Shown here: positions 1 to 64,000 of the stretch, piece by piece
Position numbering within the stretch: the stretch's first letter is position 1
Layout: the number at the start of each line of letters is the position of its first letter
Assembly: GCA_902622515.1 (NCBI GenBank)
Contig: CACNQE010000002.1
Location: 1 to 64,000 of the forward strand
Length of the DNA: 64,000 bases
Reading direction: 5' to 3'
Source of the DNA: an uncultured SAR116 cluster alpha proteobacterium
Lineage (GTDB): Bacteria; Pseudomonadota; Alphaproteobacteria; Puniceispirillales; Puniceispirillaceae
Notes under the pieces: model-generated
What the model was told of the DNA's origin: nothing
The model's database searches: none
Seen by the model: the letters and a program-made list of their open reading frames with translations, nothing else
Position numbers and translations under genes: made by a program

Positions 1-1403
1 ATCGGCTGTTATTCAATCAAAAGCTGGATATATTAGAAGACGAATTATCATTTTTCACGTCCAGAAATTACCAGTTCAAGGAATTAGATGAAAGCTTGAT
101 TGCCGGCAAATTTGTCTTCAATATAAGCACACGAACTGAAAATGGAATTGAAGTTAAAGATAAACTTTTATGGAGAAAAACAGAGGGAAGTTTTAATTTA
201 CCTCCCGATCTATTTAAAAACTCTTTAATTGTTTTATTTGAAGCAAGCAAAAAATTTCTTGGGCGCCCACTTTATGGCCCCTCCTATCGCTTTGAGGAAA
301 ACAATAATGGGCTTCCAATTATTTATTCAGTAAAACTGGATGAAAACACCTACTCAACTTTTACTATTTGGTTGAATTTAGACGGATTCGTAGAGTACAT
401 AAACTCAGAATACAATAAAAATTTTAAAGATGGGGCAAAAATCGAATTAGTTAAAAACAATGAGCCAAAACATATCTTTACAATTGATAGAATCCCAAGC
501 ATCACACTCAATCTTCTGAGCGAAAAGAGTAACCATTATTTCAACATTTTTAACAACCGTATATATTACAATACCGTATTAGTAGCGCTTCTCAATGTTG
601 TAATATTAACTCTTGTATACTTCTCTATTAAACGGTCATTTAACCGTTTAAATTTAGAAAATTTTAAATATATCAGTTTTTGGAATCAGGAAATCCAAGA
701 TAAAATTTCTTCTGTCCGAGAATTATCATCTAGTTTGTCACACGAACTAAATCAGCCATTAGCAGCATGTGAGATTCTCTTGTCGAATCTTAAATCAGAG
801 GTCTCTAGAAGTGATCCTAATAGTGAAAAAATTAAGGATGTATCAAATAAAATTGCTGACCAACTAGACCGTTGCACACGAATAATTCAGTCAATGAATA
901 CATCAGGACGAGGATTTGATTTACATCCTCAATCTTATTATCTAGAGGATCTGTTTAAGGGGCTCATGCCGTTAATTGAATTACAAGCAGAAAAATATGG
1001 TTTTAAAATAAACTTGGAAATCAATAAAAAATTTAAATTATCTGTTGATAAAACTGCTTTTGAGCAAATTTTATTGAATGTTTCTCGCAATGCCCTGGAA
1101 GCTATGAGTGAAAACCATGAATCAGACAATATATTAAGAATATTTGCTGATTTAAAATCTTCACAAAAAGCTTCTTTGTTCAATGAAAAGTTAAAGATAG
1201 TTGTCTCTGACAGTGGTTTAGGTATTCCAAGGGAACTCAACGATCATATTTTCGAGCCATTTGTTTCAAATAAAAAGGATGGGGTTGGATTAGGATTAAA
1301 TATTGTTAAATCATTAGTAGAGAGAAGTAAGGGAAAGATTTATCATGCTGCTAACAGCAGAGGTGGTTGTGATTTTACCATAGAACTTCCTGTGATGAGT
1401 TAA
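1..1403 (+). CDS. Membrane sensor histidine kinase, 5' end cut by window edge
   Basis: The reading frame is open from base 3, so the gene starts upstream of the window; the TTG at 96 is internal, not the start. A periplasmic-type sensor region precedes one membrane helix (about bases 564-630). The HisKA phospho-acceptor is His at 741-743 in SHELNQPLAA, followed by an HATPase domain with N-box (LLNVSRNALEAM), G1 (SDSGLGIP) and G2 (GVGLGLNIV) motifs. The HELNQPL type of H-box is common in FixL/DctB/TtrS-like kinases. The gene ends 3 bases before the response regulator ATG, so the two form a co-translated pair. Signal unknown. Confidence 0.93.
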   Translation, partial: RLLFNQKLDILEDELSFFTSRNYQFKELDESLIAGKFVFNISTRTENGIEVKDKLLWRKTEGSFNLPPDLFKNSLIVLFEASKKFLGRPLYGPSYRFEENNNGLPIIYSVKLDENTYSTFTIWLNLDGFVEYINSEYNKNFKDGAKIELVKNNEPKHIFTIDRIPSITLNLLSEKSNHYFNIFNNRIYYNTVLVALLNVVILTLVYFSIKRSFNRLNLENFKYISFWNQEIQDKISSVRELSSSLSHELNQPLAACEILLSNLKSEVSRSDPNSEKIKDVSNKIADQLDRCTRIIQSMNTSGRGFDLHPQSYYLEDLFKGLMPLIELQAEKYGFKINLEINKKFKLSVDKTAFEQILLNVSRNALEAMSENHESDNILRIFADLKSSQKASLFNEKLKIVVSDSGLGIPRELNDHIFEPFVSNKKDGVGLGLNIVKSLVERSKGKIYHAANSRGGCDFTIELPVMS

Positions 1404-1406
1404 ACG

Positions 1407-2066
1407 ATGATTACACTCATTGAAGATGATAAAGGTTTGTCAGATGCTCTAATAGGTCTTTTTGAGACAAACAATCTGGAAGCTGAACACTTTGTTTCAG
1501 GAGAAGCATTTCTTGAAAGTTTTGATATAACCACAAAGACAAATAAAGAAGAAAATATTTCAGAGATATCGCCAGGAATTTATATACTCGACATTAGATT
1601 ACCAGGAATTTCCGGAATAGAAATATTCGACGAAATAAATAATAGAGTAAAATTAAATCATCGACCCATTATTATGATGACTGGTCATGGCGATGTTGAG
1701 ATTGCAGTATCTTTGTTAAAAAAAGGTGCCTTTGACTTTTTAACCAAACCAGTGAAAACTGACAATCTAATGTCAACAATTAATAAAGCGTATTCCTCAT
1801 CAAAAGAATTAGTAGATTCAAAAAATTTTATTATTAATTTTGAATTTTTTACAGCTAAATTGACTGCTAGGGAGAAGGAAACTGCTGACTTAATTGCAGC
1901 AAATTACACCAATCGTATTATAGCAGAAACACTAGGTATAAGTGTCCGCACGATAGAATTGCATAGAGCACGAATTTTTGAAAAGATGGAAATTTCAACT
2001 GCAGGTGAATTATCTTCAAAATATGAAAAATATTCTTTTTCTAAAAAATTTTTTGAAAAAAATTAA
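1407..2066 (+). CDS. FixJ/TtrR-type response regulator (REC-LuxR HTH)
   Basis: 219 aa. The N-terminal receiver domain has the acidic pair in LIEDDKG, the phospho-acceptor Asp in YILDIRLPG and the conserved Lys in FLTKPVK. The C-terminal LuxR/FixJ helix-turn-helix (about residues 152-200) contains LTAREKETADLI and SVRTIELHRARIFEKM. It should bind DNA after phosphorylation by the kinase ending 3 bases upstream. A low-complexity, Asn/Glu-rich stretch of about 10 residues sits between beta2 and the Asp strand of the receiver domain. Target genes are unknown; the protease gene just downstream is a natural candidate. Confidence 0.93.
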   Translation: MITLIEDDKGLSDALIGLFETNNLEAEHFVSGEAFLESFDITTKTNKEENISEISPGIYILDIRLPGISGIEIFDEINNRVKLNHRPIIMMTGHGDVEIAVSLLKKGAFDFLTKPVKTDNLMSTINKAYSSSKELVDSKNFIINFEFFTAKLTAREKETADLIAANYTNRIIAETLGISVRTIELHRARIFEKMEISTAGELSSKYEKYSFSKKFFEKN

Positions 2067-2087
2067 TACTAAAATAAAGCAATCAAA

Positions 2088-2831
2088 ATGATCCTATCAC
2101 GAATTTTAAAAATAGTATGTTTTATTTTGTTTGTGTGCGTATCATACGCTACTTTTGCAAATGATAATGCTCCTCGAAAAATTACTGTAAATGAAAAAAC
2201 TTCTGTTGCTAGTGGTTTTTTTGTCACTGATGATGGCTATTTAGTCACAGCTTATCATGCCATTGCAAATTTTAATGAAATAATAGTTCTATTGGCCAAA
2301 AATCGAGCTATCGAAGCAAAGGTTGTAAAATACGACGATCAACTAGACTTAGCTTTATTAAAAATCAATTCCATAACACCTTTTGTTTATTTATCCCATT
2401 CCAAATCTGTTCCAGCAGGCATGGATGTAGTAACAATTGGATATCCACAAGTAGCGTTTTTAGGAATTACACCAAAAATTACGCGAGGAATTGTAAATAG
2501 TAACACTGGACTTCAGGATGATAAGAATTCATTCCAGTTTAGCGCTGAAGTCCAGCAAGGAAATTCAGGGGGTCCATTAGTAGCACCCGGCGGAACAATC
2601 GTCGGTGTTGTGCAATCGAAGTTAGATGCATTAAAACTGTCTGAAAAAACAAATGATCTCACACAAAATGTGAACTTTGCAACAAAAAGTGCCATATTAA
2701 TAGATTTTTTGTCTTTCTTGCCAAATTTACCCTCAACACAACCACTAGATCCTGACCAACCTCTTAAGGCAATCAGAATTTATCAGGAATTGGAGAAGTC
2801 GGTTGTCCCAATTATCGCAAGGAACAGATAG
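2088..2831 (+). CDS. Periplasmic trypsin-like serine protease (HtrA/S1C-like, no PDZ)
   Basis: 247 aa with a signal peptide (hydrophobic to about residue 23, cleavage near TFA-ND). The chymotrypsin fold carries a complete triad: His in TAYHAI, Asp in QLDLALLKI and Ser in GNSGGPL. It resembles the catalytic domain of DegP/DegS but lacks any PDZ domain; the last 50 residues look linker-like. It starts 21 bases after the response regulator with only a weak ribosome site, so it may be part of the same unit. Substrate unknown; a role in envelope stress is inference. Confidence 0.88.
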   Translation: MILSRILKIVCFILFVCVSYATFANDNAPRKITVNEKTSVASGFFVTDDGYLVTAYHAIANFNEIIVLLAKNRAIEAKVVKYDDQLDLALLKINSITPFVYLSHSKSVPAGMDVVTIGYPQVAFLGITPKITRGIVNSNTGLQDDKNSFQFSAEVQQGNSGGPLVAPGGTIVGVVQSKLDALKLSEKTNDLTQNVNFATKSAILIDFLSFLPNLPSTQPLDPDQPLKAIRIYQELEKSVVPIIARNR

Positions 2832-2855
2832 ATTAGTGGCCTGTCAGGTTGTAAT

Positions 2856-4817
2856 TTATTTTGTTTGGGCTGTGTAAACCCCATCCCAATCTTTTGGCAC
2901 TGGTAATTCTAAAAGCTCATCAAGTCTCTCATCCATTAGTTTTGAAAACTGAAATATAGAGCTATTTTCATCTTGAAAATTTTGTTTGATTGCTTTCTTA
3001 GCCTCTTTAAATTTTCCTTCTCTGAACAACCTTAGATAATCCCCCACAATTTTTAACTCCTTATCAGACGCCTCTGCCTCTAAAAGTCCAAAAATAGTCT
3101 CAGGATCTGTTTTTCCCTTCACTCTGATTTTGTCAATCTCTAACACTATTTCTTTTTTATCCAGAACTGCCTTAGCCGTATTTTTGCATAGAACAGTAGT
3201 AATGCCATAACCTTTGGTTTGTCCTTCTAGTCTTGACGCAAGATTTACAACATCCCCTAATACTGTGTAGTCAAAACGCTGTTTAGAGCCCATGTTGCCT
3301 ACAACACACTCACCAGTCGCAACACCTATTCCAATTCTCAAGTCAAATGACACTTGCCCCTGCGCGCTGATAATATCATTAACTTTATATATGGTTTTCA
3401 TCATTTTTTGAGCTGCTTGGATTGCTAGTTCTGCATGTTTAGGGTTTTCAATAGGGGCATTCCAAAATGCCATGATACAATCCCCCATATATTTATCAAT
3501 TGTTCCACCACACTCTAAAATATCATTTGTTAACTCAGTCAATAAGGTATTTATCACTTCTGCCAAAACTTCAGGTTTTTCCTTAAGAGCTTCAGAAATT
3601 GCAGTAAACCCTCTTACATCACAAAACATAATTGTCATTTTTCTCTTTTCACCACCCAGGGTTAATTTATCTGGGTCAGCAATCAAAGCATCAACCATAT
3701 CAGGAGCTAGATATTGTGCAAAGGCACCTTTAATCTGTCGCTTTTGTTTTCCTTCTGTAAGATAAGCGTGCGCCCCTGAAGCAACGAAGCTAAAAACAAA
3801 TGACGGAATAGCCGCGAATGAAGTGAGAAAATATCCTTGTTGCCATGTTATTATTGAGGCTCCAAAGGCCCCTGCTCCAGAAACCAGCAGAATTCCTGCT
3901 GAAAAAAAAGGGTTAAATGTTTGTGTGGCAAGAAACCCGATGACTGCCATAAAAGCCAAAAATAGGATTTTTTGCTCTATTGATGGATTAATAATCCAAC
4001 TTTCGTTTAATATGTTATGGAGCATGTTTGCGTGAACTTCTACTCCTGGAGATAAGCGGGCATTAAACCGAGTATGTGGAGTAGGAAATGCATCTACTTG
4101 ACTCTGCTGAACATCTGGGGTGGCTTTTACGTCAAGTCCTATCAACACATATTTATTTTCCACAGCACCTTGTTCTATGCCATCTTCCAAAAAAAATTGA
4201 TAATAGGAAAGATAGTTAAAGGAATGATCCTCTCCTATATAGTTAATTATTCTTGAGCGTTCTGATGGAACCTCATCCATCTGTGCTGCAACTGAAGATA
4301 GTGTTCCTTCAAATGACGGAAAATATCTAATTACTCTGTCATTATCTTGGTCAACTCCTGCAAGACCAACCCTTGCGCCAGCCTCTTCAAAATCAATAAA
4401 GGGCCGAGTTTCAATCACACCTGTCATAAAACCATCATCAACAGCAGTAAGGTCTGATGCCAAAATCACATTATCTGCCATTGAGATCGCCTCTGCAAAA
4501 TACCCATCTGATTCTGGTTCAGAGGGCTCTGCGAATACCACATCAAAAATAATATCACGGGCCCCTTCCTCAACCAAACGCTCTACTAGCATGCCATGGA
4601 GTTCTCGAGGCCAGGGCCATTGTGTTTCAAAAGCTGAAAATGAGCTCTCATCTATCGCTACGACTACAATATCAGTTGCTGGCGCGTTGGACGGGCTTAT
4701 TACGTTTAGCACGTCTATATTAAGCCGCTCTGCCGTCCCGAGAAGTACAAAGTAGGAAAATATATTACCTAGTAAAGCTGCGGCTAGGGCTGTTTTCCAT
4801 TGTTTACCAAATTTCAC
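2856..4817 (-). CDS. CHASE2-domain class III adenylate cyclase
   Basis: 653 aa, GTG start. An N-terminal helix (about 9-27) leads into a periplasmic CHASE2 sensor domain (about 35-270), then three membrane helices (about 283-355) and a cytoplasmic class III cyclase domain (about 390-575). Both metal-binding Asp are visible (MFCDVRGF and KYMGDCIMAF), as are the Lys of TIDKYMGD and the Asp of TVLGDVVNLASRLE typical of ATP specificity. Expected product: cAMP. The TAGTG junction at 4815-4819 overlaps the stop of the upstream FecR gene by one base, and AGGAG lies about 10 bases before the GTG, so translation is probably coupled. A C-terminal tail of about 70 residues follows the catalytic domain. 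Confidence 0.95.
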   Translation of the reverse strand: MKFGKQWKTALAAALLGNIFSYFVLLGTAERLNIDVLNVISPSNAPATDIVVVAIDESSFSAFETQWPWPRELHGMLVERLVEEGARDIIFDVVFAEPSEPESDGYFAEAISMADNVILASDLTAVDDGFMTGVIETRPFIDFEEAGARVGLAGVDQDNDRVIRYFPSFEGTLSSVAAQMDEVPSERSRIINYIGEDHSFNYLSYYQFFLEDGIEQGAVENKYVLIGLDVKATPDVQQSQVDAFPTPHTRFNARLSPGVEVHANMLHNILNESWIINPSIEQKILFLAFMAVIGFLATQTFNPFFSAGILLVSGAGAFGASIITWQQGYFLTSFAAIPSFVFSFVASGAHAYLTEGKQKRQIKGAFAQYLAPDMVDALIADPDKLTLGGEKRKMTIMFCDVRGFTAISEALKEKPEVLAEVINTLLTELTNDILECGGTIDKYMGDCIMAFWNAPIENPKHAELAIQAAQKMMKTIYKVNDIISAQGQVSFDLRIGIGVATGECVVGNMGSKQRFDYTVLGDVVNLASRLEGQTKGYGITTVLCKNTAKAVLDKKEIVLEIDKIRVKGKTDPETIFGLLEAEASDKELKIVGDYLRLFREGKFKEAKKAIKQNFQDENSSIFQFSKLMDERLDELLELPVPKDWDGVYTAQTK

Positions 4818-7800
4818 TAAAAATAACTCCTGTAAGTAAGAGTTATCTTGTATTCATTGGGATCGGCATTTTCATAGGTGTAGGAATGTATAAAATCTGC
4901 AGCAAATTCCCCATTTCCTATTGCCCGTGTATAATTAACTTTCTGACCACTTTTATCGTAGGGTGTTCCATAAGCAGTAGATACAATACCGGTCATATGG
5001 TAGGCTAAAGCCGCTACGAGAAAATCATCATAACGTTTAGTTATACCAATATGTGCTAATGTTTCTGGTATATCAGTTACACGTCCAAAAACTCCCTCTT
5101 CGTCATATCCAGGATGGTCAATAACCTTGCCATCCAAAAATTCAATTCCTGAGTAAATACTTAATGAATCTGACAGTAAAGACTCAGCTTTTACGCTAGA
5201 GGTTTTAAATCTTGCTGCAGCAAAAGAATTAGAAGGAGTATAAATCCTATTTGCATTAGGATTATTAAATTTGTTTAGGGTAAAATTCTCTAATAAATCA
5301 GCGTTCCATTGTTCTCTAAAAATAATGTATACTGGGTTATTTTCAATCTCAAATTCATCAAAATTGACATATAATCTTGTTTGTTCAGACATTTGATATC
5401 TAAAATGTGCTGATGCCTGATTTATATGCCCACCAGAATTCATAAACTCATATCGTGTCGCAACTCCTGCAATATCATCAATATGCAAAGATGCTTGTTT
5501 AAGAGGATGGTAATCTTGAATAACGGCCAATGAATACCCCAACTTTTCGTTTTCACTTGATATGCCTAATGCAGGTCGAACCTTGATCTGGCTCACATTG
5601 GATGTAACACCTGTTTGGGCAACTGAATCTAAGCTAAGTGATTGCTTAAAATCTCTATCATATAAAAGACCCCTCAGTCTAAATTCACGTATATAATTAG
5701 GCTTTGTGTCCTTAAAACTAAATGAAACAACCCAATCATATTCATCATTTTTAATATTTTCTATGCGTTCTGAATATGCTGTTGAAAGATCACTACACGC
5801 CGTTGAACTTGTGGGATCTGTAACTGTATAATCAGATTCTGCCTGCCTGTAGGCCCCTTCTGCTGCCCAGGATAATTCATTATTATCAAGTTTTACCCCA
5901 ACCTCGCCAACCCCAAATTCTCCAGCAACGGTCTTCATTTTATCAACACCAGTGCAACCGCCAGATACATTAATAGATATTTCTGCATCACCATTTTCTG
6001 CAGCCAAACTATTTAGGAAAATTGATTTATCTTTCCTGAAGGAAACACCAAAATCCACTCTAGAAGTTGTATCTTCAATCGGAAACGTACCATCGGTTTC
6101 GAAGGGAACGATATTGGCTGTAATGAAACGGTTTGTATCAAATCCGTCACGCCATCCGAGACCAAAAAATCCTAGTCCAAATGTCGATGTATCTGTATCG
6201 TCACTTTCATAATATGCGTCCCTATGAGTTTGAAATACGCCGATATCAGTAAGATAGCTAAATTCTTTGTTTCCATCCACTTTACGTCCATTAGTTCCAA
6301 ATTTAAGAGCTATGTCACTATTTTCTTCACCAAGACCAACTTTTATCTCTCTATAACCATAATCACCAGGCCGAGCTATAACATCCGGACTGTCCCGCCT
6401 GGAACCAAACGTCTGACTATCTAGTGTGAAGCCCCTGATATATTGTGAATTCCTCTCTAGCGCACTAGGTGCTGTTGCAGCCCTAAAAAGATAGCTACCA
6501 GCCCATTTTTGATCTTTTGTTTTCTGAGCAGATTCTCTCGCATGATTAGGAAGTCCAACCTCTAAAAAACGTCTTCCAACGTTAGCACCACCTTGCTGGT
6601 CATTAGCTAATTGTCCCCAACTAGTTTCATTAGTGGTTCGTTCTATCGCTTGTCTGGCATGATAAATAGCCTTCCCTGATTCGAGCTGTGCTGAATATAT
6701 TTGAGATGCGACAATGTGCGGTAACGGGTCTTTATCATCAAGTTTAATCGCTCTTTCCAATTGAGTTATAGCTTGGGATACTTCGTTAGCATGGAGGTGC
6801 GCAATTGCCATAAAAACGTATGATTTTGCATAATTTGGTTCTATCGCTAACGCCTGCACAAAAAAGTCAATAGCTTCTTGGTGCTTTCCATCTTTAAGCT
6901 CAACAATTCCAAGAGCAACTAGCATATCAATCTGATTTGGGTCAGATTGTAATACTATTTCAGCTTCTTTTCTTGCCTCTTCTAATTGATACCTATAACT
7001 AAAATATTGTGCTTTTCCGGCTGCTAGAGAGTTAGTCTTACCTCCTAATTTTTCAGCAAGCTTTAACACACCTAAAGCATAATCATAGTTCCCATTGGCT
7101 ATTTCAATCTGCGAAATTTTAATTAAGGGTTTTTGCCAATAGGGGTCATATGTGTTGGCTCTTTTAAAATATTCCAATGCACTTGACGCATCCCCTTTAG
7201 CTAGCTCTATCTCAGCTAAAAGTGAATAGAAGCTGGCCTTGCTTTGGGCCTTTTCTACGCCCTGAAACAGCTTTTTTGTTGCTAAATCATAGTCTCCATT
7301 TGAAAAGCTAAATTTTCCTTCAAGGTATAATCTACCAGATGAGGCTGGTATCTCGTTCAGAATTTGCAGACCGGTTTTAACATCTCCCAAAGCAAAATTT
7401 GAGTCTGCTTTAATCAATTTTGCCCAAATATTCCACTTTCCGTCTGGCAAAATGTTAGGGTCTATTTTTACAAGACAACTTGGGTTTCTGTTTTCAATAC
7501 TTTCCAAAAAGCGTTCTGGTGTCACCATCTCGTTTAATTCACAAGCGGTTGTCCTTTCTGACGGGTCAACAACGGAAAGTCTACTTGTTTTTTCAAGTTT
7601 ATCTCCGACATTCTCAGGAGCATAAGCAAAAGGTTCCACCTCATATTTAAATATGAACTGAAGATATTCAGCAGGATTAAGAAGCTTATTAACGGAGATT
7701 ACACCACTACTAGTAACATTTGCGATTTGTCCATTTTCAATTTCTTTAGTTATACCATCATTTCCAGCAAGTTTTATTTCACCTTCTAAAACAGCCAAAC

Positions 7801-8224
7801 TCGAACTTGAGTCCTTGAGAACTTCAATTACCCATTCGGTACCTCTAATAGACGCAACCGCATTTGGGGCTTTAACCGTAATTTTTGCAGGTTTTTTATT
7901 CGTTTTAGACCAAATTTTACCTAATTTTAAGTTTACTTGCGTTTGCTCTTTCTTTGCTTGATAATTAAGTTGAAATTCAGCATTCCGAGATATTTTAGTT
8001 TGAGTTCTATTAGGCAATAAAATAATTGCTGAAGCTTTGGGCCCAGTTCTAATCCAAGAGCCAGTTTTCACTAACTGCCCCTCGTCCACTATATTCCATA
8101 ATTTTTGGTCAACTGAGGTTTCAACTAAGCCTTTAAAAGATAAAATTTTAAAGTCCTCAGATAATGCAACACTGCTTATCAATGCAAAAATAATACCCAG
8201 AAGAGTAATGCGAATATAATTCAT
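4817..8224 (-). CDS. FecR-domain / TPR / outer-membrane barrel protein
   Basis: 1135 aa with a signal peptide (MNYIRITLLGIIFALISSVA). After it comes a FecR-type domain (about 45-165, with ASIRGTEW typical of the family), a long TPR solenoid (about 285-560) and a beta-rich region of about 500 residues ending in the aromatic residue Phe. That ending, and alternating-strand composition, suggest an outer-membrane barrel similar in layout to PgaA/NfrA-like proteins. It lies directly upstream of, and overlaps, the CHASE2 cyclase gene. I infer an envelope sensor or polymer-handling protein that informs the cyclase; no direct evidence for the ligand. Confidence 0.85.
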   Translation of the reverse strand: MNYIRITLLGIIFALISSVALSEDFKILSFKGLVETSVDQKLWNIVDEGQLVKTGSWIRTGPKASAIILLPNRTQTKISRNAEFQLNYQAKKEQTQVNLKLGKIWSKTNKKPAKITVKAPNAVASIRGTEWVIEVLKDSSSSLAVLEGEIKLAGNDGITKEIENGQIANVTSSGVISVNKLLNPAEYLQFIFKYEVEPFAYAPENVGDKLEKTSRLSVVDPSERTTACELNEMVTPERFLESIENRNPSCLVKIDPNILPDGKWNIWAKLIKADSNFALGDVKTGLQILNEIPASSGRLYLEGKFSFSNGDYDLATKKLFQGVEKAQSKASFYSLLAEIELAKGDASSALEYFKRANTYDPYWQKPLIKISQIEIANGNYDYALGVLKLAEKLGGKTNSLAAGKAQYFSYRYQLEEARKEAEIVLQSDPNQIDMLVALGIVELKDGKHQEAIDFFVQALAIEPNYAKSYVFMAIAHLHANEVSQAITQLERAIKLDDKDPLPHIVASQIYSAQLESGKAIYHARQAIERTTNETSWGQLANDQQGGANVGRRFLEVGLPNHARESAQKTKDQKWAGSYLFRAATAPSALERNSQYIRGFTLDSQTFGSRRDSPDVIARPGDYGYREIKVGLGEENSDIALKFGTNGRKVDGNKEFSYLTDIGVFQTHRDAYYESDDTDTSTFGLGFFGLGWRDGFDTNRFITANIVPFETDGTFPIEDTTSRVDFGVSFRKDKSIFLNSLAAENGDAEISINVSGGCTGVDKMKTVAGEFGVGEVGVKLDNNELSWAAEGAYRQAESDYTVTDPTSSTACSDLSTAYSERIENIKNDEYDWVVSFSFKDTKPNYIREFRLRGLLYDRDFKQSLSLDSVAQTGVTSNVSQIKVRPALGISSENEKLGYSLAVIQDYHPLKQASLHIDDIAGVATRYEFMNSGGHINQASAHFRYQMSEQTRLYVNFDEFEIENNPVYIIFREQWNADLLENFTLNKFNNPNANRIYTPSNSFAAARFKTSSVKAESLLSDSLSIYSGIEFLDGKVIDHPGYDEEGVFGRVTDIPETLAHIGITKRYDDFLVAALAYHMTGIVSTAYGTPYDKSGQKVNYTRAIGNGEFAADFIHSYTYENADPNEYKITLTYRSYF

Positions 8225-8303
8225 AACGTAATACTTTTTTCAACTTAAATAACGAAACGATAACAGAAATGTATCATGCCACATAGAGTTATTTTTTATC
8301 TAT

Positions 8304-8332
8304 TTGCATGTTATTTAAGATAAACCTATTAT
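8304..8332 (+). promoter_or_regulatory. Candidate sigma-70 promoter for the lipoprotein hydrolase
   Basis: TTGCAT at 8304-8309 and TATTAT at 8327-8332 are 17 bases apart, 36 bases before the GTG start at 8368. The -35 match is weak and the region is AT-rich, so this is only a candidate. Confidence 0.35.
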
Positions 8333-8367
8333 AAAAGCCTTATTTCGACTTACTAATTGGTGAAACT

Positions 8368-9186
8368 GTGTCTAAACTAGCGGGTTATTTTCCACATATT
8401 TTTGTAATTATTTTACTACTTTCATCCTGCTCATCAGCAAATACAATTACGAATAAATCTGGCTCATCCCAATTTCTTTTAGTTGAGAAAAAATTCGCAC
8501 ACTATCCTAAAGAAACCCGAAACATACAATCCCTGCCTTTTAGTCATGAAAGTAAAATTATTATCTGGCTGCATGGGACGAAAAGACCCGCAGTTCCAAG
8601 CAATCATAAATGTGATGTTGATTTACCGCCAAAGAGTTTAATGCTCGCTGCTAATAAACTTGATTTTTCTGTGTATTATCTTTGTTCGGTGGCTACTGAT
8701 GGTTCGGAAAAAGGCTCGTTTATATACAAACGAGTTTCTGAATTGGAAAAATTATTAAACCAGTTAAGCCAAGTGGGAATCCATAATGAGAATATTTTCC
8801 TTTCTGGTTTTTCCGCAGGTGGATGGACGGCATTGATGGCCGCTAGGGCTTTGCCAAACCGTTTTAATAGAGGTGTTTTATTTGCTCCAGCTTTTGCAGG
8901 CCCTCGTTATGAGACTAACATTTTCCCAATTTGGCGCAAAGTTTTAAGACCTAAACAAATTAATGAGATTTTAGAAGCTGAGAGACTGGAGTTCCTTATT
9001 TTTGCATATAGTGATGACCCGTTTAATAGACCTGAAGATTTAAATGTTTTTCTCAAACCTGATAAATTATACCCAAAAATAATTGGGTATACATGTAAAA
9101 AAGGTCACTTTACTTATAGGAAAGATTGCAAAAGTAAGAAAACTTACGAAGAAATTCTAAATTTCTTTCAAGAATCAGATTCTTGA
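8368..9186 (+). CDS. Alpha/beta-hydrolase-like lipoprotein
   Basis: 272 aa, GTG start. A lipobox (LLSSC, Cys about residue 21) predicts a lipid-anchored envelope protein. The nucleophile elbow is GFSAGG in FLSGFSAGGWTALMAA (about 148-160), and HGTKRP matches an oxyanion loop after the first strand. The C-terminal GHFTYR holds a candidate catalytic His. The family resembles serine esterases or peptidases; substrate unknown. Its stop codon lies inside a perfect palindrome shared with the convergent gene at 9168-9566. Confidence 0.8.
   Translation: MSKLAGYFPHIFVIILLLSSCSSANTITNKSGSSQFLLVEKKFAHYPKETRNIQSLPFSHESKIIIWLHGTKRPAVPSNHKCDVDLPPKSLMLAANKLDFSVYYLCSVATDGSEKGSFIYKRVSELEKLLNQLSQVGIHNENIFLSGFSAGGWTALMAARALPNRFNRGVLFAPAFAGPRYETNIFPIWRKVLRPKQINEILEAERLEFLIFAYSDDPFNRPEDLNVFLKPDKLYPKIIGYTCKKGHFTYRKDCKSKKTYEEILNFFQESDS
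9168..9186. repeat. Perfect palindrome containing both convergent stop codons
   Basis: TCAAGAATCAGATTCTTGA has 9-base arms around a single A. The plus-strand TGA (9184-9186) and minus-strand TGA (9170-9168) are mirror images, so both proteins end in QESDS. No T-tract follows on either strand, so it is not a canonical Rho-independent terminator. Confidence 0.9.
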
Positions 9187-9566
9187 TTGGCCGTTTCAAT
9201 ATCTGAATTTGTAACATTTTCTTTTGTGGTGGTTTTTTTCAACAACCCACGAATGCGTGTTACCAAAACTCTGGTTAAACCAGTTACAAAAGGATCGGAT
9301 TTGGATAATTTATTGTTAAACTCATGTTGGCTGATTTTAATCAAATTTGCATCGCTCAATGCGTCTGCCCTTCCTGCGCGCAAGGATTTATCTATGACAC
9401 CCATTTCTCCAAATATTTCATTTTCACCAAGAGTAAAATCTGGTTTTTCTGAATTATTGGTTGGAAGAAAAATTCCTATTTCCCCAGAAACGATTAGATA
9501 AACCGAGTCAGCTTTAGCTCCAGATTCAAAAATTGTCTCATTTTTTTTTACAACAATTTTTTTCAT
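9168..9566 (-). CDS. Single-domain cyclic-nucleotide-binding protein
   Basis: 132 aa, essentially one CNB (CRP-like) domain with no helix-turn-helix or other effector. The beta-barrel start (VKKNETIFESGAKADSVYLIVSGEIGIF) and the phosphate-binding cassette (FGEMGVIDKSLRAGRADAL) are clear, including the Gly-Glu and Arg that contact the cyclic phosphate. A charged tail of about 20 residues follows. It sits 65 bases downstream of the PII-like genes on the same strand and 4 kb from a cAMP-forming cyclase. It probably acts by binding another protein; the partner is not visible. Confidence 0.85.
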   Translation of the reverse strand: MKKIVVKKNETIFESGAKADSVYLIVSGEIGIFLPTNNSEKPDFTLGENEIFGEMGVIDKSLRAGRADALSDANLIKISQHEFNNKLSKSDPFVTGLTRVLVTRIRGLLKKTTTKENVTNSDIETANQESDS

Positions 9567-9631
9567 AAAAAATCGTCCATTCTTGCACCAGTATCTTAAT
9601 AATACTTTTTAAATGATATGCAGCAATAAAT

Positions 9632-9922
9632 TTAAACTGCAGACCGCGCTATGGGATTTGACATGTAAACCACACCACTTTTTTTGGTATGGAGTTCACA
9701 TAGCATAAAAAGCTGATCAAACACATCTTCTTTGCAAGCTTCTTCTGCTATTATCGTGATAATGGATGCCTCACCAAAGCTTCCAAATTGTTTTTGATCA
9801 AATAAATCGTTAGAGCGACCTGTTGCAAAAAAAACATAATCTACCCCCTTAAACTGAGAAATTTCATCTTTTACCAATTGGCCATATTCTTTTTCAACTA
9901 GCGCACCAATTTCGACTTTCAT
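9632..9922 (-). CDS. Small PII-like (ferredoxin-fold) regulator
   Basis: 96 aa, weakly PII/ACT-like: a beta strand (KVEIGALVEKEY), helix, strand (YVFFATGR) and second strand-helix unit (ASIITIIAEEACKEDVFDQL), ending with KKSGVVYMSNP in the position of the PII B/C-loop. A strong ribosome site (AGGAGA) precedes the ATG. It lies 17 bases after the clearer PII gene, so the pair may form a hetero-oligomer or bind different effectors. Assignment rests on fold pattern and context, not on a strong motif. Confidence 0.65.
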   Translation of the reverse strand: MKVEIGALVEKEYGQLVKDEISQFKGVDYVFFATGRSNDLFDQKQFGSFGEASIITIIAEEACKEDVFDQLFMLCELHTKKSGVVYMSNPIARSAV

Positions 9923-9939
9923 GATGTTCTCCTAGCAAT

Positions 9940-10296
9940 CTATTCTATTGAATTTAAAACAGCATCGGGGATGTAGGTAGCAACTCTATCTAATTTGGTC
10001 ATAAACATGATACCCTTACCAGGTGTATCAAGTTTACCTGCTAGAAACATCGCTTCAAATATTAAATCAGCCTGGTCCTCTGATACGATAATTCGGATAA
10101 CTTCTTTTTGCTCGTCAATAGTAACGCCAAGTAATCCGAGACGTTCTCGTACTCCTGTACCTCGCGCATAATTAATAGTAGCACCTTGTGCACCACTGTT
10201 CTTAGCGGCTTCTAAAACTGTTTCTGCAAGATTATTTTGAACGACACATGTGATCATACATGCATTAGAAAGGTAAGTTATAGTTCGATTACTCAT
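9940..10296 (-). CDS. P-II family signal transduction protein
   Basis: 118 aa. The T-loop region (ARGTGVRERLGLLGV) and the B-loop-like AGKLDTPGKGIMFMTKLDRV match PII proteins that bind ATP/ADP and small effectors, but the uridylylated Tyr context of GlnB/GlnK is absent. It overlaps the DUF1538 gene by four bases (ATGA, 10293-10296), so the two are translationally coupled, as GlnK is with AmtB. I infer that it controls the DUF1538 transporter; it is not expected to be a general nitrogen regulator. Confidence 0.85.
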   Translation of the reverse strand: MSNRTITYLSNACMITCVVQNNLAETVLEAAKNSGAQGATINYARGTGVRERLGLLGVTIDEQKEVIRIIVSEDQADLIFEAMFLAGKLDTPGKGIMFMTKLDRVATYIPDAVLNSIE

Positions 10297-12053
10297 GATT
10301 GGTCCTTTACAAGAGCGTCTGACACAATTTCATCTTCTGTTGAGCTATCCTGGCTTTTATTCATTATTCTAATTACCACCCCCATAGTTAATACTGCTAT
10401 AATGGGACAGATACTAGCAAGGGACAATATTCCAAACCCTTCTACAGCAGAAACAGCATTTCCTAATCCTAATCCCATTGCTAACACCAGCGGAACAGTG
10501 ACAGGCCCTGTCGTAACTCCCGCGCTATCCCAAGCCACATTAACAAACTCCTCTGAAGATATAATTGTGAGCAGAACACCAACACCATAAAGCGGCAAAA
10601 GCACCATCATCAAGTCAAACCCTAAAACAAGTTTTGATATACCCAAAGCTATTCCGATGGCAACACCACTTGCAACACTATACATCAACATTTCTTTTTT
10701 AAAGGCACCATTGGTTAAGTTTTGTACAGTTATGCCAAGTGCGTTTAAAGCAGGTTCTGCTAAAGTAGCACCAAAACCGAGCAGAAAAGCAAAGCCAATC
10801 ACTATCGCAAGGCCAACCAATTCCGGATAAATTGGTGAGAATTGACTAATGGGCAACTCCATGAAAGCGGCGGGCAAAACACTTCCTGTTTGAGAACCAA
10901 TTGCACCAAGTCCATAAGTCAAACCAATGTTAAAAATACACATTCCTATTATGGAGAGAACAAGACCATAAATTGTAATCATTCTGTTAGGTAGTGAAGA
11001 TTTAAGAACAAGAAATAAAACCGCCATCAAGAAAAGTACCAACGGTAAAATAGCTCGCACACCTAGCACAATTTCAACAAGAGGGGTTTTTTCCCAAATT
11101 GAAGGTTCAGTTTGTATGGTAATGGCTGACATTTTTGCTGCGGCAATTATCTCTCCTGGAGATATAGTCAGCGAAACAAATATAGCTAAAACTAGAACTG
11201 CTAAGATAGGGAAAAGGGAGGCCATAGTTACCACACCAAAACCAGAAAGAGATGAATTGCCTTTTCCAGCAGCGTTTGCAATACCTATACCCAAGGAAAG
11301 AACTAAGGGCACCGTAACTGGGCCTGTTGTCACAGCACCACAATCCCATGCTAAACCGAGAATGCTCTTCAGATTTGGATCCAACCATGCATAAATAGTC
11401 AATAAAACAACGGGGAACAAAGCCCCATAAATCATTGGTTTGAGCGACCATCCCCGTACAAAACGAATTGTCCCAAGGATGGCTGCGATACCTACTCCGC
11501 CTCCAACCATAAGAACAAGCGGCATTGTCCAGTTGTTAAGAATTTCGTATAAATAAGGGGCAGCATTAACATCAACCGACGAACCAAATGCTTGTAGAGC
11601 ACCAATAGCAGGTTCTGCAAATGTTACACCAACACCCAATATACCAATAATACAAAGAACCACTGGCATTGAAGCTTTCTTTGGCAAATTATCTCCAATA
11701 ATTGTGCCAAATGGCATCAAACCAGTACTCAAACCTTCCATGAATACGGCAAGCCCTATGATTACTGCAATTAATCCGAGACACAAAATTAGAGCGGCCT
11801 CTATAGGATGCCGCAAAACTAAAATTTGAAAAATCATTAAATAGGCGGCTAGCGGTACAACAGCCTTTACTTGTTCCATAATTCGAGATGAACAATATGG
11901 TGCAAGCAAATCAAAAGCTTGCTTCGCAGAAAGCTCTATTTTTGGCGGGGTAAGCGAGCCTTTATCTTTAGACTTACTTTTTGATGTCAGTAAATTATAA
12001 CTCACCGTTCTGTGGCGAACATTCACTTGATTCAGATAGTCTGAGTATCGCAT
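10293..12053 (-). CDS. DUF1538 membrane protein with internal duplication; candidate Na+(K+)/H+ antiporter
   Basis: 586 aa, polytopic. Two homologous halves follow a soluble N-terminus of about 55 residues: FAEPAIGAL...AWDCGAVTTGPVTVPLVL in the first half and LAEPALNAL...AWDSAGVTTGPVTVPLVL in the second. Paired DUF1538 proteins (UmpA/UmpB of Halomonas) have been reported as Na+(Li+,K+)/H+ antiporters; here both are fused in one chain. The invariant acidic residues (AEPA, AWD) in each half are candidate ion ligands. Coupled by ATGA to a PII gene, followed by a PII-like gene and a CNB gene. Confidence 0.88.
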   Translation of the reverse strand: MRYSDYLNQVNVRHRTVSYNLLTSKSKSKDKGSLTPPKIELSAKQAFDLLAPYCSSRIMEQVKAVVPLAAYLMIFQILVLRHPIEAALILCLGLIAVIIGLAVFMEGLSTGLMPFGTIIGDNLPKKASMPVVLCIIGILGVGVTFAEPAIGALQAFGSSVDVNAAPYLYEILNNWTMPLVLMVGGGVGIAAILGTIRFVRGWSLKPMIYGALFPVVLLTIYAWLDPNLKSILGLAWDCGAVTTGPVTVPLVLSLGIGIANAAGKGNSSLSGFGVVTMASLFPILAVLVLAIFVSLTISPGEIIAAAKMSAITIQTEPSIWEKTPLVEIVLGVRAILPLVLFLMAVLFLVLKSSLPNRMITIYGLVLSIIGMCIFNIGLTYGLGAIGSQTGSVLPAAFMELPISQFSPIYPELVGLAIVIGFAFLLGFGATLAEPALNALGITVQNLTNGAFKKEMLMYSVASGVAIGIALGISKLVLGFDLMMVLLPLYGVGVLLTIISSEEFVNVAWDSAGVTTGPVTVPLVLAMGLGLGNAVSAVEGFGILSLASICPIIAVLTMGVVIRIMNKSQDSSTEDEIVSDALVKDQS

Positions 12054-12307
12054 CTGCTTTGCCTTAAAATATGTTTTTTAGTATTCATCAAATTTTTTAA
12101 AAAAGTCAATGCCTTACTTATTACCTAAAATCACGTTATTAGCTAATTTTTGTTTCTCCTAACTATTATAACACGATAGAAGAAATATAGTAGCGCATGA
12201 AACTTTAAATTTACATTTATTCAGTTTATTATTTTAATGAAAAAATAGTTTTAGGTGGTTGCGATTTGCTGGCAATTATAAAACATTTAATTCAGGGAAC
12301 AGACTCA

Positions 12308-12991
12308 ATGAACAAATCAGTTGCAACAAATGTTCTGGCTGTCGTAGCTGTTCTTGCTGGATATGTAATATTAGACTCAACACAAATCCTTTTTATGACT
12401 GGACTATTTGCACTTTCAGGCAGTGTTACCAACTGGCTTGCTATTCATATGCTTTTTGAAAAAGTGCCTTTGCTATATGGTTCTGGAATCATACCCAACA
12501 AATTTGAAGAATTCAAAATGGGTATAAAATCACTTGTGATGGAAGAATTTTTTAATCAAGAAAACATTACCTTCTTTTTAAAACAAACAGAGGAAAAGTC
12601 GAGGGAGTCTATCTATTCAAAAATTGACTATGACGTGATCTTTGAGAACTTATCGGATGCAATAATGACCTCTCAATTTAGCAGTATGCTTGGAATGTTT
12701 GGTGGCAAAAAAGCACTTGAGCCATTGAGGGAACCGGTTATTGATAAATTATCTGAAATTACCCAACAAATTATCGAGGCACCGAATAATAATTTATCTT
12801 CATCCAATATTGAAGAATTTAAAAACCAAATAGAAACAATACTTAATAATCGTTTAAAAGATTTAACGCCAGTGCAAGTAAAAAAAATTATTCAAGATAT
12901 TATTCAATCTCACCTTGGTTGGCTTGTTGTATGGGGTGGATTACTTGGTGGAGTTATAGGTTTTTCCTTATCATTGATTCAAAGTCTTTAA
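12308..12991 (+). CDS. DUF445 family inner-membrane protein
   Basis: About 227 aa from the ATG at 12308, preferred over an in-frame TTG at 12266 because AGGGA lies upstream. An N-terminal hydrophobic pair carries the DUF445 signature SGSVTNWLAIHMLFEKVP, then YGSGIIPNKFEEFKMGIK, a helical middle and a C-terminal membrane helix (WGGLLGGVIGFSLSLIQS). Function of the family is unknown (YheB-like). Divergent from the DUF1538 gene with about 250 bases between them. Confidence 0.85.
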   Translation: MNKSVATNVLAVVAVLAGYVILDSTQILFMTGLFALSGSVTNWLAIHMLFEKVPLLYGSGIIPNKFEEFKMGIKSLVMEEFFNQENITFFLKQTEEKSRESIYSKIDYDVIFENLSDAIMTSQFSSMLGMFGGKKALEPLREPVIDKLSEITQQIIEAPNNNLSSSNIEEFKNQIETILNNRLKDLTPVQVKKIIQDIIQSHLGWLVVWGGLLGGVIGFSLSLIQSL

Positions 12992-12994
12992 AAA

Positions 12995-13054
12995 ATCATT
13001 TGCTAACAAATCATATTAGTTCTTCATTTAAAAAATTGTTTGCTCAACAAATTG
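12995..13054 (+). repeat. Two copies of a TTTGCT(C)AACAAAT near-palindrome upstream of cbtB
   Basis: The copies lie at 12999-13011 and 13039-13052, exactly 40 bases apart from start to start (about four helical turns), each with ATTTG/CAAAT-like arms. They sit between the DUF445 stop and cbtB. This could be a tandem operator for the cobalt-uptake genes. No B12 riboswitch was recognised in this 236-base spacer. Confidence 0.4.
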
Positions 13055-13227
13055 GTAAGACTTTTAGATTAATTATGACAAAAATGTAAAAACTTGTTTT
13101 CTTTTAAAAAAATTTCAAAATCGTACTTGCACAAAATTTTTTTTCAATCTGTAATGCAGTTAGTATTGATGTTAAAATTTTAAAATGTTATTCAGCTTAA
13201 TTTAACTAAAAAAAAGAAAGGAAAGCG

Positions 13228-13398
13228 ATGGTTGCCTTCGTTCAGTCATTTAGCCAATCAAGATCCCAAATACTGTCCATTACTTTTGCTGCCTTGCTTG
13301 GCTTGCTTGTTATTTACGTAGCTGGTCATTCACAATCCCATATATTGCATGATGCTGCTCATGATGTGCGCCACGCAACAGGATTTCCCTGCCACTAA
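13228..13398 (+). CDS. cbtB: CbtB, small subunit of predicted cobalt transporter
   Basis: 56 aa, too short for many gene callers. Strong ribosome site (AAAGGAA) 7 bases before the ATG. One membrane helix (ITFAALLGLLVIYVAGH) is followed by a His-rich tail (HILHDAAHDVRHATGFPCH) ending with the CbtB-type PCH motif, plausible metal ligands. CbtB is the one-helix partner of CbtA in a predicted cobalt uptake system associated with B12 genes. cbtA follows 30 bases later. Confidence 0.92.
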   Translation: MVAFVQSFSQSRSQILSITFAALLGLLVIYVAGHSQSHILHDAAHDVRHATGFPCH

Positions 13399-13428
13399 CT
13401 TAATAAGCTATATAAGGGTTGTTTCTAC

Positions 13429-14118
13429 GTGTTTTTTCGAATTCTTGTCAGTGGTTTATTTGCGGGTTCACTCGGCGGCTTGATGGCCGGTTTGCTACAA
13501 TGGTATTTCGTACAACCCGTTCTTCTTCACTCAGAGCTTTATGAAACCGGCATTTTAAAGCATTTTGGTGAATTTACTAATGGCCCACAACAGAGCCTAG
13601 ACACACTACAACCAATTCGAGATGGACTTTCCCTCCTGTTCAGTATGATTATTTACATTGGCTATGCATTTTTACTCATTTCCGCAATGACACTGCGGTT
13701 GCAAACATCGAGTGATAGGATTACGTTTCATCAAGGTATAGTTTGGGGTATAATTGGATATATCGCTGTTCATCTTGCACCAGCCATTTCACTTCCACCT
13801 GAAGTACCAGGAGTTGCAGCAGCAGAGGTTCAATCTCGTCAAATTTGGTGGTTTACAACAGTTTTTCTTTCCGTAATTGGGATTTGGCTAATTGCCTTCA
13901 AACCAAAAATTAAATACTTTTTTATTGGGAGCGCTTTGATAATTGCTCCTCATATTTTTGGGGCTCCTGAACCAGACGTGTTTACGGGCCCCGCACCAAC
14001 AGAAATTGGTGCCCTTTTTGCCAGCCGAGCTTTGGGAATAGGTCTAGTTTCATGGGCTATTCTAGGAGGGTTGTCTGCTTTTTTTCTTCATAAAGAAACT
14101 GTGCGTACTGCTAGCTAA
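13429..14118 (+). CDS. cbtA: CbtA, membrane subunit of predicted cobalt transporter
   Basis: 229 aa, GTG start after AAGGG. Several membrane helices; N-terminus FFRILVSGLFAGSLGGLMAGLLQ and the conserved HLAPAISLPPEVPG and GAPEPDVFTGPAPTEI segments are CbtA hallmarks. Together with CbtB it is predicted to import cobalt for the adjacent cobalamin genes. Predicted from family and context; direct transport data for this family are limited. Confidence 0.92.
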   Translation: MFFRILVSGLFAGSLGGLMAGLLQWYFVQPVLLHSELYETGILKHFGEFTNGPQQSLDTLQPIRDGLSLLFSMIIYIGYAFLLISAMTLRLQTSSDRITFHQGIVWGIIGYIAVHLAPAISLPPEVPGVAAAEVQSRQIWWFTTVFLSVIGIWLIAFKPKIKYFFIGSALIIAPHIFGAPEPDVFTGPAPTEIGALFASRALGIGLVSWAILGGLSAFFLHKETVRTAS

Positions 14119-14160
14119 TTTAGTCCTTACAGAAAAATTAAATAAAGGCTTTTATTACTA

Positions 14161-14676
14161 ATGAGAAAAATAGACTTCCGTTTACTTGGCCTATGCGCTA
14201 TTGGCTTTATTTTCAGTGGGCTTATTGGCTTTATGATTGCTGGTGCGAACAATGTTACATTTGATGGTCATAAACATAATATGAACCATTTAGACAACTC
14301 ATACCACGGAGGCAAAACTAACCACTCAGAAACCCATGCAGAGCCTATTGCGATCCCTAAAAATGGGTTGGAACCATTTATAAGAGCAGAACTCCAAAAT
14401 GACCCTGTATCTGGATTTAATCTACATCTCGTTACCAGTAATTTTACATTCGCGCCAGAATATGCTGGGCTCAAACATAAAGATGGGATGGGGCATGCTC
14501 ATTTGTATATTGATGAACATAAAATTGCTCGACTTTATAATAGCTGGTTTCATATCGACACAATACCCGAAGATGCAAAGCAAATGCGAATAACATTAAA
14601 CAGTAACGATCATAGACCATTTATGGCTGATAATAAGATTATTTCAGCTGTTATTGAATTAAATGCAAAACCCTAG
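14161..14676 (+). CDS. Membrane-anchored His-rich protein of the cobalt-uptake unit
   Basis: 171 aa. An N-terminal helix (about 8-30) anchors a periplasmic domain. Just outside the membrane is a His-dense linker (DGHKHNMNH, then HGGKTNHSETHAE), then a compact beta-rich domain with GMGHAHLYIDEHKIARLY and NSNDHRPF. Its place 42 bases after cbtA suggests periplasmic capture or delivery of cobalt. I do not recognise a named family. Its TAG stop shares CTAG (14673-14676) with the stop of the convergent DUF1636 gene. Confidence 0.75.
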   Translation: MRKIDFRLLGLCAIGFIFSGLIGFMIAGANNVTFDGHKHNMNHLDNSYHGGKTNHSETHAEPIAIPKNGLEPFIRAELQNDPVSGFNLHLVTSNFTFAPEYAGLKHKDGMGHAHLYIDEHKIARLYNSWFHIDTIPEDAKQMRITLNSNDHRPFMADNKIISAVIELNAKP

Positions 14677-15023
14677 ATTGGAGGAATTTTTGCATGCAAT
14701 AAGTGACGAAAACTTCCGCAGCCTGTTGCATCTTCAATCCATCCGTCATCAGCAGCTAGATAAAGTTTACATGTTGCTATCAAATCTGCTTGGTCTTTTT
14801 TTATATCAACGTTTTTGAAAACATAAGTTGTTCTATTTGGCGATTGAAGTGTCAAACTGACAGGCGATGTGCAAACACCTAAACAAGGTGAGCTAATTAT
14901 ATTGGCATTTAGTTCTGCTTTCTGCAAAGCAACTTGAAGATTTTTACAATCGTAATCATCCGGAATACTCTTATCAGTCACAGGTTTACAAGACCGGCAT
15001 ATTTGCAGGTGCAAATCAACCAT
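14673..15023 (-). CDS. DUF1636 metal-binding-type protein
   Basis: 116 aa from the ATG at 15023, which overlaps the cobS stop in TAATG; a longer frame to 15056 would run into cobS and is not needed. Cys residues in ICRSCKP, SPCLGVC and a C-terminal ATGC suggest a thioredoxin-fold [2Fe-2S] or metal-binding protein. The family is often found beside cobalamin genes; its function is not known to me. Coupling to cobS supports a role in late B12 synthesis or metal handling. Confidence 0.8.
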   Translation of the reverse strand: MVDLHLQICRSCKPVTDKSIPDDYDCKNLQVALQKAELNANIISSPCLGVCTSPVSLTLQSPNRTTYVFKNVDIKKDQADLIATCKLYLAADDGWIEDATGCGSFRHLLHAKIPPI

Positions 15024-15781
15024 TAAACCGCATATATTGATGCTAACATTACCCAACCCATTGTCTCACTCAGTAATTGACCAGCTCCACAGACATCACC
15101 TGTCTGACCTCCTATCTGATATTTTGCAATAACTCCCCAAAAAATAGCAATTACTAACATTGAAATAATTACATATACAAAACTAAAGACACCAAAATAA
15201 AAAGCGGGTAATGCGATGATAGCTGCAAAAAAAAGGGGAGTTATGTTATCTGCAGAAGCTTGATTGCCAAGCCCTTCTTGTTTTGCTGCTGGTAAAAAAC
15301 ATAAGTATCCAACCATGGAGAATCTGCTAATAACAGCACAGATAATTATACCAGTAGCAATTTCTGTTGTTGAGGGAAGAGATGACAACATTAAGATGCG
15401 TAATCCCATTACCATAATAAGCGCAAGCATTCCAAAGCTTCCAATGGCACTATCTGTCATAATCGTAATTTTTTTTTCTTTATTTTGACCACCGCCAAAA
15501 CCATCCGCACAATCTGCAAGCCCATCCTCGTGAATGGCCCCTGTGCAAAAAATACCAAAAATTAATGCAAAAATAGCTGAGGCAAAGGAAGGTAGCATAA
15601 ATTGTGATGTGGTTATGTAAATACCTGCGATAATTCCACCAACAACAAATCCAACTACTGGAAAGGCCCATGCCGAATCTGTCAATTTAGGGACATAAGT
15701 ATTGAGTTTGCCTGCAGGAAGGCGCGTCAGAAGCAAAAAGGCTGTTTGCACCTCTGCTACGCGTTTAACAGTCCATTTCAT
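15023..15781 (-). CDS. cobS: Adenosylcobinamide-GDP ribazoletransferase (cobalamin synthase)
   Basis: 252 aa integral membrane enzyme that joins AdoCbi-GDP to alpha-ribazole (phosphate). The signature GAIHEDGLADCADGFGGG with its Asp cluster for Mg2+ is complete, and most of the rest is membrane helix. I prefer the ATG at 15781, which overlaps the cobT stop (TGATG), to the TTG one codon earlier. CobV in Pseudomonas naming. Confidence 0.96.
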   Translation of the reverse strand: MKWTVKRVAEVQTAFLLLTRLPAGKLNTYVPKLTDSAWAFPVVGFVVGGIIAGIYITTSQFMLPSFASAIFALIFGIFCTGAIHEDGLADCADGFGGGQNKEKKITIMTDSAIGSFGMLALIMVMGLRILMLSSLPSTTEIATGIIICAVISRFSMVGYLCFLPAAKQEGLGNQASADNITPLFFAAIIALPAFYFGVFSFVYVIISMLVIAIFWGVIAKYQIGGQTGDVCGAGQLLSETMGWVMLASIYAV

Positions 15782-16785
15782 CAATTATTTATTCCTAGTT
15801 CTTCAAAGGTGGCCATATGGTTATGGCATGCTACAGCGGCTTTAAGAATACTTAAGGCAAGCGCTGCACCAGTACCCTCACCTAATCGCATATTTAGGTC
15901 AAGAATTGGTTTTTTGTTCATTAATTGAAGTAACTTTTGATGGCCTGGTTCAGCTGATTTATGCCCAACGAGACAATGGTCTAATAAACTGGAAGACATT
16001 GCATATAATGGCGCTGCAGCTGCTGTGCATATGAATCCATCGAGTAATACTGGTATAGATGCCGATCTTGCTGCTAATATTGCCCCACAAATGGCAGCTT
16101 GTTCCCTGCCACCAAAGGCTAGAATCGCTGATAAATCAGAACATAGTCCATGTTTTGCTATACCTTCTTCAATAATACCTATTTTATGAGCAACTCCTTT
16201 TTTATCAGAACCTGTTCCTACTCCAACCCAATCAGCAACTCTCCCTCCGAAAACACTTGCAGCAAGGGCAGATGAAACTGTTGAGTTACCAATCCCCATT
16301 TCACCAAGAAGAACAATATTAGCACTTCTGTTAACAGATTTTATCCCTGCTGACATCGCATCGAGTAGCTCTGTCATGCTCATTGCCTTTGTTTGGGTAA
16401 AGTCCTGGGTTGGGGAATCCAGTGACAAAGGTTTTACGGTTAACTCGGCACCACTCAAAGTGCACAACTGATTCATTGCAGCACCACCATTTTCAAAATT
16501 TGAAACCATAAGTTGAGTTACTTCTTGCGGGTATGGGTTTACTCCTTGCTCACAGATTCCGTGATTTCCAGCAAAAATAATAGCTTGTGCAGTTTCAATA
16601 ACTGGCCTCTCACTATTCTGCCAACCTGCCAAAAACACAGCCAATTCCTCTAGCATCCCCAGCGAGCCAGACGGCTTGGTTAATTGGTCTTGATAGACCG
16701 ATGCAGCCGCTTCAGCTTGCATATTTTTGTTTGGCATAGTGATAATAAAATCATCTACCATTTGTAAATTGGAAATGTTATCCAA
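15781..16785 (-). CDS. cobT: Nicotinate-nucleotide-dimethylbenzimidazole phosphoribosyltransferase
   Basis: 334 aa. Makes alpha-ribazole phosphate from NaMN and dimethylbenzimidazole. Recognised by GEMGIGNSTVSSAL, the GVGTGSD loop and the C-terminal RLGEGTGAALAL with the catalytic Glu. TTG start at 16785 is supported by GAGAGGA six bases upstream. Lies between cobU (21-base gap) and cobS (1-base overlap). CobU in Pseudomonas naming; not the cobaltochelatase subunit of the same name. Confidence 0.95.
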   Translation of the reverse strand: MDNISNLQMVDDFIITMPNKNMQAEAAASVYQDQLTKPSGSLGMLEELAVFLAGWQNSERPVIETAQAIIFAGNHGICEQGVNPYPQEVTQLMVSNFENGGAAMNQLCTLSGAELTVKPLSLDSPTQDFTQTKAMSMTELLDAMSAGIKSVNRSANIVLLGEMGIGNSTVSSALAASVFGGRVADWVGVGTGSDKKGVAHKIGIIEEGIAKHGLCSDLSAILAFGGREQAAICGAILAARSASIPVLLDGFICTAAAAPLYAMSSSLLDHCLVGHKSAEPGHQKLLQLMNKKPILDLNMRLGEGTGAALALSILKAAVACHNHMATFEELGINN

Positions 16786-16806
16786 AAATTATCCTCTCTT
16801 AAATAA

Positions 16807-17316
16807 CTAGGGCTTTAGTTTTAGTGGTATACCAGAGATACATGTATAGACTTCATTAACAGCCTCAGCTACAACCTGGTTAAGACGGCCAGCTTCATCA
16901 CGAAACCGTCTTGCTAACTCATTTTCAGGTATTATTCCGCTTCCCACTTCATTGGTAACTAAAATCACGGGGTCACGTCGAGCAGTGATGGCTTCAATCA
17001 AAGAAGAAGTTGCTGTGGACACATCCTTTTCTGCAAACATAAGATTTGAAAGCCATAATGTTAAACATTCAACAAGGCATACTCCTTGCCCATCTAGGGC
17101 AAACAATTTATCTGCAATTTCTATGGGTTCGTTTACAGTGAGCCACTCATCTCCTCGCCTTTGTTTGTGAATTTGAATTCGTTTTTCCATTTCTTGATCG
17201 TAGGCCTTTGCTGTTGCAATATAAATTACGGATGTACCATAGCTAAGAGTCTGTTTTTCAGCAAAACTACTCTTTCCAGAACGAGCACCACCAGTTATTA
17301 ATAATGAAAAAGCCAT
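16807..17316 (-). CDS. cobU: Adenosylcobinamide kinase / guanylyltransferase
   Basis: 169 aa bifunctional enzyme: phosphorylates AdoCbi and transfers GMP to give AdoCbi-GDP. The P-loop GGARSGKSSFAE is at residues 8-19; LVTNEVGSGIIPEN and the RRFRDEAGRLNQ segment are typical. First gene of the minus-strand unit cobU-cobT-cobS-DUF1636. CobP in Pseudomonas naming. Only 43 bases separate its start from the divergent cobC. Confidence 0.96.
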   Translation of the reverse strand: MAFSLLITGGARSGKSSFAEKQTLSYGTSVIYIATAKAYDQEMEKRIQIHKQRRGDEWLTVNEPIEIADKLFALDGQGVCLVECLTLWLSNLMFAEKDVSTATSSLIEAITARRDPVILVTNEVGSGIIPENELARRFRDEAGRLNQVVAEAVNEVYTCISGIPLKLKP

Positions 17317-17328
17317 GACTTCACTCGT

Positions 17329-17342
17329 AGCCTAATCAGGCT
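17329..17342. promoter_or_regulatory. Small inverted repeat between divergent cobU and cobC
   Basis: AGCCT-AATC-AGGCT lies within the 43-base gap separating the cobU and cobC start codons. Such a short divergent gap means that at least one promoter must lie inside a coding region. The repeat could be a shared operator, but it is short and may be chance. Confidence 0.3.
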
Positions 17343-17359
17343 CAAAAAGGAACATATTT

Positions 17360-17953
17360 TTGACGTCATCACCTAGTTCTAAGCTACTTACTTTTGTTAG
17401 ACACGCTCCAAGCCAACCTGGTGGTTTTCTATATGGTCGTTATGATGCAGATATAGGTGACATTCCACCAAATGATATTTTATTCCTTCGCACACAAATT
17501 TCAAATAATAGCCTTATTGTATGCAGCCCGGCAAAAAGATGCCAAAAAACATGTGATGCAATATTATCTGAATGTCATCCTCGCCGAACACATGATAACC
17601 TTTGGGAACAATCTTTTGGCGCATGGGAAGGAAAGGCCTTTTCGCAGATTCCAGATAAAGGAACGCTTACTGGAGAAGCGCTTGTAAACTTCAAACCTCC
17701 TGGAGGTGAGAGTTTTAAAGAACTTTGTAAGCGTGTGCACCCTGTAATAAAACAATTCTGCGTGAGTTCAAAAACTCAGAAGATTACATTTTTTGTTCAT
17801 GCCGGAGTTATTCGTGCAGCTCTTGCACTCGCCTTTGGAAGCCATATATCAGCGCTCAAATGCGAAATTGATACTTTGTCTGCAACAAGTCTACGCCATT
17901 TAGGCAAAAATAATTTCTCTGTTGTATCAATCAATAAAAGTGCCATTGCATGA
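17360..17953 (+). CDS. cobC: Histidine phosphatase, alpha-ribazole phosphatase CobC type
   Basis: 197 aa, TTG start with AAAGGA upstream. The phosphoglycerate-mutase-like fold is marked by FVRHAP (catalytic His about residue 14), LWEQSFGAWEGKAF and the second His in FVHAGVIRAAL. Within B12 clusters this family removes the phosphate of alpha-ribazole 5'-phosphate or adenosylcobalamin 5'-phosphate. RHAP replaces the more usual RHGET. Its stop overlaps the cbiB start by four bases (ATGA). Confidence 0.88.
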   Translation: MTSSPSSKLLTFVRHAPSQPGGFLYGRYDADIGDIPPNDILFLRTQISNNSLIVCSPAKRCQKTCDAILSECHPRRTHDNLWEQSFGAWEGKAFSQIPDKGTLTGEALVNFKPPGGESFKELCKRVHPVIKQFCVSSKTQKITFFVHAGVIRAALALAFGSHISALKCEIDTLSATSLRHLGKNNFSVVSINKSAIA

Positions 17954-18915
17954 ACATGCTTACTTGCATAATTATTGCTTTAACAATAGACCGCATTATT
18001 GGATGGCCTAATTGGTTATTCAGGCACATTTCTCACCCAGTTGTGCTAATCGGGAATTTAATTAGCGTTTGTGAGAAAACATTTAATAATGCAAACACAA
18101 CTGCAAGCATTAGGCGTTTTTGGGGTATCATTACTGTTTTAATTGTAACTGGAGTCTGTCTTTTAGCTGCCTTGTTTATATCTTCACTTATTCCTGATAA
18201 CCGACTTGGGATCATTCTAACTTCATTACTTATTTGGCCTTGGATTGCCGCAAAATCTTTGAGTGAGCACGTGGAAAAAGTAGCCCTTTCCTTGAGCAAA
18301 GCGGATTCTGAATCCGCACGTGCTGCGGTTTCTATGATTGTGGGACGAAATGCAAAAACTCTTGATGATTACGGAATCGCACGTGCTAGTCTTGAAAGCC
18401 TCTCTGAGAATACTTCAGATGGGGTAATTGCTCCGTTATTTTGGGCCGTAATATTCGGACTCCCAGGCTTGTTTGTGTATAAAGCGATTAACACTCTAGA
18501 TTCTATGATTGGATATCGAACCCATACCCATGAAGCATTTGGTTGGGCAGCTGCAAAATTAGATGATTTTATTAATTATCTGCCTGCAAGGTTAACGGGG
18601 ACAATCTACGTTCTAACAGCAAAAAACCCTATCTATTCGTTTAGTGTAATGTGGCGTGATGCTAAAAAACATCGCTCACCCAATGCGGGTTGGCCTGAGT
18701 CAGGTTTTGCAGCTGCGCTTAATGTTCGATTATCAGGTCCACGTTATTATGACGGTAAATTAACCGATGACGAGTGGTTGCACGAAGAAGGAGAAGAACC
18801 TACGTCAGAAGACATATTTCTTGGGCTAAAACACTATAACCGCTTACTAAATTGGGTTACTTTGTTATCTATAATTTTACTGTTATTTTTTTGGATAAAT
18901 AAGGCTGGGTTTTAA
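17950..18915 (+). CDS. cbiB: Adenosylcobinamide-phosphate synthase (CbiB; CobD of Pseudomonas)
   Basis: 321 aa membrane protein that attaches aminopropanol phosphate to adenosylcobyric acid. Multiple helices and typical conserved blocks: HPVVLIGNLI, AVSMIVGRNAKTLDD, ESLSENTSDGVIAPLFWA, AINTLDSMIGYR and PNAGWPESGFAAALNVRL. Stop (TAA) abuts the ATG of the decarboxylase gene without a gap. Confidence 0.96.
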   Translation: MNMLTCIIIALTIDRIIGWPNWLFRHISHPVVLIGNLISVCEKTFNNANTTASIRRFWGIITVLIVTGVCLLAALFISSLIPDNRLGIILTSLLIWPWIAAKSLSEHVEKVALSLSKADSESARAAVSMIVGRNAKTLDDYGIARASLESLSENTSDGVIAPLFWAVIFGLPGLFVYKAINTLDSMIGYRTHTHEAFGWAAAKLDDFINYLPARLTGTIYVLTAKNPIYSFSVMWRDAKKHRSPNAGWPESGFAAALNVRLSGPRYYDGKLTDDEWLHEEGEEPTSEDIFLGLKHYNRLLNWVTLLSIILLLFFWINKAGF

Positions 18916-19896
18916 ATGCTAAGATGTGAACATGGCGGTAATTTAGATAGAGCAATCTCTCAGTTCGGAGGTAATCGCAAAGAATGGATTGATTTATCAA
19001 CCGGAATAAATCCCTATACTTATAATGTTTTTGATCTCTCATCAGACATATGGAGAGAGTTGCCAGATCAGCAACTTATAGAATCAACCATTCACTCTGC
19101 CAAAATTGCCTATCAAGCAAGGTCTAGTTGCTTGCCATTAGCAGGCGTCCAGCAAGCGATTCAGCATCTTCCTTTTATAATTAAGAAAAAAACAAAAAAT
19201 GTATGTGTTTTATACCCAAGTTATAATGAATATGAAGTTCAATTCCAAAGAGCCAATTGGAATATAACCCGTTGTCAAGACGTTGATGAGATGAAAGATG
19301 CTAATTGCGCTATAATCGTAAATCCTAATAATCCAGATGGAAAGAAATTTTTGCCAAATGAGTTGCTTGAGCTTTCAAACACTGTTGGCACGCTTATTAT
19401 TGATGAGAGTTTTTGTGACTTATATCCTCATCTTTCAGTTTTACCGCATTTAACAGAACATCACAAAAACATTATTATTTTTCGTTCTTTTGGAAAATTT
19501 TACGGGCTGGCGGGATTGCGACTGGGTTTCGTGTTTTCGTGTGAAAAAACTATAAATGAATTTTCATATGCTTTGGGTAAATGGGCTGTATCTGGTCCTG
19601 CTCTTGCGATCGGAGTATGCGCTCTGACGGATGAAAGTTGGCGCAAACAGACATTAGAAAAGTTAGAAGCTGATGCTATACGTCTTGATAAAATAGCCCA
19701 ACAAAATGGTCTTGTATCCGCAGGTGGAACAAATTTATTTCGTTTATATCAATGTAATAATGCCAAAGATATACAATATGAACTAGCTAAACAAAGAATA
19801 TGGACACGTACTTTTAGCTATTCTGAATATTTGATAAGGCTTGGACTTCCAAAAGGGGATGGCTGGGATCGCCTTGAAAGAGCCTTTAGAAGTTAA
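18916..19896 (+). CDS. cobD: Threonine-phosphate decarboxylase (CobC of Pseudomonas, CobD of Salmonella)
   Basis: 326 aa PLP enzyme of the class I/II aminotransferase fold. It makes (R)-1-amino-2-propanol phosphate for the nucleotide loop. N-terminal [13 protein letters not shown] and DLSTGINPY are diagnostic; NPNNPDG and the PLP-Lys in [14 protein letters not shown] are present. The last stop base pairs with the convergent cobQ stop in TTAA (19893-19896). Confidence 0.94.
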
Positions 19897-21344
19897 GTTG
19901 CTACAGAAAAAATTTTATCAACATCAAGATATGTCTCTATATGTTCAGCCAGCCCGTCGAGTGTGTCTTCTATTTGTGTGTCATAGGCAAACCCTTGTAC
20001 GGATATTCCCAATTTATCCAAAAATGCGCGTCTAAAACTATCTTGAGAGAAAAGTCCATGCACATAACTTCCTTGCACGCGCCCATCTACTGAGGATGCA
20101 CCTTCTTTCCTACCTCCAATCATTGCAAAAGGACGTTGGCAGTCAACTCCACTAGTCTCTCCAAGGTGTATTTCATAGCCTTTAATTTGAAGAGAAGTTT
20201 CAAGATGGATAGCACTCACTTCATTAAGAGTTTTTTTTGTCCTCATAATTGTTTCTATTTGCAAAAACCCTAATCCCTCAGTCTCTTTTGCTTCTCCTTC
20301 AAGCCCATCAGGATCATAAATTTTAGTGCCAAGCATTTGATATCCGCCACAAATACCTAAGATATATCCTCCACGGCGATGATGTGCCTTAAGATCTATA
20401 TCCCAACCCTGCTCTCGCAAAAATTTTAAATCGAAAATAGTCGATTTACTGCCTGGAATCAAAACAAGATGAGCATCAGCTGGTATTACTTGGCCTGCAT
20501 GTATCATAACAAGTTCTACTTCTTTTTCTTGTGATAATGGATCCAAATCATCAAAATTTGCCATTCGAGAAAGACATAAGCAGGCAATTTTATATCGCGA
20601 AGGTTTTCTGGGGTTCTGAGCTCTGATATCAAGAGCATCTTCTGCTGGCAGACGCCAAGCATCCATAAAAAAGGGTAATACTCCAAAACCATGCCATTTA
20701 GTCTGCTTCTTGATAAACTCGTACCCCTCGTCAAATAAACTTAAATCCCCGCGGAATTTATTTACGATAAAGCCTTTTATCATCTCAAGATCACCATTTG
20801 GTAATACAGCCTTTGTTCCTACAAGCTGTGCAATAACACCACCCCTATCAATGTCTGCAACCAAAACTACAGGAACATCAGCTGCATTAGCAAATCCCAT
20901 GTTAGCGATGTCATTTTGACGCAAATTAACTTCAGCTGGACTGCCTGCACCCTCAATAATAACTAAATCAGATTGTGATCTCAGACTTTCAAAACTACTT
21001 AAAACTGGTTCTAGTAGCATCTCTTTAATTTTAGCGTATTCATGTGCTTTGAATGAGCTTTGATATTTGCCATGTATAATTAGCTGCGAGCCCTTTTCTG
21101 TTTCTGGCTTTAGCAAAATAGGATTCATATCAGTATGGGGTTGCTTCTTGCTTGCACGTGCCTGCAATGCCTGAGCCCTACCAATTTCGCCGCCATCAGA
21201 AGTTACAGCTGCATTATTAGACATATTTTGGGGTTTAAATGGTGAGACGTTCAATCCACGATTGCTTGCAGCTCTACATAATCCTGCAACCAACATAGTT
21301 TTACCAACATTAGAACCTGTTCCTTGAATCATTATGGCAGGCAT
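19893..21344 (-). CDS. cobQ: Cobyric acid synthase
   Basis: 483 aa, amidates side chains b, d, e and g of adenosylcobyrinic acid a,c-diamide. N-terminal synthetase domain starts [20 protein letters not shown] with the P-loop; [11 protein letters not shown] and [12 protein letters not shown] follow. The C-terminal class I glutaminase domain has the Cys in [12 protein letters not shown] and His in [11 protein letters not shown] preceded by AAGGTT. Follows cobO by 16 bases on the minus strand. Confidence 0.97.
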
Positions 21345-21360
21345 ATCGTTAGAACCTTTT

Positions 21361-21999
21361 TTAAAACTCTATGCCTTTTTGGGCTTTAATTCCATCACGA
21401 AACGGGTGCTTAATGAGTGACATTTCTGTAACCAGGTCAGCAACTTCTATCAATTCATCCTTAGCGTTACGGCCAGTTAAAACAACATGTGTCATAAATG
21501 GTTTTTCATGAAGAAGAAAATCAACTACTTCATTTATATCCAAATAATCATAACGAAGCGCAATATTGATCTCATCCAACAATATAAATTTAATTTCTGA
21601 ATTTCGAATCAGCTCTTTTGCTTTTTCCCAACCTGACTTTGCAGCTGAAATATCAAGCTCTCTATTTTGCGTCTCCCAGGTAAAACCTTCGCCTGATACG
21701 ATAAAAATACATTCTTTTTGAAATCTTTTTTCCAAAAATTCGCGCTCGCCTGTTTGCCAAGTTCCTTTTATAAATTGGACAACTGCACATGGTATATTAT
21801 GGGCAATACATCTCATTATCATTCCAAAACCTGAAGAGGATTTTCCCTTTCCTGACCCAGTATGAACAATAATAAGGCCTTTTTCCTCTGTTTTAGTGGC
21901 CATAAGCTTATCTCGGGCAGCTTTAATTTTTTGCATTTTTTGATTGTGAATCTTATTAAGCTCAATATCTTTTTGTCTTTTTTCCTGATGTCCGTTCAT
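21361..21999 (-). CDS. cobO: Cob(I)yrinic acid a,c-diamide adenosyltransferase
   Basis: About 212 aa. Adds the upper adenosyl ligand from ATP. P-loop in [33 protein letters not shown] and [14 protein letters not shown] are characteristic. Start placed at the ATG at 21999 (MNGHQEK) with AAGGAT nine bases upstream; an in-frame extension to 22029 adds nothing conserved. First gene of the minus unit cobO-cobQ. Confidence 0.95.
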
Positions 22000-22170
22000 A
22001 AGGCATATCCTTTTGCAAAAAATAATCAAAACTAGAATGGCATGAATTGACTAATTAAAGTATGAACCATTTAATTGTTAATTGTAAATAATGGTAGAAG
22101 AGTCCGTTTATTCGAAATCAGAAAATTACATAAAGAAAAAGGTCGGATTCTGAGCAATACCGTTGTTTGA

Positions 22171-22199
22171 TTCAAGATTATATTTTGGCCTATTATAAT
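22171..22199 (+). promoter_or_regulatory. Candidate promoter of the long cobW-cobN unit
   Basis: A perfect -10 hexamer TATAAT (22194-22199) lies 60 bases before the cobW ATG; the best -35 at 17-base spacing is a weak TTCAAG (22171-22176). The 229-base spacer between cobO and cobW has no recognised B12 box or riboswitch core. Confidence 0.4.
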
Positions 22200-22258
22200 A
22201 GATTATAAATTGTGGATAAACTTAACAGAACTAAAATTAAAGGGGAATTAAAGAGTTT

Positions 22259-23296
22259 ATGCAAAATATCACAAAAATACCAGTTACTATAATCACGGGT
22301 TTTCTAGGCTCAGGAAAAACCACTCTAATTTCTCAACTAATGAAAAATCCTCTTGGGAAAAGATTGGCTGTAATCGTCAATGAGTTTGGTGATATTGGCG
22401 TTGATGGAGAAATTCTCAAGGGATGTGCAATTCCTAATTGCCCAGAAGAAAATATTATGGAGTTGGCTAATGGCTGCATTTGCTGCACCGTAGCAGATGA
22501 TTTTATTCCAACGATCGAAAAATTAATGTCACTTTCACCTAAACCGGAGCATATCTTAATTGAAACCTCGGGCCTCGCATTACCAAAGCCACTGCTTAAG
22601 GCTTTCGAATGGCCAGCCATTCGTTCTAAAATTACAGTTGATGGCGTTATTGCACTTGCAGATGCCGAAGCTGTTTCTTCGGGTCAATTTGCGCCTAATA
22701 TTGCAGGCGTAAAAGCACAACGAAAATTAGATAATTCGATTGATCATGAAACCCCTTTATCTGAAGTATTCGAGGATCAAATTGCATGTGCTGATCTCAT
22801 CTTACTGACAAAAGCTGACCTTGCCAGCAGTTCTGATAAGAAAAAAGCAAAACGTGTTATTGCAAATAACACAATCCGCCACCCCCCCATTATCGAGGTG
22901 GTGGAAGGTCAAATAGACCCTAGACTTATTCTGGGATTAGAGGCTGAAGCGGAAAATGATATTGAGCAGCGCCCCTCACATCATGATAACGAGCCGGAGC
23001 ATGACCATCAAGACTTCGAAAGTGCCATTTTTAATATAGCAGAGTTAGAATCGCCAGAAATTCTTCTAAATAAAATAAAGATACTGGCAAACGAACAACA
23101 CATTCTAAGAGTAAAGGGGTTTGTTTCCATTACCGGTAAGCCTATGCGGCTTCTTGTTCAGGCAGTAGGCTCACGTGTGCGCTCACAATTTGATAAAATG
23201 TGGCATCCAGATGACATTCGTCGAGGTCAAATTGTTGTAATTGCCGAACATAATCACATCAATATACCTGCGATTAAAGAAATTTTAGAAAGCTAA
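22259..23296 (+). CDS. cobW: CobW, G3E-family metallochaperone GTPase
   Basis: 345 aa. G1 motif GFLGSGKTTLIS (about 13-24), VNEFGDIGVDGE, the metal-binding CxCC in NGCICCTV, and guanine motif LTKADL. A His/acid-rich insert (HHDNEPEHDHQDF) precedes the C-terminal CobW_C domain. The family delivers metal in a GTP-dependent manner; beside cobN it is expected to handle cobalt. First gene of the long plus-strand operon, 8 bases before cobN. Confidence 0.94.
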   Translation: MQNITKIPVTIITGFLGSGKTTLISQLMKNPLGKRLAVIVNEFGDIGVDGEILKGCAIPNCPEENIMELANGCICCTVADDFIPTIEKLMSLSPKPEHILIETSGLALPKPLLKAFEWPAIRSKITVDGVIALADAEAVSSGQFAPNIAGVKAQRKLDNSIDHETPLSEVFEDQIACADLILLTKADLASSSDKKKAKRVIANNTIRHPPIIEVVEGQIDPRLILGLEAEAENDIEQRPSHHDNEPEHDHQDFESAIFNIAELESPEILLNKIKILANEQHILRVKGFVSITGKPMRLLVQAVGSRVRSQFDKMWHPDDIRRGQIVVIAEHNHINIPAIKEILES

Positions 23297-23304
23297 ACTG
23301 AAAA

Positions 23305-26300
23305 ATGCACGTCCTTTTCGTAGAAAGACATGGATTAGAAGAAACAGAGATACCAGTAGACCTAGATCACAGACCCGCAGACCTTGTGATTCTCTCTTTT
23401 TCAGACAGTGACCTAAGTACTTTTGCAGCTGGCTGGCATCGCGCTAAAAAGCTAAATAATGAGGTGTTTCCAAGCGTTAGAATTGCTAATCTTTCCCTTC
23501 TCAAACATCCTATTTCAGTTGATACCTATATTGAAAAAACCTTATGCCACGCCAAAGGTATTCTCGTTCGGCTCATCGGTGGTGTGCCATACTGGTCCTA
23601 TGGGCTCAGTCAAGTAGCCCAAATTGCAAAAAAAAATAATATAGCCTTTGCTGCTATATCAGCAGATGGCCGTACTGACTTGCAACTTGATGAGATATCA
23701 ACAGTACCAATCTCAACTTTGCGACGCTTACAATATTATTGTGAAATGGGGGGCGAAATTGCAGCACATTCTGCTTTAGCTCAATTAGCGTTGGCAGCGG
23801 GACTTTACGTAAGTCCTGTTAGTGGAAGTAAGATGATAGGCAACGTTGGCGGTTGGACACCAGAATATAACATATGTTGTCCGTTTATCTCACGCGGCTA
23901 TGAAACTAAACCTGTCATCCTTATCACCTTTTATCGCTCATATATTACATCAGCTGACCTTAAACCAATTGCAGCTTTATTCCATAAATTACGTAACTAT
24001 GGATTTGCTGTAATGAGTTTATTTGTACCATCCTTAAAAGCACCTGAAGCAGCCGCTTGGTTAGAAAAACAAATATTATATTTTTCACCCTCACTCATAG
24101 TAAATGCTACATCATTTTCAGGGAAAGGTAAGGATGGAAACTCCCCGCTTGATAAGGCCAATGTTCCAGTTTTCCAGATAGCACTCTCAACATCAAACCG
24201 TGCCGTATGGGCAGAAGCTGCCAGGGGTCTCTCACCAGCTGATATGGCAATGCATGTTGTATTACCAGAAGTAGATGGCAGAATATTTGCTGGGGTGGCG
24301 TCTTTTAAAGAACCAGAAGAAATGGATGAGGCTTTGCAATTCGCACCTGTCGGCCATCAACCTGATGAGGAACGAATTAACGCCATATGCGCTAAAATTG
24401 TAAATTGGTATACATTACAAAAAACCCCTATTCCAAGGCAAAAACTAACACTTATCCTATCCACTTACCCCGGTCGGCCTTGGCAAATGGCGCATGCTGT
24501 TGGACTTGATGCTATTGCATCCGCTCAAGCGATATTAGAGGATTTAGGTTATAATATAGAAACAAAAGAGGAATCTTTTGAGAGGCTTCTTACTCATAAA
24601 ACCATGTCTTGGAATATTGCATCCTATAAAACCGCTTTAAGCGAAGTGCCTTTGAGTCTTCAAGAAGAGTTGTATTCTGTATGGGGGGCACCCGAAGCTG
24701 ATCTACTCGCTGTGGATGGTAGTTTCAAGTTTACCAGTTTGTCATTTGGAAATGCTCTGGTTGCATTGCAACCAGAGCGCGGAATTAAACAAAATAGAGA
24801 AGGTGAATACCATGATATCTCACGAACTCCATGTCATAGTTATGTTGCTTTTTATTTATGGCTCCAAAAAGTAATGAAAGTGGATGCCATTATTCATGTT
24901 GGGGCACATGGAACCTTAGAATGGCTTCCAGGAAAAGCTGTAGCATTGTCAGATAATTGCTGGCCAGAAGTATTGGCGGGAAATATGCCGATCATTTATC
25001 CGTTCATAATTAATGACCCTGGTGAAGCAGCGCAGGCAAAGAGAAGGATTAGTGCAGTAACTTTGGGTCATATACCGCCACCTCTTAAGAAAGCTAACAC
25101 TCCGGAACAATTCAGTCAGTTGGAATCATTGCTTGATGAGTTCTCCATCGCAGATGGTCTAGATCCAAAAAGACGCGATAGGCTAAAGAGTGATATTATC
25201 TGTGAAGCAGAGTCACTCGGAATAGCAAAAGATTTAGAGGTAAATTCTAAAAAAGACCCTGCAGATATACTTACAAGAATTGACGCATTTGTCTGTGATA
25301 TTAAGGAGAGCCAATTTGCAGATGGTTTACACATTTTTGGCAGAGGGGGACAAAGGCAAACAGTCTTCGACACCACTTTATCAGTTTCCAATGAACGTCA
25401 ATCCATCATCGATGCCCTATCTGGTAAAATGATTGCTGCAGGACCATCCGGTTCTCCTTATAGAGGAAGGCAAGATGTACTGCCATCTGGAAGAAATTTA
25501 TTCTCAACTGACCCGCTTTCAGTTCCAACTAAAGCTGCCTATAAGCAGGGTATTAAACTAGCTGAAGAATTTCTAAGACGTAGTTTACAGGATACAGGTG
25601 AATGGCCATCTGGGGTAATTGTAGACTTATGGGGCTCAGCAACAATGAGGACAGCTGGTGAAGAATTTGCTATGGCGCTTCACTTGATAGGTGTAAAACC
25701 AAATTGGTCGGAAGGTTCTGATAGAGTTATAGGTTTTGAAATTTTGCCCTTGGCTATATTAGACAGACCAAGAATCGATACAACCTTGCGTGTATCAGGT
25801 CTATTCAGAGATGTATTCCCAACTTTATCATCATTATTTCAGCAAGCGATTGATGCATTGTGTAAACGAGATGAACGTAAAGATTTTAATCCTTACGTTG
25901 GATCAAAAGAGGAAGATTCAGCACGTATATTTAGTTCAGCACCAAACTCCTATGGTCTTAGTATGGGTGATGCTGCTGAACATTTTAATGCAGCAGGCAG
26001 AAACAGGGTTGCAAATGCCTGGATTAATGCTAGCCAATTTGCGGTAAATGGCTCTAAAGTAATTCAAAATAAGCAGGCACTTATATCTCGCATTCAGAAA
26101 GCAGATAGCTTTATTCATATGCAAGATTTAAGAGAGACGGATATCCTAATATCCTTAGATTATGCGGCTCATGAAGGCGGATTTGCTGCTGCAAAAGCAG
26201 AACTTGGTGGGAAGGTAAATCTCTATCATTTAGATAATACAAATCCAGAAAATCCTATCACTAGAAGCCTTTCTGAGGAAATTGCAAGGGTTGTATATGC

Positions 26301-26604
26301 AAGAGCTTCCAATCCTAAATGGATTGATAGCATGATGCGTCATAGGCATAGAGGAGCTGCAGAGATTGCTGCCACGTTATTACATATGGCAGCTTTTGCA
26401 AATTTAGCGAATGCCGTTGGGAGTCATCTTTTTGATAGTTTCCACGACGCTACTCTTGGAAATCAGGAAATTGTTTGTTTTATGCAGGAAGCTAATCCAG
26501 AAGCACTTAAAGCCATGCAAGACTGTTTTGAAAAATTATATAAATCTGGTTTGTGGCAAACTAGGCGCAATTCTATTTATGCTAATCTCGAGACGGTAGA
26601 ATGA
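23305..26604 (+). CDS. cobN: Aerobic cobaltochelatase large subunit CobN
   Basis: 1099 aa, inserts Co2+ into hydrogenobyrinic acid a,c-diamide with ATP. Family blocks include MGNVGGWTPEYN-like GNVGGWTPEYNI, HVGAHGTLEWLPGKAVALSDNCWPE and the C-terminal LDYAAHEGGFAAA. Somewhat shorter than the about 1270-residue Pseudomonas protein. The AAA/VWA ATPase partners (Pseudomonas CobS and CobT) are not in this window. Overlaps cobG by four bases. Confidence 0.96.
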   Translation: MHVLFVERHGLEETEIPVDLDHRPADLVILSFSDSDLSTFAAGWHRAKKLNNEVFPSVRIANLSLLKHPISVDTYIEKTLCHAKGILVRLIGGVPYWSYGLSQVAQIAKKNNIAFAAISADGRTDLQLDEISTVPISTLRRLQYYCEMGGEIAAHSALAQLALAAGLYVSPVSGSKMIGNVGGWTPEYNICCPFISRGYETKPVILITFYRSYITSADLKPIAALFHKLRNYGFAVMSLFVPSLKAPEAAAWLEKQILYFSPSLIVNATSFSGKGKDGNSPLDKANVPVFQIALSTSNRAVWAEAARGLSPADMAMHVVLPEVDGRIFAGVASFKEPEEMDEALQFAPVGHQPDEERINAICAKIVNWYTLQKTPIPRQKLTLILSTYPGRPWQMAHAVGLDAIASAQAILEDLGYNIETKEESFERLLTHKTMSWNIASYKTALSEVPLSLQEELYSVWGAPEADLLAVDGSFKFTSLSFGNALVALQPERGIKQNREGEYHDISRTPCHSYVAFYLWLQKVMKVDAIIHVGAHGTLEWLPGKAVALSDNCWPEVLAGNMPIIYPFIINDPGEAAQAKRRISAVTLGHIPPPLKKANTPEQFSQLESLLDEFSIADGLDPKRRDRLKSDIICEAESLGIAKDLEVNSKKDPADILTRIDAFVCDIKESQFADGLHIFGRGGQRQTVFDTTLSVSNERQSIIDALSGKMIAAGPSGSPYRGRQDVLPSGRNLFSTDPLSVPTKAAYKQGIKLAEEFLRRSLQDTGEWPSGVIVDLWGSATMRTAGEEFAMALHLIGVKPNWSEGSDRVIGFEILPLAILDRPRIDTTLRVSGLFRDVFPTLSSLFQQAIDALCKRDERKDFNPYVGSKEEDSARIFSSAPNSYGLSMGDAAEHFNAAGRNRVANAWINASQFAVNGSKVIQNKQALISRIQKADSFIHMQDLRETDILISLDYAAHEGGFAAAKAELGGKVNLYHLDNTNPENPITRSLSEEIARVVYARASNPKWIDSMMRHRHRGAAEIAATLLHMAAFANLANAVGSHLFDSFHDATLGNQEIVCFMQEANPEALKAMQDCFEKLYKSGLWQTRRNSIYANLETVE

Positions 26605-27734
26605 ATAAACCAAGCGCTAAAGGATGGTGTCCATCAACCCTTATACCAATGAAATCTGGAGATGGATTGCTTATTAGAATAAAACCTCCTTTTAGCAGAC
26701 TAACGAGCAGGCAAGCACAAAAGATCGCAATTCTATCAGAGCGTTATGGAAATGGTTTTTTGGATATTACTAATAGAGCAAACCTTCAGATTAGAGGTCT
26801 GAGTCAAAATACTTATCCTCTTATGCTAAAAGGCTTACAAGATATTGGCATTTCAGGAAAAAATGATGTGCCTGATCGGATCAATCTTGTGCTGTGCCCT
26901 TTTATACCCTACCAATCAATTGGCTGGCGGTGTGCTAAAATGCTATATGATGCCGCTGGTGACTTTCCTAATCTACCAGTAAAATTTGGGTTTGCCATTG
27001 ACTGTGGCAGAAAGCGCTATCTTAGTGGTATTTCTGCTGATATTAGAATCGAGAGAGATAATTCTAATAAATTACTTATTAGATTCGATGGATGCAAGAA
27101 GGGATTTGTTTCATCTGAAAAAACATTCAAAAGCGATATTCTGGAGGCCCTTAACTGGTTTAGCTCTTCACAAAACAAAAAGCTCCCTTACGAAAGAATG
27201 CATCAGCTTTTAATGAATATTGATGTTCCAGATATTTACGCAAAAACAAAACCACAAGAAAACAAAAAATCACTTAACCCAGGTTTTGAGGAAGATAGAC
27301 AAGTTATTTCGATACCATTTGGTCAATTAAAAGCAAATCAGCTTCTTCAATTAGCAGACAACTCGCAAGAAATCATATTCACTATAAATCGATGCCTAAT
27401 TATAGATAAAATTCCAAAACTCAGTGGAGAATTTATTAAAACAAAGAATGACCTAAGATATAATGTTACAGCTTGTACAGGAATGCCTGGCTGTGCATCT
27501 GCGAGCATAGACACAAAACGATTGGCATTAAAATTAAGTGAAAGCGAATTAATTCAATTTGGTAAATCATATCATTTATCTGGATGCAAAAAAGGATGTG
27601 CGCTGCAGACAAAGAGTGATATTTGCATTGTGGGAGAGAATGGCTCATATAATTTGTTGGAAAATGGATTTGCATGGGATGAGCCTAAACATGCATCGCT
27701 ATCGGAAGTAGCTCTGTTTAATAAGTTGGTTTAA
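26601..27734 (+). CDS. cobG: Precorrin-3B synthase (CobG)
   Basis: 377 aa, nitrite/sulfite-reductase-like Fe-S monooxygenase that uses O2 to make precorrin-3B; this marks the pathway as aerobic. Cys ligands for a [4Fe-4S] cluster are visible as C-x5-C in TACTGMPGCAS and C-x3-C in SGCKKGCA. N-terminal GDGLLIRIKPPFSRLT and DITNRANLQIRGL are typical. Starts in the cobN stop (ATGA). Confidence 0.93.
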   Translation: MNKPSAKGWCPSTLIPMKSGDGLLIRIKPPFSRLTSRQAQKIAILSERYGNGFLDITNRANLQIRGLSQNTYPLMLKGLQDIGISGKNDVPDRINLVLCPFIPYQSIGWRCAKMLYDAAGDFPNLPVKFGFAIDCGRKRYLSGISADIRIERDNSNKLLIRFDGCKKGFVSSEKTFKSDILEALNWFSSSQNKKLPYERMHQLLMNIDVPDIYAKTKPQENKKSLNPGFEEDRQVISIPFGQLKANQLLQLADNSQEIIFTINRCLIIDKIPKLSGEFIKTKNDLRYNVTACTGMPGCASASIDTKRLALKLSESELIQFGKSYHLSGCKKGCALQTKSDICIVGENGSYNLLENGFAWDEPKHASLSEVALFNKLV

Positions 27735-27753
27735 CTGAAGAAGACACGGAAAA

Positions 27754-28383
27754 ATGCCCTTTAATTATGAAAAAAATGGAGAAGCAATTTACAAGGAATC
27801 ATTTTCTACTATTCGATCTGAAGCTGATTTATCTGCTTTTACCCCCGAAGAAGAAATCATTGTAGTTCGTATGATACATGCCTCAGGAATGGTGGAGCTT
27901 GCACAATCGATCAAGTTTACTCCCGATTTCGCCAAGGTAGCCCGAGCTGCTATAGAAAATGGTGCACCGATATTATGTGATACCAAAATGGTTAGCGAAG
28001 GTATAACACGCAAAAGGCTGCCAAAGAATAATAAGATAATTTGCACCATTCGAGAACCTAACGTAAGAGACATGGCAGTCGAGGCTAAAAACACCAGATC
28101 TGCTGTAGCAATTGAATTGTGGGGTCCCTACCTAGAAGGAGCTATTATTGCAATTGGGAATGCACCTACGGCCTTATTTCATCTATTAAATTTACTTGAA
28201 AACCCTCAATATCCTCGCCCGGCTGCTATCATTGGATGTCCTGTTGGATTTGTTGGCGCACGAGAGAGCAAAGATGCATTAATGTTATCAGCACCCGCAC
28301 CTTGTTGTATTACTGTTGGAAGGCTTGGAGGTAGTGCTGTAACAGTAGCTGCTGTAAATGCTCTTGCAGGTAGTTTTGAATAA
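27754..28383 (+). CDS. cobH: Precorrin-8X methylmutase (CobH)
   Basis: 209 aa. Moves a methyl group from C11 to C12 to give hydrogenobyrinic acid. The catalytic His is in MIHASGMVELA (about residue 43-53). CDTKMVSEGITRKRL, AIGNAPTALFHLL and GCPVGFVGARESK are family signatures. Lies 19 bases after cobG. Confidence 0.96.
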   Translation: MPFNYEKNGEAIYKESFSTIRSEADLSAFTPEEEIIVVRMIHASGMVELAQSIKFTPDFAKVARAAIENGAPILCDTKMVSEGITRKRLPKNNKIICTIREPNVRDMAVEAKNTRSAVAIELWGPYLEGAIIAIGNAPTALFHLLNLLENPQYPRPAAIIGCPVGFVGARESKDALMLSAPAPCCITVGRLGGSAVTVAAVNALAGSFE

Positions 28384-28406
28384 AATAAAGAGATCAAAAA
28401 GCTCAA

Positions 28407-29138
28407 ATGAAAAAAATGGGTAAAATTTATGGTGTTGGAGTTGGTCCTGGCGCAGTTGACTTATTAAGTGTGCGAGCAGACAAGCTCGTGCGAGAAGCAA
28501 AATATATTGCTTTTTTTAGAAAGGCGGGTCGTGCTGGCCATGCACGCCAAATCGCATCCACCTTATTATCCAAGGATGTAATAGAATTAGCAATGGAATA
28601 TCCTATCACAACTGAAATTCCTTTATCAGACCAGCGCTACAGTGAGGTGTTATCCGAATTTTATAAAAAATATTCTAATAAGATTATATCATTATCACAA
28701 ACTGGAATAGATCTGGTTATATTATGTGAAGGAGATCCATTTTTTTATGGTTCTTTCATGCATATTTACAGCCGTGTTAAAGATAAATGTCCAGTTGAAG
28801 TTGTGCCTGCTATTACTGGTATGTCAGCTGCTTGGACTGCAACTGACATTCCCATAACTTGGGGAGATGACATTCTAACTGTTTTAATGGGAACATTAGA
28901 TAAAACCACTCTTGAAAACCAACTGGAAGATACAAATGCTGCTATCATTATGAAAATTGGGCACAATTTGCCCAAAATAAAAAAAGCACTTGAAAGAACA
29001 GGTCGGTTTTATGACGCATTCATTGTAGAATATGCAGCCATGGACAAGCAGACAGTGCAGCGATTATCTGACTACAATACGGAAAATGCACCTTATTTCT
29101 CTATTATCATTTTACATGGACAAGGAAGAAGACCATGA
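28407..29138 (+). CDS. cobI: Precorrin-2 C20-methyltransferase (CobI)
   Basis: 243 aa, SAM-dependent tetrapyrrole methylase making precorrin-3A. YGVGVGPGAVDLLSVRA at the N-terminus, CEGDPFFYGSFMHIY and PAITGMSAAWTA show the family fold. An in-frame ATG at 28416 is an alternative start. Overlaps cobJ by four bases. Confidence 0.95.
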   Translation: MKKMGKIYGVGVGPGAVDLLSVRADKLVREAKYIAFFRKAGRAGHARQIASTLLSKDVIELAMEYPITTEIPLSDQRYSEVLSEFYKKYSNKIISLSQTGIDLVILCEGDPFFYGSFMHIYSRVKDKCPVEVVPAITGMSAAWTATDIPITWGDDILTVLMGTLDKTTLENQLEDTNAAIIMKIGHNLPKIKKALERTGRFYDAFIVEYAAMDKQTVQRLSDYNTENAPYFSIIILHGQGRRP

Positions 29139-29899
29139 ATGGTAAAATCTTTGTTGTTGGACTCGGTCCAGGTGACCCGTCCCAAATAACCCCTCAGGTA
29201 TCGAATGCTATTAATTTGGCTACAGATGTCATCGGATATTTCTCATACGTAGACAGAATCGCTCCCAAGAAAGGTTTGCAGTTACACCCATCAGATAATA
29301 GAGTTGAGGCAGAGCGCGCAAAACATGCTTTGACTTTAGCAGAAGCAGGCAGTGTTGTTTTGGTAGTGTGCTCTGGTGACCCAGGCGTTTTTGCTATGGC
29401 CTCTGCTATATTCGAGGTTTTAGAAAACAATGCTCCAAACTGGAATAATATAGACATTGAAATACTTCCAGGAATTACAGCAATGATTGCGTCTGCTGCA
29501 AGAGTTGGTGCTCCTCTTGGACACGATTTCTGTGCAATAAATTTAAGTGATAATCTAAAACCCTGGTCAATTATTGATAAGAGAATTCGATTGGCAGTTG
29601 AAGCAGATTTTGCAATTGCCTTTTATAATCCACGCTCAAAATCGCGCCCAAAAGGTTTTGAAAAAACGCTAAGGTTACTTAAATCACATTGTGAAGGTGA
29701 TAGACCAATTATTTTTGCAAGAGCTGTTTCAACTGAGGAAGAAACAATAAAGTATGTATCAATTTCAAAAGCAAAAGCTGATATGGCTGATATGCGTACT
29801 TTGGTTATAGTTGGTTCAAGTCAGACCAGAATTATCCATCAAAATAACAGAGAATGGATGTACACGCCTCGCCATTATCCTGAAAAAGATAGCCAATGA
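29135..29899 (+). CDS. cobJ: Precorrin-3B C17-methyltransferase (CobJ)
   Basis: 254 aa. Methylates C17 with ring contraction to form precorrin-4. VVGLGPGDPSQITPQ, CSGDPGVFAMAS, PGITAMIASAARVGAPLGHDFCAINLSD and FYNPRSKSRP are typical. Its last 25 bases overlap the convergent cobK gene, an antisense arrangement inside the operon. Confidence 0.96.
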   Translation: MNGKIFVVGLGPGDPSQITPQVSNAINLATDVIGYFSYVDRIAPKKGLQLHPSDNRVEAERAKHALTLAEAGSVVLVVCSGDPGVFAMASAIFEVLENNAPNWNNIDIEILPGITAMIASAARVGAPLGHDFCAINLSDNLKPWSIIDKRIRLAVEADFAIAFYNPRSKSRPKGFEKTLRLLKSHCEGDRPIIFARAVSTEEETIKYVSISKAKADMADMRTLVIVGSSQTRIIHQNNREWMYTPRHYPEKDSQ

Positions 29900-30615
29900 A
29901 CAACTGCTTCAGGACTATAAAATGTACGCCTATCTGGAATTTTAGGTCTATCAATCATTATAATTTCAATCCCTAATTGCCTTGCCGCTTCTACTTTTGA
30001 ATATGTAGCATTGCCGCCTGAATTTTTTGCAACGATCAAATTGATTCTATGTTTAGTCAAAAGTAATTTATCTTTGCTAGTTGTGAATGGCCCGCGGGAA
30101 ATATCTATTACGTGATTTGGAAATAATGGAGTTGCCTTGGGTTCATCTACAAGCCGTAAAAGATAAAAATGTTGCAGATTTTTATAAAATCTAGCCAATT
30201 GCATACGTCCAATGGCTAACATGACACGCTTTGGACTTTGGTCCAGCGCAGCAGAGGCTGCATCAACATCAGGCACCAAACACCATTTATCCCCCTCTTG
30301 TTTCTCCCATTTTGGGCGCGTCAGAGCAACAAGCGGTATTCCTGTTTTTTGGCATGCTAAAATAGCATTGTGGCTGATCTGCGTTGCAAATGGGTGTGTT
30401 GCATCTACGAGATGGGTGATCCCCTCAGAAATAATGTAAGAGGAAAGACCATCTACTCCACCAAAACCACCAATTCTTTTTTGAATAGGTTGTTGACGGA
30501 CACGTTCAACACGCCCAGCGTAGGAAATGGTAGCATTAAATTCGGTTTTAGAGATAAGATAAGCCAAGGAAGATGCTTCAGTTGTACCCCCTAGTATTAA
30601 GAGATTTCGCAGCAT
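29875..30615 (-). CDS. cobK: Precorrin-6A reductase (CobK), inverted within the operon
   Basis: 246 aa from the ATG at 30615; NADPH-dependent reduction of precorrin-6A. N-terminal NLLILGGTTEASSLA, VDATHPFATQISHNA and VAKNSGGNATYSKVEAARQLGI are CobK signatures. The frame stays open to 30987 but that part is antisense to cobL and lies outside the family. AGGGG nine bases upstream supports the start. The ATG overlaps the divergent cobL ATG in CATG (30613-30616), and the 3' end overlaps cobJ by 25 bases. Confidence 0.95.
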   Translation of the reverse strand: MLRNLLILGGTTEASSLAYLISKTEFNATISYAGRVERVRQQPIQKRIGGFGGVDGLSSYIISEGITHLVDATHPFATQISHNAILACQKTGIPLVALTRPKWEKQEGDKWCLVPDVDAASAALDQSPKRVMLAIGRMQLARFYKNLQHFYLLRLVDEPKATPLFPNHVIDISRGPFTTSKDKLLLTKHRINLIVAKNSGGNATYSKVEAARQLGIEIIMIDRPKIPDRRTFYSPEAVVHWLSFSG

Positions 30616-31819
30616 GAAAAATGACCCCTGGTTAATCATTATTGGCATAGATGGTGGCGGTTTTGACAAGCTGGCACAAATCGCTAAACAACACATTACT
30701 TCTGCCCGACATATTATAGGGCCTAAACGACACTTGTCTATGCTACCTAACTGCGACGCTAGCCTTATCGAATGGCCCTCACCGTTCTCCAAAGGCATAG
30801 AAATATTACTCTCAAGGCGGGGCCAGCCATGTGTCATGTTAACCTCTGGTGACCCTTTCTGGTTTGGAGCAGGCTCCAACATTACATCAAATCTTACTCC
30901 AGGAGAATGGAAGGCCATCCCAAACCATAGTTGCTTTTCGCTATGTGCAGCTGAGCTGGGATGGGCATTAGACCAAACTCTCTGCATTGGTTTACATGCA
31001 GCACCATTTTCAAGGCTACGGCCTTATCTTGCTCCAAATCGTAAAATTATGGCAACAATGCGAGATGGGGCATCTGTAAATGAGCTTGCTAATTATCTTC
31101 ACCTTATAGGTTTTGGGAATACACAAATTACAACCCTAGAATCACTTGGTGGCACAAATCAAAAAATAACTAAAAGTTACGCAAGTGAGTTGGAAGAAGA
31201 GTTCATGCATCCGGTTATGGTTGCCTTAGATATTTCAGGAGATGGCGAGACAATACAATCTAGTTCAGGCATACCTGATAGCTGGTTTAAACATGATGGC
31301 CAAATTACCAAGCAGGCTGTGAGAGCCATTACCTTGTCGTCACTAGCGCCTAGGTCAGGAGAACACCTCTGGGATTTGGGCGCTGGCTCTGGTTCGATTG
31401 GAATAGAATGGCTCTTATCTGGTCCTTTCATGAGAGCAACTGCGGTTGAAAAAAATTCAGAGCGTGTCGATACAATTAAAAAAAATGCTCTCAATCTGGG
31501 CGTTGACCAACTAATCGTTGTAGAATCAGACATAAATGACGCAATATATGACCTTGAAAAACCTGATTGCATCTTTATCGGAGGAGGGTTAAATGAAGAT
31601 TTAATTCAATTATTATGGTCGCATATTGGCGATGGCACACGGGTGGTTGCAAATGGCGTCACAATTGAAACAGATAGACTTCTTACCTCATTACAAGGAA
31701 AATTTGGTGGTAGCGTTCAACGGCTAGAAATTTCACATCTCGAGGAAATAGGTAACATGCATGGTTGGAAGGCCAATTTTCCTATTACGCAGTGGATTAC
31801 AAAAAAAGGGAACTATTAA
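30614..31819 (+). CDS. cobL: Precorrin-6Y C5,15-methyltransferase, decarboxylating (CobL)
   Basis: 401 aa two-domain enzyme: an N-terminal CbiE-like methylase (about 1-200, LIIIGIDGGG, LTSGDPFWFGAG) and a C-terminal CbiT-like Rossmann methyltransferase (about 215-400, LWDLGAGSGSIGIEWL). It methylates C5 and C15 and decarboxylates. Ribosome site AAGAGA lies within the opposite-strand start of cobK. cobE follows three bases after the stop. Confidence 0.96.
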   Translation: MKNDPWLIIIGIDGGGFDKLAQIAKQHITSARHIIGPKRHLSMLPNCDASLIEWPSPFSKGIEILLSRRGQPCVMLTSGDPFWFGAGSNITSNLTPGEWKAIPNHSCFSLCAAELGWALDQTLCIGLHAAPFSRLRPYLAPNRKIMATMRDGASVNELANYLHLIGFGNTQITTLESLGGTNQKITKSYASELEEEFMHPVMVALDISGDGETIQSSSGIPDSWFKHDGQITKQAVRAITLSSLAPRSGEHLWDLGAGSGSIGIEWLLSGPFMRATAVEKNSERVDTIKKNALNLGVDQLIVVESDINDAIYDLEKPDCIFIGGGLNEDLIQLLWSHIGDGTRVVANGVTIETDRLLTSLQGKFGGSVQRLEISHLEEIGNMHGWKANFPITQWITKKGNY

Positions 31820-31822
31820 CAC

Positions 31823-32200
31823 ATGAATAAGCATTTCATTATAGGATGTGGATTTCGGCAGTATGCATCTATAGAAAGCTTCGAGTCTGCATTATCCAAA
31901 ACTCCTAAAACGGAATATTATTCTGGGATTTGCGTGCCTGAGGACAAGATGTCCCACAAAGCATTATGTGCGTTTGCAAAAAAACTACACCTTCCCATTT
32001 ATGGAGTTAAAAGTGACGCAATATCGGGTACAGACACACCTACGAAATCTTCAAAAATCATAAATATAAGACACACAGGAAGTGTTGCTGAAGCAGCTGC
32101 TCTTTCTATTTTCAAAACACCGGCAAAGTTGATATCCACACGCGCTATTTCAGATGATAGACACGCTGTTTGCGCAATTGCGATGGGGGTTGATTTATGA
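31823..32200 (+). CDS. cobE: CobE / CbiG C-terminal-like protein
   Basis: 125 aa, matches the CobE family (C-terminal domain of CbiG): [11 protein letters not shown], a core helix-strand pattern and the typical ending [17 protein letters not shown]. Required for B12 synthesis in Pseudomonas; its chemistry is poorly defined. Overlaps cobM by four bases. Confidence 0.88.
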
Positions 32201-32961
32201 CAGTACATTTCATAGGAGCAGGCCCCGGTGCAGCTGATCTTTTAACGATTAGAGGTCAGAAAATTATCTCCGAATGTCCAATTTGTCTCTATGCTGGGTC
32301 CCTTATTCCAGAGGAGATACTTGCCTTCTGTCCAAGTAACGCAACTATCATTAACACTGCATTACTTGACCTAGATAGTATCATCGATGAATGCGTTAAA
32401 GCATCAAATGCTGGACTTGACGTAGCACGTCTTCACTCAGGAGACCTATCAATTTGGTCAGCGATGGGAGAGCAAATCAGAAAATTAAAAGAAGCTAATA
32501 TTGATATATCAGTAACACCTGGGGTTCCAAGTTTTGCTGCAGCCGCTGCTAGTATTGACAAAGAACTTACCCTTCCTGGATTAGCCCAATCTGTAGTGCT
32601 CACAAGAACACAGGGTCGTGCCTCCGCCATGCCAGATGATGAAAGCCTTGAAAATTTTGCCAGAACAGGGTCAACCTTGGCAATTCACTTGTCCATACAC
32701 AATCTAGGCTATATTGTAGAAAAACTTATTCCATTTTACGGAGCTAATTGTCCTATTGTAGTGATTTTTCGTGCTAGTTGGGCAGACCAACAGATTATCA
32801 AAGGCGAATTATATACAATCGAAAATAGAATGCCCAAAGAAATAGAAAGAACTGCTATTATTTTTGTTGGTAGGTGCTTAGATAACGATCAATTTAATAA
32901 CAGCCGGCTATATGCAACGGATTATTCTCGCCGCTTTAGACCTGGAACAGCACAAGAATGA
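32197..32961 (+). CDS. cobM: Precorrin-4 C11-methyltransferase (CobM)
   Basis: 254 aa tetrapyrrole methylase giving precorrin-5. [47 protein letters not shown] and [12 protein letters not shown] are diagnostic. ATGA overlaps on both sides (with cobE and cobB) show tight coupling. Confidence 0.97.
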
Positions 32962-34289
32962 CCAAAGACATAAACTTGCCACCAGGCTTACTTATCTCTG
33001 CCCCTAATTCTGGTTCTGGCAAGACAACAATCATGCTTGGCCTTTTACGTGCTCTTCGTAACCGAAATTTTTCAGTTCAGCCCTTTAAAAGTGGCCCTGA
33101 CTATATTGATCCAGCATTTCATTTGGCAGCTGCTAGTAGGCCTTCATATAATCTGGACACATGGGCAATGCCAGATGTGCTAATGCAAAAAATTGCCTTT
33201 AGTGCCGAGGGAGCTAATATTATTTTAACTGAAGGATCAATGGGCTTGTTTGACGGTGTTGCTCAAAAGGGTGCCTCAGGCTATGGCTCAACAGCTGAAA
33301 TAGCTCGTTTTTTTAACTGGCCTATTATACTAGTGTTGGATATAAGAGGACAGGCCCAATCGGCTGCTGCTACAGCACTTGGATTTGCAAGCTTTGAGAA
33401 AAAATTACCCTTTGCAGGTGTAATTTTAAATCATGTTTCAAGCGAGCGCCATGAGCGACTCACAAGAATCGGTATGGAACAGGCAGGTATTGAGGTGTTA
33501 GGTGCATTACCACGCAGGGAAGACCTAAAATTTCCAGAGCGGCATTTAGGATTAATTCAGGCTATTGAGCATCCAGATTTAAATAAGGCTATAGATGAAT
33601 ATGCATGCTTTATAACTCAGAATGTAAATTTAGACCGAATTGTGGAGCTCGCGCAGACAAATAACTTTGATAATTCGTCATCTTTAATTTTTACCACCCC
33701 GCCAGGCCAACATGTCGCACTTGCCCATGATAAGGCTTTTTCCTTTACCTATCCGCATCTAGTATCATTTTGGCGAGAACAAGGTGCCAAAATCTCTTAT
33801 TTTTCTCCATTAGCAAATGAACCTCCAGAAAAAGATGCAGACGTAGTCTGGTTGCCGGGTGGTTATCCTGAACTTTATGCGGGTAAATTAGCGAGCGCTG
33901 ATAAATGTTTTAGTGCAATTAGGAATCACGCCAAAACACGTCCTGTACACGGCGAATGCGGAGGATACATGGTACTAGGCAAATCCTTGATTGATAAAAG
34001 TGGCTGTGCACATGATATGCTTGGCTTGCTTGGACTTGTAACAAGTTTTGAAAAACGAAAATTTCACTTGGGTTATCGTAAAGCAACTTCTGTATATAAC
34101 ACAAAACTATTTGGTAGAAACACTTCGTGGAGAGGCCATGAATTTCATTATAGCCAGATATTATCCCAACCAGATGACGTATTGTTTTCCGTTGTTGATG
34201 CTTCAGATAATGCAGTACAAGAAACAGGTTCTGTTCGAGGCAATGTAACAGGCACGTTTTTTCACTTAATTGCAGAGGCAAATTTATGA
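32958..34289 (+). CDS. cobB: Hydrogenobyrinic acid a,c-diamide synthase (CobB)
   Basis: 443 aa, glutamine-dependent amidation of side chains a and c. P-loop in [31 protein letters not shown] and EGSMGLFDG in the synthetase domain; C-terminal glutaminase with Cys in [11 protein letters not shown] and His in GTFFHLIAE. Shares ATGA with cobM and cobA. Confidence 0.97.
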
Positions 34290-35023
34290 CTGGTTTTGTT
34301 AGTTTTGTCGGTTCAGGTCCAGGTGACCCACAATTATTAACGCTCAAGGCTGTTGATAGATTAAAAAAAGCAGATGCAGTTTTATTTGATGATTTATCAT
34401 CAGGCCCTATTTTGCAATTTGCTCGCAAAGGTGCTGACCTTGTGGGAGTTGGAAAGCGTGCAAATCGCCCATCGCCAAAGCAAAATGCAGTTAGCCAACT
34501 CTTGGTTGAGTATGCTCGAAATGGTGGACATATTGTGCGCCTTAAATCAGGCGATCCAGGAATATTTGGGAGATTAGAGGAAGAAACAATCGAATTAAAG
34601 AAGGCGGGTATTGCTTATGAAATTATACCCGGTGTTTCTTCAGCCTTCGCAGCGGCGGCAGAAGCTGGTATTCCTTTGACAAGAAGGCTTAGCGCAAGGC
34701 GCATCCAATTTATTACAGGAAGAGATATAACAGGTGAGTTACCTGATGATTTTAACCTTACAGCGCTTTCAGACCCGTCGGCTATCACCATCGTTTTTAT
34801 GGGTAAACAAACATTTGCTAAAATGCAAAAACTACTTGAGGAGAATGGCTTGCCTAGAGATACTCCAGCTCTTCTTGCTGAGGCTGTCGCAACACCAAGT
34901 CAACGATTGATTAAAACGACAATTAGCGAACTTGCCAAATCACTAAAAAAGGATACTTCCCAACACCCCGCTTTAATATTTTATGGACCACTATCTTATA
35001 TGGATTTTCCTAATGACAATTGA
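34286..35023 (+). CDS. cobA: Uroporphyrinogen-III C-methyltransferase (CobA)
   Basis: 245 aa, the branch-point enzyme giving precorrin-2. FVGSGPGDPQLLTLKA, RLKSGDPGIFGRLEEE, PGVSSAFAAAAEAGIPLT and the C-terminal HPALIFYG are typical. It is a stand-alone methylase with no fused siroheme dehydrogenase/chelatase, consistent with a B12-dedicated role. Overlaps cobF by 11 bases. Confidence 0.96.
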   Translation: MTGFVSFVGSGPGDPQLLTLKAVDRLKKADAVLFDDLSSGPILQFARKGADLVGVGKRANRPSPKQNAVSQLLVEYARNGGHIVRLKSGDPGIFGRLEEETIELKKAGIAYEIIPGVSSAFAAAAEAGIPLTRRLSARRIQFITGRDITGELPDDFNLTALSDPSAITIVFMGKQTFAKMQKLLEENGLPRDTPALLAEAVATPSQRLIKTTISELAKSLKKDTSQHPALIFYGPLSYMDFPNDN

Positions 35024-35798
35024 AATATTTCTCGTAGGGGTGGGGACAGGAAACCCCGCGCATATTACTCTGCAAGCAATTGAACAATTAAAATCTGCGG
35101 ATATCATCATCATCCCAAGAAAAGGGGATAATAAAAGTGACTTAGCTGATTTGCGATATCAGATATGCAATGAAATACTAGGAGAGGAATGTCCCCAACT
35201 ATTTGAATTTGACTTACCCACCAGAAATTATAAACAGAGTTACTCTAAAGCAGTAGAGGAGTGGCATGAAACTATTGCAAAAATTTGGATTGATTGTATT
35301 GAAAAAGCTCAAACAGATTTAAAAAAATCTGTTAAGTCAGTTGGACTTCTTATCTGGGGTGACCCTTCTTTATATGATAGTTCGTTAAGGATTGCCAAAC
35401 GCCTTAAACCTACTCCACAGATTACTATAATTCCTGGCATAACCTCCCTACAGGCTTTATCAGCAGCACATAAAATAACAATAAACCAAATAGGCAAACC
35501 TTTCATGATAACAACGGGACGCCAGCTAACTAATTTTGGATTTCCAGATGATATAGATACAGCTATCATAATGCTTGATGGAGATTGTTCTTTCAGAACG
35601 TTAGAGCAAGAGAGGTACTACATTTGGTGGGGTGCCTATCTAGGTATGGAACAGGAGCTGTTGATCAAAGGCAAATTAAATGAAATGTCAGATGTTATAG
35701 TGGAAACAAGAGAAAATGCCCGAAAAATGCATGGCTGGATTATGGATAGCTATATGCTTAGGCGAGAAAAGATAGTTGGTAAAATTGTCCCACGGTAA
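35013..35798 (+). CDS. cobF: Precorrin-6A synthase, deacetylating (CobF)
   Basis: 261 aa from the ATG at 35013 (MTIEIFLVGVGTGNP); an in-frame TTG at 34983 would lengthen the cobA overlap without reason. Adds the C1 methyl and releases acetate, a step specific to the aerobic route. GDNKSDLADLR, WGDPSLYDSSLRIA and PGITSLQALSAAHKI are typical. Confidence 0.95.
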   Translation: MTIEIFLVGVGTGNPAHITLQAIEQLKSADIIIIPRKGDNKSDLADLRYQICNEILGEECPQLFEFDLPTRNYKQSYSKAVEEWHETIAKIWIDCIEKAQTDLKKSVKSVGLLIWGDPSLYDSSLRIAKRLKPTPQITIIPGITSLQALSAAHKITINQIGKPFMITTGRQLTNFGFPDDIDTAIIMLDGDCSFRTLEQERYYIWWGAYLGMEQELLIKGKLNEMSDVIVETRENARKMHGWIMDSYMLRREKIVGKIVPR

Positions 35799-36645
35799 TC
35801 ATTTGTTCATCTTTGGTCTAGGGTATGTTGGACAACACCTGGCAACTGAGCTTCATAGAAGAGGCTGGCAAATCACAGGCACAACCAGAAATCCGGAAAA
35901 ACTAAGACCTAATCTACCAAATAATTGGCAAATTCTAAGATTCGAGGATGGGAGCAAAATACCAGGTTTAAGCACTTATCTTTCTAAAGCGAGTCATGTG
36001 ATAACAACAATTTCAGCACTATCTGGTTATGACCCCGTAATGCGCTCACATGCGAAAGAACTTCGTGAATTTTCAGGATGGATTGGCTACGTTTCTGCGA
36101 CATCTGTATACCCAAACCAAGAAAACAGTTTTATTGATGAGAACGTACCTGCAGCCCCAAATACAAAAAGAGGCCTTGCTAGATTAAAAGCAGAGCAAGA
36201 ATGGCAGAAGTTATGTAAAGCGGAAATATTTCGGGCGGCAGGAATTTATGGGCCAAAACGAAATGCCATTTTTTCTTTATTAGAAGGAAGTGCACGAATT
36301 ATAGAAAAAAAAGGACAATTATCAAATCGAATTCATCAAGAGGATATTACAAATATTATAATTGCAGCTATCAGTAAACCTCGTGCTCTTCGCATTGTAA
36401 ATTTATGTGACCAAGAACCAGCCCCGCAAGGTGATGTTGTGCGCTATGCAGCTAAACTTCTTGGAATGCCCCCTCCAGAACCAATTTTATTTGAAACAGC
36501 TGATTTAACACCAATGGCGCGTTCTTTTTATACATCAAAACGAAAATTAAAATCTGTTATTGTTGGTCCAGAACTTGGTGTAACGCTAAAATATCCAAAC
36601 TATCGAGTTGGATTAAAGGCCTTGATTAGAAGTAAAAATTTTTGA
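35776..36645 (+). CDS. NAD(P)-dependent epimerase/SDR-like protein (YeeZ type)
   Basis: 289 aa. N-terminal Rossmann fold with FGLGYVGQHLATEL; GYVSATSVYPNQ (SDR Ser/Tyr region), FRAAGIYGPKR and NRIHQEDITN follow as in extended SDR sugar epimerase relatives. Start TTG at 35776 overlaps cobF by 23 bases; a second TTG at 35785 is possible. It ends the cob operon but I know of no B12 step for this family. Confidence 0.8.
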   Translation: MVKLSHGNHLFIFGLGYVGQHLATELHRRGWQITGTTRNPEKLRPNLPNNWQILRFEDGSKIPGLSTYLSKASHVITTISALSGYDPVMRSHAKELREFSGWIGYVSATSVYPNQENSFIDENVPAAPNTKRGLARLKAEQEWQKLCKAEIFRAAGIYGPKRNAIFSLLEGSARIIEKKGQLSNRIHQEDITNIIIAAISKPRALRIVNLCDQEPAPQGDVVRYAAKLLGMPPPEPILFETADLTPMARSFYTSKRKLKSVIVGPELGVTLKYPNYRVGLKALIRSKNF

Positions 36646-36761
36646 AAAAAATTTAGTTCCCATATAAATCTGACAAAATAAAAAGGTATTAAAAAAGTTT
36701 GTTATTCTTTTTGTTTTAGAAAATCTTGGAGAGATAAATTAATAATAATACTCGCGCTATC

Positions 36762-37610
36762 TTGATTTGTCTATGTGCTTATCTTTGCTTTGACTTAAGC
36801 GCAGTCCACGTTCGTTTCTTATCATCCCATTATAATCCGCAAGAACTCTCTTTATATAGAAATATTTTAGGGGTCATTCCAGCTATTCTCTATCTTGCAT
36901 ATGAACGACAATTGACTTTAAGGTTAGCCGAATATCGACTGATTAAGTGGCGTTTAGCAATTGGTCGTGGCCTACTAATAGCTGTAGCACAGCTAATGTT
37001 ATATAGTGCTTTAATGCAGCTGGAATTAGCCACGGTCTCAGCTTTAGGACAAACAATCGCAATTTTCGTAGTTTTACTTGCAATAATTATTTATGCTGAA
37101 AAAATTGGAATATGGCGCTGGGGCGCTGTAATTGTTGGGCTTTTTGGGGCGATCATCATTATTCGCCCTGGTTCTGACGTATTCACATGGTATAGTTTAT
37201 TACCAATAGGCGCAGCTTTTTGTTACGCTGCGTCCACCGTAACGCTGCGGAGTTTTGATAAAAATGTATCTAGTGCAGTCTTGTTTTTATACTCAGCTTT
37301 GGCATCGGCTTTTGGAGCATTAATTCTTGCTGTAGGGACCACTGCATTTTCGCCAATACATAGTTTTACTGATATTTTAATTATTCTCAGTATGTCTTGT
37401 TTTGGTGGTTTTGGAGTTGTGCTGATAATGTATGCTTTCCGAAGTGCACCCTCTTCTGTCTTAGCTCCGTTTAGTTATTTTGGTATAATTAATGCTTTTG
37501 TACTAGGTTGGATATTTTTTGGAGAATTTCCAATACAAAAACTTTTCCCAGGAGTGATATTAATCGTAGTCGCCGGTCTTGTAATTATTTGGAGGGAGAG
37601 AAAAATATGA
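36762..37610 (+). CDS. EamA-family (DMT) transporter
   Basis: About 282 aa with ten predicted membrane helices in two EamA repeats (for example LATVSALGQTIAIFVVLLAI in the first and APFSYFGIINAFVLGWIFFGE in the second). Substrate unknown. The start is unclear: the TTG at 36762 has no ribosome site, whereas an in-frame ATT at 36738 lies just after GGAGAG (36728-36733) and would complete helix 1. Confidence 0.82.
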   Translation: MICLCAYLCFDLSAVHVRFLSSHYNPQELSLYRNILGVIPAILYLAYERQLTLRLAEYRLIKWRLAIGRGLLIAVAQLMLYSALMQLELATVSALGQTIAIFVVLLAIIIYAEKIGIWRWGAVIVGLFGAIIIIRPGSDVFTWYSLLPIGAAFCYAASTVTLRSFDKNVSSAVLFLYSALASAFGALILAVGTTAFSPIHSFTDILIILSMSCFGGFGVVLIMYAFRSAPSSVLAPFSYFGIINAFVLGWIFFGEFPIQKLFPGVILIVVAGLVIIWRERKI

Positions 37611-37671
37611 TTAAATAAAGAATCAATTTAAGGGGTTTCAAAAAAACTTCTTCCTATTAAGGGAGAGGGAG

Positions 37672-37748
37672 TGGTAGCGGAGGAGGGACTTGAACCCCCG
37701 ACACGCGGATTATGATTCCGCTGCTCTAACCAGCTGAGCTACTCCGCC
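37672..37748 (-). tRNA. tRNA-Met (CAU), elongator type
   Basis: 77 bases including an encoded CCA. Acceptor stem GGCGGAG pairs with CTCCGCT-side bases; D-arm AGCTCAGCTGGTTAGAGC; anticodon loop ATCATAA gives CAU at 34-36; T-arm GGGGGTTCAAGTCCC. The start is G-C paired and the overall sequence resembles alphaproteobacterial elongator tRNA-Met. A tRNA-Ile(LAU) cannot be wholly excluded by eye. Confidence 0.93.
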
Positions 37749-37772
37749 TTAAAAGTATCTTGATTTTTAATG

Positions 37773-37801
37773 TTTAAAAACCATTCAATGCTTTGGGTCA
37801 A
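37773..37801 (-). promoter_or_regulatory. Probable promoter of tRNA-Met
   Basis: Reading the minus strand, TTGACC (37801-37796), 17 bases, then TTTAAA (37778-37773), about 25 bases before the mature tRNA 5' end. Good -35 and spacing, moderate -10. Confidence 0.5.
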
Positions 37802-37909
37802 GGCAAAAAGTTACTGTTTATTCTAAAAACCAGTGGCTTCAATAATTATACTTTCCCCAATTTAATACATAAAAAGGGCAATTAAAAAAGTTAAAATCAA
37901 TACTTAAGT

Positions 37910-39088
37910 TTAAAAAATAGAACTTGGTGCGGAACTTATCCAACCTCCACCCAACATAAGTGCAGCGTCATTTCCGTCGTAAATTACTCCCGCTTGTCCT
38001 TTTGCTATACCATATTCCGGGTTTTCTAAAACAAGATGAGCAGTGCGTTTAGCATTAAAAAATAACTTTGCTGAGCTTGGAGATGCTGTGTTTCTTAACT
38101 TCACAAACACCTCTATTCCCTCGGGATTCTCCTTTTTATCATCCAAAATGCTCGGTAATAGCCAATTAACTTCATCAAGATAAACATCTCTGCATGCTAA
38201 AGCTGATTTAGGCCCTACAATAACCTCGTGTACTTCTGGATTTATATCCACAACATACAAAGGTGAATTTTCTTCAACATCCTCTTTGCGACCACCAATA
38301 CCAAGTCCACGCCTCTGCCCTATTGTATAATCTATCACCCCCTGATGTTCACCCAAAATGCGGCCGTCCAAATGACGGATAATGCCTGGAGTAATTGCAC
38401 CCGGTCGTAATCTACGTACTACATCTCCATAACGCCCATTTGGAACAAAACATATATCTTGACTATCTGGTTTATAAGTCACACTAAGCTCAAATTTCTT
38501 TGCGAGTTGACGTGTATCATCCTTAGTCATAGAACCTAGAGGAAATCGCAAAAAATTAAGCTGTTCTGGTGTTGTCGCAAAAAGAAAATAAGATTGGTCT
38601 TTTTGTGAGTCAACTCCCCGTCTTAAACAGGCATATCCATTACGAAGTTCTCTTTGAACATAATGTCCAGTTGCAAGACAGTCAGCGCCTAGTTCTTTTG
38701 CCATTGAGAGCAAATCTTTGAATTTAACGGTTTGATTACATTTAACACATGGTATTGGTGTATGTCCTGCAAGATACGAGTCCGCGAAATCATCCATTAC
38801 CTGTTTTTTAAATAATGTTTCATAATCCAATACGTAATGAGGTATATTCATACGGGCGGCCACCTGTCTTGCATCATGAATATCCGCCCCTGCACAGCAA
38901 GCCCCCTTTGCTTGCACAGCTTCACCGTGGTCATAGAGTTGAAGAGTAATTCCGATCACCTCGTATCCTTCATGTTTTAACAAAGCCGCTACCACAGAAC
39001 TATCAACACCACCTGACATAGCTACAACCACTCGAGTTTTTTCAACTGGTTTCAGAATCCCCAGAGAATTGGGTATATTTACAGACAT
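37910..39088 (-). CDS. mnmA: tRNA 2-thiouridylase MnmA
   Basis: 392 aa, thiolates U34 of Lys, Glu and Gln tRNAs. PP-loop AMSGGVDSSVVAALL near the N-terminus; catalytic Cys pair in PCVKCNQTVKF and DSQDICFVPNG. C-terminal beta-barrel ends in YDGNDAALMLGGGWI. In the same strand as the cysteine desulfurase that likely provides the sulfur. Confidence 0.96.
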   Translation of the reverse strand: MSVNIPNSLGILKPVEKTRVVVAMSGGVDSSVVAALLKHEGYEVIGITLQLYDHGEAVQAKGACCAGADIHDARQVAARMNIPHYVLDYETLFKKQVMDDFADSYLAGHTPIPCVKCNQTVKFKDLLSMAKELGADCLATGHYVQRELRNGYACLRRGVDSQKDQSYFLFATTPEQLNFLRFPLGSMTKDDTRQLAKKFELSVTYKPDSQDICFVPNGRYGDVVRRLRPGAITPGIIRHLDGRILGEHQGVIDYTIGQRRGLGIGGRKEDVEENSPLYVVDINPEVHEVIVGPKSALACRDVYLDEVNWLLPSILDDKKENPEGIEVFVKLRNTASPSSAKLFFNAKRTAHLVLENPEYGIAKGQAGVIYDGNDAALMLGGGWISSAPSSIF

Positions 39089-39113
39089 TAAAAAGACCTA
39101 ATCTAAGATTTTA

Positions 39114-39428
39114 TTAAAAGTCATCAGGAATATGCACTCGCAAACCAGATAAAGCATCACTTATTCTTATCTGACAACCAAGTCTTGAGGTAGGTGTTAG
39201 GTTAAAAGATAAGTCTAACATATCTAATTCATCTTCTGACGGTTTGCCCACTTTCTCATAGTCGTCAGCGTCAAAGTATACATGACAAGAGGCACAAGAC
39301 AAGCTACCACCACAGGTCCCCTCAATACCCATATTCGAATCCCGTCCCACCTCCATTAATGAAACATTTTGCCTTGTCTCTATTTGATGCTCACTACCAT
39401 CAGGTTTAATAAAAGTTATAACCGGCAT
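39114..39428 (-). CDS. [2Fe-2S] ferredoxin, adrenodoxin type
   Basis: 104 aa. Four Cys ligands in GTCGGSLSCASCHVY and LGCQIRI (C-x5-C-x2-C...C). The fold and the tail GLRVHIPDDF match vertebrate-type/Isc ferredoxins that supply electrons for Fe-S assembly. Lies 25 bases upstream of mnmA and 29 bases after the desulfurase gene. Confidence 0.92.
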   Translation of the reverse strand: MPVITFIKPDGSEHQIETRQNVSLMEVGRDSNMGIEGTCGGSLSCASCHVYFDADDYEKVGKPSEDELDMLDLSFNLTPTSRLGCQIRISDALSGLRVHIPDDF

Positions 39429-39457
39429 ATTTCAAACCATTCTATATTTCAAAAAAT

Positions 39458-40573
39458 TTATTTTTCTTTAAAGCGTTTGTAAAGCGCTATTATTGCATCT
39501 GCAAGCGCTGAAATATCATCTTCCGTATTTTCCCACCCAAAAGAAATTCGGACAACGTGACTACTTTGCACGCCAAAACCCATTGCTTTAATAACATGAC
39601 TATCTTGAACTTTACCAGAAGAACAAGCAGCACCTGAGCTAATAGCAAATCCGTCCATATCTAAGGACATTACTGCAATTTGTGCGGGAATAGCCGGCAA
39701 TAAAAGGCTAATTGTATTATTTACGCACTCAGCATCTCGGGTAGTAACCTGAATTTCGGGGTAGGCCCGCTGTAATTTTGAAACGAAATTAGAGCGCCAC
39801 TCAGTCCAATTTTTTGCATGACTTTGCCAATTAGCAACTGATTTTGCAGCTGCTCCAAAACCGGCAATACCATAAATATTTTCAGTGCCAGAACGTCGCC
39901 CTTTTTCCTGTCCACCGCCTTTAATTAGTTGTTTCACCTGTCTTCCCGCAGTTACCCATAAAGCACCAACGCCAGGTGGACCACCGATTTTATGAGCAGA
40001 AAAACTAGCCATTGAAAGACCATACTCTGACCATTTGTCAAGGTGAATAGGTATTTTCCCAAGTGCCTGCACCATATCACTATGAAATACCACTTTATAA
40101 AATTGGCAAATTTCTAGCAATTTTTCTATTGGCTGAATCCTGCCCGTCTCATTATTTACAAGCATTACGGATACAACTATTTCACCGCCACCATTTTTAG
40201 CTTTTTGTATCTGTGTTTCTAACTCTACTAAATTTATTTCACCATCAGCACCAACATCTATTTTTTCTGCATCAGGCCGTGCAGCCAACACAGCATCATG
40301 TTCTGTTATGCAGGTTATTACTTTTTCAAATCCTAGTAATGCGGTATTATTTGCCTCTGTGCCACCACTTGTAAACATAAAACCATTTGGGTCACCAGAT
40401 GTTAACTCTGCAAGCTGAGTGCGCGCTTTTTCAACAATTTTCCTTGCATTTCTTCCAAAAGAATGAATGGATGATGGATTGCGAGCTGGCCCCATTAACG
40501 CACGTATGCATTCGGCGGCCTCAGGCCTCAGTGGTGCTGAAGCATTATAATCAAGGTAAATTGGCTGACGCAT
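39458..40573 (-). CDS. Cysteine desulfurase (NifS/IscS family)
   Basis: 371 aa PLP enzyme releasing sulfur from cysteine. N-terminus YLDYNASAPLRPEA, PLP-Lys in SFSAHKIGGPPGVGAL and active Cys in SSGAACSSGKV near residue 320. Shorter and more divergent than canonical IscS. Next to cysE, ferredoxin and mnmA, but no iscU or suf genes are here. Confidence 0.93.
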   Translation of the reverse strand: MRQPIYLDYNASAPLRPEAAECIRALMGPARNPSSIHSFGRNARKIVEKARTQLAELTSGDPNGFMFTSGGTEANNTALLGFEKVITCITEHDAVLAARPDAEKIDVGADGEINLVELETQIQKAKNGGGEIVVSVMLVNNETGRIQPIEKLLEICQFYKVVFHSDMVQALGKIPIHLDKWSEYGLSMASFSAHKIGGPPGVGALWVTAGRQVKQLIKGGGQEKGRRSGTENIYGIAGFGAAAKSVANWQSHAKNWTEWRSNFVSKLQRAYPEIQVTTRDAECVNNTISLLLPAIPAQIAVMSLDMDGFAISSGAACSSGKVQDSHVIKAMGFGVQSSHVVRISFGWENTEDDISALADAIIALYKRFKEK

Positions 40574-40692
40574 TTTTATTTAAATACACCCAAGTTGAAA
40601 ACTTTGCCATATATTAAAATTCGACTCTCATTGTAGTTTCCAAAATAATCAATAATAATATCAGGCATTTTATTGGAAGACAAAATTTTACG

Positions 40693-41439
40693 TTATTTGT
40701 TTTCGTGTTTACTAGTCACCATTTTTTTATGGATTTTGGCATCTGGAAGTTTTGATATGGTATCATCAGAACGATGCTCTTGTAATATCTTGATTTGTTG
40801 TTGCAACTCCGAAATCTGTTGTGATAACCACTCTAATGTTTTTTCTGTTTGATCTGCAGCTGTCATATCCGAAATTGCGTAAGGAGTAAAACTCTCATCA
40901 GCTCGCCTTTTCGCAATGGGCTTCGCTGGCACTCCTACCACTGTAATACCCTGTCCAATATCTTTTGTAACAACAGAGTTACCACCCACACGCGCACATT
41001 TATCGACTGTTATCGGTCCCAATATTTGTGCCCCTGCACCGATTATAACATTATCACCAATTGTTGGGTGACGTTTTTGGTTTCTTTGCTCACTCGAATT
41101 TTCGGCAGGATTAACACCACCTAAAGTTACTCCATGATAAAGTGTTACGTTCTCACCAATTGTGGAGGTCTGACCTATAACGACACCCATACCATGATCG
41201 ATAAATAGACCTGCTCCTATTTTTGCTTGTGGATGAATATCTATTCCAGTAAGCCAACGCGCGAATAACATTAAAGAACGTGATAAAAATTTAAGATTCC
41301 ATTTCCATAATGGATGTGCGATTCTATAAAACAATAAAACATGAAAACTTGGATACAGGAACATAGCTGCGAACATGCCCTGTGCAGCTGGGTCACGCTC
41401 TAATATTGCTTTTAAGTCTCTATGAAGTTTATTTATCAT
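40693..41439 (-). CDS. cysE: Serine O-acetyltransferase
   Basis: 248 aa. A short helical SATase N-terminus (LERDPAAQGMFAAMFLYPSFHVL) leads to a left-handed hexapeptide-repeat helix with DIHPQAKIGAGLFIDHGMGVVIG-type repeats and the catalytic His in IDHGMG. A charged, coiled-coil-like tail of about 60 residues is longer than needed. Provides O-acetylserine for cysteine, the substrate of the neighbouring desulfurase. Confidence 0.95.
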   Translation of the reverse strand: MINKLHRDLKAILERDPAAQGMFAAMFLYPSFHVLLFYRIAHPLWKWNLKFLSRSLMLFARWLTGIDIHPQAKIGAGLFIDHGMGVVIGQTSTIGENVTLYHGVTLGGVNPAENSSEQRNQKRHPTIGDNVIIGAGAQILGPITVDKCARVGGNSVVTKDIGQGITVVGVPAKPIAKRRADESFTPYAISDMTAADQTEKTLEWLSQQISELQQQIKILQEHRSDDTISKLPDAKIHKKMVTSKHENK

Positions 41440-41609
41440 AAATTTCCATTAGTATATTTTTATAAAATATTATTCTGACATAACATATATATTTGTCTTT
41501 CTACATCGTTATTTAAGATTATTCAAAAATTTATCAACATACTTGGTATTTATTTTCACTTCGTATATAAACTTTTGAGCGTATTGCTCAAACCTTATAT
41601 GGATTTTAA

Positions 41610-42281
41610 ATGCCTGAAGTAATTATTAATGGGCCTGAAGGCCGACTAGAATGCCGTTATATGCCAGGAAATCAACCTGATGCTCCAACCGCGATTATTT
41701 TACACCCCGAGCCCAATAAGCGAGGAACAATGAACAATCGTGTGACCTTTGCTTTATATAAATTGTTTCAAGCGCGTGGATTTTCTGTCTTACGTTTTAA
41801 CTTTAGAGGAGTTGGAAAAAGTCAGGGTTCGTATGATAACGGGGAGGGTGAACTTGCTGACGCTGCAACTGCAATGGACTGGTTACAAAACCAAAATCCC
41901 GCTTCAACAGAGTGTTGGATAGCTGGTTTTTCTTTTGGGTCTTGGATAGGAATGCAACTTATGATGCGTCGTCCTGAAATAACTGGTTTTATATCTATAT
42001 CGCCTCCCGCGAGCACTCATGATTTTACTTTCCTTGCTCCATGTCCTGTTTCTGGCCTCATTGTTCAAGGTGGGGAAAATTCACAGGTATCAAGCGACCG
42101 TATTCTCCAACTTGTTGATAAAATATCCAAACAAAAAGGAGTAACAATCGATGTCGGTATCATTGAAGAGGCAAATCAATTCTTCAGCGCGCACCTAAAT
42201 GAAGCAATGGAAGCAGTTTCAAAATATGTTGATAGACGAACGACAAAGATAAACGACTCAACTCAAAAATTGATTGGTTAG
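41610..42281 (+). CDS. Alpha/beta hydrolase (COG2945-like)
   Basis: 223 aa cytoplasmic protein. Conserved [16 protein letters not shown], the [18 protein letters not shown] strand and nucleophile elbow [13 protein letters not shown]; a late His in FSAHLNEA completes a plausible triad. The family is common beside cysteine desulfurase and tyrS genes in alphaproteobacteria, function unknown. Its end overlaps only the longer, unlikely form of tyrS. Confidence 0.85.
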
Positions 42282-42291
42282 GGATATACTT

Positions 42292-43551
42292 GTGGGCCAG
42301 AACACCTATCTTTCTGAATTTATAAATCTAATAACAAATAGAGGTTATATCCATCAGGCAACTAATCTTGAAGGGTTAGATAAAAGATGTGAATCAAGAC
42401 CAATAACAGCATATATCGGTTTTGATTGCACTGCAGATAGTTTACACGTAGGTTCTCTTGTTCAAATTATGATGCTCCGGAAATTGCAGAATACCGGACA
42501 TAAACCAATTGTGCTAATGGGAGGTGGTACAACAAAAATTGGAGACCCCTCAGGTAAAGATGAGGCAAGACCTTTATTATCAGACCAAGATATTGCAAAT
42601 AACAAGGCAGGCATACTAAAAATATTCGAAAAATACCTAAGATTCGGCGACAATCCATCTGATGCAATTATGATTGATAATGCAGATTGGCTTGAACCAT
42701 TATCCTACATACGATTTTTGCGTGACTATGGAAGTCATTTTTCCATAAATCGCATGCTAAGCATGGATTCTGTTAAATCACGGTTAGACAGAGAACAAAA
42801 CTTATCTTTTCTCGAATTTAATTACGCAATTTTGCAGGCATATGATTTCATGGAATTACGAAGACGCTATGGATGCGAATTGCAAATGGGAGGGTCTGAC
42901 CAATGGGGAAATATTGTGACTGGGATAGATTTAACACGTAGGGTAGACAACCAGGAGACATTTGGTATCACGTCTCCGCTCATTACCACAGCCTCCGGTG
43001 CAAAAATGGGTAAATCCGCCAATGGAGCAATCTGGCTAAATAAAGAAAGATTGTCTAGCTTTGATTTCTGGCAATTTTGGAGAAATACAGAAGATGCTGA
43101 TGTAGAGAGATTTCTAAAACTTTTTACAGAACTTCCCTTAGAGGAAATTAAACGCCTTTCCAAGCTTAGAGGTGCCGATGTAAATGATGCAAAAATCATA
43201 TTAGCAAATGAAGTGACAAAATTATGCCACGGCGCAGAAAATGCTACTGCTGCCGCAAAAACTGCCTCTGACACATTTAATAGTAAAATAATGTCAGAAG
43301 GTTTACCCCAATTAAATGTGTCAGTTAAACAATTAGACACATTTTCAGTGTTTGATGCATTTGTGCAACTTGGCCTAGCCGATAGTAAAGGTGCTGTAAG
43401 ACGTCTAATTAAAGGTGGCGGTGCAAAACTTAACAATCAGCCAATTTTTGACGAGGAAATCATATTAAATGTTGATGATTTTGGTGAATTGAACAAAATA
43501 CAATTATCGGCAGGCAAAAAAAGACATGCAATATTAAATTTAATAAAATGA
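42292..43551 (+). CDS. tyrS: Tyrosyl-tRNA synthetase
   Basis: About 419 aa. GTG start at 42292 preferred over TTG at 42274 because AGGGAT lies 6 bases before it. Class I motifs: HVGSL (HIGH) and KMGKS (KMSKS). [12 protein letters not shown] and [16 protein letters not shown] are typical bacterial TyrRS. The S4 RNA-binding domain is at the C-terminus ([19 protein letters not shown]). Confidence 0.96.
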
Positions 43552-43567
43552 CGGTTCTATTTTCCTA

Positions 43568-46500
43568 TCATTTCTGAGAATCTATCCGAATGCCTGACTC
43601 TCGCGTAAGCCAGCCTGGGGAAAGTATGTTTCTTATAACGCCCGGGGCTAATACTGAAGCAGGATTAATAGTGATTACAGGATCGGCTAACTTGCCTGAC
43701 ATTTCAAATTGAGTGGCGAGTAAACCTTTTTTGTCTTGGCCCGTAATAATATCACTTACGAGCGGAATCACACCTATAATGTCTGAAATTAAGCTTAGGG
43801 GTGCTAACAATCCCCTAACCTGTAATTCGTCAGTTTCCCTGTCATATTCTCCTGCTAATTCAAATTTTACAGCTTCTCCACTTGCCCTAACATTTTTTAA
43901 TATCCGCCGATCCCCAATAGTTTCTATATTTGCTAATCCAACATCAAACTTTGTTCCATCTCCCTCTATCAAAGAATACAAGCCTGTGAGTGAGAGAACT
44001 GATAATGCTCTTATAGACTTAGGTGCTTCAACAACACTGAAGTCGGTAACTTTAATTTCTGTTTCAAAATTATCAAAATTATTATTTCGATAAACGTTTC
44101 TTAATATAAGTTCACCACCCCGTATTGTATCTAAAATATCAAGGCCGATTAAGATTCTCCCCGCATTTTGACTTCTGATCAATAGCTGTGACGTCGCATT
44201 AGAAAGGCTTTCGTAAGATAAATTTGCTTCCACACCGCCTATAAGACCAGTGCCTAAGAGGGTTTCAAAATATTCGTTAAATGAAGCCTCTATCGTCGCT
44301 TCTTCAATCAAGGGCGATTGTTCAAGCAATAGAGTACCATTAAGAATAGCCGTCCCTGACCCGAGCTTATTAATGTTTCCTATTAATTTACCTTGTAGAG
44401 TTATATCCTCAGCAAGTTGTAATCTAGCTGATGTAAAATCAAATGAGATTTCTCTATTCTCGGTAACACCTTTTGTCCGACGCAAAAATGTCGTGTCAAT
44501 TAAACCACCCTCTGCTAAAACTTCTATAGTTTTATCCTCATTTATATTAATTACCAATTTATCTATATCATATCCTGGAGACTTAAATTCTGTTACCATT
44601 GCATTGGAGATAGATAAATCAGGCGCAACTTCAAAAATGCCCCTACCCTGCAATGTCCCAATAATGGCTTCTTCAATTTCAATTTTGTGGACTGAGCTAG
44701 ATTTAAAATTAAATGAAGCTTCCACCTCTCCATTCTCACCAGGAATTTTAGCCCAGTTAAATATTGGTAAATCTATTGCTGCATCCGTTAAATCTACTTT
44801 AGCGCTCCCTCCTCCTATTTTATTTATAGAGTCATAATCAAGATGCAACCTCATAGCCGTATTTCCAGAAATATCGATTTTTGTAAAATCCCCAATCTGC
44901 TCTGACAAATATTTTGAAGGGGTAGTTTTAATTACTATATTCATTTTTTTATCTGCTGTTTGTTTCCCATTAAAGGAAGACTCAACACCTGAAATTTTTC
45001 CTATTCCGTTAAAAAGAAGTTTTCCATCTTCTTTAAGTGTAAGCTCAATATTTCCATCAGAGAGCTTTTCATCTAAAGGTAAATTTCCAAAAGAGGCAGA
45101 TGATAAACTCGCTACAGCGGAAATAGTATTTAACTTTAACTTTCCTTGTTGAAGCCCTGACCTCGTGGTTATTTTCGTAACAATTGTTCCGCTCGGATTA
45201 GTGAGTTTTTTAAGTTCAATTGGTAACTTATTTACCGTTGGATGATCTAAAAGCTCTCTAAAAGCAAAAATATTACCGTCAATTGTAGCTTCAATTTCGA
45301 CATCACGCTTGATTGAAGCCTTTCCATATCCAAAAACAGGAAAGAGTTCAATTTGTCCATTTTTCATTTTGAGTTCAGGCATGCTTGCACTCAAAATCTC
45401 TATAGATAATTGATTCTTAAGGATACGCGCTTCAAGGTCCACTGACCTAATTATTGGGCTCTTATCCTTCCATGTAAAATTCATATTATGCCAGCCCCAA
45501 TTTCCAGATAATCCAGCAAAAAAAGGCTTTCCTTGTGTTTGAGAGTATACTAAACTTGTTTCAATTTTAGGAAACCCAACAAACGCTCTTAACTTCACAT
45601 TTCGAAATTCTCCACCAGATCCCCTCTTAAGCAGCCAGTTGCGCGCACTCATTGCAATTTGTTCTGGCCAGAGTTGTAAAAGTACATCCGCGTTAAATTT
45701 TTCTGTTTCCAAGGCAATTATAGCTGGAAAAGTGTCTTCCGTTTTACTTGCGTATTGCTTAAATTGCTTATTTGATGTTTTACCAAACTGCGTAATTGCT
45801 TCATCAGTTGAAGGCAATTTAGCAGTAAAAAGTAACTCACCAATTTGAGGCTGCAAAAATTTAATTGAAGCGTTTTGAATAGTTTTTCCATCAAAGGAAA
45901 AATCTAATTTTCCAGAGATATTTTCAATAACTCTACCTGAGTCTTTTAACTCTATAAGTCCATCAGAGATTGTTGACCTTAAAAATAACTTACTTTTTTG
46001 TTTATCTCTATTTAAATTTGCTGAAAAAACATTTTTTGTTTTAGCCTTCAATAGTTTATATTGACTGGTTGAAGCTGCTATTCCTAAATCAGAAACCTGT
46101 CCATCTACATGGAGTTCCTGCCAATCTATTTTATCGGTGTCAGCTTTTTTTATTCCCATTATCTTAAAAGAGGCAAAATCGAAAACACCGCCTGATGTGT
46201 GCTCAGAAAAAATATTATTTATTGGCAAAAGTGGTTTAGTTGAAAGAAAAGGCAATACATTTTTCAGAGGCGTATCCCTTGTTTCTGCGTTTGCGGTAAT
46301 TAACGTATCTGTACCGCCAATATTTTCTAATTGAATTGCTGCCTTTAATTTAAATTCAGGTACAAAATCCAAGACAAGATTTGTAAATTCAGCTCTTTTT
46401 TTAGAAGCGTCATAGTCAAACCATCCAGAAAATTGGTTCACATCGAATTGCTCTTCAAAAATTGAATTAAGTATAATTTTTTCAGAATCAAAATGTCCAT

Positions 46501-47341
46501 CTATGGAAATTAACTTAGACGCCTCAAACTCTGTATTTAATTCACCAGAAAAAATACACTCTGTCACTATTTCTTGAAAATATTTTGGTAAATAATCTCG
46601 AAATGGCCTCGTATTTATAGACTGCAGATTAGCGGTTGCCTTCCAACTCAGGTCGGAAATATCTGCCTGTAGACTTGCATCCAATCTTCCATTAGCAAAA
46701 GTCTTAAGTGATATTAAAGCCTCTAAATTATTCTGTCCCAACCGAGATATGTTTAAATTTAGGTCTTTAATAAGTATTTTATTAGGCTTTGGATTCTTTG
46801 GTTCAAACACACTTAACTCATCCAAGATGATGTCTATTTTTTGAGGCAGTCCTAATATAGGTTTGATTCTTGGTGTTTGTGCGAATATCCAAGATAATAG
46901 TTCACTATTATCCACTGTGTCTAAATATGTATTTTTCGACTCTTTTGATATATTATTTAACGTTACTTTTGCTCCCTTTAAACTGATACTTTGTGGTATT
47001 CCTGATGAGAAAACACTCTTTAGAGCAAACTGAAATCTGCTTTCAGTTATGTTAATATGCGCCTTAGGTCCAATTAATTTCAAATCATGGATTTTAATCT
47101 CAAGAGGTGTATAAGAAAAAAAAGGAGTTAATTCAATTTTTTCAACTTCAACTGAATATTGCGGAAGATATTCAGATATTTGAGTTTTAATTATTGTCTC
47201 AAGGAAGTTATCTTTATTTTGAAAAACAGAGTCATTAACTGATGTAATAACAGGACCCAAAATAATGAAAGACACCAATAGACTGGCTAAATCAAATAAA
47301 ATATTTTTATTAAAAACTTTGGCTTTTTTCGTAAACAGCAT
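43568..47341 (-). CDS. AsmA/YhdP-like giant envelope protein
   Basis: 1257 aa. One N-terminal helix (ILFDLASLLVSFIILGPVI) anchors a very long periplasmic beta-rich chain with the DUF3971 and AsmA-like C-terminal regions typical of YhdP. YhdP/TamB-type proteins form phospholipid-transport bridges between the membranes. Terminal block APGVIRNILSPGWLTRES is conserved. Ends 16 bases from tyrS (convergent). Confidence 0.85.
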   Translation of the reverse strand: MLFTKKAKVFNKNILFDLASLLVSFIILGPVITSVNDSVFQNKDNFLETIIKTQISEYLPQYSVEVEKIELTPFFSYTPLEIKIHDLKLIGPKAHINITESRFQFALKSVFSSGIPQSISLKGAKVTLNNISKESKNTYLDTVDNSELLSWIFAQTPRIKPILGLPQKIDIILDELSVFEPKNPKPNKILIKDLNLNISRLGQNNLEALISLKTFANGRLDASLQADISDLSWKATANLQSINTRPFRDYLPKYFQEIVTECIFSGELNTEFEASKLISIDGHFDSEKIILNSIFEEQFDVNQFSGWFDYDASKKRAEFTNLVLDFVPEFKLKAAIQLENIGGTDTLITANAETRDTPLKNVLPFLSTKPLLPINNIFSEHTSGGVFDFASFKIMGIKKADTDKIDWQELHVDGQVSDLGIAASTSQYKLLKAKTKNVFSANLNRDKQKSKLFLRSTISDGLIELKDSGRVIENISGKLDFSFDGKTIQNASIKFLQPQIGELLFTAKLPSTDEAITQFGKTSNKQFKQYASKTEDTFPAIIALETEKFNADVLLQLWPEQIAMSARNWLLKRGSGGEFRNVKLRAFVGFPKIETSLVYSQTQGKPFFAGLSGNWGWHNMNFTWKDKSPIIRSVDLEARILKNQLSIEILSASMPELKMKNGQIELFPVFGYGKASIKRDVEIEATIDGNIFAFRELLDHPTVNKLPIELKKLTNPSGTIVTKITTRSGLQQGKLKLNTISAVASLSSASFGNLPLDEKLSDGNIELTLKEDGKLLFNGIGKISGVESSFNGKQTADKKMNIVIKTTPSKYLSEQIGDFTKIDISGNTAMRLHLDYDSINKIGGGSAKVDLTDAAIDLPIFNWAKIPGENGEVEASFNFKSSSVHKIEIEEAIIGTLQGRGIFEVAPDLSISNAMVTEFKSPGYDIDKLVININEDKTIEVLAEGGLIDTTFLRRTKGVTENREISFDFTSARLQLAEDITLQGKLIGNINKLGSGTAILNGTLLLEQSPLIEEATIEASFNEYFETLLGTGLIGGVEANLSYESLSNATSQLLIRSQNAGRILIGLDILDTIRGGELILRNVYRNNNFDNFETEIKVTDFSVVEAPKSIRALSVLSLTGLYSLIEGDGTKFDVGLANIETIGDRRILKNVRASGEAVKFELAGEYDRETDELQVRGLLAPLSLISDIIGVIPLVSDIITGQDKKGLLATQFEMSGKLADPVITINPASVLAPGVIRNILSPGWLTRESGIRIDSQK

Positions 47342-47503
47342 TGGTTGCCTATCAGCTCATGAATATAATATAAAATATTAACATTGATATAATACAAAGT
47401 GATTGTTTCTGCCATAGCTTGAATTAATCTGCTAGATATTTGATCGAGTCTGCGATAATCACTATATTAGTAAAACAATATTACTATCACGGAGCAAGTA
47501 CCG

Positions 47504-47965
47504 ATGCTGGAAACTGGATCTAAAGTACAAGAATTTACCATAGCAACTGATCGTGGACATTTTACCCTATCTGATTATCGGGGTAAAAATGTGGTTATAT
47601 TCTTTTTTCCGAGGGCAGACACATCTGGTTGCACAAAAGAGGCTGTCTCATTCACAAACTTGCTAGCTGAGTTTGATGCTGCGAACACAGTTGTCATCGG
47701 AATATCTAAAGATACACCAGAAAAACAAGCAAAATTTCGTGCTAAACACTCCCTAGAATGTATATTAGGCGCAGATAGTGAAACAAACGTTTGCGAGCAA
47801 TTTGGTGTTTGGGTTGAAAAATCAATGTATGGAAAATCGTATATGGGTATTGAGCGCTCAACTTTTCTAATTGACCCTGATGGTAATGTCACAAAAATTT
47901 GGCGAAAAGTTAAAATACCGGGTCATGCCGAAGATGTTTTAGCGCAAGTACAAGCAGGCGGATAA
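47504..47965 (+). CDS. bcp: BCP-type peroxiredoxin
   Basis: 153 aa. Peroxidatic Cys in ADTSGCTKEAVSF (about residue 45). The usual BCP resolving Cys five residues later is Val here, so a different Cys (ECILGA or NVCEQF) or an outside thiol must resolve it. Ribosome site GGAG before ATG. Reduces hydroperoxides in the cytoplasm. Confidence 0.93.
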   Translation: MLETGSKVQEFTIATDRGHFTLSDYRGKNVVIFFFPRADTSGCTKEAVSFTNLLAEFDAANTVVIGISKDTPEKQAKFRAKHSLECILGADSETNVCEQFGVWVEKSMYGKSYMGIERSTFLIDPDGNVTKIWRKVKIPGHAEDVLAQVQAGG

Positions 47966-48187
47966 CATAAGAAAGTGATGTCTGAAACAATCTTTTTTCA
48001 CATACTCAAAATGTGCCGAAAAGACTTATTTAGTTCTAACTATCAGAGCAGATTATGAAAAACTGAGGTTTGGGAATATTAGTTTGATTATTAATTTGGC
48101 GGAAAGCTAAAGGACCCAATCTTTTCAAAATAAAAAGACATGAAGACTCATTGCATTATTCTCCTCAACAACCTCTTTAAAATGACG

Positions 48188-48210
48188 CTCTGGACGTCAG
48201 AGAATTTTTT
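48188..48210 (+). terminator. Possible Rho-independent terminator between bcp and prfB
   Basis: CTCTG-GACGT-CAGAG followed by AA and six T on the plus strand. Short 5-pair stem, but placed between convergent genes. The rest of the spacer (47966-48253) holds no gene I can support. Confidence 0.4.
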
Positions 48211-48253
48211 CCAGATTTTTTTCAAACAATTGTAATATCAAGAGTTGTAGACA

Positions 48254-49360
48254 TTATCTTGTCATTCCAACCTTTGCGGCTAGGCCAGCCTCAATGAATT
48301 CGTCAATATCCCCATCTAGAACTGCTTGAGTGTTTCCGGTCTCAACTTGTGTTCTAAGATCTTTTACCATTTGATAGGGATGCAAAACATATGACCTAAT
48401 CTGACTCCCCCAACCATTATCTGCTTTTTCGGAATTTCCTTCATTCGCTTCATTTTCTCTTTTCTGAAGTTCAGCTTCATATAACCTAGCTCTTAACATT
48501 TTCATTGCGGTAGCTTTATTACGATGTTGAGACCTATCTGATTGACATTGAACGATTATGTTTGTTGGAATGTGTGTAATTCGGATCGCTGAGTCTGTGG
48601 TGTTTACATGTTGCCCACCTGCTCCAGACGCCCTAAATGTGTCTATTCTCAAATCCTTTTCTTCTATGTCTATTTCAATATTATCATCAATCTCTGGATA
48701 CACCCAAATGCTAGAGAAGCTTGTATGCCTTCGCGCAGAACTATCAAATGGAGATATTCTTACCAATCTATGAACTCCAGATTCTGTTTTCATCCAACCA
48801 TAGCTACAATCCCCAATAATTCTTATTGTTGCTGATTTTATCCCAGCTTCTTCTCCATCTGTTTCATCTATAACATCTACTTTAAATCCTCTCTGCTCTG
48901 CCCACCTAGTATACATTCGGAAAAGCATTGCAGCCCAGTCTTGTGCTTCAGTACCACCTGCACCGGAGTGAATTTCAACGAAACAATTATTTTTATCCGC
49001 TTCGCCTGACAAAAGAGTTTCAATTTGCTTTTTCCCTGCAACTACAGAAAGATTTTTAATCGCATTTTCTATTTCACTAATTAATTCTTGATCCTGCTCG
49101 TCATTTGCAAGTTGAAGCATTTCCAGCTGGTCATTTAAACCATTCTCTAAATCGTTTATACTCTGAATTTTATTTTCAAGTGTAGTTTTTTCGCGCATTA
49201 AATTTTGAGCATTTTTTTGGTCATTCCAAAAACCTACTGCTGAACTAGTTTCTTCAATCTTCAAGATTCTATTTTGCGCTTCCTCTAAATTTAAGTGTCT
49301 TTTTAGAAGTTCAATGGATTGTTTTATGTTATCTAACGCGTGCTGTGTTTCTGTTTGCAT
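48254..49360 (-). CDS. prfB: Peptide chain release factor 2
   Basis: 368 aa in one uninterrupted frame, so no programmed frameshift as in E. coli prfB. Stop-recognition SPF motif in RISPFDSSARRHTSFSS and the peptidyl-hydrolysis GGQ in ASGAGGQHVN. Reads UGA and UAA. Confidence 0.97.
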   Translation of the reverse strand: MQTETQHALDNIKQSIELLKRHLNLEEAQNRILKIEETSSAVGFWNDQKNAQNLMREKTTLENKIQSINDLENGLNDQLEMLQLANDEQDQELISEIENAIKNLSVVAGKKQIETLLSGEADKNNCFVEIHSGAGGTEAQDWAAMLFRMYTRWAEQRGFKVDVIDETDGEEAGIKSATIRIIGDCSYGWMKTESGVHRLVRISPFDSSARRHTSFSSIWVYPEIDDNIEIDIEEKDLRIDTFRASGAGGQHVNTTDSAIRITHIPTNIIVQCQSDRSQHRNKATAMKMLRARLYEAELQKRENEANEGNSEKADNGWGSQIRSYVLHPYQMVKDLRTQVETGNTQAVLDGDIDEFIEAGLAAKVGMTR

Positions 49361-49444
49361 AATATATTCTTAACAAATCTTTCTGATTAAACGTAATAGA
49401 TAATTAAAAAAAATTAACGTGCAATAGTTTAGAGCTTGAAATTA

Positions 49445-51865
49445 CTAATACAGCTCAGGTGTAACTGTCGTTTTCTTGGTTACACTATCTTCTGGAAGGT
49501 CAATAAAATTTAATGTTGAGGGAGACTGCCCAGGTTTAAAAACCTCCATTACTACATTCGGGTCAGAAAGTTTAACTTGGTAACCCTTCTCTGCGTGAAC
49601 AGGATATAAATTCACACCATCAGGACGTCTAAAGGGAATTTGAGGTGCACTTGATAACGCCTTTGTCATGAACGATTTGAAAATTGGAACCGCAACAGAG
49701 GAACCCGTTTCTCGCTTTCCAAGAGGCCGTGGTGTATCAAATCCAACAAAAACACCTGCAACCAAATCTGGAGAAAAACCTACAAACCACGCATTTGTGT
49801 TATCATTAGTTGTACCAGTTTTTCCAGCAAGAACTAATCCAGTTTCTTGTAATTTTCTTCCGGTACCTCTCTTTATTACTCCCTCAAGCATTGTAATAAT
49901 TTGATATGCAGATGCAGGATCCGTTAGTTGTACTCTATCATCTGGCAATATAGGAACATTTTGTTTTTTCCAACCTGAACTCACAAGACAATCCTGACAT
50001 CTTCGATTATCGTGTCGCATAATTGTTTTACCATACCTATCTTGAACTCTGTCAATTAAGCTTGGACTCACTTTTAATCCACCATTAACCAATTGGCCAT
50101 AGGCTGCTGTAATCTTAACCAGAGTAGTTTCACCAGCTCCTAAAGCCATCGATAAATATAGAGGTAGATCCGTATTTATATTAAATTTTTTTGCATAATC
50201 TTGCACTACTGGCATACCAATAGCCATTGCGAGTCTAGCAGTCATCAAATTTCGGGATTTTTCGATTCCAACCCTCATAATTGATGGCCCATAAAATCGT
50301 TTTGTATAATTAGATGGCTTCCATTTTGGTAGTCCTGGTCCTTGGTCAACAGCTAATGGCGCATCAAGAATTTGGGTAGTTGGACTATAGCCCTGGTCAA
50401 GTGCAGCGAGATAAATGAAGGGCTTAAACGCCGAGCCTGGCTGACGATATGCTTGAGTGGCTCTGTTAAACTCTGATTCATTAAAATTATATCCACCTGA
50501 CATTGCAAGTAATCTTCCTGTGTGAGGGTCCATCACCACAATGGCCCCCTCCACGAGTGGGCGCTGACCCAATGCCCAGTATTCAGGATTCCATAGAAAA
50601 TCCTTTGGTATCAAATCTGATGCGTCTTCGGGTCGCTGCACAATAACGACATCTCCTGCTTTAAGCACCTCCTCCAATGATTTTACCTTTGGCGGACGTA
50701 TTCCATCTTTATTACGTGGAGGATACGCCCATTTTGCGAGCGCAAATGGAATAATGCCCTTAATACCCTCAACATAAATTTCTGCTTCAAATGGTTTAAC
50801 TTTTAAAACCAAAGCGGCATGTCGTCCTTTCGGCATAGACATCGTAATCTGTGAAAGTTGGTCATCAATATTTTCTGACCGGTTTATCTGTGTAACAGCA
50901 CCTCGCCAACCTTGTCGCCTATCTAGTGATTCCAGACCATTTATCAATGCATTTTCTGCAAAAACTTGTAAAGTTGGGTCTAATGTTGTTCTAACTGACA
51001 ATCCTCCACCATAAACCATGTCAGAGCCAAATAAGAATATAAGTTCACGCCTTACCTCTTCCGTAAAATAAGGCGCTTCAGCAAGGTCAGAACCTGTTTG
51101 TTCCCTTACTCCCAAATCGTAAGATTGTGCGAAAACTTTCTCATCTTGCGTAATATAACCATTCAAAAACATTTGCTGCAATACCCAATTTCTCCTAGCA
51201 ATTGCATCTTTCGCTTTATTGACCGGGTGATAATTATTTGGTGCCTTAGGAAGAGCCGCTAAATATGCAATTTCGTGCAATTGAAGTTGGTCAAGGGGCT
51301 TATCGAAATAATTTAATGCAGCTGCTGCGACCCCATAACTTGATAGCCCCAAATAAATATCATTTAAATAAAGAGCTAATATATCATCTTTCTCTAAAGC
51401 ACGTTCTATACGAATAGCAAGGATTGCTTCTTTTATTTTACGTTCCACTGACACCTCATTAGTGAGCAAAAAGTTTTTTGCGACCTGTTGAGTTATTGTA
51501 GAAGCACCAATTGGTCTCCTGCCAGAGCCAATGTTGGAAATATTTGTTATAATAGCGCGGCTTAATGCTTTTAAGTCCACACCAAAATGCTGATAGAATG
51601 ACTTATCCTCAGCAGAGAGAAATGCAGCAATAAGATCAGGCGGCATTGCTTGTGTCGGCATAAACAAACGTTTTTCCGTTGCATATTCTGCTAATAATGC
51701 GCCATCTCCAGCATGTATGCGTGTGACAACTGGCGGTTCATAATCAGCGAGCTTTGCGTAATCAGGTAAATCCTGCCCATAAGACCAAAATACCCATAAA
51801 ATTCCACCTATACCTGCAAGCGTGCAAATTATGAAAAACGTAAAAATTCCAAAAAATAATCTCAT
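49445..51865 (-). CDS. mrcA: Penicillin-binding protein 1A
   Basis: 806 aa bifunctional class A PBP. Signal-anchor helix, glycosyltransferase domain with EDKSFYQHFGVD and GASTITQQVAKNFLL, an OB-like insert, then a transpeptidase with SxxK in PGSAFKPF and KTGTTN. Polymerises and cross-links peptidoglycan. Follows the amidase gene by 65 bases on the same strand. Confidence 0.96.
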   Translation of the reverse strand: MRLFFGIFTFFIICTLAGIGGILWVFWSYGQDLPDYAKLADYEPPVVTRIHAGDGALLAEYATEKRLFMPTQAMPPDLIAAFLSAEDKSFYQHFGVDLKALSRAIITNISNIGSGRRPIGASTITQQVAKNFLLTNEVSVERKIKEAILAIRIERALEKDDILALYLNDIYLGLSSYGVAAAALNYFDKPLDQLQLHEIAYLAALPKAPNNYHPVNKAKDAIARRNWVLQQMFLNGYITQDEKVFAQSYDLGVREQTGSDLAEAPYFTEEVRRELIFLFGSDMVYGGGLSVRTTLDPTLQVFAENALINGLESLDRRQGWRGAVTQINRSENIDDQLSQITMSMPKGRHAALVLKVKPFEAEIYVEGIKGIIPFALAKWAYPPRNKDGIRPPKVKSLEEVLKAGDVVIVQRPEDASDLIPKDFLWNPEYWALGQRPLVEGAIVVMDPHTGRLLAMSGGYNFNESEFNRATQAYRQPGSAFKPFIYLAALDQGYSPTTQILDAPLAVDQGPGLPKWKPSNYTKRFYGPSIMRVGIEKSRNLMTARLAMAIGMPVVQDYAKKFNINTDLPLYLSMALGAGETTLVKITAAYGQLVNGGLKVSPSLIDRVQDRYGKTIMRHDNRRCQDCLVSSGWKKQNVPILPDDRVQLTDPASAYQIITMLEGVIKRGTGRKLQETGLVLAGKTGTTNDNTNAWFVGFSPDLVAGVFVGFDTPRPLGKRETGSSVAVPIFKSFMTKALSSAPQIPFRRPDGVNLYPVHAEKGYQVKLSDPNVVMEVFKPGQSPSTLNFIDLPEDSVTKKTTVTPELY

Positions 51866-51930
51866 TTTAATTTTACTAATTTCTTTTTAGGGCAATTTTA
51901 TGACAACTGATAAATTTACTATTCAAATTA

Positions 51931-53253
51931 TTATAGTTGAGACGAATTTAGATATTTCAAAATAGCATCTGCAATTTTTTTTGTTAACTTATCAATATAC
52001 TTATTTTTGTTTAAGTTGGCTTCATCTTGCTTATTTGTCAGAAAACCCATTTCTATTAAAACAGAGGGAATATCAGGTGACTTTAATACTGCAAAACCAG
52101 CAAATCGATGCCCACGTTTATCACCTCCTGGAAAAGAGCGAACTTTTTCTAATATAGCTTTTGCTAAATAGGTAGATTCATTCATTGACTCTCTTTGAAA
52201 CATTCCCAATAAGGCGTTAGCAGCTTGTGGATCTTGAGCAGCCAAATCAAGTCCCCCGAGCAAATCAGCCTTATTTTCACGCTCTGCTATTAATTCTGCT
52301 TCCTTATCTGAGGCTTTGTCTGATAAAGAGAACACAGATATCCCGTATGCATTCACATTTGGGGCAGCGTCTGCATGAATAGAAACAAATAAATCCGCTT
52401 GATGTTTACGCGCAATTGCAATTCTTTCTCTTAATTTTATAAAGCTGTCATCCTCTCTAGTTAGTCTTGCAATAACCTGTCCGGTATTATTTAAGTGTTC
52501 TGCTAAACGCCTAGAAGCATTAAATGTAATTTCCTTCTCTTTTGTACCAGAAAGGCCGATTGCACCAGGATCTTTGCCGCCATGTCCAGGATCTATTGTA
52601 ACAACCCACCTTTTGGGCCTTTTTAAGGGCGATATCAGCTCAACAACCCTTCCAGAAAGTTGTATGCTTTGAGCTTCTTCTGTTTCATCCGACATATTGG
52701 TGTAATCTTTATCATAAATTTGGTTTTGTATAATTAAATCGATCTCATTATTTGCAAGATAAGGTGTTTTCCTTAACGCCTCTTTGGCTATAGAGAATGC
52801 GGTTTTCCCCCTGTCAAGAATATCTACCACTATCCTGTGACCTGCATCCTCAGGAGGTAGAAGAAATGCTGCTACAGGGGCTGCGGGTCTTGATAATTCA
52901 AATACCAATCTACCTGTGTTAGAGTCAGGTTTACCATATCGATAGGAACTAACTGGACCAAAAGTTATACTTCCAGAATGTTTCAAATTCGGCACATTCC
53001 AATCAGTGTTTGCAGTATCGATAACAAGCCTGTAGGGGTTTTCTAGCAAAAAAATACGAGTCTCTGGTGCAATGCTTGTTTCAACAACAATTCTAGTAGC
53101 TGAACCAGTAAATCCCTCCAATCCCCTCACTTCATATATTTGACCAAATCGAAAATTAACATAATTATTTTTAAAGTCTGCCTTTGCAGACAATAAAGTT
53201 CCTAAAATGAAACTAATGAATATGATGATAAAAAATAAAGGTTTTTTAGACAT
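51931..53253 (-). CDS. AmiC-type N-acetylmuramoyl-L-alanine amidase
   Basis: 440 aa with signal peptide. An AMIN domain (about 35-150) that targets septal peptidoglycan precedes an Amidase_3 domain with Zn ligands in DPGHGGKDPGAIG, the Glu after it, SIHADA and a C-terminal LIEMGFLTN. Splits daughter-cell wall. In the same unit as PBP1A. Confidence 0.95.
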   Translation of the reverse strand: MSKKPLFFIIIFISFILGTLLSAKADFKNNYVNFRFGQIYEVRGLEGFTGSATRIVVETSIAPETRIFLLENPYRLVIDTANTDWNVPNLKHSGSITFGPVSSYRYGKPDSNTGRLVFELSRPAAPVAAFLLPPEDAGHRIVVDILDRGKTAFSIAKEALRKTPYLANNEIDLIIQNQIYDKDYTNMSDETEEAQSIQLSGRVVELISPLKRPKRWVVTIDPGHGGKDPGAIGLSGTKEKEITFNASRRLAEHLNNTGQVIARLTREDDSFIKLRERIAIARKHQADLFVSIHADAAPNVNAYGISVFSLSDKASDKEAELIAERENKADLLGGLDLAAQDPQAANALLGMFQRESMNESTYLAKAILEKVRSFPGGDKRGHRFAGFAVLKSPDIPSVLIEMGFLTNKQDEANLNKNKYIDKLTKKIADAILKYLNSSQL

Positions 53254-53784
53254 AATTAAAGCATTGTGGAGAACAAAATAAAACTCAATAAAAAAAGTTA
53301 TTTGATAATTTTAATTAATTACCAACTTCTATTTGGATTATAAAGTTTTAACGTCTGCATTACTTATATTAATGACTAATTTAGCTCGCTAAATTAACAA
53401 AAAACTTGCAAGATAAAAATACTTATAACAGATGTAACTCAATTTTCTTTTCCTTATTTTCTCTTCATGTGATATTACCTTTATTATTGCGAAAGTTACA
53501 CATAGGGCAGACTTTTTCGTTTGGATATTTGTTCAACAAAAATAAGCTAAATTGATACCTCGCAACTCTATTATTTTTTATATTCTGCAGAATGATGAAA
53601 CCAAAAATGACAAATATATTTGAGCCTTTATTCTACTTTAATACTGTTCTCGTAGAGCATTATAACAATTCAATCCATAGGCTTAACTGTGCCATTCTGA
53701 ATACTAACACAACTAGACCAGCCATTGAAAAATCATCTTGCAATCGCATCTATCAAAGCTTGCAAATGACAGAGAGATATACTT
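53254..53784 (+). promoter_or_regulatory. 531-base leader and promoter region of rne / amidase
   Basis: No protein gene is supported here. It lies between divergent amidase and rne, and is AT-rich. It contains a perfect inverted repeat, TAATTTAGC-TC-GCTAAATTA (53377-53396). RNase E genes in other bacteria have long 5' leaders used for autoregulation; that role is inferred for this region. Confidence 0.5.
53377..53396. repeat. Perfect 9-base inverted repeat upstream of rne
   Basis: Arms TAATTTAGC and GCTAAATTA around TC. As RNA it would form an 8-pair stem with a CUCG loop; as DNA it is a near-perfect dyad that could be an operator. No T-tract follows. Confidence 0.7.
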
Positions 53785-56154
53785 ATGAACAAAAAACTAC
53801 TCATCGATGCCCATCAACCAGAAGAGACACGAGTTGTCCTTCTTTATGATCAAAAAATTGAAGAATTTGACTATGAAAATACAGCCCGAAAACAACTAAA
53901 AGGTAATGTCTATCTTGCGCGTGTAACTCGCGTTGAACCATCTTTACAAGCTGCTTTTGTTGAATATGGAGGCAATCGTCAGGGATTTCTTGCTTTCAGT
54001 GAAATTCATCCAGATTATTATCGAATACCAATCGAAGACAGAGAGGCGTTAAAGAAACAAACAGAGTCTGTGGATGATGAAGAGGAGGAAAATACCTCCT
54101 TAAAAACGGAGTCGCTCGAAACGATCGATAATGAAGAAGAATTAGCTATTTCTGCAAAGAAGTTAAATCCTAACCCTTCGCACAAATATAAAATTCAAGA
54201 AGTTATTTCTCGAAAACAAATATTGCTTGTTCAGGTTGTAAAAGAGGAACGTGGTAATAAAGGAGCTGCTCTTACAACATATCTCTCTCTTGCTGGGCGC
54301 TATTGTGTTCTGATGCCTAACAGTAATAGAGGTGGAGGTGTTTCGCGCAAAATAAATAATCCCTTAGATAGAAAACGACTGAAATCAGTAGTTAGCGGAT
54401 TAGATATAGCTGAAGGAATGGCAGTCATTGTTAGAACAGCTGGTTCAAAAAGGACTAAAACTGAAATAAAGCGAGATTATACTTACTTAACCAAATTATG
54501 GAATGATATTAGAACCAATACAATGAAATCAGAGGCTCCCTGTCTTATACACGAAGAAGGTAGTTTAGTTAAACGTGCTATTCGAGACATTTATACTAAC
54601 GATATTGAAGAAGTATATGTGGAGGGTGGAGATAGCTACAAAATAGCAAAAACCCATATGAAAATGCTTATACCAAGTCACGCCAAAAGGGTATTCGAAT
54701 TCATCGGTGATAATCACCTTTTCCAACAATATGAAGTTGAAGAACAGCTAGAGCAAATTCATCAAAATGAGGTCATCCTAAAATCAGGGGGCTATTTAGT
54801 ATTTAATCAGACAGAGGCTCTTGTTGCTATTGATGTAAACTCTGGAAAAGCAACAAGAGAACGTAATATTGAGGAGACTGCTGTCAAAACAAATGTCGAA
54901 GCAGCAGAGGAAATTGGACGACAACTGAAATTACGAGATTTATCGGGACTTATCGTAATCGATTTTATAGATATGGAAGAAAATAGAAACCAGCATTTAG
55001 TTGAGGGAAAATTAAAAGAGGCTCTTCGTAATGATAGAGCCAGAATACAAGTAGGCAGCATAAGTCATTTTGGGCTTTTAGAAATGTCTAGACAACGATT
55101 ACGTCCCTCTCTAGTTGAATCAATTTCTCAAACATGCCCCCATTGTGAAGGTACTGGAAGGGTGCGTTCTGTTAACTCATCCGCCCTCCAAATTTTGCGA
55201 ATTCTTGAAGAAGAAATTAGTAATATTTCTGCAAAAGAGCTTACAATCATTACACAAACAGAAATCGCAATTTACATTCTCAATGAAAAAAGGGGGACTC
55301 TGACCGAACTTGAGAATAGAGCAGGCTGTAAGATCTCAATTAAAGCAGATGCAACCTTAATTGAAAATGAATATCAATTATTGGTGGATAATATCCCTTT
55401 ACAAACAAAAGAAAAATTAGTTTCTGGTAAAAATAAAACCGAGCGGAGCAAAGAACCTCACCATCACTCGCACCCCTCAAATGAAGAAGATATCGAGAAT
55501 GGAGACCAACCAAAACGCAAACGACGTGGTCGTCGTGGCGGTAGACGCAGGCGTCGGCGTGATGGAGATGATACAGTCATGTCTCAAAACATAGATAATG
55601 TTTCGGAAACAGAAAATAACTTAGATTCTGAAGAAAACTCGAGGCAGATGGCAAAAAGCCTCCCCAACTATAATTTGGAAATTAATGAAACTCAAACAAG
55701 ACCAAAATCTCGCAGACGCCGTGGTGGTAAATCAAAACAAAATGAATCAACTATAAATTCTGCAGAAGAAATATCTGCAAATGTTGAGGCACACGGCACT
55801 GCATCATCCTCAGAATTCAGCAATGAATCAGGTGGTGATAAGTCAAAAATAAAAAAAGCAAAGAAGAAAGTGACTCCAAAATCTGCACTATCAAAACCTG
55901 CAAATGAGGACAAAACTAAAAAATCAACACGCCCTAAAACTAAGGTAAAAAAATCAAATAGTAAAAAATTAGCCAGTAAAAAGGTAAGTAAGAAAAAGAA
56001 CTCCGCAACAAATCAAAAAAAGTCTGAATCTCCAAATTCCCCTGAGGGTCTTGCAGCTGGAAGAGAGCCCTTGGCTTCGATTGAATTAGGTGTGACTGAG
56101 GTTGGAGACAATGCTCCAGTGGCCAAAAAGCGCGGCTGGTGGACAAAAAAATAA
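53785..56154 (+). CDS. rne: Ribonuclease E
   Basis: 789 aa endonuclease that initiates mRNA decay and rRNA/tRNA processing. S1 domain (about 38-180) carries a Glu/Asp-rich insert of about 50 residues; catalytic Asp in ALVAIDVNSGKATRER and IVIDFIDM; Zn-link CPHCEGTGRV. The second half is disordered: an Arg-rich block (RKRRGRRGGRRRRRR) for RNA binding, a second (SRRRRGG), then a Lys-rich tail. The terminal AKKRGWWTKK matches the alphaproteobacterial GWW peptide that binds PNPase in Caulobacter. Confidence 0.96.
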   Translation: MNKKLLIDAHQPEETRVVLLYDQKIEEFDYENTARKQLKGNVYLARVTRVEPSLQAAFVEYGGNRQGFLAFSEIHPDYYRIPIEDREALKKQTESVDDEEEENTSLKTESLETIDNEEELAISAKKLNPNPSHKYKIQEVISRKQILLVQVVKEERGNKGAALTTYLSLAGRYCVLMPNSNRGGGVSRKINNPLDRKRLKSVVSGLDIAEGMAVIVRTAGSKRTKTEIKRDYTYLTKLWNDIRTNTMKSEAPCLIHEEGSLVKRAIRDIYTNDIEEVYVEGGDSYKIAKTHMKMLIPSHAKRVFEFIGDNHLFQQYEVEEQLEQIHQNEVILKSGGYLVFNQTEALVAIDVNSGKATRERNIEETAVKTNVEAAEEIGRQLKLRDLSGLIVIDFIDMEENRNQHLVEGKLKEALRNDRARIQVGSISHFGLLEMSRQRLRPSLVESISQTCPHCEGTGRVRSVNSSALQILRILEEEISNISAKELTIITQTEIAIYILNEKRGTLTELENRAGCKISIKADATLIENEYQLLVDNIPLQTKEKLVSGKNKTERSKEPHHHSHPSNEEDIENGDQPKRKRRGRRGGRRRRRRDGDDTVMSQNIDNVSETENNLDSEENSRQMAKSLPNYNLEINETQTRPKSRRRRGGKSKQNESTINSAEEISANVEAHGTASSSEFSNESGGDKSKIKKAKKKVTPKSALSKPANEDKTKKSTRPKTKVKKSNSKKLASKKVSKKKNSATNQKKSESPNSPEGLAAGREPLASIELGVTEVGDNAPVAKKRGWWTKK

Positions 56155-56182
56155 CTTAAAAATAAATTTTTAGTTTTATTTA

Positions 56183-57364
56183 TTAAGCGGCGTCCCTTTT
56201 ATATGTTAACACAAATTCATTAATTCGTTTAACAGCCTCATGCATTGTTTGCGTCGAACCTGCAAAAGATAAACGCAAATATCGATGTCCATTAATTGGA
56301 TCAAAGTCAACACCTGGAGTGGTTGCAACACCAGTCTCATCGAGTAATTTTTTAGCAAAATTAATTGAGTCCACACTTAACGCGGATATATCTGCATAAA
56401 TATAAAAAGCTCCATCACATGGAGCAGCATTTCCTAAAAACTCTGCAGGCAGACCTGATAATAACAAGTTCCTATTTTCCTTGTAACGTCTAATATTCTG
56501 ATCTAATTCTTCACTGCAATCAAAAGCCGCAATCGCTGCAATTTGATTTGGTGTTGGTGCTGAAATATACAAATTTTGCGCTAATTTTTCAGCTGTGTTT
56601 AATAATTGTTCAGGCAATATCATCCAACCAATGCGCCATCCTGTCATAGAAAAATATTTTGAAAGGCTATTTATTACAATCACATTATCGGTATATTTCA
56701 ACGCTGTCTCACATCTACCTTTGTAGGATAATCCGTGATAAATTTCATCGGATATTAATCTAACTCCACTTTTATCACACCATTCACAGATATCTTTCAA
56801 CTCATTGTCTGGAATTACTACGCCAGTTGGGTTATGGGGACTTGCAATCATTAGACCATCAGGCAATTTATCCCATTTTTCCATATCTTTTAATTTTGGC
56901 ACCCACCCTTCTGATGGACCCGCATTTAGTGTAACGGGCTCTAACCCCATACCTAACATAAGATTGCGGTAGGCAGGATAACCCGGATTTGGGATTGCGA
57001 TTTTATCCCCAATATCAAACGCGGCCAGGAAAGATATTGCAAATGCCATTGATGAACCAACTGTTACTGCAACACGCTCAGGTCCGATTCTTTGCCCATA
57101 CCATTGTTCATAATGGTCTGCTATTCTTAACCGTAACTCTGGGATTCCTAGTGCCACTGAATATCCGTGTGTTTTTAATTGTCCCATGGATGCAGCGAGA
57201 GCATCAATAACTTTCTGAGGTGCTGGAGAACAAGGCTGCCCAACCTCTAGATGCACTATATCACCTCCATCAGCTTCTAATTCAGCCGCAAGACGCATTA
57301 CGTCCATTGCCATAAATGGTGGCATTTTGCTTCTATTAGACACTTTTAATGATGGACCACTCAT
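56183..57364 (-). CDS. Class I/II PLP aminotransferase
   Basis: 393 aa. Fold type I with ASPHNPTGVVIPD, DEIYHGLSY and PLP-Lys in SLSKYFSMTGWRIGW; the final RLSFAGS contributes the substrate-carboxylate Arg. Resembles aspartate/alanine-type aminotransferases; donor and acceptor cannot be told from sequence. Convergent with rne, 28 bases apart. Confidence 0.9.
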   Translation of the reverse strand: MSGPSLKVSNRSKMPPFMAMDVMRLAAELEADGGDIVHLEVGQPCSPAPQKVIDALAASMGQLKTHGYSVALGIPELRLRIADHYEQWYGQRIGPERVAVTVGSSMAFAISFLAAFDIGDKIAIPNPGYPAYRNLMLGMGLEPVTLNAGPSEGWVPKLKDMEKWDKLPDGLMIASPHNPTGVVIPDNELKDICEWCDKSGVRLISDEIYHGLSYKGRCETALKYTDNVIVINSLSKYFSMTGWRIGWMILPEQLLNTAEKLAQNLYISAPTPNQIAAIAAFDCSEELDQNIRRYKENRNLLLSGLPAEFLGNAAPCDGAFYIYADISALSVDSINFAKKLLDETGVATTPGVDFDPINGHRYLRLSFAGSTQTMHEAVKRINEFVLTYKRDAA

Positions 57365-57596
57365 TTTGTTACCCTTGTTTAAGTTTTTAATCTTTATATT
57401 CTAGACAATGTGAGGCCTTATGTTAGGCTTATAAACAAATCTATTTGTGCTATAATTAACTATAATTTTTATTACTTATGTCACGCACAACATCATATCT
57501 ATTTCATTGTGTCAAATAGATTAATTAGAATTTTATACAATTTTTTGGATATTTTTAGAATTATATTTTATTTTTTTAATACAATTAACAAAACAA

Positions 57597-58940
57597 ATGA
57601 CGAATATTAGAAACTTTCATTTAATAATATCTTTTTTCCTATTTTTTATCGGTTTAACAACAAGTTGCTATGCAAATTTAATTCGGGATGCGGAAATCGA
57701 AACTAAACTAGAAGCTTTTTTACAGCCTTTACTAAAAAAAGCTAATATTTCATCGCAAATAAAAGTTAGATTGATTTTGAATTCTTCGTATAATGCCTTT
57801 GTTACCAGTGATAACGTTATCTATCTTCACTCAGGTTTATTACTAAAAGCAGAGTCTTTAGAAGAAGTCATTGGCGTAATGGCACATGAATTAGGTCATA
57901 TTGTATCTGGCCATGTGGCTAGAAAAAATGAATCATTAGAAGTTGCGAGGAATGCATCCTCTTTGAGCACTGCTCTGGCTGCCGCCGCTGCAATAGGCGG
58001 CTCTGAAGAATTAGCTGCAAGTCTTTTAATTGGTGGAAACGATAGAGTAGCAAGACACTATTATTATGGTTCCCGAATAAATGAGGCGGTTGCAGATGAA
58101 TGGGCACTTAAAATGCTTGATGAATTACAAATAAGCGCCGCTGGTATGGCAAAAATGATGAAAAGGCTATCAAATGAAAATGCTCTTCCAGAAAGTTATC
58201 AATCAGAATATTATCGAACCCACCCCGAGGCAAAAAAGCGTTTAGAAGTCTATAAAGACCATGTTTCCAAATCTAATTTCACAAACAATAGAATGAACGT
58301 AGCAGACTATGCTAGTTTCAAGCGCATAGTAGGAAAAATATCAAGTTATGAAAAACGCCCTGAAGAGATTATTCAAAATTTAAAAAATGATGACCTTTCA
58401 ATAAACGAGATGTATCAACGTACAATCGCCTACTTAAGATATGGAAGCCTAGAAAAGGCTAGTAAAGATGTAAGCTCTTTGCTTATAGCCGAGCCAAACA
58501 ACCCTTATTTTTATGAACTTGCAGGTGAAATCGCTTTTGCTGACGGATTGCTCCCATCTGCAATTAAGTATTTTGAAGAAGCATTTAATAAAAGCGGTGG
58601 GGCTCCACTAATTGCTTTACGTCTTGGGAGAGTGTTTTTATCAGCAGATAGTTCTGAGTATTATTTTAATGCAAGAGAAATACTAAAAATTGCAGTTGCT
58701 GGGGAGCCTGAGTTGCCCTTTGCTCGAAGAGAATATGCAACTGCTTTAGGAAAAACAGGGGACCTCGCTAGCGCAAACTTGCAACTTGCTGAAGCTGCTT
58801 ATCTCAGTAACGAATTGCGGCAGGCAACCAATCACTTAGAACGCGCCCTAAAGATTCCAAATTTAAACCCTGAATTAGAAAAAAGACTGAAAGACCTTAA
58901 ATTCTTAATACAAGATTCTCAGGCATTAAAAACTAAATAA
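57597..58940 (+). CDS. M48 metalloprotease with TPR (BepA-like)
   Basis: 447 aa with signal peptide. HExxH in VMAHELGHIVSGH and the third ligand in NEAVADEWALKML define an M48 zinc protease; TPR-like repeats fill the last 170 residues. BepA-like proteins supervise outer-membrane protein assembly. The gene precedes a DsbA-like gene, forming an envelope quality-control neighbourhood. Confidence 0.93.
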   Translation: MTNIRNFHLIISFFLFFIGLTTSCYANLIRDAEIETKLEAFLQPLLKKANISSQIKVRLILNSSYNAFVTSDNVIYLHSGLLLKAESLEEVIGVMAHELGHIVSGHVARKNESLEVARNASSLSTALAAAAAIGGSEELAASLLIGGNDRVARHYYYGSRINEAVADEWALKMLDELQISAAGMAKMMKRLSNENALPESYQSEYYRTHPEAKKRLEVYKDHVSKSNFTNNRMNVADYASFKRIVGKISSYEKRPEEIIQNLKNDDLSINEMYQRTIAYLRYGSLEKASKDVSSLLIAEPNNPYFYELAGEIAFADGLLPSAIKYFEEAFNKSGGAPLIALRLGRVFLSADSSEYYFNAREILKIAVAGEPELPFARREYATALGKTGDLASANLQLAEAAYLSNELRQATNHLERALKIPNLNPELEKRLKDLKFLIQDSQALKTK

Positions 58941-59069
58941 ATATTTTTAACTAATCACAATTTCTTAATAGGGATTTAGTTTTTTGTTGATCAGCTTCTT
59001 CTATTGAAAGATAAATTTGCCCATGTTAATGACCATTTTAATTGTCACATCTTTAATCGGCAGAAGAAC

Positions 59070-59780
59070 ATGAAACAGTTATTTTTTTTTTTCATTGGGT
59101 TATGTATTATTATAACCAATCCTGTAAATGCACAGTTTTCAGAATCTGAAGAGCAAATGATTCAACAAATTGTCCATGATTATCTCAATCAAAATCCAGA
59201 TATTTTATATGAAATAATAGTAAATTATTCAAACCAGAAGTCAAAAGAAGCTGAAGAAAATGCAATGTCACTAACTTATGAAACTGAGGGTGATGGACGA
59301 TTTGGCAACCCAAACGCGTCTTTAATTATCTATGAGTATTCAGATTACAATTGTGGCTATTGCAAGAGACTTTTTAAAACACTTCAGACTCTCATTAATC
59401 AGGATGATGATATATTAATAGTAATAAAGGAGTTTCCGATATTAGCAGAAAGCTCAGTATTAGCCGCAAAAGCCGCTCTTGCAGCGGAAGAGCAGAATAA
59501 GTTTTTAGAGTATCATCTTGCTTTAATGAACTCAGTTGGAAGTATCACAGAGGATTCTTTGAAGTCGATTGCAATTATGGTTGGTCTCAACATGGAACAA
59601 TTTACTGCTGCTATTTCAAGTAATAAATTTGATCGAATTTTACGTCGTAACATCGATTCTGGTCGGGCAATTGGGATAGAGGGCACACCTGCTTTATTGA
59701 TAGGTAAGAAAATCATTCCAGGTGCAATTAGCCTAAAAGAAATAATGGCAATTATTGACTCAGAAAGAAATAAAAACTGA
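59070..59780 (+). CDS. DsbA-family thiol oxidoreductase (Com1-like)
   Basis: About 236 aa from the ATG at 59070, which begins a clear signal peptide (KQLFFFFIGLCIII...NAQF); a TTG at 59004 would bury it. Active site CGYC in YNCGYCKRLF and cis-Pro in EGTPALLIG. A helical N-terminal segment (NQNPDILYEIIVNY) precedes the thioredoxin fold as in Com1/BdbD proteins. Likely introduces or shuffles periplasmic disulfides. Confidence 0.92.
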   Translation: MKQLFFFFIGLCIIITNPVNAQFSESEEQMIQQIVHDYLNQNPDILYEIIVNYSNQKSKEAEENAMSLTYETEGDGRFGNPNASLIIYEYSDYNCGYCKRLFKTLQTLINQDDDILIVIKEFPILAESSVLAAKAALAAEEQNKFLEYHLALMNSVGSITEDSLKSIAIMVGLNMEQFTAAISSNKFDRILRRNIDSGRAIGIEGTPALLIGKKIIPGAISLKEIMAIIDSERNKN

Positions 59781-59927
59781 AAACTATTGATTTAATGATC
59801 AAATTAATTGGTTAAATTACCTTGGGTAAATATTTCACTAAGGATTGATTATTCGCATTATTTATTTAAATACGCTATGAATATTTTAAAAAGTAAATCT
59901 ACTATTAGAAATTAGGCACATCAAACA

Positions 59928-60368
59928 ATGGCAAAAATTCTTATTCTTAATGGACCAAATCTAAACATGCTCGGGAAAAGACAACCTGAGATTTATGGGC
60001 ATATAAACTTAAAAGAAATTGAATCTGCCTGTGAAGCCTTAGCTGATGAACTTAAAGTGGAAGTGAATTTTGCTCAAACCAATTATGAGGGGGAGCTTGT
60101 GAGTTTGATTCAAAAAGCTAATGGTAAATATGAGGGCATTATTATTAATGCAGGTGGATATAGCCACACCTCGGTCGCGATTAGAGACTCGCTAGCCTTG
60201 TTTTCTGGAATGATTATTGAAGTACATATCTCTAACATTTATGGTCGAGAAGAATTTAGACACACTTCTATGATTTCATCAATATCAAATGGCGTTATTG
60301 TTGGACTTGGAGCGCAATCCTATAATTTAGCTATGAGAGCACTTACGGAGTTCTTATTAAATGAATAA
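59928..60368 (+). CDS. aroQ: 3-dehydroquinate dehydratase, type II
   Basis: 146 aa. LNGPNLNMLGKRQPEIYG with the catalytic Tyr, NYEGELVSLIQ, INAGGYSHTSVAIRD and EVHISNIYGREEFRH are complete. Third step of the shikimate route. In many alphaproteobacteria accB-accC follow; here the next gene is aat. Confidence 0.97.
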   Translation: MAKILILNGPNLNMLGKRQPEIYGHINLKEIESACEALADELKVEVNFAQTNYEGELVSLIQKANGKYEGIIINAGGYSHTSVAIRDSLALFSGMIIEVHISNIYGREEFRHTSMISSISNGVIVGLGAQSYNLAMRALTEFLLNE

Positions 60369-60515
60369 GAGGACGTAATGAGCGATTAGCAAATTTATTA
60401 CAGTTCAATTTCTTATAAAAATCTTGAATGAAACAGTTTAATATACATATTTCATCATCCAAAATTACATTTAGTCAAATAGACACATAAAAATCGCTAT
60501 TATTGGGAGAATCTA

Positions 60516-61178
60516 GTGTCACAACAATTTATTATTGCTCCAGAGACAATCATACAGGCTTACACTCTAGGTATTTTCCCTATGGCTACAAGTAAAAACT
60601 CCAGGGATATCCAATTTTTTCAACCAGACGTGCGCGGAATATTACCATTTCGACCTCCGAAAATCCCAAAAAAATTATTAAGGTTATTAAAAAAACAACC
60701 ATTTGAAATTCAATGGAATCAAAATTTTCCAGCCGTAATTGATGGATGTGCTGCACCTCGAACTAACACAAAAGATACCTGGATAAACCCCATGATTAGA
60801 AGATTATATATTTCTCTTCACATGTTAGGTTTTGCACACTCTGTGGAAGCCTACCAAGAGGGTAATTTAATAGGCGGATTATATGGAGTTGCTATAGGTG
60901 GTGCCTTCTTTGGTGAATCTATGTTTAGCCGTGAATCTAATGCTTCAAAAATTGCGCTTTGTCATTTAATGGCTAGGCTAAAATATGGAAATTTTAGTTT
61001 ATTAGACACACAATTTGTGAGCGATCATCTTATTCAATTTGGAATAGAGTCAATAGACAATACGTTATTTCAAAAAAAACTAAAAACTGCAATAAACACT
61101 GAAGCTAGTCTTGAACTGGACATTCCAGAATTTCAAATTATTCATTCTTTGTGGCATGATAACAAAGTTACGTCGTAG
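60516..61178 (+). CDS. aat: Leucyl/phenylalanyl-tRNA-protein transferase
   Basis: 220 aa, GTG start preceded by GGGAGA. Transfers Leu/Phe to N-terminal Lys/Arg for the N-degron pathway. FPMATS, VEAYQEGNLIGGLYGVAIGG and FFGESMFSRESNASK are diagnostic. Its last 37 bases overlap the convergent DUF2155 gene. Confidence 0.96.
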   Translation: MSQQFIIAPETIIQAYTLGIFPMATSKNSRDIQFFQPDVRGILPFRPPKIPKKLLRLLKKQPFEIQWNQNFPAVIDGCAAPRTNTKDTWINPMIRRLYISLHMLGFAHSVEAYQEGNLIGGLYGVAIGGAFFGESMFSRESNASKIALCHLMARLKYGNFSLLDTQFVSDHLIQFGIESIDNTLFQKKLKTAINTEASLELDIPEFQIIHSLWHDNKVTS

Positions 61179-61540
61179 ACAGGGTGTTCAAGGCCAGAGA
61201 TAGCTGGACTAGAAGCAAACATCCACCCAGAAAAAAGTGCTTTTTGAAGTTTTCTATCTCCATATCCGTTGTCATAAATAACAATAAATGCAGCATTTTC
61301 AGGAGGTTCTTCTGGAGGTCTGTAAGCACAATGATACACCCTCAACTCTAACGTTCCAAACTCAGTTCCGCCACCAACTTGGACTTTTTTAGTAGAAATA
61401 CGGGCTGTTATTTTATCAAGAAGCTGTAATTCTGCTGTTTGAGATACTATCCAATTTGATGCATATGCCTGTCTGATTTCGATAAATGAGCTAATCACAA
61501 GAAAAAATATAAGCGATAAAAACGTGCTAGTAATCTTCAT
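61142..61540 (-). CDS. DUF2155 secreted protein
   Basis: 132 aa from the ATG at 61540, with a signal peptide (to about ...AYAS). Family marks: AELQLLDKITAR, FGTLELRVYHCAYRPPEEPPE and LFSGWMFASSPAISGLEHPVYDV. Function unknown; conserved in alphaproteobacteria near complex I assembly and mla genes. Confidence 0.9.
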   Translation of the reverse strand: MKITSTFLSLIFFLVISSFIEIRQAYASNWIVSQTAELQLLDKITARISTKKVQVGGGTEFGTLELRVYHCAYRPPEEPPENAAFIVIYDNGYGDRKLQKALFSGWMFASSPAISGLEHPVYDVTLLSCHKE

Positions 61541-61557
61541 TTCCAAAATTCTTAAAA

Positions 61558-62004
61558 TTATTTGTTAGCACTTTGAAATACAAATTTGCCTAATAAATCT
61601 GTAAGACTAACTGGATCTATCGTATCATATATGATGTCTCCGTCCTGCATCATTTCCTCATTAGAGCCTGGCGAAATCTCAAGAACATACCCTCCCAAAA
61701 GAGACGAAGCCACAATCCTAGCACTAGAATCAGAAGGCAACTCTATATCTGGATTTATTCTAAAACTAAGTCGCGCCACATAGCTTTTTTTATCTATCTC
61801 ATAAGAGGTTACCTGACCTATCTTAATGCCAGAGAGAAATACATCATCTCCTTTCGATAATCCAGATACATCACCAAATTCTGCTTTTAACTCGATGCCT
61901 TCCGAGGGTGTAATATTTGCAGAGTTATAGACGGTTAATGCGAAAAGTAGGGCTCCCACGATTATTATTGCTCCAAGTAATGTTTCTAAAGTGTTTTGAC
62001 GCAT
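61558..62004 (-). CDS. mlaD: MlaD-type MCE-domain lipid transport protein
   Basis: 148 aa. N-terminal membrane helix (ETLLGAIIIVGALLFALTVY) and one MCE domain (about 38-115) with FGDVSGLSKGDDVFLSGIKIG. MlaD hexamers bind phospholipids at the inner membrane for retrograde transport. mlaE and mlaF are not adjacent. Confidence 0.93.
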   Translation of the reverse strand: MRQNTLETLLGAIIIVGALLFALTVYNSANITPSEGIELKAEFGDVSGLSKGDDVFLSGIKIGQVTSYEIDKKSYVARLSFRINPDIELPSDSSARIVASSLLGGYVLEISPGSNEEMMQDGDIIYDTIDPVSLTDLLGKFVFQSANK

Positions 62005-62079
62005 GTTATTAGTGTCCTTTGATAAGGGTACCTATAATAATATACATACTGAGGAAAGCTCTTTTTTGAACGAAACAGG

Positions 62080-62439
62080 TCACGATGTTGGTGTCCAAGG
62101 TTCGTAGTCACCAGTAGCTTTTTCTCTCTTTCCACCGCTCAACATATGCCCTTTTGGCCGGTAGGCAAATTTAGTGCCAGTTAAATTAGGAAGGTGAGCA
62201 TGCTCCCAGTCGTATTTTTGATATCCGTCCTTTGGAGGAATTTCATCTCGTGTGTGGTGAAGCCACCCATGCCAATCTGCTGGAACTTTAGATGCCTCTG
62301 CAATGCCTTTAAACAAAACAAACCTTTTTGATCTTAAATGGCTTTTTTTCCTAATCCTCTCATAATATTTGTTACCAAAACTATCCTCACCTCTAAATTT
62401 AGAAGTGCATGCTATCAGTATTTTAGAGATTATGTGCAT
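62080..62439 (-). CDS. NDUFA12/B17.2-like complex I accessory subunit
   Basis: About 119 aa from the ATG at 62439 (TTG at 62457 possible). GEDSFGNKYYE, RFVLFKG, PADWHGWLHHTRDEIPP and the YEPWTP ending match the supernumerary NADH:ubiquinone oxidoreductase subunit typical of alphaproteobacteria and mitochondria. Confidence 0.92.
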   Translation of the reverse strand: MHIISKILIACTSKFRGEDSFGNKYYERIRKKSHLRSKRFVLFKGIAEASKVPADWHGWLHHTRDEIPPKDGYQKYDWEHAHLPNLTGTKFAYRPKGHMLSGGKREKATGDYEPWTPTS

Positions 62440-62849
62440 AGGCGTGTTCCCAAACAATGATAAATATAAGAGGTTTTTCCAAACTTTACTTTTAACTCTT
62501 TCACAATCACCATTTTAACAAAAAAAGAATGATAGATAAATATTTTGTTTCAAATTGTGATAATAATAAAAAGAAGATAAAAAGCAGTATCTGTTAAATT
62601 AAGCCAAAAAACAAAATATTTTTTCCATTATCAACCCAATGATTTCAATTACCTAGAAAAAATCAAGAAGAAAAAGTCAAAATAGTAAATTTTTTTGATT
62701 GCCTAACTTGATCAAAAATACTACATCAGGTAACCTCAAAATTCATGTCTACTATATATAGTTAATATACTTTAACTTGAGTATTAGGAAAAATAGGGAT
62801 TCGTCCAAAAAATCATTAGCGAATCATTTTAATAAAAGGATATATCATT
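62440..62849 (+). promoter_or_regulatory. About 410-base AT-rich upstream region of nrdJ
   Basis: No protein gene is supported. It contains a perfect dyad ACTATATATAGT (62751-62762). The NrdR-box core CWATATWTWG is matched within it, but flanking bases are not and I see no second box at the expected spacing. AAAGGA before the nrdJ ATG is a good ribosome site. Confidence 0.5.
62751..62762. promoter_or_regulatory. NrdR-box-like palindrome upstream of nrdJ
   Basis: ACTATATATAGT matches the core of the NrdR consensus (12 of 16 positions by my alignment), 88 bases before the nrdJ start. NrdR represses ribonucleotide reductase genes. Single box in an AT-rich region, so tentative. Confidence 0.4.
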
Positions 62850-64000
62850 ATGCGTTTTGAACGGCTACTGACAAAAGAAAATGAAGAAATCTACGATAAT
62901 ATTCCATTTAGGTCAGCTAGTAGCGAAATTCGTAATCCAGACGGTACAATAGTTTTCTCAGCAGCGGATATTGAAGTGCCGGAACAATATAGTCAGGTAG
63001 CAACAGATATAATTTCCCAAAAATATTTCAGAAAAGCCGGCGTGGCTACACGGCTTAAAAAAATCGAAGAGAATGACATGCCATCTTGGCTATGGCGCTC
63101 CAAACCAGATATAGAGGGATTAAATCTTCTTCCAAAAGATGAAAGATACATTGGTGAGACTTCTGCAAAACAGGTTTTCCATCGTCTAGCAGGTACGTGG
63201 ACATATTGGGGCTGGAAAGGAGGATATTTTAGCAGCGAAAAAGATGCCAAGATTTATTATGAAGAGATGAGTGTGATGTTAGCTCGGCAAATGGCCGCAC
63301 CTAATTCACCGCAATGGTTTAATACAGGATTACATTGGGCATATGGCATAGATGGCCCTGGCCAAGGTCACTACTATGTGGATTTTGAGACAGGGAAAAT
63401 GGTGCGCTCTAAATCCTCATACGAGCACCCACAACCGCATGCATGTTTCATCCAATCTGTAGATGATGATTTGGTAAATGAAGGCGGCATCATGGATTTA
63501 TGGGTCCGAGAAGCACGCTTATTTAAATATGGTTCTGGAACGGGTTCTAACTTCTCAAAATTACGAGGCAATGGAGAAAATCTATCTGGGGGCGGTAAAT
63601 CTTCTGGGCTTATGAGCTTTCTTAAAATTGGTGACAGAGCAGCTGGAGCAATAAAATCAGGTGGTACAACAAGACGTGCTGCAAAAATGGTTACCGTTGA
63701 TGTTGACCACCCAGATATAGAAGAATACATAGACTGGAAAGTAGTGGAGGAACAAAAAGTAGCAGCACTAGTTACAGGCTCAAAAATTGCAAGCAAACAC
63801 ATGAGTGACGTGATGAGAGCATGTGTTGAGGCAACAAACTTGGAAGACACGGAGCGATATAACCCAAAACAAAATAGCCAGTTAAAAAAGGCAATTATAG
63901 AAGCACGAAGAGCGATGCTCCCAGAAAATTATGTTCAACGGGTAATACAATTTGCTCAACAGGGTTTTACAGAAATCGAATTCAAAACATATGATACAGA
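62850..64000 (+). CDS. nrdJ: B12-dependent class II ribonucleotide reductase, 3' end beyond window
   Basis: 383 codons visible of a protein usually about 1200 aa. ATG with AAAGGA nine bases upstream. FRSASSEIRNPDGTIVF, FRKAGVATRL, AAPNSPQWFNTGLHWAYG, HACFIQSVDDDL and KYGSGTGSNFSKLRG are typical of the long class II enzyme. It uses adenosylcobalamin to make deoxyribonucleotides and works with or without O2. This is a direct consumer of the cofactor made by the cob genes 27 kb away. Confidence 0.97.
   Translation, partial: MRFERLLTKENEEIYDNIPFRSASSEIRNPDGTIVFSAADIEVPEQYSQVATDIISQKYFRKAGVATRLKKIEENDMPSWLWRSKPDIEGLNLLPKDERYIGETSAKQVFHRLAGTWTYWGWKGGYFSSEKDAKIYYEEMSVMLARQMAAPNSPQWFNTGLHWAYGIDGPGQGHYYVDFETGKMVRSKSSYEHPQPHACFIQSVDDDLVNEGGIMDLWVREARLFKYGSGTGSNFSKLRGNGENLSGGGKSSGLMSFLKIGDRAAGAIKSGGTTRRAAKMVTVDVDHPDIEEYIDWKVVEEQKVAALVTGSKIASKHMSDVMRACVEATNLEDTERYNPKQNSQLKKAIIEARRAMLPENYVQRVIQFAQQGFTEIEFKTYDT

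Follow-up and report, generated by a model that had tools for sequence, protein, structure and literature searches.

In the 64,000-nucleotide stretch of DNA analysed here (the window), the gene HIS follows cbtB and cbtA and encodes an anchored His-rich protein. We lean towards reading HIS as a bitopic protein that serves the cobalt importer CbtAB as an accessory component in some lineages of CbtA; there it would collect Co2+ and pass it to CbtB/CbtA. Four observations support this reading: the gene order, a riboswitch in relatives, conserved helix and His positions, and the B12 cluster context. Judged from sequence, HIS is a newly proposed candidate component of CbtAB, a system already known by prediction; it is not universal there, and we infer its metal. 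To our knowledge, the mechanism of CbtAB is not worked out, and a third, conserved component under the same B12 switch offers a concrete handle on it. The supply of cobalt and B12 by marine alphaproteobacteria (such as SAR116 and roseobacters) also matters for plankton. The genes around HIS in the window are as follows:

cbtB: 13228..13398, + strand; short membrane protein of 56 aa (PF09489, E 6.6e-21).
cbtA: 13429..14118, + strand; 229 aa with a GTG start (PF09490, E 1.5e-40; TIGR02458, 204.4 bits with a cut-off of 182.9).
HIS: 14161..14676, + strand; anchored His-rich protein of 171 aa, an ORF without family match for which orthologues were found.
DUF1636 gene: 14673..15056, − strand; convergent, with a 4-bp overlap with the end of HIS (PF07845, E 4e-17).
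cobS: 15023..15784, − strand (PF02654, E 9.2e-48).
Putative cobT: 15781-16785; between cobS and cobU, judged by look alone.
cobU/cobP: 16807..17316, − strand (PF02283, E 4.7e-60).
cobW: 22259..23296, + strand (PF02492, E 2.7e-54).
cobN: 23305..26604, + strand; cobaltochelatase large subunit (PF02514, E 1.1e-239).

HIS starts 42 bp past the end of cbtA. CbtB has, from reading of its sequence, a C-terminal His-rich tail, and its score against TIGR02459 (64.0 bits) is slightly below the cut-off of 64.4. The same cluster also contains cobD, cobO, cbiC, a part of CbiG, and two CobB/CobQ-type proteins. Convergent overlap of HIS with the DUF1636 gene recurs at three other loci (4 bp in L177, 17 bp in L178 and L179). 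The source genome has 2.1 Mb, and the CbiM and NicO transporter families, the two that were tested, gave no match in it. Hence, CbtAB is the plausible cobalt route of this genome. Further upstream in the window (9940-12053, − strand), a DUF1538 protein is encoded whose halves resemble the antiporter subunits UmpA and UmpB below the cut-off; a P-II-like protein adjoins this gene.

Within HIS, we distinguish the following parts, all on the + strand:

14182..14247: transmembrane anchor, residues 8-29 (predicted helix at 6-27 in the structure model).
14263..14277: juxtamembrane DGHKH, residues 35-39, conserved among linked representatives.
14278..14367: variable His-rich linker, residues 40-69.
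14368..14664: outer beta domain, residues 70-168, with a weak immunoglobulin/fibronectin-like model.
14491..14502: GHAH motif, residues 111-114, invariant throughout alignment A1 (28 sequences).
14551..14553: H131, nearly invariant in A1.
14611..14613: H151, in an N-x-N-D-H stretch, invariant in all 28 A1 sequences.

The initial annotation had described HIS as the third gene after cbtB and cbtA, with one helix, a His-dense linker, and a His-bearing beta-rich domain. This description was borne out: the ORF is exact, and the helix and the beta strands (mostly past residue 89) are predicted, in a weak model with a mean pLDDT of 56.2 and a pTM of 0.50 from an alignment of only 5 sequences. His makes up 13 of the 171 residues (binomial P ~1.3e-5 vs the window background). 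The background is 1.77% (313/17,705) over 47 other ORFs with a maximum of 4.0%; these ORFs were hand-picked, nearly all from a set of 63, and overlapping ORFs and those beyond 59,780 were omitted. For the linker, whose borders were set after inspection, the count is 6 His in 33 residues (binomial P 2.2e-5). Orthologues in close relatives are 91-93% identical, and dN/dS is 0.26-0.43 for HIS (three comparisons) vs 0.12-0.16 for CbtA (two comparisons). These orthologues, the dN/dS values, and 28 aligned sequences with invariant columns lead us to conclude that HIS is a real gene.

No confident match for HIS was obtained in Pfam, NCBIfam, or the PDB, and a profile search of PDB sequences came back empty. 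Fold comparison with the weak model (pLDDT 56) gave a best Z of 7.6; the listed rows (5.4-7.6) are of many kinds, and the best Foldseek E is 0.063. Placing metal sites or assigning a function from the model and the fold lists was rejected because the model is too weak and the fold matches are middling.

Alignment A1 comprises 28 sequences with identity down to 23%. It has 13 invariant columns (P72, D81, G85, G111, H112, A113, H114, Y116, K121, R124, Y126, L146, and H151), and N87, F95, G109, W129, and H131 are nearly invariant. More distant homologues diverge, with GHGH in G153 and no GHAH in G349. Fifteen representatives of the members linked to cbtAB all share the anchor residues G20, G23, F24, and A27. 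Juxtamembrane H37 is present in 15/15 and H39 in 14/15 of them, and the linker, as aligned, has H49 in 14/15 and H59 in 15/15. The mean share of the commonest residue in this set is 0.77 for the juxtamembrane part, 0.69 for the helix, 0.61 for the domain, and 0.38 for the linker, and the stretch from helix to domain (28-61 residues) contains 5-9 His in every representative. The helix is at least as tightly conserved as the domain, which suggests a membrane partner.

In the tree of the outer domain, the linked members cluster (3 changes vs 15.5 in shuffles); several deep forks are unsettled and long branches meet. A single clade of linked CbtA is neither rejected (p-AU 0.257) nor demonstrated in a CbtA tree of 55 rows, 7 of them with less than half of the columns filled, with unsettled bootstrap and one extreme branch. 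This tree covers a part of the CbtA matches: the distant CbtA group L127-L132 missed the local profile, and L003-L005 were dropped as repeats. The pattern of helix plus DGHxH, defined after viewing the linked members, marks homologues that lie in CbtA genomes in 19 of 19 cases, compared with 9 of 25 for pattern-less homologues; these counts are descriptive only and leave out six plasmid rows, G127, G666, and G808. Helix and DGHDH are also kept without cbtA linkage in 4/6 genomes of the genus g20, and DGHDH is present in G134, whose HIS gene neighbours one for PCu(A)C. Thus, having the anchor motif does not prove partnership with Cbt. On viral contigs, a pattern search gave 7 matching stretches, none of which held up. 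A Bacillus phage tail-sheath protein (L042 604-2466) shows a weak likeness to the HIS domain (26.5%, E 3e-6), perhaps from a shared beta fold.

We followed the linkage of HIS to cbtAB in three partly overlapping genome samples (order, class, and phylum) and on plasmids. The set cbtB-cbtA-HIS was seen in genomes of the SAR116 type, in other alphaproteobacteria, and on plasmids. Among the 136 genomes of the order sample, 30 have HIS, 19 have CbtA, and 18 have both. A HIS homologue is present in 18/19 CbtA genomes vs 12/117 CbtA-less genomes (Fisher P 1.2e-13, uncorrected for descent), and the genes are adjacent on one contig in 10 of the 18 (the window's own genome G000, G097, G099-G105, G122). 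Within the window's genus, cbtB-cbtA-HIS lie on one contig in 9/10 genomes; in the tenth (G098), one contig ends in cbtB and a cut cbtA, and another begins with HIS. In G127, cbtB-cbtA stand at one contig end, and HIS with a convergent DUF1636 gene starts another. Six genomes of g20 (G129-G134) have cbtA and HIS apart, the HIS of G132 and G134 being of a distinct type.

The class sample (387 genomes) has HIS in 25 genomes and a CbtA match in 97, of which 95 are above the cut-off. Both genes are found in 11 genomes, apart in 4 and adjacent in 7 (G000, G265, G168, G189, G453, G514, and G197, with only a short HIS match that contains a stop). The phylum sample (397 genomes) has HIS in 14, adjacent in five (G000, G265, G853, G653, G668). 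As 90/97 CbtA genomes of the class sample have no adjacent HIS, CbtAB normally functions without HIS. HIS is not an obligate or universal Cbt part. The proposal of the initial annotation that HIS belongs to the Cbt system is supported for the subfamily of the window protein, with its order conserved across genera and plasmids and its riboswitch in relatives.

HIS occurs in 21 plasmid records, 7 of which were examined. The cbtB-cbtA-HIS set is present on the Labrenzia, Leisingera, and Pontibrevibacter plasmids, where the annotation of HIS is "hypothetical protein"; the copies on a Sulfitobacter and two Loktanella plasmids have no annotated cbt genes within 5-6 kb. On a Roseibium plasmid (L035 4676-6917), a cut-down cbtA follows trbC/trbD, HIS and the DUF1636 gene look intact, and neither cbtB nor a riboswitch was found; a cut-down cbtA match of this type is present in 8 plasmid records. 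DUF1636 is close by in 10/13 linked loci outside the window's genus (absent at L159, L162, and L163) and in 8/9 further loci of the genus (absent at L065). In G265, one strand reads riboswitch-cbtB-cbtA-HIS-DUF1636-cobW-cobN.

A cobalamin riboswitch (Rfam, 102-121 bits) is located directly before cbtB in 9 of the 13 linked loci outside the window's genus (L036, L037, L038, L157, L158, L159, L177, L178, L179), and no match was obtained for L035, L162, L163, and L074. B12-box-like stretches had been seen by reading upstream of the cassettes, and the riboswitch was then confirmed with Rfam. The control search covered 23 homologue loci (3 + 20); L078 and L022 are the same gene and L028 is the cut-off G127, leaving 21 distinct loci not next to cbtA, and a riboswitch was found in none. 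Flanks in the set of 20 were at most 1.5 kb, which is about the needed reach; in the plasmid cassettes, the riboswitch begins ~1.2 kb before HIS. Where HIS lies apart (g20) or was not found (G135), the riboswitch is at cbtBA in 5/5 loci searched (L092, L094, L095, L097, L098). For g20, this means 4/4 searched cbtBA loci and none at HIS, and cbtBA of G127 (L096) gave no match.

In the window's own genus, the riboswitch was found in 0/4 loci searched. It is absent from the window at the gathering score, from 12900-15300 at a permissive threshold, and from the whole genome, the same genome-wide search being positive in 8/14 control genomes. The window's genome has a large B12 cluster but no cobalamin riboswitch match; related genomes of the order carry one at cbtBA. 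Reading upstream sequences of six genus members by eye (window, L063-L066, L070), we recognised no shared operator.

The description of HIS as a periplasmic cobalt collector feeding CbtAB, made in the initial annotation, fits the gene context. For the orientation of HIS, the metal bound, the contact with CbtAB, and the direction of transfer, we infer the following. HIS would span the inner membrane with its N-terminus inside and its outer domain in the periplasm. The His linker together with GHAH, H131, and H151 of the outer beta domain would collect Co2+, while the conserved helix would dock on CbtA or CbtB. The juxtamembrane DGHxH could then relay the ion via CbtB's His tail to CbtA. Inside the cell, cobalt would go to CobN/CobW for B12.

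Outside Cbt loci, the outer domain appears in other metal contexts. When the 28 A1 members were scanned with Pfam/NCBIfam, no significant named family was obtained for the outer domain, except for the PCu(A)C part of one member (PF04314, E 1.9e-8). A PCu(A)C domain is in one chain with the HIS domain in G262 (E 6.2e-17), G153 (3.7e-9), and G452 (1.4e-16), and, by annotation, in the Sulfitobacter plasmid copy. A PCu(A)C gene adjoins HIS in G134, and the homologue of G132 has an untyped neighbour gene of a size similar to that gene. The window's HIS gave no match to PF04314 at E up to 10. The initial annotation had named co-occurrence with cbtAB as a check, and the linkage was found for the subfamily described above. 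It does not extend to the outer-domain family, which is not tied to cobalt because many homologues are unlinked and PCu(A)C is a fusion partner or neighbour of some. The refuting condition given in that annotation, homologues unlinked to cbtAB or binding other metals such as Cu, therefore applies by half.

Molybdenum-type genes form another setting. XdhC, MobA-like, and TauE genes lie beside HIS in G129 (g20). Two of the 12 CbtA-less HIS genomes of the order were typed, and in both (G124, G088), HIS comes after an isochorismatase-type gene; further upstream in G124 are an AA_synth gene and a molybdenum-hydroxylase subunit. Since the outer domain stands with copper- and molybdenum-type genes elsewhere, it may bind several metals or be re-tuned. 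Copper may also be its preferred metal, or it may favour no metal in particular. HIS of L085, L087, and L079 forms a distinct clade without the DGHxH anchor motif. An isochorismatase-type gene directly precedes HIS in L085 and L087, and AA_synth and a molybdenum-hydroxylase subunit lie upstream in L085. In four further genomes (G188, G441, G501, G198; loci L160, L169, L170, L173), the HIS domain continues into a stretch that looks like a cupredoxin, judged by eye; Pfam gave no match for this stretch in the two tested, L160 and L169.

These copper contexts raise the alternative that HIS is a module for periplasmic metals in general, copper above all, which was recruited by chance beside cbtAB and may shield CbtAB or the cell against copper instead of carrying cobalt. 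We consider this rather unlikely. It would account for the PCu(A)C fusions and neighbours, and in G122 (L074 2612-5973), cbtB is preceded by a divergently oriented RND pair (CusB/HlyD-like and AcrB-like). However, the B12 riboswitch at nine linked loci and at none of the unlinked loci searched speaks against it, as does the finding that the fused copper-type proteins of G153, G262, and G452 are without the helix and DGHxH anchor pattern, although G134 has DGHDH.

It is less probable still that HIS is no feeder and serves as a cobalt sink or buffer that limits or reports cobalt toxicity. Such a role would suit a His-rich, anchored protein, and excess cobalt is harmful according to one report (PMC13108547). 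The riboswitch of the importer, however, would raise HIS when B12 is low, which is when a sink would be least useful, and this weakens the sink reading. That HIS helps CbtAB to assemble or stay stable, with the helix as the part that matters and the His residues incidental, seems very improbable: conservation is highest in the juxtamembrane and helix columns, but GHAH and H151 are invariant across the 28 aligned sequences, anchor-less members included.

Returning to HIS as an accessory part of the cobalt importer, a wider reading can be put forward tentatively. CbtAB in some alphaproteobacterial lineages could be a three-part importer, its third member being a bitopic protein whose metal-binding beta domain, of a new and unnamed kind, takes up cobalt in the periplasm and delivers it at the membrane face. 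The domain would itself be a general extracytoplasmic metal-delivery module adopted by cobalt uptake, copper chaperones, and molybdenum-enzyme operons. The outer domain is without a named family yet recurs in metal contexts.

Several known systems can be compared with HIS. CbtAB, the predicted cobalt transporter (PF09490/PF09489), shares with it the gene set and, in many relatives, the riboswitch, and CbtB is likewise a short protein with a His-rich stretch, in this case the tail. HIS matches neither of the CbtAB families, however, and most cbtA genes in the class sample lack it as a neighbour. The periplasmic copper chaperone PCu(A)C shares a chain with the HIS domain in some wider-family members, whereas the window's HIS is without a match. 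DUF4399 and DUF6130 each hit one of the 28 A1 members far from significance (E 0.07 and 0.08), and neither matched the window's HIS; both presumably have an H-x-H pattern similar to that of HIS. Compared with Pfam/NCBIfam at E up to 10 with HMMER filters on, HIS gave no NikK/NikL or CbiN match, judged by the models that we take to cover these proteins. The portions of the literature on CbtAB, DUF1636, and the cobalamin riboswitch available to us name no third anchored part, and an earlier mention is possible.

For DUF1636, a thioredoxin-like [2Fe-2S] ferredoxin fold is proposed in one study (PMC4520260). In Methylococcus, growth was improved by cbtB knock-down and by lower CoCl2, results that count for CbtAB as a cobalt importer (PMC13108547). 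The role of CbtA is described as awaiting experimental confirmation in another (PMC4771312). NikK/NikL and CbiN are small extra components of ECF nickel/cobalt importers (PMC2667541). Their partner is an ECF transporter, whereas that of HIS would be CbtAB, and no sequence family in common was found; by analogy, HIS would work likewise, as a small extra component of its own importer.
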